Under the pieces are notes generated by a model. That model made no database searches, was not told where the DNA came from, and was given only the letters and a program-made list of their open reading frames with translations. Of a stretch of DNA of 41,970 bases, positions 1 to 41,970 are shown in pieces. Numbering within the stretch: position 1 is the first letter of the stretch; each line of letters begins with the position of its first letter. This stretch comes from Betaproteobacteria bacterium (GTDB lineage: Bacteria; Pseudomonadota; Gammaproteobacteria; Burkholderiales; JACQAP01), in the NCBI GenBank assembly GCA_025351455.1, contig JANXVW010000176.1, positions 1-41,970 on the forward strand, read 5' to 3'. The position numbers and the translations under genes are program-made.

Positions 1-51
1 TGCCACCCTGGCCTTGAAGGCCGCTGCGTGGTTGCGGCGGGGTCGTTTCAT
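1..51 (-). CDS. IS3-family transposase OrfA, N-terminal 17 codons only
   Basis: Reading the minus strand from the ATG at 49-51 gives MKRPRRNHAAAFKARVA, which resembles the start of IS3-family OrfA proteins (basic N-terminus, then a xxFKAxVAL-type helix leading into a helix-turn-helix). OrfA binds the IS ends and is normally joined to the OrfB integrase by ribosomal frameshifting. An AGGAG motif lies about 9 nt upstream of this ATG. Another ATG at 68-70 is in a different frame and gives no recognisable product. The call rests on 17 residues, so the family is likely but the subgroup is unknown. Confidence 0.6.
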   Translation of the reverse strand, partial: MKRPRRNHAAAFKARVA

Positions 52-134
52 CGGTCTTGCTCCTTTTCATCCGGCTCGCGCCGTCGATTAGAGCAGAAAC
101 TTCACTTATACGGCTGTCCGATTTCTTGGGACCA
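1..134 (-). mobile_element. End of an IS3-family insertion sequence, truncated by the window edge
   Basis: The minus strand carries the first codons of an IS3-type OrfA (start at 51), and about 65 nt upstream of it lies a terminus-like sequence at 115-134 that on the minus strand reads TGGTCCCAAGAAATCGGACA. It begins with TG, as IS3-family inverted repeats do. The rest of the element, including orfB and the other terminus, lies outside the window. The exact outer end could be a few bases beyond 134. A target duplication cannot be tested because only one end is visible. Confidence 0.6.
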
Positions 135-213
135 CCTCTAAGCGCATCCGGATGGTTCGCCACTTCGTAAATCTCCTGTCACACTGATCTGCAAGACTCG
201 CGGAACCTCCTAA

Positions 214-1062
214 ATGAAAATGCCCAAGATGCTCTATCCCGAACTGTTCAAGGCCTTCGAAGCCGTCCGCTGGACGATGGATTCAGACATTCCCTGGGCC
301 GAATTCGATGCGGCAAAACTTTCCGACGAACAGGCGCTTACGATCAAGATGAATGCAATCACGGAATGGGCCGCGCTACCCGCTACGGAAATGTTCCTGA
401 GGGACAATCGCGAGGACAGCGATTTTTGCGCGTTCATGTCGGTTTGGTTTTACGAAGAGCAGAAGCATTCGCTGGTGCTTATGGAATACTTGCGCCGCTT
501 CCGTCCGGACCTGCTGCCGAGCGAACAGGAACTGCATGCGGTGCGTTTCGATTTCGATCCCGCGCCATCGCTGGAAACCCTGATGATGCATTTCTGCGGC
601 GAGATCCGCCTCAATCACTGGTATCGCCGCGCCGCACAGTGGCACACCGAGCCGGTAATCAGAAAAATCTACGATCTGATTTCTCGCGACGAAGCGCGCC
701 ACGGCGGCGCTTATCTGCGTTACATGAAAAAGGCCATCGGGCGCAGCGGCGACGTGGCACGAACGGCCTTTGCCAAGGTCGGCCTTTTGATGGCGTCGAG
801 CGGGCGCAACCGCCAGCCGCTGCATCCGACCAACCTGCATGTGAACAAGGCCTTGTTCCCGCATGACACCGTGCAAAGCCGCCTGCCCGATCCGTCGTGG
901 CTAGAGCACTGGCTGGACACCCAGATCAGTTTCGACAAGGAATGGGAAGCGCGCGTCGTCAGGATGATCCTGCATAATTTGTCGAGCTTGTTCGAGTTGC
1001 CGATCCGCACGCTCCAGGATCTCTCCCGCTACCGCAAGCAATTGTCCAGGCTGGCCGCTTAG
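214..1062 (+). CDS. Ferritin-like diiron protein, acyl-ACP-desaturase type fold
   Basis: This 282-residue cytoplasmic protein has the spacing of carboxylate ligands expected of a four-helix-bundle diiron enzyme: E51 in a first helix, E82 with H85 in an EExxH motif, E130 in a third helix and E160 with H163 in a DEARH motif. The pattern is that of ferritin-like oxidases and soluble acyl-ACP desaturases, which activate O2 at a diiron centre. The substrate cannot be read from the sequence. There is no signal peptide or membrane segment. No purine-rich ribosome binding site precedes the ATG at 214, so an internal start at the second or third Met is possible. The gene is followed after 12 nt by the hairpin that contains the rfaE2 start; co-transcription with rfaE2 is possible. 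Confidence 0.7.
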   Translation: MKMPKMLYPELFKAFEAVRWTMDSDIPWAEFDAAKLSDEQALTIKMNAITEWAALPATEMFLRDNREDSDFCAFMSVWFYEEQKHSLVLMEYLRRFRPDLLPSEQELHAVRFDFDPAPSLETLMMHFCGEIRLNHWYRRAAQWHTEPVIRKIYDLISRDEARHGGAYLRYMKKAIGRSGDVARTAFAKVGLLMASSGRNRQPLHPTNLHVNKALFPHDTVQSRLPDPSWLEHWLDTQISFDKEWEARVVRMILHNLSSLFELPIRTLQDLSRYRKQLSRLAA

Positions 1063-1074
1063 CCGGGCGGCGCG

Positions 1075-1115
1075 CATGGCGCTGGACGCCATGTATCATG
1101 GCGGCCAGCGCCATG
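1075..1115 (+). promoter_or_regulatory. Near-perfect hairpin spanning the rfaE2 translation start
   Basis: Arms 1075-1093 and 1097-1115 are complementary over 19 positions with one mismatch and a 3-nt loop (TAT). Both candidate start codons of the next gene, ATG 1098 and ATG 1113, lie in the right arm or at the loop, so in mRNA the start region would be buried in the stem. There is no T-run after it, so it is not a standard terminator. A translational control element is an inference. Confidence 0.55.
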
Positions 1116-1598
1116 AACCAGACTCCCGACTTCGAAAACAAGATCGTTCCACCCGCAGAACTCTCCGCGCGGTTGCGCACGCAGCCGCGTCCACTGGTCT
1201 TCACCAATGGCGTCTTCGACGTGCTGCATCGCGGGCATGCCACTTACCTCGCCGAATCCCGCGCGTTCGGCGCCAGCCTGATCGTCGCACTGAATTCGGA
1301 TTCGTCGGTCAAACGGCTCGGCAAGGGCGCCGACCGGCCGGTCAATCCGCTTGAAGATCGCCTGGCGGTGGTGGCTGCCCTGGAGAGCGTAAGCCTGGTT
1401 ACCTGGTTCGAAGAAGACACCCCCCTTTCCCTCATCCTGATTTGCCGACCGGACGTATTGGTCAAAGGAGGGGATTGGCCGGTGGACCAGATCGTGGGAG
1501 CACGCGAAGTGATGGATCGGGGCGGACGCGTGAAATCCATTCCATTCCAGTTCGAGCGCTCCACGACCGCCTTGCTGTCCCGCATACGCCGCTCCTGA
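1098..1598 (+). CDS. rfaE2: D-glycero-beta-D-manno-heptose 1-phosphate adenylyltransferase
   Basis: This nucleotidyltransferase transfers AMP from ATP to heptose 1-phosphate to make ADP-heptose for the lipopolysaccharide inner core. The 166 residues correspond to the C-terminal domain of bifunctional HldE as a free-standing protein, as is common in betaproteobacteria. The signature is FTNGVFDVLHRGH around residues 35-47 (HxGH class), followed by a KGGDW motif and a final RSTTALLSRI segment typical of the family. The start is uncertain: ATG 1098 gives the length used here, ATG 1113 removes five residues. Both lie inside the hairpin at 1075-1115. The partner kinase (RfaE1/HldE N-domain) is not in this window. 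Confidence 0.9.
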   Translation: MAASAMNQTPDFENKIVPPAELSARLRTQPRPLVFTNGVFDVLHRGHATYLAESRAFGASLIVALNSDSSVKRLGKGADRPVNPLEDRLAVVAALESVSLVTWFEEDTPLSLILICRPDVLVKGGDWPVDQIVGAREVMDRGGRVKSIPFQFERSTTALLSRIRRS

Positions 1599-1626
1599 TC
1601 CGCATACTTTCCTGAAGGAAGCAACG

Positions 1627-3351
1627 ATGTCAGCCAGAAAATCTTTCGTGCGCGATGTGTGGCGCCTGATCAAACCCTACTGGACATCGGAGGAGCGGCT
1701 GTCTGCGTCCTTGCTTCTGGGTGCGGTGATCGGCCTGACGCTGGCCATGGTCTACATGAGCGTGCTGTTCAACGAGTGGTACAACGTGTTTTACAACGCG
1801 CTTCAGGAAAAAAACGCGGAAATTTTCTGGGCCCAGATCCTGCGATTTTGCATGCTGGCGGCCATCTATATCGCCATGGCCGTGTATTCGTTCTATCTCA
1901 ACCAGTTGCTCCAGATCCGCTGGCGCCGCTGGATGACCGAGCGCTACCTCAAGGAATGGTTGTCCGACCTTGCCTACTATCGCATGCAATTAAAGGGCAA
2001 TCCTGCGGATAATCCGGATCAACGGATCGCCGAAGACCTCAAGCTGTTCGTAGATTCGACGCTTGACCTGAGCATCGGTTTCCTGGATTCGGTCGTCACG
2101 CTGGTTTCCTTCGTCGCGATCCTGTGGACGCTTTCCGGACCGCTTACCATTCCCTTCGGCACCACGCAGATTACGATTCCCGGCTACATGCTTTGGGCCG
2201 CGGTCATCTATGCATTCGTCGGCACTTGGGCCACGCACAAGATCGGCAAGCCGCTGGTCAAACTCAATTTCGTACAGCAGCGCTATGAGGCGGACTTCCG
2301 CTTCGGGCTGGTGCGTTTTCGCGAGAACGGCGAAAGCGTCGCACTCTACCAGGGCGAGCAGGCTGAAATGCAAGGGTTTCGCGGGCGTTTCTCCAACGTC
2401 GTGTCGAACTGGCTGAGCATATTGAACCGGCAGAAAATCCTCATCTCTTTCCGGGTGGGCTACAACCAGATTGCCAGCGTGTTTCCCTTCATCGTGGCCG
2501 CGCCGCGCTATTTCTCCGGTGCCATCAAGCTCGGCGACCTGATGCAGATCTCGAATACGTTCGAAAAGGTGCAGGGCGCATTGTCGTGGTTCATCGGTGC
2601 CTACACGATATTTGCATCGTGGAAGGCGACGAGCGACCGCCTTATCGGATTCCACCAGGCAATCGAGGACGCGCATCGCGAAATGCTCGAGGACGGCGGC
2701 GCCAAGTTGACCCGCGGCAGCGACGAGGAATTGTCTGTGCGCGACATCGAGTTGAATCTTCCCGACGGCCGGCCCCTGGTTGCGGCATCGAGCTTCAACG
2801 CCCGCGCCGGCGAAAGCCTGCTCATACGCGGCGCATCGGGAAGCGGCAAGAGCACGCTGTTCCGTGCGATCGCGGGGATCTGGCCTTACGGCAAGGGAAA
2901 CGTGCAACTGCCCGATGCGCGCAATATCCTGTTTCTGCCGCAACGGCCCTACATTCCCATCGGTTCGCTGCGGGATGTGGTCGGATTTCCGGGGCGGGAG
3001 AAATTCTCCGACGAGCAGATCGGGCAGGCGCTTACCGACGTTGGATTGCCCAAGCTGGTCGAACAGTTGGACGATCCGCAGAACTGGTCGCTGCAGCTCT
3101 CCCCGGGCGAACAACAACGCATCGCGTTCGCCCGCGTCTTGCTCCAAAAGCCGAAATGGCTGTTCCTGGACGAAGCGACTTCGGCCCTCGATGAGGGGGC
3201 CGAGTCGGCGCTCTACAAGCTAATCCGAGACCGACTGCCGCAGTCCGCGATCATCAGCATCGGCCATCGTCCCGCATTGAAAAACCTGCATGCCCGGCAA
3301 CTGGAACTGAAAGACGACGCGCAGGGCTCGCGCACGCTCGCCCCAGCATGA
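1627..3351 (+). CDS. SbmA/BacA-like ABC transporter, fused permease and ATPase (YddA type)
   Basis: This 574-residue inner-membrane half-transporter has an N-terminal membrane domain of the ABC_membrane_2/SbmA-BacA class (hydrophobic segments near residues 27-48, 72-93, 150-170, 187-203, 283-293 and 320-332) and a C-terminal ATPase. In the ATPase, Walker A GASGSGKST is at 402-410, the Q-loop Gln at about 439, the signature LSPGEQQ at 491-497, Walker B WLFLDEATSA at 511-520 and the switch His in SIGHRP near 548. Relatives with this fusion are annotated as peptide, vitamin B12 or long-chain-compound transporters; the cargo is not known here. AAGGA about 9 nt before ATG 1627 supports the start. 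It lies 28 nt after rfaE2 on the same strand, so the two may be co-transcribed. Confidence 0.85.
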   Translation: MSARKSFVRDVWRLIKPYWTSEERLSASLLLGAVIGLTLAMVYMSVLFNEWYNVFYNALQEKNAEIFWAQILRFCMLAAIYIAMAVYSFYLNQLLQIRWRRWMTERYLKEWLSDLAYYRMQLKGNPADNPDQRIAEDLKLFVDSTLDLSIGFLDSVVTLVSFVAILWTLSGPLTIPFGTTQITIPGYMLWAAVIYAFVGTWATHKIGKPLVKLNFVQQRYEADFRFGLVRFRENGESVALYQGEQAEMQGFRGRFSNVVSNWLSILNRQKILISFRVGYNQIASVFPFIVAAPRYFSGAIKLGDLMQISNTFEKVQGALSWFIGAYTIFASWKATSDRLIGFHQAIEDAHREMLEDGGAKLTRGSDEELSVRDIELNLPDGRPLVAASSFNARAGESLLIRGASGSGKSTLFRAIAGIWPYGKGNVQLPDARNILFLPQRPYIPIGSLRDVVGFPGREKFSDEQIGQALTDVGLPKLVEQLDDPQNWSLQLSPGEQQRIAFARVLLQKPKWLFLDEATSALDEGAESALYKLIRDRLPQSAIISIGHRPALKNLHARQLELKDDAQGSRTLAPA

Positions 3352-3361
3352 CAACGCCGGG

Positions 3362-4015
3362 TCAGGGCGGGGGGCAATCCACCGCGCGCAATTCGGAGCC
3401 CTGAAATCCGGCTTTCAGATCGGCCAATTGCGCCGATTGCTCTTCAGTGGGATCGCGCACCAGGAAAGCGGCCTGGATGATCCTTTGTTCGCGCTCGCCG
3501 AGCTGCGCGGAGCGCACACCTTTTTCTCGCAACTGCGCCAGATGTCTTTTCGCCGCTTCTTCGCCGCGAAAAACACCCAGCGCAATCGCATAGCGCCAGC
3601 GTCCCGCTTCCAGGATCGGTGCGTAGTCGTACACGCCCCTCTCCCGCAATTCGCCCACTTTCCTGTCCAGCTCCGATTTGGATTTGAGCGGCGGAATATA
3701 AACCCAGTAACTCGTCGTCACGGCCACTTCCGTCCTGCGCACGCGCTCGCCGAGCGCCAGCGCGTCGAGGGCAGCCTGGGCCCTGGGTACTTCGGCGCCG
3801 CCGAAACTGCCCCACTCCATGCACAATCCCGGCGCAGGCGCAGCCGCAACCAATACAGGGGACGGGGCCGGTCGCGGTGCGACGATGCGGATCTGGTCGG
3901 CATTCATCTGTTGTCTGGCAAGTTGCGCATCCGGATTCGGCATCCGGTCGCGCACGTAGGCAAAGGCGGCCAGGCCCAGGTTAGCAGCAAGCAGAGCGAA
4001 GAACAGCCGCTTCAT
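3362..4015 (-). CDS. SPOR-domain protein with N-terminal membrane anchor
   Basis: The 217-residue protein begins MKRLFFALLAANLGLAAFAY, a single N-terminal membrane anchor or uncleaved signal. A proline/alanine-rich linker follows at about 40-65. The C-terminal half contains a SPOR-like repeat (the WVYIPPL and WRYAIALGVF strands, with the usual baalpha-beta alternation). SPOR domains bind denuded glycan strands of septal peptidoglycan, so a periplasmic cell-envelope role is expected. It is the last gene of the birA-coaX operon: its ATG overlaps the coaX stop in ATGA. The next gene on the other side converges and ends 10 nt away. Confidence 0.8.
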   Translation of the reverse strand: MKRLFFALLAANLGLAAFAYVRDRMPNPDAQLARQQMNADQIRIVAPRPAPSPVLVAAAPAPGLCMEWGSFGGAEVPRAQAALDALALGERVRRTEVAVTTSYWVYIPPLKSKSELDRKVGELRERGVYDYAPILEAGRWRYAIALGVFRGEEAAKRHLAQLREKGVRSAQLGEREQRIIQAAFLVRDPTEEQSAQLADLKAGFQGSELRAVDCPPP

Positions 4016-4761
4016 TGCGGCTCACGCGCCATGCGCACCAATCCCTCCAGGACCAGCTTGTCGACAATGCGCACCGGCCTGCCAATGTGCCTCGCGACAA
4101 GTTCGCCTGTCCCGCCGCTGAAGATCAGCGACGGTTCCCCATGCCCGGCGGCCTGCATCGCATCGCGCATGCGCTCGACCGCCCCGCATAACGCCTGGAT
4201 GGCGCCGCTGGTGATTGCATCCCGGGTAGCGCGCGGAAAAGGAGCGAAGTCGCCGCGCTCCGCGGACAGCCGCGCGGTGTTCGCAGCCAGTGCTTCGTGC
4301 ATGAGGTCGAACCCCGGAACGATAATGCCGCCGATGAATTCGCCTTTCCTGGTCAGCGCGTCGACCGTCATCGCGGTGCCGGCATTCACCACAACGCAGG
4401 CTTCGGACGAGAATCCGCGCGCGCCGATCAGCGCCGCCCAGCGATCGACGCCGAGTTGCGACGGTTCGTCGTAAAGACTGGTCACGCCGGCCTGCGTGCG
4501 CGCGCTGGCGGCCCACATTGGTGCGATCGTCCAGCGGCCGGAGAATTTCCGCAACCTCCGACCCGTTTCATCTCCCGCCACGTTGGCGATCACGATCGAG
4601 CTTGGCGGCGGCAATGTTGACCATTGGGAATCGAGCGCGTCGAAGTCGGCGTGCGGGGCCCAGCCGTCGCGCACGAACGCGCGACCGTCGTGCAAGGCCC
4701 ATTTCACCCGGCTGTTGCCGGCATCCACCGCGAGGATCATCGCCTTGTTGGAAAATTTCAT
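4012..4761 (-). CDS. coaX: Type III pantothenate kinase
   Basis: CoaX catalyses the first step of coenzyme A synthesis, phosphorylating pantothenate with ATP. The 249-residue length is normal for the family. The phosphate-binding loop is at residues 13-17 (DAGNS), followed by the LGVDRWAALIGAR segment, the VVNAGTAMTVDAL segment and the GGIIVPGF segment, all characteristic of the ASKHA-fold type III kinases. The enzyme is cytoplasmic. Its ATG overlaps the birA stop by four bases and its stop overlaps the SPOR gene by four bases, so the three genes should be one translationally coupled operon. A second in-frame Met (M8) exists, but the ATGA coupling favours the start given. Confidence 0.93.
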   Translation of the reverse strand: MKFSNKAMILAVDAGNSRVKWALHDGRAFVRDGWAPHADFDALDSQWSTLPPPSSIVIANVAGDETGRRLRKFSGRWTIAPMWAASARTQAGVTSLYDEPSQLGVDRWAALIGARGFSSEACVVVNAGTAMTVDALTRKGEFIGGIIVPGFDLMHEALAANTARLSAERGDFAPFPRATRDAITSGAIQALCGAVERMRDAMQAAGHGEPSLIFSGGTGELVARHIGRPVRIVDKLVLEGLVRMAREPQ

Positions 4762-5732
4762 GTAGCGCCGCGAAGGCTCAATTCGCCGCCGTAGAATTTG
4801 CGCAGTCCCGTGCGCGTCTGCAAATGCAAGGCTCCATCCTCCCCGACACTGCTTACGCGGCCTTCAATATCAGAGCGGTCGGGCAGGCGCACGCGAACCA
4901 TTTTATCCTGGTAGGCATGCAGCCGATCCCACTCTTCCCGGAACGGTGCAAAGCCTTCCGCGGAAAACTGCCGCAAGATAGCATCCAGCCCGCCCAGGAT
5001 TTCCGCGAACAGAGCATTGCGGTCTGCATCGACGCCGATTTTCACCAGATCGACGACAGGCTGATCGATGCGCGACTTCACCGATTCCGGCAGCCGCAGG
5101 TTCATCCCGATTCCGATCACGGCAACCGTGGGACCCATGACGTCACCGGCAAGTTCGATGAGGATTCCGGCAAGCTTGAGGTGCCGCCACAGCAAATCGT
5201 TCGGCCATTTCAGCATCACCTCCGCGGCACCGTGCTTTCGCAATACGCGGGCAAGGGCGATGCCGACCACCAGGCTCAGTCCGCTCAGGAAGCCCGCCCC
5301 CTGGTCGAAGCGCCACAGGATCGAGAAAGTCAGCGCGCCACCCGGACTGGAATGCCAGTCGCGACCACGCCGGCCCCGCCCCTGCGTCTGCGATTCAGCC
5401 GCAAGCACGCTGCCGGAACGCGCCCCGCGGATCGCGCGATCGAGCATATCGGTATTGGTCGAACCGGTCTGGTCGACGATGTCGATTTCGAACCGCGACG
5501 CCTCCCGGCCCAGATGGCTGACAACGCGTTCTTGCGCCAGCCACTGCACCGGCGTCATCAGGCGGTAGCCCCGGCCGTGCACTTTGTGGACAGTCAACCC
5601 GAGTGCATCCACATCCGCAAGGGCATTCGATATGGACCCGCGCGTAATGCCCAGCACCCGGCCCAGCGCTTCGCCGGAATGAAATTCTCCATCCTCCAGG
5701 AGACGTAGAACTTCGAGCGTATGCGGGGTCAA
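4758..5732 (-). CDS. birA: Bifunctional biotin-[acetyl-CoA-carboxylase] ligase / biotin operon repressor
   Basis: BirA activates biotin to biotinyl-AMP and attaches it to the biotin carboxyl carrier protein; the version with an N-terminal winged helix also represses biotin genes. Residues 1-60 form that winged helix (recognition region GITRGSISNALADVDALG). The ligase domain has GRGRRGRDW at 118-126, the catalytic-type Lys in LKWPNDLL at about 175, and KLAGILIE at 186-193. A short SH3-like C-terminal domain ends the protein. The 324-residue length is normal. It is the first gene of the birA-coaX-SPOR operon; the 121 nt to the divergent stress protein gene should hold both promoters. Confidence 0.93.
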   Translation of the reverse strand: MTPHTLEVLRLLEDGEFHSGEALGRVLGITRGSISNALADVDALGLTVHKVHGRGYRLMTPVQWLAQERVVSHLGREASRFEIDIVDQTGSTNTDMLDRAIRGARSGSVLAAESQTQGRGRRGRDWHSSPGGALTFSILWRFDQGAGFLSGLSLVVGIALARVLRKHGAAEVMLKWPNDLLWRHLKLAGILIELAGDVMGPTVAVIGIGMNLRLPESVKSRIDQPVVDLVKIGVDADRNALFAEILGGLDAILRQFSAEGFAPFREEWDRLHAYQDKMVRVRLPDRSDIEGRVSSVGEDGALHLQTRTGLRKFYGGELSLRGAT

Positions 5733-5853
5733 AGGTTTGGTGGATTGGGTTCAGGAGTATCCGCCGCACTATACCGTAAGCCCAGGCGGGCGAGTCCCAC
5801 CGTACGCCACAGCCGCGTCCGTTCCAGCGCATCAAATCCTGCAGGAGTACATC

Positions 5854-6297
5854 ATGTTCAAGAATATTCTGATCCCGACCGATGGCTCGGCCCTGTCCCG
5901 GAAATCCGTCAAGGCGGGCGTGGCGCTGGCCAAGGCGGTCGGCGCGCGGGTGACAGGCTTCTATTCGCCGGAGCAATACGAAATCCTCGCTTACGGCGAG
6001 TATTTCCCCCCAGACCTGATGTCACGCGCGGAATGGGACAATCGCTCGAAGAAAACCGCGGTGCGTTTTCTCGCCGCAATCGAAAAGGAAGCGCTGGCCG
6101 CGGGCGTCAAGTACAGCGGACTGTACTTGGACAGCGTGGCGCCGTGGGAAGCGATCGTCGAGGCGGCGAAGAAGAAAAAGTGCGACCTGATTTTCATGGC
6201 CTCGCATGGCCGCACCGGGCTATCCGGATTGTTGCTCGGCAGCCAGGCCGGGAAAGTCATTTCGCATTCAAAGATCCCCGTGCTCGTATACAAGTAA
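5854..6297 (+). CDS. Universal stress protein, UspA family, ATP-binding type
   Basis: The 147-residue cytoplasmic protein opens with MFKNILIPTDGSALS and has the C-terminal nucleotide-binding signature G-x2-G-x8-9-GS in HGRTGLSGLLLGSQAG, which marks the ATP-binding class of universal stress proteins. These proteins respond to starvation and other stresses; the exact role is unknown. The ATG at 5854 was chosen because an AGGAG motif lies at 5843-5847, seven nt upstream, and the family alignment starts here; the frame is open further upstream to 5737 but that extension has no family similarity. It is divergent from birA and ends 14 nt from the convergent DUF2917 gene. Confidence 0.9.
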   Translation: MFKNILIPTDGSALSRKSVKAGVALAKAVGARVTGFYSPEQYEILAYGEYFPPDLMSRAEWDNRSKKTAVRFLAAIEKEALAAGVKYSGLYLDSVAPWEAIVEAAKKKKCDLIFMASHGRTGLSGLLLGSQAGKVISHSKIPVLVYK

Positions 6298-6311
6298 CCG
6301 CAGCGGCGGCA

Positions 6312-6599
6312 TCAGGACGCCGTGCGCGCCTGAAATGCCGCGGCTGCGCGCTCCGGTGCGCAACGGGCGTGCAACTTGAGCCTGGCGGGCGCGCCGCCGA
6401 CCGCCTCGACCAGCGTCGTACCCGCAGAGGCGATGCACAACGATTGGCCGGCCGACAGGAAATCGTCGCGCAACCTGCCTTCCTGCGTCACCCACAAAGT
6501 GCCGTCTTCACAACTGATCGTGGTGCCCGCAGCGCGGCGCAGCCGCAGTATTTGCGCTGGCCGGAGTTCAAGGACTGCATTCTGCGGGGGCGTTTTCAT
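6312..6599 (-). CDS. DUF2917 domain protein
   Basis: This 95-residue protein matches the DUF2917 pattern: an L-x-P-x-Q-x-L-R-L-R strand near residues 13-22, GTLWVTQEGRLRDDFLSAGQSLCI in the centre (here interrupted for brevity after the WVT and DDF landmarks), then an AGTTLVEA strand. The fold is probably a small beta-barrel. The function of the family is unknown. The gene is divergent from a MocR-type regulator with 151 nt between the starts, an arrangement that I recall as recurrent in betaproteobacteria, so the regulator may control it through the palindrome at 6645-6662. It has no signal peptide and is probably cytoplasmic. Confidence 0.75.
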   Translation of the reverse strand: MKTPPQNAVLELRPAQILRLRRAAGTTISCEDGTLWVTQEGRLRDDFLSAGQSLCIASAGTTLVEAVGGAPARLKLHARCAPERAAAAFQARTAS

Positions 6600-6644
6600 G
6601 GCGCCATCCTAGGCGCTCGGCGTCGACCATAACAGATTCACCCA

Positions 6645-6662
6645 AACGCAATTGTTTGCGTT
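6645..6662. promoter_or_regulatory. Palindromic operator candidate between DUF2917 and mocR-type genes
   Basis: AACGCAA at 6645-6651 and TTGCGTT at 6656-6662 are perfect inverted repeats separated by four bases. The site lies 46 nt from the DUF2917 start and 89 nt from the regulator start, in the middle of the divergent intergenic region. MocR-type proteins often bind in the intergenic region next to their own gene, so this is a reasonable operator; that it binds this regulator is inferred. Confidence 0.5.
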
Positions 6663-6750
6663 ACAGTTCGTTAAACCCTTAGCCGTTACGGTCCATTGCG
6701 GGGCGAACTGTACCTGTCGCGCCGGCCCCCTTCTTGAGTAGAGTGCGCCC

Positions 6751-8169
6751 ATGACACAAGCCGCCGTGCTCTACGAAACCGTTGCGGATTCCATCTCGGG
6801 CATGATCTCCGCCGGCACCTTGCGCCCCGGCGAACGCGTTCCGTCCGTCCGGCGCCTGTCCACCCAGCGCAAAGTATCCGTGGCCACCGTGTTGCGCGCC
6901 TATGAAGTCCTGGAAAACCAGGGGCTGATCGAGGCACGGCCAAATGCCGGTTATTACGTGCGCCATCGCATCCCATTCGCGGACGAACCGTCGATATCGA
7001 GTCCGCCCGTCGCGCCGCGGCTGGTGGGCATCGGCGCGCTGGTGCAGGAAGTGCTCGATTCGCGCCGACCCGACGTGGTGTCCTTCGGCGCGGCCTGTCC
7101 CGGGCCCGACCACATGCCGACCGCACGGCTGCAGCGGACGATTTCGTCGATCGCGCGCCGCAAACCGCTGTCGCTGACGCAATACGTGCTGCCCCCCGGC
7201 AACGAAGACCTGCGCCGCCAGATCGCGCGAAAATCGCTGGACTTCGGCTGCAACCTCGCCGCCAAGGACATCATCGTGACGCACGGTTGCATGGAAGCGC
7301 TCAACCTGTGCGTGCGCGCGGTGGCCAGGCCCGGCGATACGATTGCGCTGGAATCGCCGACTTACTTCGGTTTGCTGCAAATCCTGGAGAGTCTGCAGAT
7401 CAAGGCACTGGAAATCCCGACGCATCCGCGCGAAGGCATTTCCCTCGAAGCCCTGGAATTTGCGCTCGACCGTTCAAAAATAGCGGCGGTCATCGCAATG
7501 CCGAACGCGCAGAACCCGCTGGGCTTCACCATGTCCGACGAAAACAAGAAGCGCCTGGTGAAAATGCTCGACAAGCGCGGTGTGCCGCTGATCGAGGACG
7601 ACGTCTACGGCGACCTTTACTACGGTGATCAGCGGCCGCTGCCAGCCAAGGCATTCGACCGAACCGGCAACGTGATGCTGTGCTGCTCTTTCACCAAGAC
7701 GGTCGCCCCGGGGTTTCGCTTGGGCTGGGTCGCCCCGGGCCGCTGGCTTGCGCAAGTGCAGATGGCAAAGTTCATCAACTCGGTCGGCAACCCCGAACTT
7801 CTGCAACTCGTGCTGGCGGACTTTCTGGCCAGCGGCGGCTATGACCGCCAGTTGCGCAACCTGCGACGCGTATTCCGCCACCAGGTTTCCCACGTCTCCA
7901 CCGCGGTCACCAACTATTTTCCCGCTGGCACGCGCATTACGCGTCCCGCCGGCGGATTCATCCTGTGGGTCGAATTGCCGGAGGGCTGCGACTCGGAAGA
8001 GTTATTCCGCCAGGCGTTGCGCAACAAGATTTCGCTCGGCCCGGGCACGCTGTTCTCGGCAACGGACCGCTATCGCAACTGCATCCGCATGGGATGCGCG
8101 GAGCCGTGGTCGCCCCGCGTCGAGCAGGCGATCGCCAAACTAGGCGAGCTGATCAAAAAACAGCTCTGA
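6751..8169 (+). CDS. MocR-type GntR regulator: winged helix fused to PLP aminotransferase fold
   Basis: The 472-residue protein has a GntR winged helix at residues 5-70 (LRPGERVPSVRRLSTQ, then VATVLRAYEVLENQGLIEARPNAGYYV) and a class-I aminotransferase domain from about 90 to the end. PLP ligands are visible: N255 in PNAQNP, D283/D284 with Y286, K316 in SFTK as the Schiff-base lysine, and R323 downstream. MocR proteins are usually transcription factors that sense PLP or an amino-type ligand rather than enzymes. It is divergent from the DUF2917 gene and upstream of an outer-membrane protein gene. The ATG at 6751 follows no clear ribosome binding site. Confidence 0.88.
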   Translation: MTQAAVLYETVADSISGMISAGTLRPGERVPSVRRLSTQRKVSVATVLRAYEVLENQGLIEARPNAGYYVRHRIPFADEPSISSPPVAPRLVGIGALVQEVLDSRRPDVVSFGAACPGPDHMPTARLQRTISSIARRKPLSLTQYVLPPGNEDLRRQIARKSLDFGCNLAAKDIIVTHGCMEALNLCVRAVARPGDTIALESPTYFGLLQILESLQIKALEIPTHPREGISLEALEFALDRSKIAAVIAMPNAQNPLGFTMSDENKKRLVKMLDKRGVPLIEDDVYGDLYYGDQRPLPAKAFDRTGNVMLCCSFTKTVAPGFRLGWVAPGRWLAQVQMAKFINSVGNPELLQLVLADFLASGGYDRQLRNLRRVFRHQVSHVSTAVTNYFPAGTRITRPAGGFILWVELPEGCDSEELFRQALRNKISLGPGTLFSATDRYRNCIRMGCAEPWSPRVEQAIAKLGELIKKQL

Positions 8170-8251
8170 TACCGCTGTCATTTTTCCGGCCGTCGCTGTC
8201 GCCGCGAAACGACACTTCTGCGCAGACTTTCCCGCGCAGAACTAGTTCCAC

Positions 8252-8280
8252 TTGATCCTGACTAATCGCCTGAGCATACT
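8252..8280 (+). promoter_or_regulatory. Candidate sigma-70 promoter for the barrel gene
   Basis: TTGATC at 8252-8257 and CATACT at 8275-8280 are separated by exactly 17 bases; each matches four of six consensus positions. The -10 hexamer is 44 nt before the ATG at 8325. This is a visual call only. Confidence 0.35.
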
Positions 8281-8324
8281 TGTGTGCTCGCATTAATTGG
8301 ACAATCAGCAAAGAGGAAATCCAC

Positions 8325-8798
8325 ATGAAGAAAATCCTGATGGCATTTGGACTTATCGCTGCGATGCTTTCGACTGCCGCAATGGCGCAGAGTACCAACG
8401 GCCTGATGTTCGGCGGCATGGCCGGCTTCACGAAGCCACACGGTTCCGACAACGATGCGGGTGTGACGATCGGCGCGCGGCTCGGCAAACAGATCCAGGG
8501 CAACTTCTCCTGGGAAGCCGACCTGAATCTGGGCATCATCGACGGCAAGATCGGCGCGAACCACGACTGGAACATCAACTCGGTGGCAGCCTATGGCGTG
8601 TATCGCACCGACGGCGATATCCACCTCAAGGCAAAGCTCGGCGTGGCTTACTGGAACGACGATTTCGATCATGATACCAGCCTGTCCGCGGGCATCGGCA
8701 TCGGCTTCCGCATGGGTCGTGGAATACTCGATGTCGAATACACCCAGGTGAACGATTACGTCGACTATATAACGGTCGGGTACAGCATGCCGTTCTGA
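8325..8798 (+). CDS. Small outer-membrane beta-barrel protein
   Basis: The 157-residue product starts with a classic signal peptide (MKKILMAFGLIAAMLSTAAMA, cleavage before QS). The mature part is made of alternating strands with glycine turns and aromatic girdles (for example WEADLNLGIIDG and VEYTQVNDYVDYITVGYSMPF shortened to its VGYSMPF end) and finishes in Phe, the usual outer-membrane barrel signature. It resembles porin-like OMP_b-brl proteins of eight strands. Substrate or partner is unknown. The ATG at 8325 is preceded by GAGG at 8313-8316; the frame continues upstream to a TTG but without support. A strong terminator follows at 8846-8876, so this is a single-gene transcript. Confidence 0.75.
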   Translation: MKKILMAFGLIAAMLSTAAMAQSTNGLMFGGMAGFTKPHGSDNDAGVTIGARLGKQIQGNFSWEADLNLGIIDGKIGANHDWNINSVAAYGVYRTDGDIHLKAKLGVAYWNDDFDHDTSLSAGIGIGFRMGRGILDVEYTQVNDYVDYITVGYSMPF

Positions 8799-8845
8799 AC
8801 GGGCGGCCGAACGCGGCCGACGTTCTTTGCGCAACCCACAAAAAA

Positions 8846-8876
8846 CCCCGCACGGTTCGCACCGTGCGGGGTTTTT
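8846..8876. terminator. Bidirectional intrinsic terminator
   Basis: An 11-bp perfect GC-rich stem (8846-8856 with 8861-8871, loop TCGC) is followed by TTTTT at 8872-8876 and preceded by a run of A, so it works in both directions. It lies 47 nt after the barrel gene and 35 nt after the end of the convergent SMP-30 gene and should end both transcripts. Confidence 0.9.
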
Positions 8877-8911
8877 CTTGCGCCGGCCCTTGCGGACCGC
8901 AGAACTGCCTT

Positions 8912-10039
8912 TTAGCTCAGTGCGTGACCCTGCGCGTTGACATACAGCGCGTAAATCGACGTGCTGCCGCACATGAACAGCCGGTTGCGCTTGGTGCCAC
9001 CGAAGCACAGGTTGGCAATGACTTCCGGCGTGTGCAGGAATGCCAGCAGCGAACCGTCCGGGTGATGCACGCGAACGCCATTGGTGTCCATGCCGCCCCA
9101 GCCCCAGCCGCACCAGACGTTGCCGTCGGTGTCGCAGCGAATGCCGTCGGTGAAGCCCGGCGCGAAGTCCGCGAACACTTTCGGGTTGGACAATGCGCCG
9201 TTACTCTTGACGTCGAACACGATGATGTTGGCGGGGTTACCCGGGCCATCGGTCGCGCCGGTATCGACCACGTAGCAGCGCTTGAAGTCCGGCGAGAAGC
9301 AAATGCCATTCGGACGGCGCATCGGGCCTTCGGCGGCGATGGTGACTTTGCCGGCAGTATCGATGCGATAGACACGGGTCGGCAGTTCGAACTCCGCCTT
9401 GTGGCCTTCGTACGGGCCCATGATGCCGTAGCCCGGATCCGTGAAGTAGATCGAGCCGTCATGGTAAGGCGCGGCGTCATTCGGGGCGTTAAGTTTCTTG
9501 CCGTCGAAGCTGTCGCAAAGAATCGTCCATGTGCCGTCGTATTCACGGCGGCGAACACGGCGGGTGTCATGTTCCATGGCGATCAGACGGCCCTGGTTGT
9601 CGCGGGCATGACCGTTCGAATAGCCGGACTCGGTCTGGTACACGCTGACGTGACCGTCGTCTTCGCTCCAGCGCAGCGTGCGATGGTTCGGAATGTCGCT
9701 CCAGATCAGGCAACCCCAGTCGCCCATCCACACCGGACCTTCGCACCACAGCGCCGCGTCGTTGCCCTGACCGTGCCAGATGCGCTGCAGCGTCGAGTTA
9801 CCCTGGCGGCCGCTGAAACGCTTGTCCTTCACTTCGAATGCGGGTTCCGGATAGGTGACAGATTCGTTGCCGGTCCAGTCGCGGTCCCTGCCGAATTTAT
9901 CGGTGCCGGCAAACGCAGAGCCTGCAGTGGCTGCAACCGCCGCGGATGCTGCCGCAGTAGCCAGAAAACTGCGGCGGCTCATTGCCGCCGGTTTTTCTGC
10001 GCCTGTTTTCATCGGCGCGATATTTTGTTCTCGTTCCAT
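8912..10039 (-). CDS. Tat-exported SMP-30/gluconolactonase family protein
   Basis: The 375-residue protein has a twin-arginine signal (SRRSFLATAAASAAVAATAG, residues 21-40, ending near AFA-G), so it folds in the cytoplasm and is exported to the periplasm. The rest is a six-bladed propeller of the SMP-30/LRE type, with the metal-site landmarks GPVWMGDWGCLIWSDI, RPNGICFSPD and DGIRCDTDGNVWCGWG. Family members hydrolyse lactones of sugars or related compounds; the substrate is not evident. AGGAGG (plus-strand complement at 10050-10055) sits about 10 nt before the ATG and fixes the start. It is convergent with the barrel gene and shares its terminator. Confidence 0.82.
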   Translation of the reverse strand: MEREQNIAPMKTGAEKPAAMSRRSFLATAAASAAVAATAGSAFAGTDKFGRDRDWTGNESVTYPEPAFEVKDKRFSGRQGNSTLQRIWHGQGNDAALWCEGPVWMGDWGCLIWSDIPNHRTLRWSEDDGHVSVYQTESGYSNGHARDNQGRLIAMEHDTRRVRRREYDGTWTILCDSFDGKKLNAPNDAAPYHDGSIYFTDPGYGIMGPYEGHKAEFELPTRVYRIDTAGKVTIAAEGPMRRPNGICFSPDFKRCYVVDTGATDGPGNPANIIVFDVKSNGALSNPKVFADFAPGFTDGIRCDTDGNVWCGWGWGGMDTNGVRVHHPDGSLLAFLHTPEVIANLCFGGTKRNRLFMCGSTSIYALYVNAQGHALS

Positions 10040-10229
10040 GTTGGAATTTCCTCCTGGTTATTGAAATTATTGCTTTCCACCCCTGGTCACTGCTTTGCCC
10101 CACTGTGGCGAATACGCGCCCGGCGAGGTCCTTATGTTGGCGGCCATGCAGGATAGTTTCGACTGGCCGCCGCCGGAATTTCCTTTACTCCGGCATCGAT
10201 CGAGCGACGCAGGAACCTTAATCTTCCAG

Positions 10230-10293
10230 AGGGCAATTGGCAACCCGTCTCCATTCGAGACGCCCCGATGGATTAAGATGCGGAAATTGCCCT
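10230..10293 (+). promoter_or_regulatory. Nested hairpin leader before the frameshifted gene
   Basis: AGGGCAATT at 10230-10238 pairs perfectly with AATTGCCCT at 10285-10293, enclosing a 6-bp hairpin CGTCTC/GAGACG at 10246-10251 and 10257-10262. The outer stem ends directly at the GGAG ribosome binding site of the gene at 10304. Whether it regulates translation is not known. Confidence 0.35.
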
Positions 10294-10303
10294 GGAGCAG
10301 AGC

Positions 10304-10821
10304 ATGAAATTCGTCAGTCAGTTGTTGACCGCCCACTTTGAGCGTTATCCCGCAATGCAACTAGACGATGTTTACAAGCTGCTGCATCAGGCAGCGCTGG
10401 GTCCGGGCCATGCGGTGGACAATCCTGCTGCAGCGCGCAAGCGCCTGGACCAGGAAATCCAGGCATTGGGCAGCGGAACAACCGAACCCGGCACGACATC
10501 ATCTCCCCGGACGGACGGCTCGGCCGCGTCCATCTGCGCACCTACCTCGAAGGCGGCGGAAATGTCGACGCATTGCATCGCGCCTTCGTGGAAACCGCCA
10601 ACACTTATCCTGCCTCCGCCGACAAGCTGGCGAAATTCTGCGGGTGCCTCGGCGATCTGGCAGCGGCCGGCGGCATTCCTTTTACGCAGGAAGAAGTGGT
10701 CGCCTATTTCGAGCTAATCGCGCAAGGCGGCTATCCTGCAATCCATCATTCCGAAGCGTTCCGCAATGCCTACCAGCCAGCGTATCGCGTTGTCGCTATC
10801 GATCTGTTGCAATCAACATGA
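10304..10821 (+). pseudogene. Conserved hypothetical gene split by a single-base frameshift
   Basis: The first part (10304 to about 10490) reads MKFVSQLLTAHFERYPAMQL, then QAALGPGHAVDN and a RKRLDQEIQALG helix. From about 10490 the sensible reading moves by one base into DIISPDGRLGRVHLRTYLEG, continuing without stop to 10821 (ending VVAIDLLQST). Joining the two gives about 172 residues of coherent soluble protein; the unshifted frame gives instead a Ser/Thr/Pro-rich tail. One missing base near 10487-10491 explains it. I do not recognise the family; the product has no signal peptide or membrane segment. A real mutation or a sequencing error are both possible. Confidence 0.6.
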
Positions 10822-10844
10822 CAATCGCAACTGCGCACCACGAA

Positions 10845-10954
10845 GACACCCCCTCTCTCCAACTCTCTCCCGCGAGGGGAGAGGGAGATTGAAAGCAATA
10901 GAGCTTTAAAACCCTCTCTCCCCTCGCGGGAGAGAGTTGGAGAGAGGGGGTGTC
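10845..10954. repeat. Inverted repeat with 39-bp perfect arms
   Basis: Arms at 10845-10883 and 10916-10954 are perfectly complementary over 39 bases, separated by 32 nt. The arms are made of CTCTCTCC-type units plus CCCGCGAGGGGAGAG. It lies between the frameshifted gene and the enolase-family gene. CTCTCCC-rich palindromes of this kind are dispersed in many proteobacterial genomes; no transposase is nearby. Confidence 0.9.
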
Positions 10955-10997
10955 TCAAGGTGCGATAGTCGTTTTAGAAGATTCCGGGAGAAAATAA

Positions 10998-12146
10998 ATG
11001 GCAGGGCTGCGTATTATTGACGTGCGGGCATACCCGACATCGTTTCCGGTTGACCCGAAAGACAGCGTCACGCTCGGCATTGGCCGCACCGTCAAGCGCG
11101 ATGCCGTCATCGTCAAGGTTTCCACCGAGGATGGCGTAACGGGATGGGGCGAGGCGCATCACGGCCGCTGCCCGGGTGCAGTCGCGCACCTCGTCAACAC
11201 GACAATGAAGCAACTGGTCGTCGGCCAGGACGCGAACGACATCACCGGGGTGTGGAAGAGGGTTTACGACAAGCAACTGGCCAGCCATGGCATGGGCGCC
11301 GGTGCCTGCCTCGCGCTGTCCGGCATCGACATGGCACTGTGGGATATCCGCGGCAAGGCGCTCAAGCTGCCACTTTATAAACTCCTGGGCGGGCGTTCGA
11401 AGCCGATACCGGCTTATGCCGGCGGCGTCTCGCTCGGCTATCAGGATCCCGGGGCGCTGGCAGAAGAAGCACGGCCGCATGTGCAAGCCGGCTACAAGGC
11501 GATCAAATTACGCATCGGCGACAGCGTCGCCCGCGACATCGAAAGGGTTGCCATGGTGCGCAAAACCTTCGGCGACGATCTGGTGATCCTCACCGACGCG
11601 AACACCAGCTACACCGTGGCGGATACCCGGTCGGCGATGCCTGCGCTCGATGAACTGGACGTCGGCTGGCTCGAGGAACCGTTTCCGGCGCATGACTACC
11701 TGTCCTATCGCGAAGCGGCGCGGCACGGGCGCCTGCCGCTCGCCGCGGGAGAGAACCATTACACGCGCTTCGAATTCAACCGTGTGATCGAGGACGGGGC
11801 CATTACCATCCTGCAACCGGATCTTTCCAAGACGGGCGGCATTACCGAAGCCCTGCGGATCGCCGCGCTGGCGTCGAGCTGGAAGCTGCCGATCCATCCG
11901 CACACCTCGATGACCGGACTCAACATGGCCGCGACCATTCATTTCCTCGCGGCCATCGAAAACGGCGGATACTTCGAAGCTGACATTTCAAAGAACAACC
12001 TGTTCCGCGACAGACTGGTCTCCACGCCTTACACGACGGACAGGAATGGCAACGTCCTGCCGCCTGAAGGGCACGGCATCGGCCTCGAGCTCGATGAAGG
12101 TTTCCTGCAGGCCCACCCCGTCATCGAAGGCCCGGGTTATGTTTGA
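10998..12146 (+). CDS. Mandelate racemase/muconate lactonizing-type enzyme (enolase superfamily)
   Basis: The 382-residue cytoplasmic enzyme has the N-terminal capping domain and a TIM barrel with the expected residues: KLR at 170-172 on strand two, metal ligands D200, E226 (in WLEEPF) and E252, D275 in LQPDLSKTGG and H300 in LPIHPHTS. Enolase-superfamily enzymes abstract a proton alpha to a carboxylate; K170 and the D275/H300 pair would be the acid/base groups. Substrate (sugar acid or cycloisomerisation) is not evident. GGGAGA at 10984-10989 supports the ATG. The enoyl-CoA hydratase gene starts 18 nt after it on the same strand, and a Bug-type binding protein follows, suggesting a small catabolic unit for an organic acid. 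Confidence 0.85.
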   Translation: MAGLRIIDVRAYPTSFPVDPKDSVTLGIGRTVKRDAVIVKVSTEDGVTGWGEAHHGRCPGAVAHLVNTTMKQLVVGQDANDITGVWKRVYDKQLASHGMGAGACLALSGIDMALWDIRGKALKLPLYKLLGGRSKPIPAYAGGVSLGYQDPGALAEEARPHVQAGYKAIKLRIGDSVARDIERVAMVRKTFGDDLVILTDANTSYTVADTRSAMPALDELDVGWLEEPFPAHDYLSYREAARHGRLPLAAGENHYTRFEFNRVIEDGAITILQPDLSKTGGITEALRIAALASSWKLPIHPHTSMTGLNMAATIHFLAAIENGGYFEADISKNNLFRDRLVSTPYTTDRNGNVLPPEGHGIGLELDEGFLQAHPVIEGPGYV

Positions 12147-12164
12147 CAACACAGAAAACAATCA

Positions 12165-12929
12165 ATGGGAAATAGCGTCAAGTTAGAACGTAAGAATGCA
12201 GTCGCAATCGTCACCTTGAACCGCCCGGACGTCCTCAACGCGGTCGATATGGCGATGCGCGAGACGATGATCACACTGCTCGCGGAACTCAACAAGGCCG
12301 ACGACGTGCGCGCGATAGTCCTGACCGGCGAAGGCGACCGCGCGTTCTGCTCCGGCCAGGATCTCGAAGAAATTGTCCGCTACACGGTGGACCACATCGA
12401 TTCATGGGTCACCCGGCAACACGCGATGTATGCCGCTGTGCGCGATCTCGACAAACCCTGCATCGTCGCATTCAACGGTGTCGCGGCCGGCGCAGGATTG
12501 CAGATCGCGCTCTGCGCCGACCTGCGCATCGGTTATCCGGAGATGAAACTCGGTCAGCCGGAGATCAAGGCGGGCCTCGCCAGCATCGTCGGCTCGTATT
12601 TGATGACCATGCATCTTGGGCTCTCGAAGAATGTCGAGCTGTCCCTGACCGGGGACATGATCTCGGGAAAGGTCGCCCACGATATCGGGATACTCAATCA
12701 CCTCGTACCTCGCGACGAAGTCATGGCCAAGTCCCTGGCGCTCGCGACCGAAATGGCGAAACTCGCTCCGACCGCGCTGCGCCTCACCAAGCAGCGCTTC
12801 CGTGCGCTCACACAAGAAGGCTTCGACGCTGCTCTGGAAGCTGCCAAGGCCGCACAGAAAGAAGCGTACGCCAGCGGGGAACCGCAGGAAGCGATGCGTA
12901 AATTTCTCGAAGCGAGGACAAAGCGCTGA
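12165..12929 (+). CDS. Enoyl-CoA hydratase/isomerase family protein
   Basis: The 254-residue crotonase-fold protein carries both oxyanion-hole segments, FCSGQDLEEI near residues 62-71 and AFNGVAAGAGLQIALCADLRI near 100-120, and the usual C-terminal trimerisation helices. Members hydrate or isomerise acyl-CoA thioesters in fatty or aromatic acid breakdown. In the second-motif region the canonical hydratase Glu pair is only partly apparent (QPEIKAGL follows), so isomerase or other crotonase chemistry cannot be excluded. It lies 18 nt behind the enolase-type gene and is probably in the same transcript. The ATG lacks a strong ribosome binding site. Confidence 0.85.
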   Translation: MGNSVKLERKNAVAIVTLNRPDVLNAVDMAMRETMITLLAELNKADDVRAIVLTGEGDRAFCSGQDLEEIVRYTVDHIDSWVTRQHAMYAAVRDLDKPCIVAFNGVAAGAGLQIALCADLRIGYPEMKLGQPEIKAGLASIVGSYLMTMHLGLSKNVELSLTGDMISGKVAHDIGILNHLVPRDEVMAKSLALATEMAKLAPTALRLTKQRFRALTQEGFDAALEAAKAAQKEAYASGEPQEAMRKFLEARTKR

Positions 12930-12954
12930 AATTCCTGCAATACCGCTGAAACGC

Positions 12955-13167
12955 GTGAACACGAAGGGACACGAAGGAAAGGCAACGGCAAGGGAATACG
13001 GTATAGGGGGAGGATGTCGGTATGCGGCTCCGGCAAACCGGAATATTTGCATCGTTATTTCTGCAAAACGGCAATATCTGTGCGGCCCAGAGTCTATTCA
13101 CCTGCCATCTATTTTTCCGCTCCACCTTGTTCCTTCGTGTTTCCTTCGTGGCCCATCGTGTCCCGCG
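12955..13167. repeat. Non-coding element with inverted CACGAAGG arrays (copy 1)
   Basis: Left arm 12955-12986 carries two CACGAAGG units; right arm 13127-13167 carries the inverted units (CCTTCGTG twice, with a third degenerate one). The core between (about 140 nt) shares blocks with the element at 30836-31036: an ATGCGGCT..GGCAA stretch and CCATCTATT..TTC..CGCTCC just inside the right arm. It sits between the enoyl-CoA hydratase gene and the Bug gene and reaches into the start of the latter. Confidence 0.6.
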
Positions 13168-14128
13168 CTACGCTTTATTGTTCTGTGTCCTGAGCATTCT
13201 GCATGGTCAATGGCCGGCGGCCTTCGCGGGAGACTACCCAGGCAAGCCCATTCGCATCATCGTCCCCTACCCGCCTGGTGGGTTCAACGACACGCTGGCG
13301 CGCACGCTTGGGCAAAAGCTGGACGAACGATGGGGACAAGCAGTCATCGTGGACAACCGTCCCGGCGGCGGAACGACGATCGGCACCCATCTCGCCGCGA
13401 AATCCGCGCCTGACGGCTACACGCTGCTGATCGTATCGTTCGCTTTCGCCGTCAATCCCGCGCTGTATGCGACACTGCCCTACGACTCGAACAAGGATTT
13501 CGTACCCGTCGTCCTGGCCGCCAGCACACCGAACGTGCTCGTTGTAAATCCAGAGTTACCGGCGAAGTCCGTAAAGCAGTTGATCGCGCTTGCCAGATCG
13601 AAGCCCGGCACGCTCAATTACGCATCGGCGGGCAATGGTTCGTCGAATCATTTATCGATGGAATTGTTCAAGAGCCTGACCGGTATCGATGCCGTTCACA
13701 TTCCTTACAAAGGCAGCGCGCCTGCGGTGACCGACCTGATCGGCGGACAGGTTGACGTTATGTTCGACAACGTCCCGAATGTCCTTCCCCAAGTGAAGGC
13801 GAGCAAGTTGCGCGCGCTTGCCGTGTCCACGAAGGAGCGTTCGCCCTTCATCAAGGAACTGCCGACCGTCGCAGAAGCGGGCGTGCCCGGCTTCGACGTG
13901 TCGGTCTGGTTCGGTGTCGTGGCTCCCGCCGGAACGCCTCAACCGATCATCGCGAAACTCAACGCCGAGATCAATGCCATCCTCAAGCTGCCGGAGATCA
14001 GGCAATCTTTCAATAACCAGGGCGTCGAGACGGCAGGCGGTACTCCGGCAGAGTTTGCGGCGCTCATCGCTGCACAAACGACGAAGTGGGCAAAAGTCAT
14101 CAAAGATTCGGGAGTGAAAGCCGAATGA
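13148..14128 (+). CDS. Bug-family solute-binding protein (tripartite tricarboxylate transporter type)
   Basis: The mature part starts at GDYPGKPIRIIVPYPPGG and continues through VDNRPGGGTTIGT, PHIPYKGSAPA-like (VHIPYKGSAPAVTDL) and DNVPNVLPQVKA, all hallmarks of Bug periplasmic receptors of about 300 residues, which bind carboxylates or amides. The start is a problem. GTG 13148 gives a proper signal peptide (MAHRVPRYALLFCVLSILHG followed by an AAFA cleavage site) and 326 residues, but has no ribosome binding site. ATG 13022 has an excellent one (GGGGGAGG at 13006-13013, 8-nt spacing) but adds 42 residues that are translated repeat element. No membrane subunits are nearby, as usual for Bug orphans. 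Probably linked to the two catabolic genes upstream. Confidence 0.85.
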   Translation: MAHRVPRYALLFCVLSILHGQWPAAFAGDYPGKPIRIIVPYPPGGFNDTLARTLGQKLDERWGQAVIVDNRPGGGTTIGTHLAAKSAPDGYTLLIVSFAFAVNPALYATLPYDSNKDFVPVVLAASTPNVLVVNPELPAKSVKQLIALARSKPGTLNYASAGNGSSNHLSMELFKSLTGIDAVHIPYKGSAPAVTDLIGGQVDVMFDNVPNVLPQVKASKLRALAVSTKERSPFIKELPTVAEAGVPGFDVSVWFGVVAPAGTPQPIIAKLNAEINAILKLPEIRQSFNNQGVETAGGTPAEFAALIAAQTTKWAKVIKDSGVKAE

Positions 14129-14150
14129 GCCGGCATAAAATGGAAACATC

Positions 14151-14582
14151 ATGAAGAAATATCTTGTCGCGGCAACCGTCATCGCGGCTATTTACTTCGG
14201 ACTAGGTCAAACCAACAGCCCACTCCCATTCGGAAGTCTTCCCGGCACTCGAACTGCGCCAACCGGGAACGTATTTAGCGCACAGCAAAGCGGCGCTCAA
14301 GTAACCGGCAAGGGGATCGTCACTAAAATTCTGCCCGATGACACTGAAGGCAGCCGGCATCAACGATTCATCTTGCGTCTTGCCGCCGGCCAAGCCGTCC
14401 TCGTCGCCCACAACATCGACATTGCTCCTCGCATCGCTTCACTAAAAGCCGGTGATACTGTCGCATTCAATGGCGTGTTCGAATGGAACGAAAAGGGCGG
14501 CGTCATTCATTGGACGCACCACGACCCAACTGGACGCCACGAAGCAGGCTGGCTTAGACACGACAGTCAAACTTTCCAGTAG
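14151..14582 (+). CDS. DUF3465 exported protein
   Basis: The 143-residue protein has an N-terminal signal or anchor (MKKYLVAATVIAAIYFGLGQ), a variable linker, and from residue 50 the DUF3465 block: VTGKGIVTKILPDDTEGSRH, QRFILRLAAGQ, VLVAHNIDIAPR, FNGVFEWNEKGGVIHWTHHD and GWLRHD. The block looks like a small OB-type barrel with several conserved His. Function is unknown. It starts 22 nt after the Bug gene and is followed 54 nt later by the extradiol dioxygenase, all on the plus strand. Base composition of the first third is less GC-rich than its neighbours, which may hint at recent arrival. Confidence 0.75.
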   Translation: MKKYLVAATVIAAIYFGLGQTNSPLPFGSLPGTRTAPTGNVFSAQQSGAQVTGKGIVTKILPDDTEGSRHQRFILRLAAGQAVLVAHNIDIAPRIASLKAGDTVAFNGVFEWNEKGGVIHWTHHDPTGRHEAGWLRHDSQTFQ

Positions 14583-14636
14583 CCGGAAGAATGACAAGGA
14601 CTACACTTCCAAACCAATCACACGCAAAGACATCCA

Positions 14637-15452
14637 ATGACGACATCGACACTTCCCACTTTCTACATCTCGCACGGCGGCGGGCCATGGCCTTGGGTGG
14701 AAGGCCGCATGCGCGAGACCCACAGAAATCTCGAAGCAGCGCTAAAACAACTGCCGCAGGTCGTCGGCGAAACGCCGAAAGCCGTGCTGATGATTTCGGC
14801 GCATTGGGAGGAACAGGACTTCTGCGTTCAGAGCAACCCCAGTCCCCCGATGCTCTACGACTACAACAATTTCCCTGCGCACACGTATCAGGTCCGGTAC
14901 CCGGCTCCCGGCGCGCCGCAACTCGCTGAACACGTGCATGCCTTACTCCAAAGCGCGGGCATCGCCGCGCGACTCGATCCGGCGCGCGGTTTCGATCACG
15001 GCACCTTCGTCCCGATGTTCGTGACCTATCCCAATGCCGACGTTCCCATCGTGCAACTGTCCCTCAAGCGCGGCCTCGATCCACAAGACCATTTTGCTGC
15101 CGGTCGTGCGCTGGCAACACTTCGCAGCGAAGGCATCCTCATTGTCGGCAGCGGATCGAGTTATCACAACCTCAGAATGCTGGGCCCGGAATCCAAAGAG
15201 CCGTCTGCCGCATTCGACGCCTGGCTTCAGCACTCCCTGGAAGGGACGGATTTCGAAAAACGCACCGCCGCGCTGACCTCCTGGGAAGCCGCGCCATCTG
15301 CGCGCGTCGCGCACCCCCGGGAAGAACATCTGCTACCGCTGATGGTAGCCGTCGGCGCCGCCGAGCGGGACGTCGCCACTCGCTTCTATCACGAGAATAC
15401 TTTTTTCGGCAGCGGCAGCGTATCGAGTTTCATGTTTTCCAAAAACCACTGA
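14637..15452 (+). CDS. ygiD: DODA-type extradiol ring-cleavage dioxygenase (YgiD-like)
   Basis: The 271-residue enzyme belongs to the class III extradiol dioxygenases related to plant DOPA 4,5-dioxygenase and E. coli YgiD, which open catechol-type rings with O2. Metal-site candidates are H13 (ISHGGGPW), H56 (ISAHWEEQ) and H230 (REEHLLPL); H120 (FDHGTFVPM) and H176 (SSYHNLR) line the active site in the family. It is cytoplasmic. No clear ribosome binding site precedes the ATG at 14637. Natural substrates of this group are often unclear, so ring cleavage of a catechol is the general expectation only. Confidence 0.85.
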   Translation: MTTSTLPTFYISHGGGPWPWVEGRMRETHRNLEAALKQLPQVVGETPKAVLMISAHWEEQDFCVQSNPSPPMLYDYNNFPAHTYQVRYPAPGAPQLAEHVHALLQSAGIAARLDPARGFDHGTFVPMFVTYPNADVPIVQLSLKRGLDPQDHFAAGRALATLRSEGILIVGSGSSYHNLRMLGPESKEPSAAFDAWLQHSLEGTDFEKRTAALTSWEAAPSARVAHPREEHLLPLMVAVGAAERDVATRFYHENTFFGSGSVSSFMFSKNH

Positions 15453-15513
15453 ACTCCATCCTTCCTCCGCATACGCCCTATCCTCATTGCACATGCGTCA
15501 ATCGATCCTGGCG

Positions 15514-15762
15514 CTTTCCTCCGCGCCCTCTCCTGCTTTTCCTCCGCGTCCTTGGCGTCAACGCGCCTAAACGCCGGCCCCTGGCCGGCTGGCGCCGACA
15601 CTCACCACGTGTACCGAACCGCATACCGCACCACCGCCTTGCCTTCCACTGCAACGCAGACCGGAAAGTAAATCGTGCGCGTGAATAATTAGCATCAAGG
15701 TCAAGTCTCTGGCATGACGAACTACTTGAAAATTTCCCCTGAACCTCCACGAGGACGCGGAG
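15514..15762. repeat. Inverted CTCCGCGTCC arms enclosing a decayed gene end
   Basis: TTTCCTCCGCG-type units occur at 15515-15525 and 15537-15550 (the latter ending CTCCGCGTCC), and the inverse GGACGCGGAG lies at 15753-15762. The span resembles the other modular inverted elements in this window, but its interior holds the DUF4139 remnant instead of a related core. The remainder of the 15453-15885 interval shows no gene. Confidence 0.4.
15602..15750 (-). pseudogene. Decayed 3' end of a second DUF4139 gene
   Basis: On the minus strand the segment ending at the TGA at 15602-15604 reads IYFPVCVAVEGKAVVRYAVR then YTW-stop, against VCFPVNVAADGEAVVRYTVR then YTW-stop at the end of the intact DUF4139 gene at 17028. 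Just upstream, in a shifted frame, DANYSR replaces QDSR, so a small indel near 15677 separates the two halves. The 3' flanks also match, including a GCCGG/CCGGC hairpin after each stop. The rest of the gene is missing. It is a truncated duplicate about 1.4 kb from the living copy. Confidence 0.65.
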
Positions 15763-15885
15763 TCTAGTGTTTGGACTGGTCCGCTTACGCCGAAAAGAAT
15801 CGTCGGGTCAGCGTCAGGTTCCCCAGCGGCAAGCATGAAGAATCGACTGCGCCCCCCGCCTTAACTTATGCGAAGGTTCCAACCC

Positions 15886-16326
15886 ATGAGATTGAATATC
15901 CGCGCCCGGTGCCTCCCAGCCCTGGCTTTTGGTTTGTTGCTTGGCGCCTGCACCGGCGTTCCCACAAAGCCCATGGCAACGCTGGCATTGTCGGAATGTG
16001 GCTGGTTGCCCCACTGCGTGAACAGCCAGTCGGGTCGCGGCGTACAGGCCATCGAGCCGATCAACGCCGACACTGAACAGTGGCAGAAACTCAAGGCTTG
16101 GATTATCAGGCAGCCGGACTGGAAGGTTACCGTGGACGACGGCGATTTCATCCAGGCCGTTGTGACAACGCCTGGCCTGAGATTTCGGGATGACGTTCAG
16201 CTCCTGCTTCTTCCCGACTCTCGATTGATTCACGTGTATTCCTCTTCGCGGCTCGGGATCAGCGATTTGGGCACCAATGCAAGACGCGTCGAAAAACTGC
16301 GCGCCCAGGTCAGAGGAACGAATTGA
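15886..16326 (+). CDS. DUF1499 lipoprotein
   Basis: The 146-residue product has a lipoprotein signal: a basic start, a hydrophobic core and the lipobox LGAC with Cys at residue 22, so it should be anchored to a membrane by lipid. The mature part fits DUF1499: CVNSQ near the start, WQKLKAWI and a W-x-V strand, GDFIQAVVTTPGLRFRDDVQ in the centre and the terminal SRLGISDLGTNARRVEKLR. The family is of unknown function. ATG 15886 was preferred over ATG 15868 because AAGG precedes it at 9-nt spacing and the signal is then compact. The gene stands alone on the plus strand. Confidence 0.75.
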   Translation: MRLNIRARCLPALAFGLLLGACTGVPTKPMATLALSECGWLPHCVNSQSGRGVQAIEPINADTEQWQKLKAWIIRQPDWKVTVDDGDFIQAVVTTPGLRFRDDVQLLLLPDSRLIHVYSSSRLGISDLGTNARRVEKLRAQVRGTN

Positions 16327-16406
16327 ATCCAATCGGGAGAGCCCTATTGTCCCGGTGAAGACTGCCCATTCGAACCCGGCAAAATCAGCCGCCTTGTATT
16401 TGAGAA

Positions 16407-16937
16407 ATGTCCCCACGCTGGCGCTATACCGGTCATGACCGTCCCGCGTTTGCCGAGGCTCCCGGCCCCGGCCGCGAATCCGTTTGGGACTACCCGCGTC
16501 CGCCACGTCTCGTCCCGGACGCAGGCGAGGTGGTGGTACGGGTGGGCGACGTGGAGATTGTCCGAACGGTTCGCGCCCTGCGCATGCTCGAGACAGCGAG
16601 CCCGCCGACGGTCTACCTTCCGTTCGCCGACGCGCGACGCGACCTGCTGGTAGAGACGCCCCAGATGGGAAGTTCGCATTGCGAATGGAAGGGAAATGCG
16701 CGCTATTGGTCCATCCTCTGCGGCAATGTGAAACTGGAAGGTATCGCCTGGTCGTACCCGTCGCCAAAGGCGCCTTACGGGGCGATCGCGGAGTGCTTCT
16801 GCGTTTACCCGGGGCGCGTCGCTTGCTTCGTTGACGGCGAACGCGTGATGGCGCAAGAGGGCGGGTTCTATGGGGGATGGGTCACGGGGGCCATTGCCGG
16901 CCCGTGGAAAGGAGGGCCGGGAACGACCGGATGGTGA
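16407..16937 (+). CDS. DUF427 domain protein
   Basis: The 176-residue cytoplasmic protein has the DUF427 core: VVVRVGDVEIVRTVRALRML, PPTVYLPFADARRDLL, the CEWKGNARYW motif near residues 92-101, and an AWSYPSP segment followed by IAECFCVYPG and the final WKGGPGTTGW. The fold is a small beta-tent; function is unknown. It starts 80 nt after the DUF1499 gene on the same strand. No operon partner suggests a pathway. A weak purine run precedes the ATG. Confidence 0.8.
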   Translation: MSPRWRYTGHDRPAFAEAPGPGRESVWDYPRPPRLVPDAGEVVVRVGDVEIVRTVRALRMLETASPPTVYLPFADARRDLLVETPQMGSSHCEWKGNARYWSILCGNVKLEGIAWSYPSPKAPYGAIAECFCVYPGRVACFVDGERVMAQEGGFYGGWVTGAIAGPWKGGPGTTGW

Positions 16938-17027
16938 ACGGCAGGGCAACCAACAGGACTCCAAACTCGATGCGTGCGTTCTTCGCCTACTGCGCCGTCG
17001 CCGGTCTCCGGCCGGCCAGGTTAGCGT

Positions 17028-18542
17028 TCACCACGTATACCGCACCGTATACCGCACCACCGCCTCCCCATCCGCCGCAACATTCACCGGAAAGCAAACC
17101 GTCCGCGAATCCTGCTTCTCGAACGACTGACTGGCCTGCGTGATCTTCCAGTTCGTCCAGCGATAAAGATTCTCCTTCACGACCACTCGCACGGATTCGT
17201 TCTTGCGATTGCGGATCTTGACCTCGATTTCCTCGGTCATGGTATTGCGGCTCGAGTCGACCTTGAAGTCGACCTGTTTGCGTTCGCCGACGACATCGAA
17301 GGCGCTGCCGAGCTTGAGTTGGACCGTTTCGTTCTTCGGCGTGTGGTCGATGCGATCCTCGCCGATGAATTCCAGGCTGCCGTCCGCCGTGTCGAGCTTG
17401 GCGACGCGTACGCGACCGGAAGGCAACGGCACGCCCATGCCGTCTTCGGAACGATTCCTGAATGAAAGGTAGGTATCGATCTTCTTGTTGCCGGTGATGC
17501 CGTAATTGCGGTCGGTCATCGGCCCGCCGCCATACCATTGACCGGCTTGACCGTAATAGACCAGGGTCTTTTCGCAGGCCACGCCCGCCACCTTCGGGAA
17601 CAATTCGATCTGCTTGGTGGAATTGTCCGGCAGAGAACTCGGCCGCCCGAGGGTATAAAGGTGATACTCGAAGAAGGATTTTTCCTCGAAACCTTTTGCT
17701 TCTTCGGCCCGGTCCATTGCCGCGCTCTTCGCCATCATTCGCCCGACGGCGGCGGGTGTTTCGGCGCGGTGCACGTCACCGGCGACGAGTTTTATTTTCG
17801 CGTCGGGATAACTGCCGCCCGACTGGTTGAGGATGCTGACCCAGGCGCCGATGTCGAGCTTGCAGGAGTTGGCGTCTTTGCCTTCTGCAAAGGTCAGGTT
17901 GTAATCCGCCCACCAGGTGATGCCGGTGGTCTGATACGCCACGCGCGTCTTGTGCGTGCCAGCCTTGCCGGTAATCACATCCCACACCAGAGTCGGACGG
18001 GTAATCAGTCCGCCCGGAAGCGAAGGCAGCTTCACACCGGCGTTGTAAGGCAGTGTGCGCACCGAGCCGTCGGCTTCCCGGATGACCATGCCGCCCTGCA
18101 TCGAGAGCAGCTTGCCCTCGAGCGTCTCGATCTTGTTGCCGATCATGCGTTCGACCGCAATGTCGCGATCGATGAAGCGCATCAGCAGCTTCTCCGGGCT
18201 GACCAGGTCGAACTGAAAATTCTGCTCCATGACCCGTGTGCCGGCAGGGTCGGTCAGCGACGAAAACGACACGGTGGTCGGGTCGATCAGCCCGGCGACA
18301 TCGGTAAAGCGAATCGTATTGCGTCCAGCGTTAAGTGGAATGTCGCGTTCGTGGCGCACAGTTGCATAGCCGGGCAAGTTGCCGCCCCCACCGCCGTTTC
18401 GATACTGGTCCGGCGAAATCGAGCCGGGGCTCGCAGTGCTGTAGATGGTAATGGCATGGGTGCCATCTTCCGCGGCAACGGTGCCGAAGGAAGCGGCTAA
18501 GGCGAGCAAGGCACACGGGGCGCGCAGGCGGCGGGTAAACAT
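17028..18542 (-). CDS. DUF4139 exported protein
   Basis: The 504-residue protein has a cleavable signal peptide (MFTRRLRAPCALLALAASFG, cleavage after TVAA or AEDG) and a long beta-rich body. The C-terminal half has the DUF4139 landmarks: TGITWWADYNLTF, LNQSGGSYPDAKIKLVAGDV, TYLSFRNRSEDGMGVPLPSG and the ending ADGEAVVRYTVRYTW. The family is secreted or periplasmic and of unknown role. The ATG at 18542 is preceded by AAAGGAAT; upstream in-frame codons to 18659 lack similarity. It is divergent from glnS with repeat element 18641-18881 between. A decayed copy of its 3' end lies at 15602-15750. Confidence 0.8.
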   Translation of the reverse strand: MFTRRLRAPCALLALAASFGTVAAEDGTHAITIYSTASPGSISPDQYRNGGGGGNLPGYATVRHERDIPLNAGRNTIRFTDVAGLIDPTTVSFSSLTDPAGTRVMEQNFQFDLVSPEKLLMRFIDRDIAVERMIGNKIETLEGKLLSMQGGMVIREADGSVRTLPYNAGVKLPSLPGGLITRPTLVWDVITGKAGTHKTRVAYQTTGITWWADYNLTFAEGKDANSCKLDIGAWVSILNQSGGSYPDAKIKLVAGDVHRAETPAAVGRMMAKSAAMDRAEEAKGFEEKSFFEYHLYTLGRPSSLPDNSTKQIELFPKVAGVACEKTLVYYGQAGQWYGGGPMTDRNYGITGNKKIDTYLSFRNRSEDGMGVPLPSGRVRVAKLDTADGSLEFIGEDRIDHTPKNETVQLKLGSAFDVVGERKQVDFKVDSSRNTMTEEIEVKIRNRKNESVRVVVKENLYRWTNWKITQASQSFEKQDSRTVCFPVNVAADGEAVVRYTVRYTW

Positions 18543-18640
18543 GGGATTCCTTTCCGGTTGGGTGGGTTGCCCTGCTGTAAACGGGCGTATTCCGGAAACG
18601 GGGTTAAACCGAAGTGAAATCCTTCGACTATGCCTTGAAC

Positions 18641-18881
18641 CTTCACCGCAAAGACGCAAAGGGAACGCAAAGGAGAGCGAGGCGTTAGTTGAAGGGATAA
18701 ATGATTGATTGCCAGTCAGGCCGTAGCAACGACTTAGCGGTGGAGGGGATCGGATTATATTTGGCCGGGATCATTCCGACTGCGGTCAATCTTCAGAAGA
18801 ATATAGAACCGGCCCCGGCAATTCTTCGTTTCCGCCTTCCTTTGCGCTCCCTTTGCGCCTTCGCGCCTTTGCGGTGAGAGG
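18641..18881. repeat. Non-coding element with inverted CGCAAAGG arrays (copy 2)
   Basis: Left arm 18641-18682 contains CACCGCAAAG, ACGCAAAGGG and ACGCAAAGG; the right arm 18835-18881 contains the inverse of these, with one extra 8-nt unit. The 150-nt core has no open frame of note; near its right end TTCTTCGTTTCCGCCTTCC resembles the same position in copy 3. It fills most of the 436 nt between the divergent DUF4139 and glnS genes, where both promoters must lie. Confidence 0.7.
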
Positions 18882-18978
18882 TATGCCTTACCGCCTGAGA
18901 GCTTCAGTTTCCGCCCACCAAAACCCCGCGAGGCATTAAGATTGCACCTGCCTCATTTTGATTACTCCGTCAGCCAGC

Positions 18979-20738
<1,760 letters not shown>

Positions 20739-20760
<22 letters not shown>

Positions 20761-21578
20761 ATTCCTCTCCGGATAACGCAGGGGTCCAGCCGCGAGCCTG
20801 GCACCCCGGCGTCGCACTCTGGCTCTCCGCCGGGGTGCATGTCGCGGCGGTGATCGCGTTGTTCATGAAGCCGCGCGCGTGGCAATGGATTCTGGCCGCG
20901 CTGGTGCTCAATCACGTCGTTCTCGCGTTGATCGGCTTGTGGCCTAAGAGCCGTTCACTGGGCGACAACCTGTTGCGCCTGCCCGATGCCGCGGTGAACC
21001 GCAACGAGATTTCCCTTACTTTCGATGATGGGCCGGATCCCGACGTTACGCCCCAGGTGCTCGACATCCTCGATGCGCATCACGCGAAGGCCAGCTTCTT
21101 TGTGATCGGCGACAAGGCCGCGGCTCATGCGGACTTGATCCGCGAAATCGTCAGGCGCGGGCACAGCATCGAGAACCACAGTTGCAGTCATTCGAACTTC
21201 TACGGATTCTTCGCCTGGACGGCCCTTCTCAAAGACATCGGCGCGGCGCAGGAAATCATCGCCGGCATCACCGGACGCGCGCCCGCATTCTTCCGCTCCC
21301 CGATGGGAATCCGCAATCCGCTGCTTGACCCGGTAATCGCGCGCCTGGGTTTGCGCTACATCACCTGGACACGGCGCGGCTTCGACACCGTCGCCGGCGA
21401 TCCTGCCGCCGTGCTGGAACGCCTCACCCGAAATCTTTCCGCGGGCGACATCCTGTTGCTGCACGATCGCCGTGTCCGCAACCGGCGCGCGTTGGTACTC
21501 GAAGTCCTGCCCGCGTTGCTGGAGAGAATCGCCGCCGCCGGCCTGAAGCCGGTGTCCCTGCCGCAGGCGATGCACTGA
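20739..21578 (+). CDS. Membrane-anchored polysaccharide deacetylase (NodB domain)
   Basis: The 279-residue protein has two hydrophobic segments near residues 24-44 and 49-68, then a NodB catalytic domain: TFDDGPD at 94-100 (D96/D97, base and metal ligand), H147 and H151 in [13 protein letters not shown], and a DILLLHDRR motif near the end. Such metal-dependent enzymes remove N- or O-acetyl groups from polysaccharides such as chitin, peptidoglycan or exopolysaccharide, here on the outer face of the inner membrane if the catalytic domain is periplasmic. It overlaps glnS by 22 bases and the methyltransferase by one, so the set looks translationally linked. The target polymer is unknown. Confidence 0.82.
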
Positions 21579-22300
21579 TGCATTCCGAGTTCGACGCCCT
21601 GATCGATGCAGCCTCGCGGCCTTACCTAGCAGCGGGTCGTTATGCGTATTATTCTGCGCGCAGCAAGCTCAGGCACGACCCGGTATTTTTCTCGCTTCTG
21701 CGCACGGGGCGCATTCCCGATCAGGCGCGGGTGCTGGACCTCGGCTGCGGCCACGCCGTGCTCGCCTCGCTCATGCTGGCGGCGCAGGCCCGGTTCGAAT
21801 CCGGCCAATGGCCTTCCAAATGGACTGCGCCGCCTTTGCAATTGCTTCTGCACGGCATCGAATATGAACGCAGGGCAGTACGGCGAGCCCGGCTCACGCT
21901 GGGCGATCGCGTGGACATTCGCACTGGCGATTTGCGCAATGCGCCGCTGCCGGAAGCGGACTTCGTCGTCATGATCGACGTTCTGCATTATCTGGAAACA
22001 GACATTCAGATTTCGTTGCTCGAAAGAGTCGCGCAATCGCTGCGTGGCGGCGGACAGCTCGTCCTGCGGGTGGCGGACATTTCGGCGGGCTGGCGCTTCC
22101 AGGCTGGCAAGGCCGCCGACCGTTTCGGCTCGCTGCTATCGGCGCGCGGCTTGCCAAAGCAGTATCACAGGCCGATCGACCAGTGGTTGCGCCTGCTCGA
22201 CACGCTGGGTTTCGAACCGAGCGTCGAGACCCACGCAGCGGAAAAATCATTCGCCAACGTCCTCGTGTGGGCAAAGGCGCAGAGCAACGGCAAGGCTTGA
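21578..22300 (+). CDS. Class I SAM-dependent methyltransferase
   Basis: The 240-residue cytoplasmic protein has the SAM-binding motif VLDLGCGHAVLAS at 52-64, an acidic GIEYE near the end of strand two, and VVMIDVLHYL as motif II, followed by LRGGGQLVLRVADI. The domain order is that of Methyltransf_11/25-type enzymes. The substrate is not evident. Its ATG overlaps the deacetylase stop in TGATG, so the two are probably made together and may act on the same or a related molecule. The zinc-ribbon membrane gene follows about 60 nt later. Confidence 0.8.
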   Translation: MHSEFDALIDAASRPYLAAGRYAYYSARSKLRHDPVFFSLLRTGRIPDQARVLDLGCGHAVLASLMLAAQARFESGQWPSKWTAPPLQLLLHGIEYERRAVRRARLTLGDRVDIRTGDLRNAPLPEADFVVMIDVLHYLETDIQISLLERVAQSLRGGGQLVLRVADISAGWRFQAGKAADRFGSLLSARGLPKQYHRPIDQWLRLLDTLGFEPSVETHAAEKSFANVLVWAKAQSNGKA

Positions 22301-22361
22301 GTACGCGGCGCCGACGCCGCACAATGGACTCCTCGCGTCCCAACTCTGCGCACCCTTCCAC

Positions 22362-22712
22362 GTGGATCAAGCCCGGGTACCGACCTTCGAAATTCGCCGC
22401 CTGGAAATCTGGCGGGTAAACCGTCGCCTGCTATGGGTCTGCGCGGCAGCGATTGCGCTGATGGCCCTGGTTGCCGGCATTCTGAACATGCCGGTACAAC
22501 TGTCGTGGGCAGCGGCTATCCTGACCGCCGGAATCGTCGCCGTTACCGTTGCGCGTATTGTGCGCGCCCTACATGTGCTCTATCGCTGCCCGAATTGCGG
22601 TGTACTGCCCTACCAGACGCTGAACGAATACAAATGCGGCGGGCTCGGCCCGACCCGCGCAAACTTCATGAGCCCGCGCGCCTGCCCGCACTGCGGCACG
22701 CGCATACGATAG
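22362..22712 (+). CDS. Small membrane protein with C-terminal zinc ribbon
   Basis: About 116 residues are predicted: a basic start (FEIRRLEIWRVNRRLLWVC), two adjacent hydrophobic helices (about residues 25-42 and 48-66) and a C-terminal zinc ribbon with CPNCG and CPHCG pairs some 30 residues apart. I do not recognise the family. The start is weak: GTG 22362 is the first plausible start after the methyltransferase stop and has no ribosome binding site; the frame is open further upstream inside the methyltransferase gene. Its position behind the deacetylase and methyltransferase suggests the same transcript. Confidence 0.55.
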   Translation: MDQARVPTFEIRRLEIWRVNRRLLWVCAAAIALMALVAGILNMPVQLSWAAAILTAGIVAVTVARIVRALHVLYRCPNCGVLPYQTLNEYKCGGLGPTRANFMSPRACPHCGTRIR

Positions 22713-22720
22713 CCCCGCCA

Positions 22721-22741
22721 ATTACTAATCACCAATCACCG
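22721..22741. repeat. Three heptanucleotide units before the ThDP enzyme gene
   Basis: ATTACTA, ATCACCA and ATCACCG are consecutive heptads at 22721-22741, ending six nt before the ATG at 22748. The 13-mer TCACCAATCACCG (22729-22741) is repeated exactly at 33863-33875, again just before a start codon. This appears to be a solo arm of the heptad-type element. Confidence 0.5.
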
Positions 22742-22747
22742 AATTTC

Positions 22748-24430
22748 ATGGACCGCTCTACTCTCCCGCCCACCGTCACCGGACGCACCGCCTTCATGAA
22801 CCTGCTCGCGCAGGAAGGCATAACCCATCTGTTCGGCAATCCCGGCACCACTGAACTCGCCATCATGGAGGCGATGTCACAGCAGTCGGCCATCGACTAT
22901 GTGCTCGGCTTGCAGGAATCGGTCGTGGTCGGCATGGCGGACGGCTATGCCCGCGCCTCGAACAAGCTGGCTGCGTGCAACGTGCACGTCGCACCCGGAT
23001 TGGGCAATGCAATGGGCGCGCTCTATAACGCGAAGTTCTATGGCTCCCCGGTGTTGATCACCGCTGGCCAGCAGGAACAAGGCCACGGCCTGATGGAGCC
23101 GATGCTCTACGATCCGCTGGTGCCGATCGCACAGCCGATGGTGAAATGGGCGGTCGACGTGACCCGTGTGCAGGATCTGCCGCGCATCGTGCATCGCGCC
23201 GCGAAAGTCGCGCTGACCCCGCCGACCGGACCGGTGTTCATCAGCCTGCCGGGCGACATCCTCGATGCCGAAGCACCGCTCGATCTCGGCCATCCGACGC
23301 GCGTGGATGCCGAAGTCCGTCCCTCCGATGCCGCGCTCGAACGGCTGGCCGATCGCCTGCTCTCCGCGCGCAATCCGGTCCTGATCGCCGGCCACGAACT
23401 TGCTACCCGGGATGCATTGAAGGAAGCGGCCGATCTCGCCGAGACGTTGGGCGCCGCCGTCTGGCAGCAGACCGTCCCCTATGCCGCGCACTTTTTTTCC
23501 GAGCATCCGGCTTTCGTCGGCCAGCTCACCCGGAGCCAGACGCAGGTCCGCGGCTGGCTGCAACCCTACGACCTGCTGGTATGCCTGGGCGCAGACGTGC
23601 TGCGCATGTCGGTGCACAACCCGATCGACGCACTGCCGGACGGCATGCCGATCGTGCAAATCTCGGAACGGGCCTGGGAACTGGGAAAAAATTACCCGAC
23701 CGAAACAGCCATCAACGCGAACGTCAAGGAGACCCTGCGCGCGCTCAATGCGGTGCTGCGCGCGCGCATGACGGCGGTGCAGAAGGCGGCGGCGTCAGTG
23801 CGCCTGGCGGAAGTTGCCAAGAACAACTGGAGCGTGAAACGCGCCAGGGCCTGCGAGGAAGCCGTGAAACTCGAAGGCGCGCGCCCGATGGATCCCAGAG
23901 TGCTGATGATGCGTATCTCGGACGCCCTCCCGCAAAATGCCGTAGTCGTCGAGGAAGGATTGACGTCGACGTTCCCGCTGCTTAATTTTCTGCGGCTGCG
24001 CGACCACCAGGGCTTCCATGGCCTGGCCTCGGGCGGCATCGGCTTTGCCATGGGCGGAGCAGTGGGCGTGAGCATCGCCTTGCCCGACCGTCCGGTCGTC
24101 GCCATCGTCGGCGACGGCAGCGCGATGTACAGCATCCAGGCGCTGTGGACCGCAGCGCACAAGAAGCTGCCGATTACGTATGTAATCCCGAACAACCGCA
24201 GCTACCGCATCCTCAAGGAGCGGCTGATCTCTTTCCGCAAGACAGACAAGTTCGTCGGCATGGACATGGACGATCCTGCGATTGATTTCGTGGCGCTCTC
24301 ACAATCGATGGGCGTTCCCGCGCGCCGCATCACCGATCCGCAGGATGTCGGACCTGCGTTGCGTGAGTCTCTTCAAAGCGGCGGGCCGAGATTGCTGGAC
24401 GTGAGTGTGGCGAATGGATTTGGAGCGTGA
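22748..24430 (+). CDS. ThDP-dependent enzyme, benzoylformate decarboxylase-like
   Basis: The 560-residue cytoplasmic protein has the three-domain layout of the acetolactate synthase/decarboxylase family. E57 (LGLQESVV) is the glutamate that activates thiamine diphosphate; GDGS with IPNNRSYRI downstream is the cofactor and Mg binding motif. Aligned by eye with benzoylformate decarboxylase, the active-site H70 and H281 correspond to H80 (NVHVAPG) and H253 (SEHPAF), while S26 is replaced by T34 in GNPGTTEL. No FAD-specific or other acetolactate-synthase feature is evident. A 2-keto acid decarboxylase is likely; the substrate is open. ATG 22748 lies right behind heptad repeats and has no purine-rich ribosome binding site; 105 codons of open frame upstream are unrelated. 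Confidence 0.82.
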   Translation: MDRSTLPPTVTGRTAFMNLLAQEGITHLFGNPGTTELAIMEAMSQQSAIDYVLGLQESVVVGMADGYARASNKLAACNVHVAPGLGNAMGALYNAKFYGSPVLITAGQQEQGHGLMEPMLYDPLVPIAQPMVKWAVDVTRVQDLPRIVHRAAKVALTPPTGPVFISLPGDILDAEAPLDLGHPTRVDAEVRPSDAALERLADRLLSARNPVLIAGHELATRDALKEAADLAETLGAAVWQQTVPYAAHFFSEHPAFVGQLTRSQTQVRGWLQPYDLLVCLGADVLRMSVHNPIDALPDGMPIVQISERAWELGKNYPTETAINANVKETLRALNAVLRARMTAVQKAAASVRLAEVAKNNWSVKRARACEEAVKLEGARPMDPRVLMMRISDALPQNAVVVEEGLTSTFPLLNFLRLRDHQGFHGLASGGIGFAMGGAVGVSIALPDRPVVAIVGDGSAMYSIQALWTAAHKKLPITYVIPNNRSYRILKERLISFRKTDKFVGMDMDDPAIDFVALSQSMGVPARRITDPQDVGPALRESLQSGGPRLLDVSVANGFGA

Positions 24431-24492
24431 GGCAGAATTGGGTTCTCGGGGCTGAGTGCTGAGTAGAGTTTGTTCTTGTTGATTCGCGGCCT

Positions 24493-25272
24493 TTACTGCT
24501 TTTTTTCTTTTTCTATATAAGGGTCCACCAGCGCAGCGCGTGAAGCGATCGTCTTCCTCGCCTCTTGCGCCACTTCCTCGAGATGCTGATGCACCAGGCT
24601 CACGCCTTGGATCGCCATCATCTTGAAATACTTGATGCCGGCCTCGCTGGCGGCAAAGCGCATGTTGTTGTCGTATTTGGTCAGGTCGTAGATCGGCGCG
24701 AAGTGGCTTTTCGCCTCATAAGTCGCGATCTGTAAGTCGCGCATCTCCTGCTCCGAGCCCGGCACGCCGTATTTCACGCGATCGGTAAAAGTGTAGGTCT
24801 GCAGCGTCAGTTCGCCGACGAACCATTCGATGACGCGGCGTTGCAGCTCGCCGCCTTCGCTGCGAAAGTGTACCGCGATCTCGTCGGCCTCTTCGCCATT
24901 GAGAATGGTCGCAACCTGTTCCGACCAGGCTTCCTGCACCCAGTAGCCGCTGGCGACCTTGCGCTGAATCAGCGCGTCCGTGCCTTGCATCAGATCGTGT
25001 TCGGCGCCCTGCCATTGCGGTGAATCCATGTTCCAGCGTTTTCTGTCCAGCCCGGCGGCCTTGCCCTTCTGCGCAAGCAGCTCGCGCGCCGCGGTCAGCG
25101 CGGCCTGCTTCACATAGACCCGGCCGATGTAGACCGGCAGAGCCACATCGTGCGCCTCGATGACCCGCAACACGGCGTCGCGCTTCAGTTCCTCTACGCT
25201 TTGATCTTCCGCAATCGCCGCGGACACAAAAAAACCCGCGACGACAACGGCGGGCCAGATCTTCCACTTCAC
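24493..25272 (-). CDS. Exported alpha-helical protein of unknown function
   Basis: The 259-residue protein has a signal peptide (MKWKIWPAVVVAGFFVSAAIA, cut before EDQS). The mature part is almost wholly helical and charged, with Trp-rich stretches (SGYWVQEAWSEQVA, RRVIEWFVGELT) and a Lys/Glu tail (YIEKEKKQ). I do not recognise a family; cysteines are absent from the mature part. The GTG at 25272 was chosen because GAGGAGGT lies six nt upstream; the frame is open 30 codons further but without support. It converges on the ThDP gene. A periplasmic location is likely. Confidence 0.65.
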   Translation of the reverse strand: MKWKIWPAVVVAGFFVSAAIAEDQSVEELKRDAVLRVIEAHDVALPVYIGRVYVKQAALTAARELLAQKGKAAGLDRKRWNMDSPQWQGAEHDLMQGTDALIQRKVASGYWVQEAWSEQVATILNGEEADEIAVHFRSEGGELQRRVIEWFVGELTLQTYTFTDRVKYGVPGSEQEMRDLQIATYEAKSHFAPIYDLTKYDNNMRFAASEAGIKYFKMMAIQGVSLVHQHLEEVAQEARKTIASRAALVDPYIEKEKKQ

Positions 25273-25463
25273 TTCAACCTCCTCGATAGTTACGGATGCG
25301 GTGCTGAGTCCCGAACCGAAGGATACCCTCAAAGCGTTCAATCCAGACCCCACGCTCTGCAAAGTTTTACCGCTTAGGGCTTACCTGGCCAGCCTTGAAG
25401 GCGTCAAAGGGTGCCGTGCAATACGCGCAGATGTTCAGACACAAAAAGCGCGCTCGAAAAGCC

Positions 25464-25495
25464 CCACCGGTTTAAAGTAAGCAACAAACCGGTGG
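25464..25495. other. 10-bp perfect inverted repeat in the 25273-25581 intergenic region
   Basis: CCACCGGTTT at 25464-25473 is the exact inverse of AAACCGGTGG at 25486-25495, with 12 nt between. There is no T-run, so an operator or an mRNA hairpin is more likely than a terminator. It lies about 90 nt before the ATG of the oxidoreductase gene and 190 nt before the divergent exported-protein gene. The rest of this 309-nt interval shows no gene. Confidence 0.5.
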
Positions 25496-25581
25496 CGGTG
25501 ATCGGCAGCGGCATGCGTCCGCCCCTTGCCGGTCGTCCGCCATCGATACGCTGTCGCAGAATTATCCGGGGAGGAACAAAA

Positions 25582-26824
25582 ATGAAACTCGGGTTCATTG
25601 GCGCCGGCTTTATCGCCCGACTTCCAGTCGGTCGCCATCCGCCAGATCCGCGGCCTCGAAATCGCGGGCATCCTCAAGCGGCGCGGTGCGGAAGCGCTCG
25701 CGGGATTCTGCCGCGAGAACCGGCTCGGCGACGCGAAACTCTACGGCAGCATTGCCGAACTGGCAAAGAACGTCGACGTCATTGCCCTGTACGTGCCGAA
25801 CTATTGCCGCGTCGAAGTCATGGAGGAAGTCGTTGCCGCGGTCAAAGCAGGCGCCGGCCTGAAAGGCGTAATCATCGACAAGCCCCTCGCGCGCAACATG
25901 AAGGAAGCGCGGCGCATGGTGGAACTGGCCCGCGAGGCGAGGCTGCTGACTGCCTACTTCGAGAACCAGATTTTCATGAAGGCGATCCAGAGCCGGCGCG
26001 CGCAATTGCTGCCCGTGGCGCGAACGATGGGACCGTTGACCCTGACGCGCTCGGCGGAAGAACATGGCGGACCGCACGAGCCGTGGTTCTGGGATCCGAC
26101 CCGGCAAGGCGGCGGCGTGCTGCTCGACATGGGTTGCCACAGCATTGCCGTCGGCCGCCATGTGCTGACTCCGCCGGACAAGGGCCTGCTGTTCCTGCAA
26201 CCGGTATCCGTCAGCGCGGACCTCGGCCTGCTGAAGTGGGGACAGAAGAAGTGGCGCGAAAAATTGCTGAAGGATCGCGGTATCGATTATTCGAAAACGC
26301 CGGCGGAAGATTTCGCGACCGGCATGATCACGTATCGCAACCCGGAAACCGGGCAGATCGTGAAATCCCAGTTCACCGATTCATGGATGTTCGAAAAGCA
26401 GGGCCTGCGCCTGTTCATGGACGGCATGGGACCAGGCTATGCCTTCGAGATCAATACGCTGGTCTCTCCGCTGAGCGTTTTCATCGGCGACGTGGCGGCC
26501 GAGGCCATCGCCGACCAGGAAAGTGCGCTGGAAAAAGCCACGGCGAGCCGCGGCCTGCTGGCGGTGCAGTACAACGAAGCGGACTTGTATGGCTACACCG
26601 ACGAGAACCAGGACATGCTGGATTCATTTACTGCCGGACGCAACGCGATGCTCTCCTGGGACTATGGCCTGGAAATCCAGCGGCTGGTCATGGCGAGCTA
26701 TCTGTCTGCAGAACGCGGCAAGACCATCGACCTCACCGACAAGACAATTCTCGCGGAACTCGATTCCTACGTTCCCGCGATCCAGCAAGGCAAGGGGGCA
26801 GCCCAGCTGCTACACGCGGGATAG
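25582..26824 (+). CDS. Gfo/Idh/MocA-family oxidoreductase with an N-terminal frameshift
   Basis: The gene starts at ATG 25582 behind GGGGAGG (25568-25574) with [13 protein letters not shown], a Rossmann GxGxxA motif, then loses frame: one extra base at about 25621 moves the family reading to the frame [20 protein letters not shown], which runs to 26824. Later landmarks are the [11 protein letters not shown] region, [14 protein letters not shown] (the EKP-type motif as DKP) and [16 protein letters not shown], whose D-x3-H is the usual catalytic pair. About 413 residues if repaired. As written, translation from 25582 gives a wrong product, and starting in the second frame (25598) loses the nucleotide-binding loop. 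Its end overlaps the convergent dienelactone hydrolase gene by 15 bases. Confidence 0.75.
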
Positions 26825-27691
26825 GTGGGTCTTGAACCACTCCTGCATTCTTTTCCAGCCGTCTTCCGCCGCTTCCTTGCGGTAGCTGGGCCGGTAGTCG
26901 GCAAAGAACGCGTGCGGCGTATCGGGATAGACGACGATCTGCGATTTGCTGTTCGCCGTCTTCAACCCCGCGCGCATTTTCTCGACGCTTTCCTGCGGGA
27001 TGCCGGAATCGGCGGCGCCATACAGGCCCAGCACGGGGACTTTCAGCGTCGGCGCCACATCGAGCGGGAACGTCGGACGCAAGTCATTCACCTGGCCCTC
27101 CAGGCGTCCGTACCAGGCGACGCCCGCAGCGACCATCGGGTTGTGCGCGCAATACAGCCAGACGATGCGCCCGCCCCAACAGAAACCCGTGACGCCGATC
27201 TGCGTGACATTCGCCCCGTTCTTGCGCGACCAGGACATCGTGTCGTCTAGGTCATGCATGACCTGCATGTCGGGAACCTTGTCGACGACGGCCATGATTT
27301 CCTTCATGTCGGTGAGCTTCGAAACATCGCCCTGCCGCGCATAGAGTTCGGGCGCCACCGCCATGTAGCCGAGTTTCGCCAGCCGGCGGCACACATCGCG
27401 GATGTGCTCGTGCACACCGAAAATTTCCTGCGCGACCAGGATCAGCGGCAGGTCCTTGCCGTCGGCGGGCATGGCGCGATACCCCGGGATTTCCCCGCCC
27501 TTGACGGGGATGCGGACTTCCCCGGCAGCCAGGCCCTTCGCATCGGTGGCAATGGTCTGTGCGGACACGGGCTGCACCGCAAGCGCGAATCCAGCCGCAA
27601 GTGACGTCGCCATGAAGTCGCGCCGCGTCCATGCCCAGCGGGGAGACAAGCTTGCCAGTTCGGGAATCAGTGCGGGATTGAGCTCGTTCAT
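26810..27691 (-). CDS. Tat-exported dienelactone hydrolase family protein
   Basis: The 293-residue protein has a twin-arginine signal ([19 protein letters not shown], cut near VSA-QT) and an alpha/beta-hydrolase domain of the DLH type. The nucleophile is Cys171 in GFCWGGR; D228 (GAADSG) and H260 (TPHAFF) complete the triad, and [10 protein letters not shown] near 88-97 contains the glutamate that controls the Cys in the family. Dienelactone hydrolases open lactones from aromatic breakdown, but exported members have broader or unknown ester substrates. ATG 27691 has GAGG upstream; the frame is open to 27760. It converges on the oxidoreductase gene. Confidence 0.85.
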
Positions 27692-27791
27692 CGTTCGTCC
27701 TCGAAAAATGTCGTCGCGAATTTTTTCTAAGCGCGTGACCGGCACCGCGGTGCCCGCCATGCGTCATTGCTGCAAGCGCGCTTCCCGCAGT

Positions 27792-28172
27792 TTACATCTG
27801 GCCGAATTTCTTCATGACCGCTTCGAGACATTGTGTCTTCTCGTTAGCGCTGAAGCGCTCGCATTTTTTCAGTTCCGCCGAATACTCGGCTGACGTTCCC
27901 GTGGTCCCCTCGTCGGGGCGGGCATTCGGGTCTGGCCGGGCCTGCTGGCCTGCGCTCGTGCCGGCCGGCCGGTTTTGCGAAGCCTCGTCCTGTCGCGACG
28001 GATCGTTGCGTTGCTCGGGATTGTCCTGCCGGCCCGGGTCGTTACGCTGCTGGGGCTGATCCTTGCGCGCCTGATCATCGCGCGACTGATCCTGCGCCAT
28101 GGCAGCGCCAGTCAACGCCAGCGCGACGGCAAGGCCCACTCGCGCCGCTATTTCCATCGTTTTCTTTTTCAT
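27792..28172 (-). CDS. Exported low-complexity Gln/Asp/Arg-rich small protein
   Basis: The 126-residue product starts with a signal peptide (MKKKTMEIAARVGLAVALAL, cut at AMA-QD). A 60-residue hydrophilic repeat region follows, built from RNDPGRQD / QRNDPSRQD-like units, and the C-terminus has two Cys in KKCERFSANEKTQCLEAVMKKF, which could form a disulfide. I do not recognise the family; a periplasmic protein is expected. The ATG at 28172 is preceded by AGGAG. Upstream in-frame codons reach 28604 but overlap nothing credible. Confidence 0.65.
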   Translation of the reverse strand: MKKKTMEIAARVGLAVALALTGAAMAQDQSRDDQARKDQPQQRNDPGRQDNPEQRNDPSRQDEASQNRPAGTSAGQQARPDPNARPDEGTTGTSAEYSAELKKCERFSANEKTQCLEAVMKKFGQM

Positions 28173-28572
28173 GGTGCGTTCTCCTGTTCGTGTTGGCGTT
28201 GCAATCCGGCGCCATGGTTCATTTGGCTCGAAAGGCGCCGAGCCGCGATTGGGACATGGCCCCGATTCAGCTCGAGAAGCATGGTGAACCGCCTGCAAGG
28301 AAGACTGCTGACACGACGCCAAGTTCCTGCCTGTTTCACGGCGCATGACATGGCGCTCACGTAGCCGCATTTTCCGGGGCGGCTTGCCCTGCACTGATCT
28401 TGCGTGTGCGCTTTGCGGCCGGCGTGAAGGAAAAAACGGAAATGCCGGCAATATTGGTGCCCAGGGAGGAATATTTTTGCGGGGCAGGAAGCGCGTGGTC
28501 CATGCCAGGCACGGCGGTTTCGGATAGAGTAGGCCTTCCCATGCCGTCCTATTCCCTCCGGGGGTTGTTTCG
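28173..28572. other. 400-nt divergent intergenic region without a recognisable gene
   Basis: This separates the minus-strand exported protein from the plus-strand Rap1a-like gene. Short open frames are present on both strands but none has a ribosome binding site, a signal peptide or family similarity. No strong hairpin or repeat was seen. It should hold the promoters of both neighbours. Confidence 0.4.
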
Positions 28573-28983
28573 ATGAAAACCGCAGCGTTGGCGCTGATTG
28601 GCACCCTGTTGTGGACTTTTCAACCCCCGGATTCGGCGGCCGCCGGGTTCCGCGGCGGCTTCACCGGCGAGGAAATGCTCAGCCATTGCCGGGCGGAGGA
28701 AAAGGACCCGGTCAAGGACTTCGGCCGCGGCATTTGCATCGGTTTCATAGACGGCTTCGCAGCCGGTCACTACGTCGGCGAGACTTATCATGCCTTCCAT
28801 CATCGGGATGAAAAGATCGACGAAATCTACGGGCACCTCTGCATCCCGGATACGATAAACCGCGGCCAGCTTGCACGTGCCTTCGTCCAGTTCCTGGAGA
28901 AAAATCCGGAAAAGCTCAAGCTTCCGGCCGGGCTGGTACTCGAGGATGCGATGCGCGAGACCTTCCCCTGCGCCGGAAAATAG
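28573..28983 (+). CDS. Rap1a/Tai-family exported protein
   Basis: The 136-residue protein has a signal peptide (MKTAALALIGTLLWTF...SAAAG) and the Rap1a/Tai domain pattern: FTGEEMLSHCRAE, ICIGFIDGFAAG, LCIPDTINRGQLARAFVQFL, and the ending LEDAMRETFPC, with four cysteines spaced as two disulfides. Founding members of this family are periplasmic immunity proteins against type VI amidase effectors, but most chromosomal members have no known effector. No type VI gene is in this window, so an immunity role is not supported here. The gene stands alone. Confidence 0.78.
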   Translation: MKTAALALIGTLLWTFQPPDSAAAGFRGGFTGEEMLSHCRAEEKDPVKDFGRGICIGFIDGFAAGHYVGETYHAFHHRDEKIDEIYGHLCIPDTINRGQLARAFVQFLEKNPEKLKLPAGLVLEDAMRETFPCAGK

Positions 28984-29157
28984 CGCGGAGCCACGCTCAA
29001 CGGACCGGTGGCGCTGCAGCGAGCACTTCGGTTGGAGGTTGACATGGGGATGGGTGTAAGGCGGCGGCGTGAGGGATGATGAAAAAATCTAATCTCACTC
29101 CTGCATTCCGCCTGCGGGATCGCTGCAGTTGCGGTATTCAATAGGCCCTCAGGACCG

Positions 29158-30792
29158 ATGGACCGCGCGCTCAAAATTCTGCTGGTGGAAGATTCCGAAC
29201 TGGACGCTGAACTCCAGTCCCGCGAACTCAAGCGCGCCGGCCTTTCCTTCGAGGCGCGGCGGGTGCAGACCGAATCCGATTTCGTGAAACAGATCACCGC
29301 CTACGGCCCGGACCTCATCGTGTCCGACTATTCCATTCCCGGTTTCAGCGGCCTGCTGGCACTGGAGATCGCCAGGGAGCATGTTCCCGGCCTGCCTTTC
29401 GTTTTCGTTTCCGGGGCACTGGGCGAAGACAAGGCGGTGGAATTGCTCAAACGCGGCGCCACGGACTATGTCCTCAAGACCAATCTGACCCGCCTGGCCT
29501 CGACGCTGATCCGGGCGATCGAGGAGGCCGAAGCAAAGCGCGCGCGCCGCAAGGCCGAACTGCGCGTTCTTGATCTCGCCAACCTGTACGCCGCATTGTC
29601 GGAAGCCAATGCCGCGCTGGCACGCGCGCAATCGCGGGACCAGTTGTTTCAAGATATGTGCCGCATTGCGGTCACCCGCGGCGGTTTTCATTTCGCCTGG
29701 GTGGGACTGATCGACGAGTCGTCCGGCACCCTCGTGCCCGCGGCCACTTTTGGCAACGCCGATGGATTCCTCGACGGCATCGACCTGCCGGTCGATGCGG
29801 ATAAACCGGGCGGGCGCCAGCCGGCGGCCAGCGCCGCGCGCGAGGGCCTTGCTCGCGTATGCAACGACACTTTGGCTGACCGGGACATCGCCATCTGGCA
29901 CGAAAGGATGCGCGGATTCTCGGTGCGCTCCGCGGCGTCCGTTCCCCTCCTGCAGGAAGGCAAGCCGATCGGTTCGTTCAGCCTGTACGCGTCTGAGGTC
30001 GATCACTTCGACGATGAACGCATGCACCTGCTCAATGAACTCGCCGGTGGCATTGCGTTCGCCCTCGATCGTTTCGCACAGGAGATCCGCCGGCAGCGCG
30101 CCGAAGCCGAAATCCGCGAGGCCAGGCAGCAACTCCAGGCCTTGTCCACCCGCCTGCTCGAAGCGCAGGAACAGGAGCGGCGCGACATCGCGCGCGAGCT
30201 GCATGACGAAATCGGCCAATCCCTGACGCTGGTCAAGATCAAACTGCAGATGGCATTACATCGTGGCGGCAATGACCGGGCGCTGACGCAGGAATGCGTG
30301 GAGATCGCGAGCCAAACGCTCGAACAGGTGCGCAACATGTCGCTCAATTTGCGGCCGCCCGCGCTGGATGACCTCGGTCTGGCGGCGGCGTTGCAGTGGG
30401 CGCTGGACCGGCAGAAGGGGGCCACCGGATGGGAAATAGAATTCGCGGCGGACCCGATTGACAGGCGGCTTGCTACCGAAACCGAAACCGCTTGCTTCCG
30501 CGTCGCCCAGGAGGCATTGACCAATGCGGCGCGCCACGCCAATGCCAGAAAAATCACCGTGCACCTGCGGATCAACGCGGAACAAATCGAACTTGCCGTG
30601 CGCGACGACGGCTGCGGCTTCGATCAGGAAGCCGTACGCCGCCGCCCCGCCGGCCGCTCCAGCCTGGGATTGATCTCGATGAAAGAACGCGCTGCGCTCG
30701 CCGGCGGCCGCCTCGAGATCGAATCGGCCAGCGGCAGCGGGACGCGCGTGCGCGCCGTCTTCCCGCTGCGCTGGCGCGATCGCGCAGCCTAA
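29158..30792 (+). CDS. Sensor kinase with N-terminal receiver: REC-GAF-HisKA_3-HATPase
   Basis: The 544-residue cytoplasmic protein starts with a receiver domain (LLVEDSELD, phospho-acceptor D57 in VSDYSIPG, K107 in DYVLKTN), then a GAF domain at about 155-305, a helical linker, the NarX/DegS-type dimerisation helix with H349 in RDIARELHDEIGQ, and an ATPase domain with NAARHANARKI (N box), DDGCGFD and SLGLISMKERA. It has no membrane segment, so it senses an internal signal or takes a phosphate from another kinase through the receiver. There is no DNA-binding partner adjacent; the nearest is the NarL-type regulator at 35243. The non-coding element at 30836 follows. Confidence 0.88.
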   Translation: MDRALKILLVEDSELDAELQSRELKRAGLSFEARRVQTESDFVKQITAYGPDLIVSDYSIPGFSGLLALEIAREHVPGLPFVFVSGALGEDKAVELLKRGATDYVLKTNLTRLASTLIRAIEEAEAKRARRKAELRVLDLANLYAALSEANAALARAQSRDQLFQDMCRIAVTRGGFHFAWVGLIDESSGTLVPAATFGNADGFLDGIDLPVDADKPGGRQPAASAAREGLARVCNDTLADRDIAIWHERMRGFSVRSAASVPLLQEGKPIGSFSLYASEVDHFDDERMHLLNELAGGIAFALDRFAQEIRRQRAEAEIREARQQLQALSTRLLEAQEQERRDIARELHDEIGQSLTLVKIKLQMALHRGGNDRALTQECVEIASQTLEQVRNMSLNLRPPALDDLGLAAALQWALDRQKGATGWEIEFAADPIDRRLATETETACFRVAQEALTNAARHANARKITVHLRINAEQIELAVRDDGCGFDQEAVRRRPAGRSSLGLISMKERAALAGGRLEIESASGSGTRVRAVFPLRWRDRAA

Positions 30793-30835
30793 CTAAGGCG
30801 AAAAACGATTAGAACAAAAATAGTTTACTTGCACT

Positions 30836-31036
30836 CATCGCAAAGGCGCCAAGTAACGCGAAGGAGATCCCCGGCATTCAACGTGATTCGAGTCGCGAAA
30901 TATCATGGGCATGCGGCTGATTCTGGCAACCAGGGAAACCGTCACGACACTGGACCAGTTCTTCATGGCCAGCGCCCAATCCCATCTATTGTTCGTCCCG
31001 CTCCCTTCGCGTCCTTTGCGTCTTTGCGGTGAATGG
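30836..31036. repeat. Non-coding element with inverted CGCAAAGG arrays (copy 3)
   Basis: Left arm 30836-30870 has TCGCAAAGG, CGCCAAG and ACGCGAAGG; the right arm 31001-31036 has the inverse, CCTTCGCGTCC, TTTGCGTC and TTTGCGGTGA. The core shares an ATGCGGCT..GGCAACC block and a CCATCTATT..TTCGTCCCGCTCC block with copy 1. It sits between the convergent kinase and binding-protein genes and so is not needed by either as a promoter. Confidence 0.7.
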
Positions 31037-31067
31037 ATTCGAATTTCGCCTGGGATAATGAGTGAAT

Positions 31068-32201
31068 CTACTGCGCCGGGAAATCTACCCGTTTCATGAA
31101 CACGATCTTGCCGCCCTCGTTCCTCACGATGTTGTAGCCGTGAAGTCCGTCGCCGTTCTGGTCGAATTCATAAGTCCCTTCCAATCCCTTGTAGCCCTTG
31201 ATTGCAAGGATAGCCGAGCGCACCGCTTCCGGTTCCGTGCTGCCGGCATTGCGGATGGCCTGCGCAAGGACTTGCGTCGCATCGTACGACCAGCTCGCGA
31301 AGGTGTCGGGATTGACGCCGTATTTGTCGTGGTACTTTTTCATGAAAGACCGCGTCAGGTCGTTCGCGCCCGTGGTGAAATCGGTGATGGCATACGTGCC
31401 GTACAGCGATTCGCCCGCCAGGTTGAGGGACGTGACAGCGATGAGCGAGGGCGAGCCGACCCAGGGAATCGTCACGCCGAGCTGGCGCAACTGGCGCGCA
31501 AAGATGCCGACATCGGGCTCCAGGGTCATGTACGTCGCGAGAATATCCGCTTCGGATTTCTTGATCGATAGTACGACCGCGGCAAAATCCTGCGAATTGT
31601 TGGTATAGCCCTGGTCGAGCACGGGCGTGACGCCTTGCGCAGCCAGCGCCGCCGTCAGCGCCTTGGCGCCACCGGAACCAAACGCATCCGTCGAATGGAT
31701 GATTGCCCACTTCTTCATCTTGAGCGTATTGACGCCGAAATCGGCAATGACACGCGAGGAATAGCTGTCGTTCGGGCGCGCGCGGAACAGCCAGCGATTA
31801 TTGACGTGCGTAAGGCTCGTATCGGTGCCGCCGATCATCGTCGGAATGCCTGACTTGGCGATCGTCGGCGACGCAGCCTGCACTTGCGTGCTGCGGATCG
31901 GGCCAACGATTCCGGCAATGTCGCCACGTCCGCCGAGTTTGGAGAACGCGAGCACTGTTCCCGGATTCGTACTCTGGTTGTCTTCGATCTGCAGTTCGAT
32001 GCGGCGTCCGAGCACGCCGCCTGCGTTGTTGATCTCTTCCTGCGCAAGCTTGATACCGTTGACGGTGAATTCGCCGGCCTGCGCCTGCACACCGGTGATT
32101 TCGTTGACGACGCCGATCTTGATGGGTTCAGCGGCCTGTGCTGCGGTGCCGAACAGCAGGGCAACACAAAGCGCGGCCCTTGTTCTGATCTTCGTTTTCA
32201 T
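31068..32201 (-). CDS. Branched-chain amino acid-type ABC substrate-binding protein
   Basis: The 377-residue protein has a signal peptide (TRAALCVALLFGTAAQA) and the two-lobed periplasmic-binding fold of the LivJ/Leu-Ile-Val group: IKIGVVNEITG, GIKLAQEEINNAGGVLGRRI, GIVGPIRSTQVQAASPTIAK and KKWAIIHSTDAFGSGGAKAL. Ligands of this group include amino acids, amides, urea and aromatic acids; the specificity is unknown. No permease or ATPase genes are nearby, so it is an orphan that must use a transporter elsewhere. GGAGGT lies about 8 nt upstream of the ATG. It is convergent with the receiver-kinase gene and divergent from the serine hydrolase. Confidence 0.87.
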   Translation of the reverse strand: MKTKIRTRAALCVALLFGTAAQAAEPIKIGVVNEITGVQAQAGEFTVNGIKLAQEEINNAGGVLGRRIELQIEDNQSTNPGTVLAFSKLGGRGDIAGIVGPIRSTQVQAASPTIAKSGIPTMIGGTDTSLTHVNNRWLFRARPNDSYSSRVIADFGVNTLKMKKWAIIHSTDAFGSGGAKALTAALAAQGVTPVLDQGYTNNSQDFAAVVLSIKKSEADILATYMTLEPDVGIFARQLRQLGVTIPWVGSPSLIAVTSLNLAGESLYGTYAITDFTTGANDLTRSFMKKYHDKYGVNPDTFASWSYDATQVLAQAIRNAGSTEPEAVRSAILAIKGYKGLEGTYEFDQNGDGLHGYNIVRNEGGKIVFMKRVDFPAQ

Positions 32202-32401
32202 TTCTTAACCTCCCTTGCCTGACAGGTCACCGATCGTCGACCGGTTGCCCTTCATCCTAGCACGGTAAAAAACACGCAATTAAAGATAGTGATGTTGCGA
32301 TCACCGTCACGCAATCCGCGCGAGCAGCCGTTCGCATTGACACCGTCGGGGCTCAGCCTTACCGTTGCGTTCCAGTTGAAACTTCGTGGGAGAAATCGAA
32401 A

Positions 32402-33709
32402 ATGAAACGAATCGCATCGGGTCTTGTATTCGGCATCGTCCTGGCCTGGACCATCGCGTCGGGCGCGCAAGGCCTGCCTTCCGCCGCGCCTGAATCGGTG
32501 GGCATGTCCGCGCAGCGGCTCGCACGCATCGGCGACGCGTTTAAAAAGGAGATCGAGCAGGGCAAATTGCCCGGCGCGGTGTTCCTGGTGGCACGCAAAG
32601 GCAAGCTGGTGTATTCGGACGCGATCGGCTTCCAGGACAAGGAATCCGGCAAGCCGATGGCCAAGGATTCCCTCTTCCGCATCTATTCGATGACCAAGCC
32701 GATCGTGTCGGTGGCGGCGATGATGCTGGTCGAAGAAGGCAAGATCGAGCTCACCGATCCGGTCTCGAAATTCCTGCCGGCCATGAAAGGCATGAGCGTT
32801 AGCGCCGCGAGAGCAGATTCCGAATTCGCTAAAGTCACGTACGCGCAGGTACCGGCCGATCGCGAAATGACTGTGCAGGACCTGCTGCGCCATACGGCCG
32901 GCCTGGCTTATGGCGAAATCACGCAGAACGCGCCGGTGAAGGAAGCGCTCGGCAAGGCCGGCTTCTACAAAAGTGCAATTGACTTCGATGCACGCGATCT
33001 GAGCCCCGCCGAAGAAATCGATCGTCTGTCCAAAGTGCCGCTCGCGCATCAGCCCGGCACCGTCTGGGAATACAGCCATGCAAGCGACGTGCTCGGCCGG
33101 GTCGTCGAAGCCGCTTCGGGCGAACGGCTTGCGGATTTCCTCGACAAACGCCTGTTCAAACCCTTGAAGATGAGCGACACCGGCTTCTGGGTCCCGCAGG
33201 ACAAGCTCGGCCGGCTAGCCCAAGCGCTGCCCACCGACAGCAGCAGCGGCAAACCGAACAACCTCATCGACGTCTCGGCTGCGCCCGGTAATGACTCCGG
33301 CGGCGCGGGCGGTGTTTCCACAGCGGCGGACTATCTGCGCTTCACGCAAATGCTGCTCAACGGCGGCCAACTCGACGGCACGCGTGTGTTGAGCCGCAGC
33401 ACGGTGGCGTTGATGGCCTCGGATCATCTCGGCACCCGCATCGCCGCTCCGGTGACACCGGGAGAGTTGCTGCTCGGCGTGCCCGGTTACACCTTCGGCC
33501 TTGGCTTCGCGGTGCGCCAGGGGGCGGGGGTAGCAGGCGTGCCCGGATCGGCGGGCGAGTTCATGTGGGCGGGCTATGCCGGCACCTATTTCTGGGTCGA
33601 TCCAAAGGAAGAGATCGTCGCGGTCTACATGACGCAGGCCCCGAGCCCCATCCGCGCCTATTACCGCAAATTGTTCAAGCAGCTGGTCTATGCTGCGATC
33701 AATGACTGA
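32402..33709 (+). CDS. Exported serine hydrolase, class C beta-lactamase-like
   Basis: The 435-residue protein begins with a signal peptide (MKRIASGLVFGIVLAWTIAS, cut near GAQG). The SxxK motif is SMTK at 96-99 (S96 nucleophile), and WEYSH at about 222-226 is the YxN-type motif with His in place of Asn; a HLGTR stretch replaces the KTG motif. This pattern is that of the broad beta-lactamase/EstB/D-aminopeptidase group, which includes esterases and peptidases, so antibiotic resistance should not be assumed. A large C-terminal region (FGLGFAVRQGAG, FMWAGYAGTYFWVDP) is typical. It is followed by heptad repeats at 33714. Confidence 0.85.
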   Translation: MKRIASGLVFGIVLAWTIASGAQGLPSAAPESVGMSAQRLARIGDAFKKEIEQGKLPGAVFLVARKGKLVYSDAIGFQDKESGKPMAKDSLFRIYSMTKPIVSVAAMMLVEEGKIELTDPVSKFLPAMKGMSVSAARADSEFAKVTYAQVPADREMTVQDLLRHTAGLAYGEITQNAPVKEALGKAGFYKSAIDFDARDLSPAEEIDRLSKVPLAHQPGTVWEYSHASDVLGRVVEAASGERLADFLDKRLFKPLKMSDTGFWVPQDKLGRLAQALPTDSSSGKPNNLIDVSAAPGNDSGGAGGVSTAADYLRFTQMLLNGGQLDGTRVLSRSTVALMASDHLGTRIAAPVTPGELLLGVPGYTFGLGFAVRQGAGVAGVPGSAGEFMWAGYAGTYFWVDPKEEIVAVYMTQAPSPIRAYYRKLFKQLVYAAIND

Positions 33710-33713
33710 ATGG

Positions 33714-33876
33714 CAGTGAACGGTGATCGGTGAACGGTGAACGGTTAAAAGCCGGATTGTCTGGCGACTGTTCACTGTTTGCCGTTCGCTTGGCACCCGT
33801 CCCAATTTGCTGTTCACTGATTACCGTTCACTGTTTACTGTTCACCGTTCACTGTTCACTGTTCACCAATCACCGG
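33714..33876. repeat. Heptad-type inverted repeat element
   Basis: Left arm 33714-33745 consists of GTGAACGGT-type units; right blocks at 33767-33780 and 33809-33876 consist of the inverse, mainly TGTTCAC units with 7-nt period (with GTTTACTG and CACCGTTC variants). The element fills the interval between the serine hydrolase stop and the ATG of the kinase at 33879, so it forms that gene's whole visible leader. The 13-mer TCACCAATCACCG at 33863 also occurs at 22729. Confidence 0.75.
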
Positions 33877-33878
33877 CC

Positions 33879-35246
33879 ATGAGCAACGCGTTGGACCCAG
33901 GCCCGAAGCAATCCGACGACAAGCCCCTCCGCGAACAACCCGCGCAGAGCACGCTTGAGTCGCTGACGCGGGAACTCGCCCGGCAGCGGCAATGCCTGAG
34001 CCAGGCGAAGGAGCAGTCCTGGCGCCTCGAGCAGGAAAAGAAAGCCCTCGAACTGGAAGTCACCCAACGGCGCCTCGCGGAAGAACTGGCGCATTGCCAG
34101 TCTGAAATGCTGATCCAGTCGCTGGGGATTTTGGCCAGCGAATCCAACCTCGACAAATTCCTCGGCCACGTGCTGCAAGTCACCGTGGACCAGTTCGGCG
34201 GGGTCGGCGGGACGCTGTGGTTTCCCGATCGCGAAGCAGGCACCGCACGGCTTCACCTCGAATACCTCGACTCGCGCATCATCCCGGCTTCCGAATCGCG
34301 CCATCCTGCAGTCCGGCACCCGCCACCGATGGGCGGCGACCCGATGTCGACGTTTCCCGGCGATCGCGCCGAGACTTACGTGTTGTCCTATGAAGTCTCC
34401 GGCATGCCGGAGGAAAACCGCGCCTACATCATGTCGCTCGGCGTGCGCGCGTTGCTCACGGTGCCGATGGTGCTCGGCAGGGAAACGGTGGGCTGGATCT
34501 GCATTCGCAGCACCCGCGTGGACACGCGGGAGATGAAGAGCAACATCCGCGTCGCCGAAGCGCTGGCCGGCCAGGCGACGCTGGCGATCCAGATGGCGCG
34601 GCTGGCCGAGCAGGCGCGCCAGGCCGCCGTCCTCGAGGAGCGCAACCGCATCGCGCGCGACATCCACGACACGCTCGCGCAGGGATTCACCGGCGTGGTC
34701 GTGAACCTGGAAGCCTCCAGCCGCGCCCTGAAAAAACAATGCATCGATATTGCGCTCGAGCATATCGAGCATGCGCAGCAGCTCGCGCAAGCCGGCCTGG
34801 AGGAAGCGCGATTGTCAGTGCGCGCGCTGCGGCCGGAGGCGACCGCGGACATGAGCGTAGGGCTTGCTGCCTTGGTCAAACGCATCGAGGAAACCGGCGC
34901 CGTGCGCGGAGCGCTGAACGTCGTCGGCACGCGGCGCGCGCTTGCGCGCGAAGCGGAAGTGGAACTGTTGCGCATCGCGCAGGAATCGGTGACCAATGTG
35001 CTCAAGCACGCGCACGCCAGGCAGATCCGCCTCACGCTCGGCTTCGCGGACGATGCCGTCGTCCTCTCCATCACGGATGACGGTGCCGGGTTCGACCAGA
35101 AAGCCCGCCATGAAGGCTTCGGCCTGATCGGCATGCGCGAGCGCGCGGAACGGCTCGGCGCCCGCCTTTCGATCAATACGCAAAAAGGCGCGGGCACCAC
35201 GGTCCGCGTTCTGTTACCGAATCCGGCGGCGGAATTACCCGCATGA
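33879..35246 (+). CDS. GAF-domain sensor histidine kinase, NarX/DegS type
   Basis: The 455-residue cytoplasmic kinase has a coiled-coil-like N-terminus (about residues 26-85, LTRELARQRQ, LEQEKKALELE), a GAF domain at about 88-240, and the HisKA_3 dimerisation helix with phospho-acceptor H263 in NRIARDIHDTLAQG. The ATPase domain has NVLKHAHARQI (N box), ITDDGAGFD and GFGLIGMRERAERLG. It should phosphorylate the NarL-type regulator that overlaps its end by four bases. The ATG at 33879 was chosen because all upstream codons are repeat sequence. It has no normal ribosome binding site, only the repeat. Confidence 0.87.
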   Translation: MSNALDPGPKQSDDKPLREQPAQSTLESLTRELARQRQCLSQAKEQSWRLEQEKKALELEVTQRRLAEELAHCQSEMLIQSLGILASESNLDKFLGHVLQVTVDQFGGVGGTLWFPDREAGTARLHLEYLDSRIIPASESRHPAVRHPPPMGGDPMSTFPGDRAETYVLSYEVSGMPEENRAYIMSLGVRALLTVPMVLGRETVGWICIRSTRVDTREMKSNIRVAEALAGQATLAIQMARLAEQARQAAVLEERNRIARDIHDTLAQGFTGVVVNLEASSRALKKQCIDIALEHIEHAQQLAQAGLEEARLSVRALRPEATADMSVGLAALVKRIEETGAVRGALNVVGTRRALAREAEVELLRIAQESVTNVLKHAHARQIRLTLGFADDAVVLSITDDGAGFDQKARHEGFGLIGMRERAERLGARLSINTQKGAGTTVRVLLPNPAAELPA

Positions 35247-35869
35247 AGGGCGATCCGATTCGCGTGCTCATTGCGGAAGACCAGTCGCTGGTGCGCCGCG
35301 GGCTGGTGGCGATCGTCAATATGGAGGAATGCGCGCTCGTCATCGGCGAGGCGGCGGACGGCGCCGAGGCCGTTGAGATGTGGCGCCGGCTCAGACCCGA
35401 CGTGGTGTTGATGGATCTACGCATGCCGGAAACCGACGGACTGGATGCGATCCGCCTTATCCGAGCCGAAGATCCCCAGGCGGCAATCATCATCCTGACG
35501 ACCTATGACCATGACGAGGACGTTTATGCGGGACTGCGCGCCGGCGCCCGGGCTTACCTGCTGAAAGACGTGCAGCCCGAAGAACTGTTCAAGTGCATTC
35601 GCGCGGTGCATCGCGGCGAAACCTACCTGCAGTCCAAGATCGCGTCCAAGCTGGCGCTGCGCGTACAGGAAGAAGCGCTCACTGACCGCGAAGTCCAGAT
35701 CCTGGGCCTATTGGCCGAAGGCAAGAGCAACAAAGGCATCGCCCAGACCTTGTTCATCAGCGAGAGCACCGTCAAGACCCACCTCAAGAGCCTGTTCACC
35801 AAGCTCGATGCGACCAGCCGGGCCGAAGCGATTGCCTTCGCCGCCCGCCGCGGACTCGTAAGATTCTGA
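35243..35869 (+). CDS. NarL/FixJ-type response regulator
   Basis: The 208-residue protein has a receiver domain (IAEDQSLVRRGL, phospho-acceptor D58 in VVLMDLRMP, T85 region ILTTYD, K106 region YLLKDV) and a LuxR-type helix-turn-helix at about 142-205 (LTDREVQILGLLAEGKSNKGIA, split here by the GIA helix turn; then STVKTHLKSLFTKL). Phosphorylation by the overlapping kinase gene should enable DNA binding; targets are not known. The ATGA overlap with the kinase stop indicates translational coupling. A stable GAAA-loop hairpin lies 34 nt after its stop. Confidence 0.92.
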   Translation: MKGDPIRVLIAEDQSLVRRGLVAIVNMEECALVIGEAADGAEAVEMWRRLRPDVVLMDLRMPETDGLDAIRLIRAEDPQAAIIILTTYDHDEDVYAGLRAGARAYLLKDVQPEELFKCIRAVHRGETYLQSKIASKLALRVQEEALTDREVQILGLLAEGKSNKGIAQTLFISESTVKTHLKSLFTKLDATSRAEAIAFAARRGLVRF

Positions 35870-35903
35870 TCCTGCGGTGCATCTGCCCCGACGCGCATTT
35901 TGC

Positions 35904-35921
35904 CTCACCCGAAAGGGTGAG
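35904..35921 (+). terminator. GNRA-loop hairpin after the two-component operon
   Basis: CTCACCC at 35904-35910 and GGGTGAG at 35915-35921 form a 7-bp stem closed by a GAAA tetraloop, 34 nt after the regulator stop. The T-run expected of an intrinsic terminator is missing (ATCGCTCC follows), so it may instead be a 3' stabilising structure or a Rho-linked end. Confidence 0.4.
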
Positions 35922-36077
35922 ATCGCTCCATCCAAACGAAGGTTGAGCGGTCCGACCGGCAGAAGCGATTATCATGACTGCGCTTGCCGATTGCGCGTCG
36001 TTTCAGTTTGTCCGACGCACGCCACCCGGCCCGATTCGTGCAACGACGTTCGTTTCTCTTTCCAAGGGGGGTCCACC

Positions 36078-36554
36078 ATGCCGCAACTATCGATCAACGG
36101 TCAGAGTTTTTTCGCTGACGCTCCGCCCGACACGCCCCTGCTGTGGGTGCTGCGGGAAGATCTTCGCCTCACCGGCACCAAGTTCGGCTGCGGCCTGGGC
36201 GTGTGCGGTTCCTGTACGGTGCACATCAATGGCGAGGCGGTGCGCTCTTGCATGGTGCAATTCAAGGACGTCTCCGAAAACGCGATGATCACCACCATCG
36301 AAGGCCTGCATCCGTCGAATACCCACGCCGTGCAGCAAGCCTGGATCGAACACCAGGTGCCGCAGTGCGGGTACTGCCAGTCCGGCCAGATCATGCAGGC
36401 GGCCGCGCTGCTCGCGAAAAATCCCAAGCCCTCAGAACAGGAGATCGTCGAGGGCATGAACGGCAACCTGTGCCGCTGTGCCACGTATTCGCGCATTGTC
36501 GGCGCCGTCAAGCGCGCGTCCGAAATCATCGGCGAAGGAGCGAAACATGTCTGA
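36078..36554 (+). CDS. (2Fe-2S) subunit of a molybdenum hydroxylase (IorA-like)
   Basis: The 158-residue protein carries both clusters of the small subunit of xanthine-oxidase-family enzymes: C38, C43, C46 and C58 (plant-type ferredoxin, GCGLGVCGSCTVHINGE) and C97, C100, C132 and C134 (CGYCQSG and NLCRCATYSRI). It takes electrons from the molybdenum subunit encoded next. It has no signal; the Tat signal of the large subunit can export the pair together. ATG 36078 is preceded by AAGGGGGG at 36064-36071; the open frame upstream is unrelated. Its end overlaps the large subunit gene by eight bases. Confidence 0.9.
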   Translation: MPQLSINGQSFFADAPPDTPLLWVLREDLRLTGTKFGCGLGVCGSCTVHINGEAVRSCMVQFKDVSENAMITTIEGLHPSNTHAVQQAWIEHQVPQCGYCQSGQIMQAAALLAKNPKPSEQEIVEGMNGNLCRCATYSRIVGAVKRASEIIGEGAKHV

Positions 36555-38988
36555 GCTCACGCACATCGGCGCTTCGCGCCGCCAGTTTCTGGTCCGGTCC
36601 GCCGCCACCGCGGCCGGCGCCTATTTCAGCATCGGCATGCCCGGCCTGCTGCGCGACGGTTCCGCGCAGGCTGCCGGCACCGACGCTTTCACGCCGTCGA
36701 TCTGGTTCACCATCACGGCCGACGGCAAGACCACGATGCATATCGTCAAGGCGGAAATGGGCCAGCACATCGGCACCGGCCTCGCACAGGTGATCGCCGA
36801 AGAACTCGAATTGAAATGGGAAGACGTCAAACTCGATGCGCCGCTGGAAAGCGTCGAGAACTTCGCGATCTATGGTCTCGCGTACACCGTCAACAGCGGC
36901 AGCGTCACCACCGAGTTCGACCGCATTGCCCGCGCCGGCGCGGTGGGTCGCATCGCCCTGGTCGAAGCCGGCGCGAAACTGCTCGGTACGGAGCCGGGCA
37001 ACTGTTATGCAGACTCGGGGCGCGTCTATAACAAGGCGTCCGGACTTTCCATCGGCTACGGCGACATCCTGCAGAAGGTGAAAATCGACCGCAAGTTCGC
37101 CTACCCCGACGACCTGAAAAGCGTCACGCTGAAGGACCCCTCCACCTACAAGATCATCGGCAAGTCGATGCCCGCACTCGACATCCCTGCCAAGACCAAC
37201 GGCCAGGCCAAGTACGGCATCGATGTGTTCCTGCCGAACATGGCTTACGGCGCACTGGTGATCCCGCGCACACGTTATTCGTCGAAGGTGCTCAGCATCG
37301 ACGATTCCGAAGCGAAGAAAATCCCGGGCTTCATCAAGGCCGTGAAAATCGACGACTCCATGGGCAAATGCACAGGCTGGGTCGTCGCCGTCGCCGATCG
37401 TTTCCCGACTGCGCAGAAGGCGGCCAAGGCCCTCAAGGTCAAATGGGATGCGGGTCCGTATGCAAGCTTGAGTTCCGCCGACCTGCTCGAGCAGTACAAG
37501 CAACTTCATGCCGACGAGAAACTCGGCGCGAACTGGGTGCTTGAAGGCGACGTCGACAAGGGTTTCGGCGAGTCGGAAAAAGTACTCGAGATGGAATACA
37601 CGACCGACATGGTCTGCCACGCCACCATGGAACCGCTCAATGCCACGGTGCAGCACTCCAATGGAGAATGGCACGTCTATGTCGGCACGCAAAGCACATC
37701 GTTCGCGCGCATGACCCTGAACGCCTACCTGTCCAAAGTGCTGAAAAAGAAGCCCGAGGATGTGAAGGTCTATGTGCACCAGTATCTGGTGGGCGGCGGC
37801 TTCGGCGGCAAGCAGGATTACGACGACATCCTCGCCGCGGCGTATTGCGCCAAGGAGACCGGACGCCCGATCAAGCTGATCCACACGCGCGAATCGAATT
37901 TTGCGACCAGCTTCGCGCGCACGCCGACGTATCACAAGCTCAAGGCCGGCATCAAGAACGGCGAACTGGTCGCGATGAACCAGGACATCGTGTGCGGCTG
38001 GATGGGTGCGCGTTTCGGCGTCGGCAAAAAGGGCGGCACCGACTGGTTGCAGCTCGATTCCTGGGACGCCAAGAAACAGGACATCGACCAGTGGTCCATC
38101 GGCGGCAGCGATCATTGGTACTACATGAAGAACCATCGTGTGCGCGCCTGGAACCACGAACCCACGACCTGGGCGGTGCAGGCCAGTGCGCTGCGTACCG
38201 TCTCCAATTCCTACAACATCTTCGTTGTCGAGTCGTTCATGGATGAGGTGGCGCACGCTGCCGGCCGCGATCCGCTCGAATTCCGCCTGTCGATGCTCAA
38301 CGGCAAAGGCGGCAACCGCGGCATTCCCAACAGCGGTTACGCACCGGGTACCGGTTCCGACTATTACATGGACCAGTTGTGGATCTCGCTGCCCTGGACG
38401 AAGGAAGGGTCCTGGCCGGTGTACGAGTCGGGCACCGTCGGCGGGGCGCTGCGCCTGGCAAACTGCCTGCGCGTTGCGGCGGGCAAATCGGGTTACGGCA
38501 CCAAGAAGCTGCCGCCCAACACGGGCATCGGCATCGCAGTGACCGCTGCGGAAGAGCGTCAAAGCCCGACCTGGGTCGCCGGCGTGGCCGAGGTCACCGT
38601 GGATCCCGCCACCGGAAAATTCACCATCAACAAGATCACAATCGCGATGGATCCGGGTGTGGCCGTCAATCCGAAAAACATCGAGGCGCAAATCCGCGGC
38701 TCAGCGTTGTGGGGTGCAAGCCAGATCATGTCGGAAAAGCTCACGCTCAAGAACGGCGCATTCGAGCAAAGCAACTTCCATGAATACACGCCGATCAGGC
38801 TCGCACAGGTTCCTGAGATCGACGTGACCATCATCCAGTCCGACCGCCATCCGGCCGGCGTCGGCGAACCGGCTTCCACCGTGGTGGCCCCTGCAGTGGC
38901 GAACGCGATCTACAACGCCATCGGGGTGCGCGTACGCCACATGCCGATTTCACCGCAGTCCATTCTGGACGGATTGAAGAAAGCCTGA
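36547..38988 (+). CDS. Tat-exported molybdopterin-binding subunit (IorB/aldehyde dehydrogenase-like)
   Basis: The 813-residue catalytic subunit has a twin-arginine signal (SRRQFLVRSAATAAGAYF at 10-27). The molybdopterin landmarks are HATMEPLNATVQ, VGGGFGGKQDYD and the active-site glutamate E774 in AGVGEPAST. The signal and domain order match isoquinoline 1-oxidoreductase beta subunits and related periplasmic aldehyde dehydrogenases, which hydroxylate a heteroaromatic or oxidise an aldehyde with water as oxygen donor. GGAG about 8 nt upstream supports ATG 36547. No FAD subunit and no cytochrome c subunit gene is in this window, so the electron acceptor is not evident. Substrate unknown. Confidence 0.9.
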   Translation: MSELTHIGASRRQFLVRSAATAAGAYFSIGMPGLLRDGSAQAAGTDAFTPSIWFTITADGKTTMHIVKAEMGQHIGTGLAQVIAEELELKWEDVKLDAPLESVENFAIYGLAYTVNSGSVTTEFDRIARAGAVGRIALVEAGAKLLGTEPGNCYADSGRVYNKASGLSIGYGDILQKVKIDRKFAYPDDLKSVTLKDPSTYKIIGKSMPALDIPAKTNGQAKYGIDVFLPNMAYGALVIPRTRYSSKVLSIDDSEAKKIPGFIKAVKIDDSMGKCTGWVVAVADRFPTAQKAAKALKVKWDAGPYASLSSADLLEQYKQLHADEKLGANWVLEGDVDKGFGESEKVLEMEYTTDMVCHATMEPLNATVQHSNGEWHVYVGTQSTSFARMTLNAYLSKVLKKKPEDVKVYVHQYLVGGGFGGKQDYDDILAAAYCAKETGRPIKLIHTRESNFATSFARTPTYHKLKAGIKNGELVAMNQDIVCGWMGARFGVGKKGGTDWLQLDSWDAKKQDIDQWSIGGSDHWYYMKNHRVRAWNHEPTTWAVQASALRTVSNSYNIFVVESFMDEVAHAAGRDPLEFRLSMLNGKGGNRGIPNSGYAPGTGSDYYMDQLWISLPWTKEGSWPVYESGTVGGALRLANCLRVAAGKSGYGTKKLPPNTGIGIAVTAAEERQSPTWVAGVAEVTVDPATGKFTINKITIAMDPGVAVNPKNIEAQIRGSALWGASQIMSEKLTLKNGAFEQSNFHEYTPIRLAQVPEIDVTIIQSDRHPAGVGEPASTVVAPAVANAIYNAIGVRVRHMPISPQSILDGLKKA

Positions 38989-39011
38989 CCGGCCGGCATC
39001 CGGCACGACCC

Positions 39012-39035
39012 GGACGGGAGAGGGTTCTCCCGTCC
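39012..39035 (+). terminator. 10-bp hairpin after the hydroxylase operon
   Basis: GGACGGGAGA at 39012-39021 pairs with TCTCCCGTCC at 39026-39035 around a GGGT loop, 24 nt after the stop. A short pyrimidine-rich stretch (GCTCTTCCC) follows, not a true T-run, so termination is likely but may be partial; the amidase gene starts 32 nt later. Confidence 0.5.
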
Positions 39036-39067
39036 GCTCTTCCCAACAACGGACGGAAACGCCCAAC

Positions 39068-40528
39068 GTGTCCGAAGAAATTCTCTATCTGTCGGCGACA
39101 GCGCTGGTCGACCATTACCGTGCCGGCAGTCTTTCGCCGGTCGAAGTCACGCGCGCGGTGCTCGACCGCATCGCGGCGCTGAATCCGGTTTTCAATGCCT
39201 TCTGCGTGCTCGACGAAGACAGCGCCCTCAAAAGCGCGCGGGAATCGGAGCAACGCTGGCGGCGCAGCGAGCCGCTCGGACTGGTGGACGGTGTGCCGAC
39301 CACTGTCAAGGACTTGATCCTCGCCAAGGGTTGGCCCACGCGGCGCGGCTCGAAGACGATCGATCCCGCGCAGAAATGGGATGAGGACGGTCCACCGGTG
39401 GCCCGCATGCGCGAACAAGGTGCCGTGTTCCTCGGCAAAACCACCACACCCGAGTTCGGCTGGAAAGGCGTGACCGACAGCCCGCTTACCGGCGTGACGC
39501 TGAACCCGTGGGACAAACGCCTCACGCCCGGCGGCAGCAGCGGCGGCGCAGCTGTGTGCGCCGCACTCGGCATGGGACCGCTGCACATCGCCACGGACGG
39601 CGGCGGCTCAATTCGCATTCCTGCGGCGTTCTGCGGCCTGTTCGGCTTCAAGCCCACCTGGGGCATCGTGCCGGTTCATCCGCATTCCCCGGCGTGGACC
39701 TTGTGGCACCAGGGGCCGATCGTGCGCACGGTCACGGACGCGGCGTTGATGCTCGACGTGATTGCGCAACCCGACGCCCGCGACTGGTACGCGGTTCCGG
39801 CTCCGAACGTCGACTACCGCGCGGCCCTCGACGGCGGCGTGAAGGGCTGGCGCATTGCCTACAGCCGCACGCTCGGCTATGCAAAAGTGGATCCGGAAAT
39901 CTCCATGCTGGTCGAGAAAGCGCTGAATGTCTTTATCGACCTGGGCGCGAAAGTCGAGGAAATCGACCTGCAACTGCAGGATCCGATCGAGATCATGCAA
40001 CCGCTCTGGTCGGTCGCGCTCGCGCTGGCCATCGCGCCGATGACGCCGCAGCTGCGCGCGCTGGTGGAACCGCCGCTGCTCGCGCTCGCCGAACCCGGGT
40101 TTCATATCGGCGCGATCGAATACCGTCAGATCGAAAAGGCGCGCGAAGCGTTCGGCCGTCGCATGAACGGACTGCACGCGAGCTACGACCTGCTGATCAC
40201 GCCGCAGATGCCAATCACCGCGTTCGCCGCGGGACATGAAGTTCCGCCCGGCGGCGAGCGGCAGCGCTGGTGGGAATGGTCGCCGTTCACCTACGCGTTC
40301 AACCTGACGCAGCAGCCGGCGGCGAGCGTGCCTTGCGGCTTCGACTCCCGCGGGCTGCCGGTGGCGATGCAACTGGTCGGCGCCAAATTCGCCGATGCGC
40401 GCGTGCTGCGGGCTGCGCGCGCTTTCGAATCGGTGGCGCCGTTTCGCATGCCCCCGAATCCGGAACAACCATTGCCTGCGTCTAGCGCCAGGATCCAAAG
40501 CATGCCGGACCCGACCGATCCCTCGTGA
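39068..40528 (+). CDS. Amidase, amidase-signature family
   Basis: The 486-residue enzyme has the Ser-cisSer-Lys triad: K81 in VPTTVKDLI, S157 in GGSSGGAA and S181 in TDGGGSIRIPAA. These enzymes hydrolyse amides such as acylamides, carbamates or aminoacyl-tRNA-type substrates; the context (molybdenum hydroxylase, transporter remnant, TauD enzyme) points to a catabolic role rather than GatA. It is cytoplasmic, with no signal. The start is GTG 39068; the following reading begins MSEEILYLSATALVDHY as in other amidases. The ribosome binding site is weak. The gene is followed by the decayed transporter at 40541. Confidence 0.88.
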   Translation: MSEEILYLSATALVDHYRAGSLSPVEVTRAVLDRIAALNPVFNAFCVLDEDSALKSARESEQRWRRSEPLGLVDGVPTTVKDLILAKGWPTRRGSKTIDPAQKWDEDGPPVARMREQGAVFLGKTTTPEFGWKGVTDSPLTGVTLNPWDKRLTPGGSSGGAAVCAALGMGPLHIATDGGGSIRIPAAFCGLFGFKPTWGIVPVHPHSPAWTLWHQGPIVRTVTDAALMLDVIAQPDARDWYAVPAPNVDYRAALDGGVKGWRIAYSRTLGYAKVDPEISMLVEKALNVFIDLGAKVEEIDLQLQDPIEIMQPLWSVALALAIAPMTPQLRALVEPPLLALAEPGFHIGAIEYRQIEKAREAFGRRMNGLHASYDLLITPQMPITAFAAGHEVPPGGERQRWWEWSPFTYAFNLTQQPAASVPCGFDSRGLPVAMQLVGAKFADARVLRAARAFESVAPFRMPPNPEQPLPASSARIQSMPDPTDPS

Positions 40529-40540
40529 AGGAAAAATAAG

Positions 40541-40716
40541 GCAGCAGGCGCATACGTCGTCTCGCAGATGGGCGCCTTCGGCGAAGATTTCGGCATCACC
40601 CAGGCCACCGTGCGCTCCTCTTCGTTATGCGCTCCGGCCTGGTGTTCTTTGGCTGGGGAGAAGTCTTTTCGCTGTTTCCGTCGACGCCGACCGACACTTT
40701 CGGTTCGCGCTTTTAA
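40541..40716 (+). pseudogene. Decayed OFA-type (oxalate/formate antiporter) MFS transporter remnant
   Basis: Two reading-frame pieces survive. 40541-40606 reads AAGAYVVSQMGAFGEDFGIT then QATV; 40621-40716 in another frame reads FVMRSGLVFFGWGEVFSLFP then STPTDTFGSRF and a stop. The second piece resembles the conserved FFxWGEIFSLFPSTCTDTFG region of oxalate/formate antiporters as I remember it, and the first resembles an upstream loop; the piece between and both ends are missing. It lies 12 nt after the amidase stop and 91 nt before the TauD gene, so this was probably the transporter of the same catabolic unit. Confidence 0.55.
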
Positions 40717-40807
40717 TTCCTAATCTCTCAATCAGGCCGGGCTGCCCCCGGCCTCCTTTAAGATTTGTGCCATCATTTAGTCTGTATATCGGACGAAGGC
40801 ATTCACA

Positions 40808-41680
40808 ATGACACTTGCCGCAAAGCAACAAAATCATTTGTTCGAAACCCGACCCCTCGCGCCGAACCTCGGCGCGGAAATCATCGGCATCGATCTCGCG
40901 CGGGGCGTGAACGACGCGCAGTTTGCCGCCATCTACAACGCGTTCCTCAAACACCAGGTCCTGCTATTCGGCACACAAGACCTGCCGCCCGGCCGGCAAG
41001 TCGAATTCGCGCGGCGTTTCGGCGAGGTGCAGATCCACGTAATGAACCAGTATCACGCCGACGGCTATCCGGAGCTCTACCGGCTTTCCAACCTCGACGC
41101 GAACGGCAATCCGAACGGCAGGCATCCGGACAAGGGCACGCTGGAGTGGCATACCGACGGCTCATGGCAGCGCGTCACCGGGCAGGCCACGATCATTTAC
41201 GCCGAAGTCGTTGCCGGCGAAGGCGGGGAGACTCATTTCTGCGACATGGTCGGCGCCTACGAGCGGCTGACGCCGGCGTGGAAGAATCGAATCGCGAAAC
41301 TGCGCGCCGTTCATAACCTGGATTTCTCGCGCACGCGCCGGCACGGCGAAGACCAGATGACCGACGCGCAGCGCAATGCCGTGCCACCGGTCGATCATCC
41401 GATCGTGCGCACGCATCCGGACACCGGACGCAAATGCCTGTTCCTCGGCGACCACGCGGAATATATTTCGGGAATGGATTACGACGAAGGCCGTGCGCTG
41501 ATCGAGGAGCTCAACTCCCTGGCGATCCAGCCCGACCTGACCTACGAGCATCGCTGGACACCGCACGAACTTTTAGTCTGGGACAACCGCTGCGTGCAGC
41601 ATCGCGCGACGTCTTACGATCCCGCAACGCAACGTCGCGTCATCCGGCGCTGCACTGTACTCGGCGAATCGCCGAAGTAA
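40808..41680 (+). CDS. TauD/TfdA-family 2-oxoglutarate-dependent dioxygenase
   Basis: The 290-residue enzyme has the iron-binding facial triad H115-x-D117 (EWHTDGSW) and H265 (CVQHRATSY), and the 2-oxoglutarate-binding arginine in QRRVIRRC (R280 or R281). Members hydroxylate and cleave taurine, 2,4-D, sulfate esters or similar compounds while converting 2-oxoglutarate and O2 to succinate and CO2. Length is normal. GAAGG lies about 8 nt upstream of ATG 40808. Its substrate is not evident; it follows the amidase and transporter remnant. The heptad element at 41682 starts right behind its stop. Confidence 0.88.
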   Translation: MTLAAKQQNHLFETRPLAPNLGAEIIGIDLARGVNDAQFAAIYNAFLKHQVLLFGTQDLPPGRQVEFARRFGEVQIHVMNQYHADGYPELYRLSNLDANGNPNGRHPDKGTLEWHTDGSWQRVTGQATIIYAEVVAGEGGETHFCDMVGAYERLTPAWKNRIAKLRAVHNLDFSRTRRHGEDQMTDAQRNAVPPVDHPIVRTHPDTGRKCLFLGDHAEYISGMDYDEGRALIEELNSLAIQPDLTYEHRWTPHELLVWDNRCVQHRATSYDPATQRRVIRRCTVLGESPK

Positions 41681-41681
41681 T

Positions 41682-41786
41682 GAGGGGCGAGGGGCGAGGG
41701 GCGAGGGGCGAGGAAAGTCTAGACTGAACGCGAATCAGGTCAAGTGCACTTCACGTTTTATCCCTCACCCCTCGCCCCTCGTCCCT
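41682..41786. repeat. GGGGCGA heptad inverted element
   Basis: Four tandem GGGGCGA units (7-nt period) form the left arm at 41682-41715; the inverse (CCCTCACCCCTCGCCCCTCG, about 2.5 units) forms the right arm at 41762-41784, with a 46-nt core. It sits between the TauD gene and the convergent oxidase gene, and its right end reaches the stop codon of the latter. Confidence 0.75.
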
Positions 41787-41970
41787 ACTTGAGCATCGAT
41801 GTGAGCCTGCGTCCGAACGCACCTAACACCGACTCGTTTTTCGCGGACGGCTCGAACAATACCGACCGGTCGATCTGGTCGAGGCTATCCCATCCGCACA
41901 ATGCCATGACGCGGTCGATTTCCGTGCGGTAGATTTCCAGCACCTTCGCGACGCCCTGCTCGCCCGCCAC
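41785..41970 (-). CDS. C-terminus of an FMN-dependent 2-hydroxyacid oxidase/dehydrogenase (partial)
   Basis: Only the last 61 residues are in the window; the gene continues past the right edge. The piece GEQGVAKVLEIYRTEIDRVM followed by ALCGWDSLDQIDRS matches the end of the glycolate/lactate oxidase family, where this helix pair follows the FMN-binding barrel. The active-site residues lie outside the window. These enzymes oxidise 2-hydroxyacids to 2-keto acids. The TAG stop is at 41785-41787, just inside the heptad element. It converges on the TauD gene. Confidence 0.7.
   Translation of the reverse strand: MAGEQGVAKVLEIYRTEIDRVMALCGWDSLDQIDRSVLFEPSAKNESVLGAFGRRLTSMLK

Follow-up and report, generated by a model that had tools for sequence, protein, structure and literature searches.

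Inverted arrays of a seven-nucleotide unit as candidate mobile hairpins in a betaproteobacterial genome and beyond

Three short stretches of non-coding DNA in a contig of Betaproteobacteria bacterium (JANXVW010000176.1, assembly GCA_025351455.1) are bordered on the left by arrays of a short unit and on the right by the inverse of the same arrays. Which process places such arrays face to face, and do the stretches between them belong to the element? The original prediction took the three stretches as copies with related cores, possibly MITE-like units or structured RNAs, of a possibly widespread but poorly described family. The window analysed here is the whole 41,970-nucleotide stretch of that contig.

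Facing arrays in the window and in its genome

The whole elements span 12955-13167 (W1), 18641-18881 (W2) and 30836-31036 (W3). Their units, CACGAAG in W1 and CGCAAAG in W2 and W3, recur with a period of 8-11 nt.

W1 left arm, 12960..12976, plus strand: two exact CACGAAG units
W1 core, 12977..13132, 156 nt: no clear relative among the 64 cores of its own genome
W1 right arm, 13133..13160, minus strand: two exact CACGAAG units and one with a mismatch
W2 left arm, 18647..18672, plus strand: three CGCAAAG units; outer TTCAC at 18642-18646
W2 core, 18673..18839, 167 nt
W2 right arm, 18840..18873, minus strand: four units; outer GTGAG at 18874-18878
W3 left arm, 30839..30863, plus strand: one exact CGCAAAG unit and two with a mismatch
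W3 core, 30864..31004, 141 nt
W3 right arm, 31005..31028, minus strand: three units; outer GTGAA at 31029-31033

That short-unit arrays face each other at these three places was confirmed by reading the coordinates and by shuffled and reversed controls. The pattern CRCRRAG-N-CRCRRAG occurs four times in the window against 0.08 expected, a count reached by none of 100 shuffles, and pairs with two spacer bases occur once against 0.07 expected (7 of 100 shuffles reach one). The elements have the short length (less than 250 nt) and the terminal inverted repeats of a MITE and carry no gene of their own, as no ORF of at least 100 aa lies wholly within any of the three. W1 lies between tandem genes for enoyl-CoA hydratase-type and TctC-type proteins, W2 between a scored gene (17028-18542, minus strand) and a divergent class I (E/Q) tRNA synthetase gene, and W3 between convergent genes for a histidine-kinase-type protein and a periplasmic binding protein.

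The genome of the window (G000; 3.94 Mb in 353 contigs) contains 258 close CGCAAAG and 105 CACGAAG unit pairs, overlapping pairs counted, and none of either reversed pattern. From the stretches fetched from it 64 facing array pairs were read (66 listed minus two nested readings), with cores of 70-175 nt. In 41 of its stretches (147 kb: the window and 40 picked for holding arrays) 86 of 102 arrays are paired, arrays of the reversed motif are absent, and neighbouring arrays within 450 nt are oriented plus-minus in 43 cases, plus-plus in one and minus-plus in one. The arm unit is the 7-nt CRCRRAG with a period of 8-11 nt; the spacing varies over this range among the elements of the genome, and arms commonly end in TTCAC/GTGAA. 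At G000:C52:7492-7552 seven CGCAAAG units follow one another on a single strand at 9-nt spacing.

The arms are common to these elements; the cores are not. Two methods were applied to the cores, blastn and an alignment scored against shuffles preserving the composition gradient. W1 and W3 align with z 2.55 (p 0.014, uncorrected for the six pair-orientations tried), the pair ranks 195 of 4160 pair-orientations of own cores, and it is absent from the blastn matches at E<=1 among the 64 own cores; in the same orientation W1-W2 and W2-W3 give p 0.43 and 0.047. Relatedness of the window cores is rejected by both methods. The best blastn match between any two of the 64 has E 4e-5 (76% over 50 nt), and three of the 4160 pair-orientations (65 own cores) reach z about 7, a nested self-pair left out. 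Since nearly all of the 64 cores are unrelated, the argument from related cores fails, and the outcome that the original prediction had named as contrary to it, copies with only the arms in common, is largely what is found within this genome. Core-sharing subfamilies do exist in relatives and in other genomes, and the window copies differ from a typical MITE in that internal sequences are mostly unrelated. The core edges are skewed: the first 5 nt on the left are 87% purine and the last 5 nt on the right 91% pyrimidine, falling to 68% on each side over 30 nt, and the inner 15 nt are no more complementary than permuted pairs.

The same gaps in relatives and the spread of the arm

Close CGCAAAG pairs are present in 16 of 60 genomes and absent from the other 44 relatives searched. 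Besides the 258 of G000, the same-genus genomes G001, G002 and G003 hold 134, 107 and 20, and 12 others hold 1-18; the reversed controls in the four genus genomes (G000-G003) give 0, 1, 0 and 1. Twelve own sites could be compared with the same-genus genomes, and a thirteenth (C94:13597) found no flank match. Relatives lack the full element at seven of the 12 and hold one at five. At W3 and at sites b, d and e the corresponding gap of both G002 and G003 lacks the whole element, as does that of G002 at site g. The W2 gap holds a small ORF in G002 and G003 and a thioredoxin-like gene in G001. Site a carries a CACGAAG element in the own genome and at most a right-arm remnant, CGTGTCCTCCGTGG, in G002; in G003 the same gap (L290, G003:C270:900-1400) holds a GGGGCGAGG-type array, so that different array families occupy one gap.

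An element in the same gap is found in three of three relatives at E1, E2 (the G003 copy being split across two contig ends) and f, and in two of two at W1, where the left array of G003 is degenerate; at c, G002 has a full element and G003 a short remnant. At E1, E2, W1 and f the unit types differ between species, CGCAAAG or CACGAAG contrasting with CGCAGAG/CGCGGAG or CACAGAG, and at E1 both arms differ together (own CGCAAAG, relatives CGCAGAG/CGCGGAG). Of the 13 pairs of cores compared at E1, W1, c and E2, a single one shows clear homology, that of the own and G002 cores of E2, with the flanks aligned on both sides. These cores seem unrelated in forward-only alignment, and the inversion is visible once both orientations are tested (z 9.3 inverted against 2.3 forward; 60 random own pairs have a mean of 0.87, an sd of 1.3 and a maximum of 5.0). 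Scored against plain shuffles, which have a higher baseline, the own E2 core is also similar to another locus in G003 (z 13.2), and the core of G002 to a second locus in its genome (z 13.5); related cores at different loci are found within G001-G003. At the other shared sites core replacement is unproven, since kinship could be masked by ordinary decay where genes are roughly 75-90% identical. Beside the full E2 element of G002 (L133, G002:C16:35095-35440) lie an extra left half-element and a repeated flank stretch, and a related core lies about 2.4 kb off.

Gene context was taken from a home-made codon-score gene caller, a scored gene within 600 nt being required on both sides. This holds for 92 of 103 genus elements (for the other 11 the fetched stretch lacks a gene on one side): 76 lie between tandem, 11 between convergent and five between divergent genes, and none of the 92 overlaps a strongly scored ORF. 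The element-free gaps above 20 nt at the same loci are 50 tandem, 8 convergent and 14 divergent. The median distance of an element is 20.5 nt from 3' ends and 42.5 nt from 5' ends.

Beyond the genus, the arm 27-mer CACCGCAAAGACGCAAAGRACGCAAAG has exact matches in at least 113 stretches, so that the suspicion of a widespread family was well founded. The labels among the matches listed include Proteobacteria, Desulfobacterales, Desulfuromonadales, Planctomycetes, Latescibacteria, Chloroflexi, Nitrospinota, Acidobacteria (Silvibacterium, Thermoanaerobaculales), Bacteroidetes, Poribacteria, Fibrobacteres and one Methanoperedens archaeon, whose arrays stand back to back and do not face each other. 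By our own grouping of the record titles this makes about ten bacterial phyla; nearly all of these genomes are MAGs, in which single cases may stem from a mis-binned contig. A facing partner lies within 450 nt for 72 of the 120 matched arrays in named genomes; 35 arrays are lone and 13 are partnerless near a locus end. Cores are shared by eight copies in Desulfuromonadales-type MAGs, one of them a Geobacter MAG, by the pairs L193/L205, L200/L214 and L207/L249, and by the Scalindua copies. Some Desulfuromonadales copies remain similar past the arms up to GTACCC-type ends; in the MAG F14_bin-0369 (L212, L250, L253/L191) the array hairpin lies within a longer repeat with ends like TAGTACCCYGTCCGGCTT, which differ from the Scalindua ones. 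Plasmids and phages give weak partial matches in 8 and 12 records, none covering 80% of the query. IMG/VR gives two contigs, one with its array at the contig edge (L341) and one with a lone half-array (L340, 3035-3058) placed right after a stop codon and right before the next ATG.

A signature of transposition is found in a Scalindua genome (G100), where 12 longer matches were found and near-identical copies have the outer ends GTATCTATTCAC...AATAGTTAC. Among the eight copies with both ends found, five are flanked by perfect 8-bp direct repeats, while the flanks match at 6 of 8 positions in two and at 3 of 8 in one. The total of 55 of 64 matching bases exceeds the permuted sets, whose mean is 28.5 and whose maximum is 51; in real and permuted sets alike, the right end was chosen as the better of two. 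GTAA ends and an 8-bp duplication are typical of IS66 elements in general. Two IS66-family genes reside in the same genome; the copy at L337, with ends GTAACTATTCAG...CTGAATAGTTAC and the 8-bp repeat TATAAATC, has the same ends as the array copies, and for the second (L335) one end was found. By their ends, their 8-bp duplication, their lack of a gene and the resident IS66, the Scalindua copies fit the description of IS66-derived MITEs. The likeness is confined to them: IS66-type ends occur in four of 77 named-genome elements, all from Scalindua, and in none of 98 genus elements, and the window's genome has neither an IS66 match nor such ends nor the duplication. The IS66 profile PF03050 finds nothing in G000 and G001, one match below cut-off in G002 and one strong match in G003. 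As mobiliser, IS66 is accepted for Scalindua and rejected for the window's genome.

Scans for target duplications gave no signal in the own genome, in G001-G003 or in the pooled named genomes, and the window copies thus differ from typical MITEs in this respect too; the age of the copies in the window's genome may hide a duplication. The MITE-like character proposed at the outset is supported by presence and absence in relatives and by the shared cores and 8-bp duplications of the Scalindua copies, and fails on duplications and shared cores in the window's genome. Several candidate partners were set aside. A RAYT/REP link was rejected, as 13 of 14 Y1 transposase loci in G000-G003 have no such array in their fetched flanks and one has a single two-unit array. 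No autonomous element with the same ends was seen in the stretches scanned (the scan left out the G003 loci and L242-L274). Among the 80 named loci L162-L241 there is a sole pair of distant facing arrays, L230; the ORFs between them are ordinary, and one looks by eye like MoaC; the distant own pair L077 consists of arms of two separate elements, d and e; G002 has one distant facing pair, L118. Slower evolution of arms than of cores was seen with nine picked Scalindua and eight Desulfuromonadales copies, the latter set biased by having been fetched by exact arm. It was dropped when 11 Scalindua copies, damaged ones included, gave singletons at 8 of 481 arm and 7 of 973 core letters.

Origin of the elements

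The reading that we favour, at somewhat better than even chances, is that the family consists of non-autonomous, mobile intergenic hairpins of foldback or MITE-like type, moved in trans. It is based on the 258 and 105 unit pairs against none in the reversed controls and on the dominant plus-minus orientation, on gaps that lack the whole element at W3, b, d, e and g, on related cores at different loci in G001-G003 and other genomes together with the inverted E2 core, on the IS66 ends and 8-bp duplications of Scalindua, and on the occurrence of one 27-nt arm under the labels of many phyla. The transposition signature itself holds for Scalindua; in the window's genus there are presence and absence and cores shared between loci. 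In such a scheme the arms would be either the part recognised in mobilisation, perhaps by a transposase, or the part that makes a hairpin substrate. The core would be filler free of constraint, which drifts and is now and then inverted when the arms recombine, as the single case of E2 suggests. The mobilising enzyme would be supplied in trans, by the IS66 transposase in Scalindua and by another, putative enzyme in the window's genome, and insertions would survive chiefly in gaps shortly past stop codons. That the arms show no constraint in place in Scalindua fits arms that matter for moving and not for sitting.

Against mobility stand the missing target duplications, the absence of IS66 from G000 and G001 and of a partner from the scanned stretches, and nearly all own cores being unrelated, unlike those of a young MITE family; an element kept across species at five sites also fits resident sites. 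Since IS66 ends are limited to the four Scalindua elements, they may have been added to a hairpin of other origin. A wider proposal, which we put forward tentatively, would unite these elements in an unnamed super-family of prokaryotic foldback elements with CRCRRAG arms, passed between phyla and to at least one archaeon, with interchangeable, invertible cores and borrowed transposon ends (IS66 in Scalindua, others in Desulfuromonadales). The presence of one exact 27-nt non-coding arm in genomes whose labels span about ten bacterial phyla and one archaeon calls for broad transfer or for a recognition system in common, and the literature found, as far as its available text goes, describes neither for this arm. 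If the elements are mobile, they offer a tractable model for the spread of intergenic hairpins.

The closest described relatives are the paired class 2 global regulator sites of Geobacter metallireducens (PMC2700814), as given in the available text of that paper. They have three tandem repeats of about 8 nt (class 1 sites have four) and occur as opposite-strand pairs at variable distance, which is also the arrangement found here. Reverse-complemented, their consensus TCTCCGTS[Y] corresponds to the CACGGAG form of CRCRRAG, whereas the window units are CGCAAAG and CACGAAG, and CACGGAG units are rare in the genus (five in G000, six in G002, one in G001). In 2009 the paired class 1-3 sites were read as possible IHF/HU sites (PMC2700814), and the available text on class 2 carries no mention of a transposition of their own. 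Along this line, the elements would be paired sites that stay in place and are bound by a global regulator or a protein that organises the chromosome, two arrays binding one protein and the DNA between them being irrelevant. Conserved arms around unrelated cores, the elements kept at five of 12 sites and the Geobacter consensus agree with it. It is nonetheless unlikely, given the 44 of 60 relatives without a CGCAAAG pair, the seven of 12 sites without a full element, a position near gene ends and seldom between divergent genes (5 of 92), a unit spacing that varies from 8 to 11 nt, and the 8-bp duplications in Scalindua. Should the mobile reading hold, the regulator-site interpretation of the similar Geobacter pairs deserves re-examination.

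Folding brings in a further possibility. As RNA, W1, W2 and W3 are each more stable than all 200 dinucleotide shuffles (z -3.6, -4.6 and -3.2). A left arm is closer to the reverse complement of its own right arm than to those of the right arms of other elements, with z 5.8 for 39 CGCAAAG and 3.9 for 25 CACGAAG elements, 8.4 for 39 elements of G001-G003 and 2.4 for 77 from named genomes. Yet few left arms match their own partner best (3 of 39, 2 of 25, 11 of 39 and 5 of 77), and in the own sets the likeness does not extend to the 15 nt inside or the 7-18 nt outside the arms. Covarying arm pairs, proposed as a check, gave a divided answer: two small arm-length classes (8 and 9 elements) show 40 and 54 double changes against 15.3 and 24.7, above all 500 shuffles, and the largest class (54 elements, 40 of them taken from genomes found by exact arm) shows 33 against 34.1, equal to its shuffles. 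Transcribed hairpins between co-transcribed genes, acting in mRNA stability, RNase III processing or attenuation, with a stem that matters and a loop that does not, would account for the stable stems, the likeness of own arms, the excess in the small classes and the 76 of 92 elements between co-directional genes. This is a quite unlikely explanation in view of the largest class, of arms whose sequence is kept across phyla beyond mere pairing and, in Scalindua, are at least as variable as the core once every copy is included, of the 35 of 120 named-genome arrays that stand alone away from a locus end, and of the window having no Rfam match at gathering score. No terminator-like site was found inside W1-W3 and no core is conserved; the structured RNA first envisaged has no support beyond the hairpin of the arms.

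Sequence that makes itself in place, its arrays growing by replication slippage and its arms equalised by template switching between inverted copies, would explain the joint change of both E1 arms, the seven-unit run on C52 and the other, unrelated 7-nt inverted arrays of the window, and is improbable, as slippage would yield neither an exact 27-mer in genomes labelled as different phyla nor 8-bp duplications or related cores at several loci.

Known systems and other arrays of the window

In eukaryotes, foldback (FB) elements carry long inverted arms, composed of short tandem repeats, on either side of unrelated middle sequences. The elements of the window's genome share this organisation, and differ in being bacterial and far shorter. 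REP/REPIN sequences with RAYT transposases are high-copy intergenic palindromes near gene ends; the arms described here are tandem arrays instead, and the Y1 transposases go mostly without them. The GGGAATC heptamer repeats of Xanthomonas have another, G-rich unit that was studied for quadruplexes, and the available text reports them from one genus and Nostoc relatives and gives no evidence of an 8-bp duplication (PMC4692102). The available text of two further papers describes multicopy sequences found in 12% of gaps, some of them built from 6-42-nt direct repeats (PMC2996986), and intergenic TAACTGA direct repeats (PMC4679880). Literature searches with 15-16-nt arm words, run outside supplements, found no paper on the element among the titles listed. 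As far as these searches show, the element has no name, in line with the early view of it as poorly described, and what goes beyond the nearest descriptions is the CGCAAAG and CACGAAG forms, their wide spread, the comparisons of presence and absence and of core inversion, and the duplications in Scalindua.

The same architecture recurs in the window with other units: inverted arrays of the unrelated 7-nt unit GTGAACG and its complement enclose a short core at 33714-33871, and AGGGGCG arrays enclose a 54-nt core at 41683-41786. A CCCTCTCTCC-rich hairpin at 10844-10955, with 53-nt arms that are 92% complementary, recalls the CCYTC class 4 sites (PMC2700814) and a triplex motif (PMC4666352), as far as the available text of these papers describes them.
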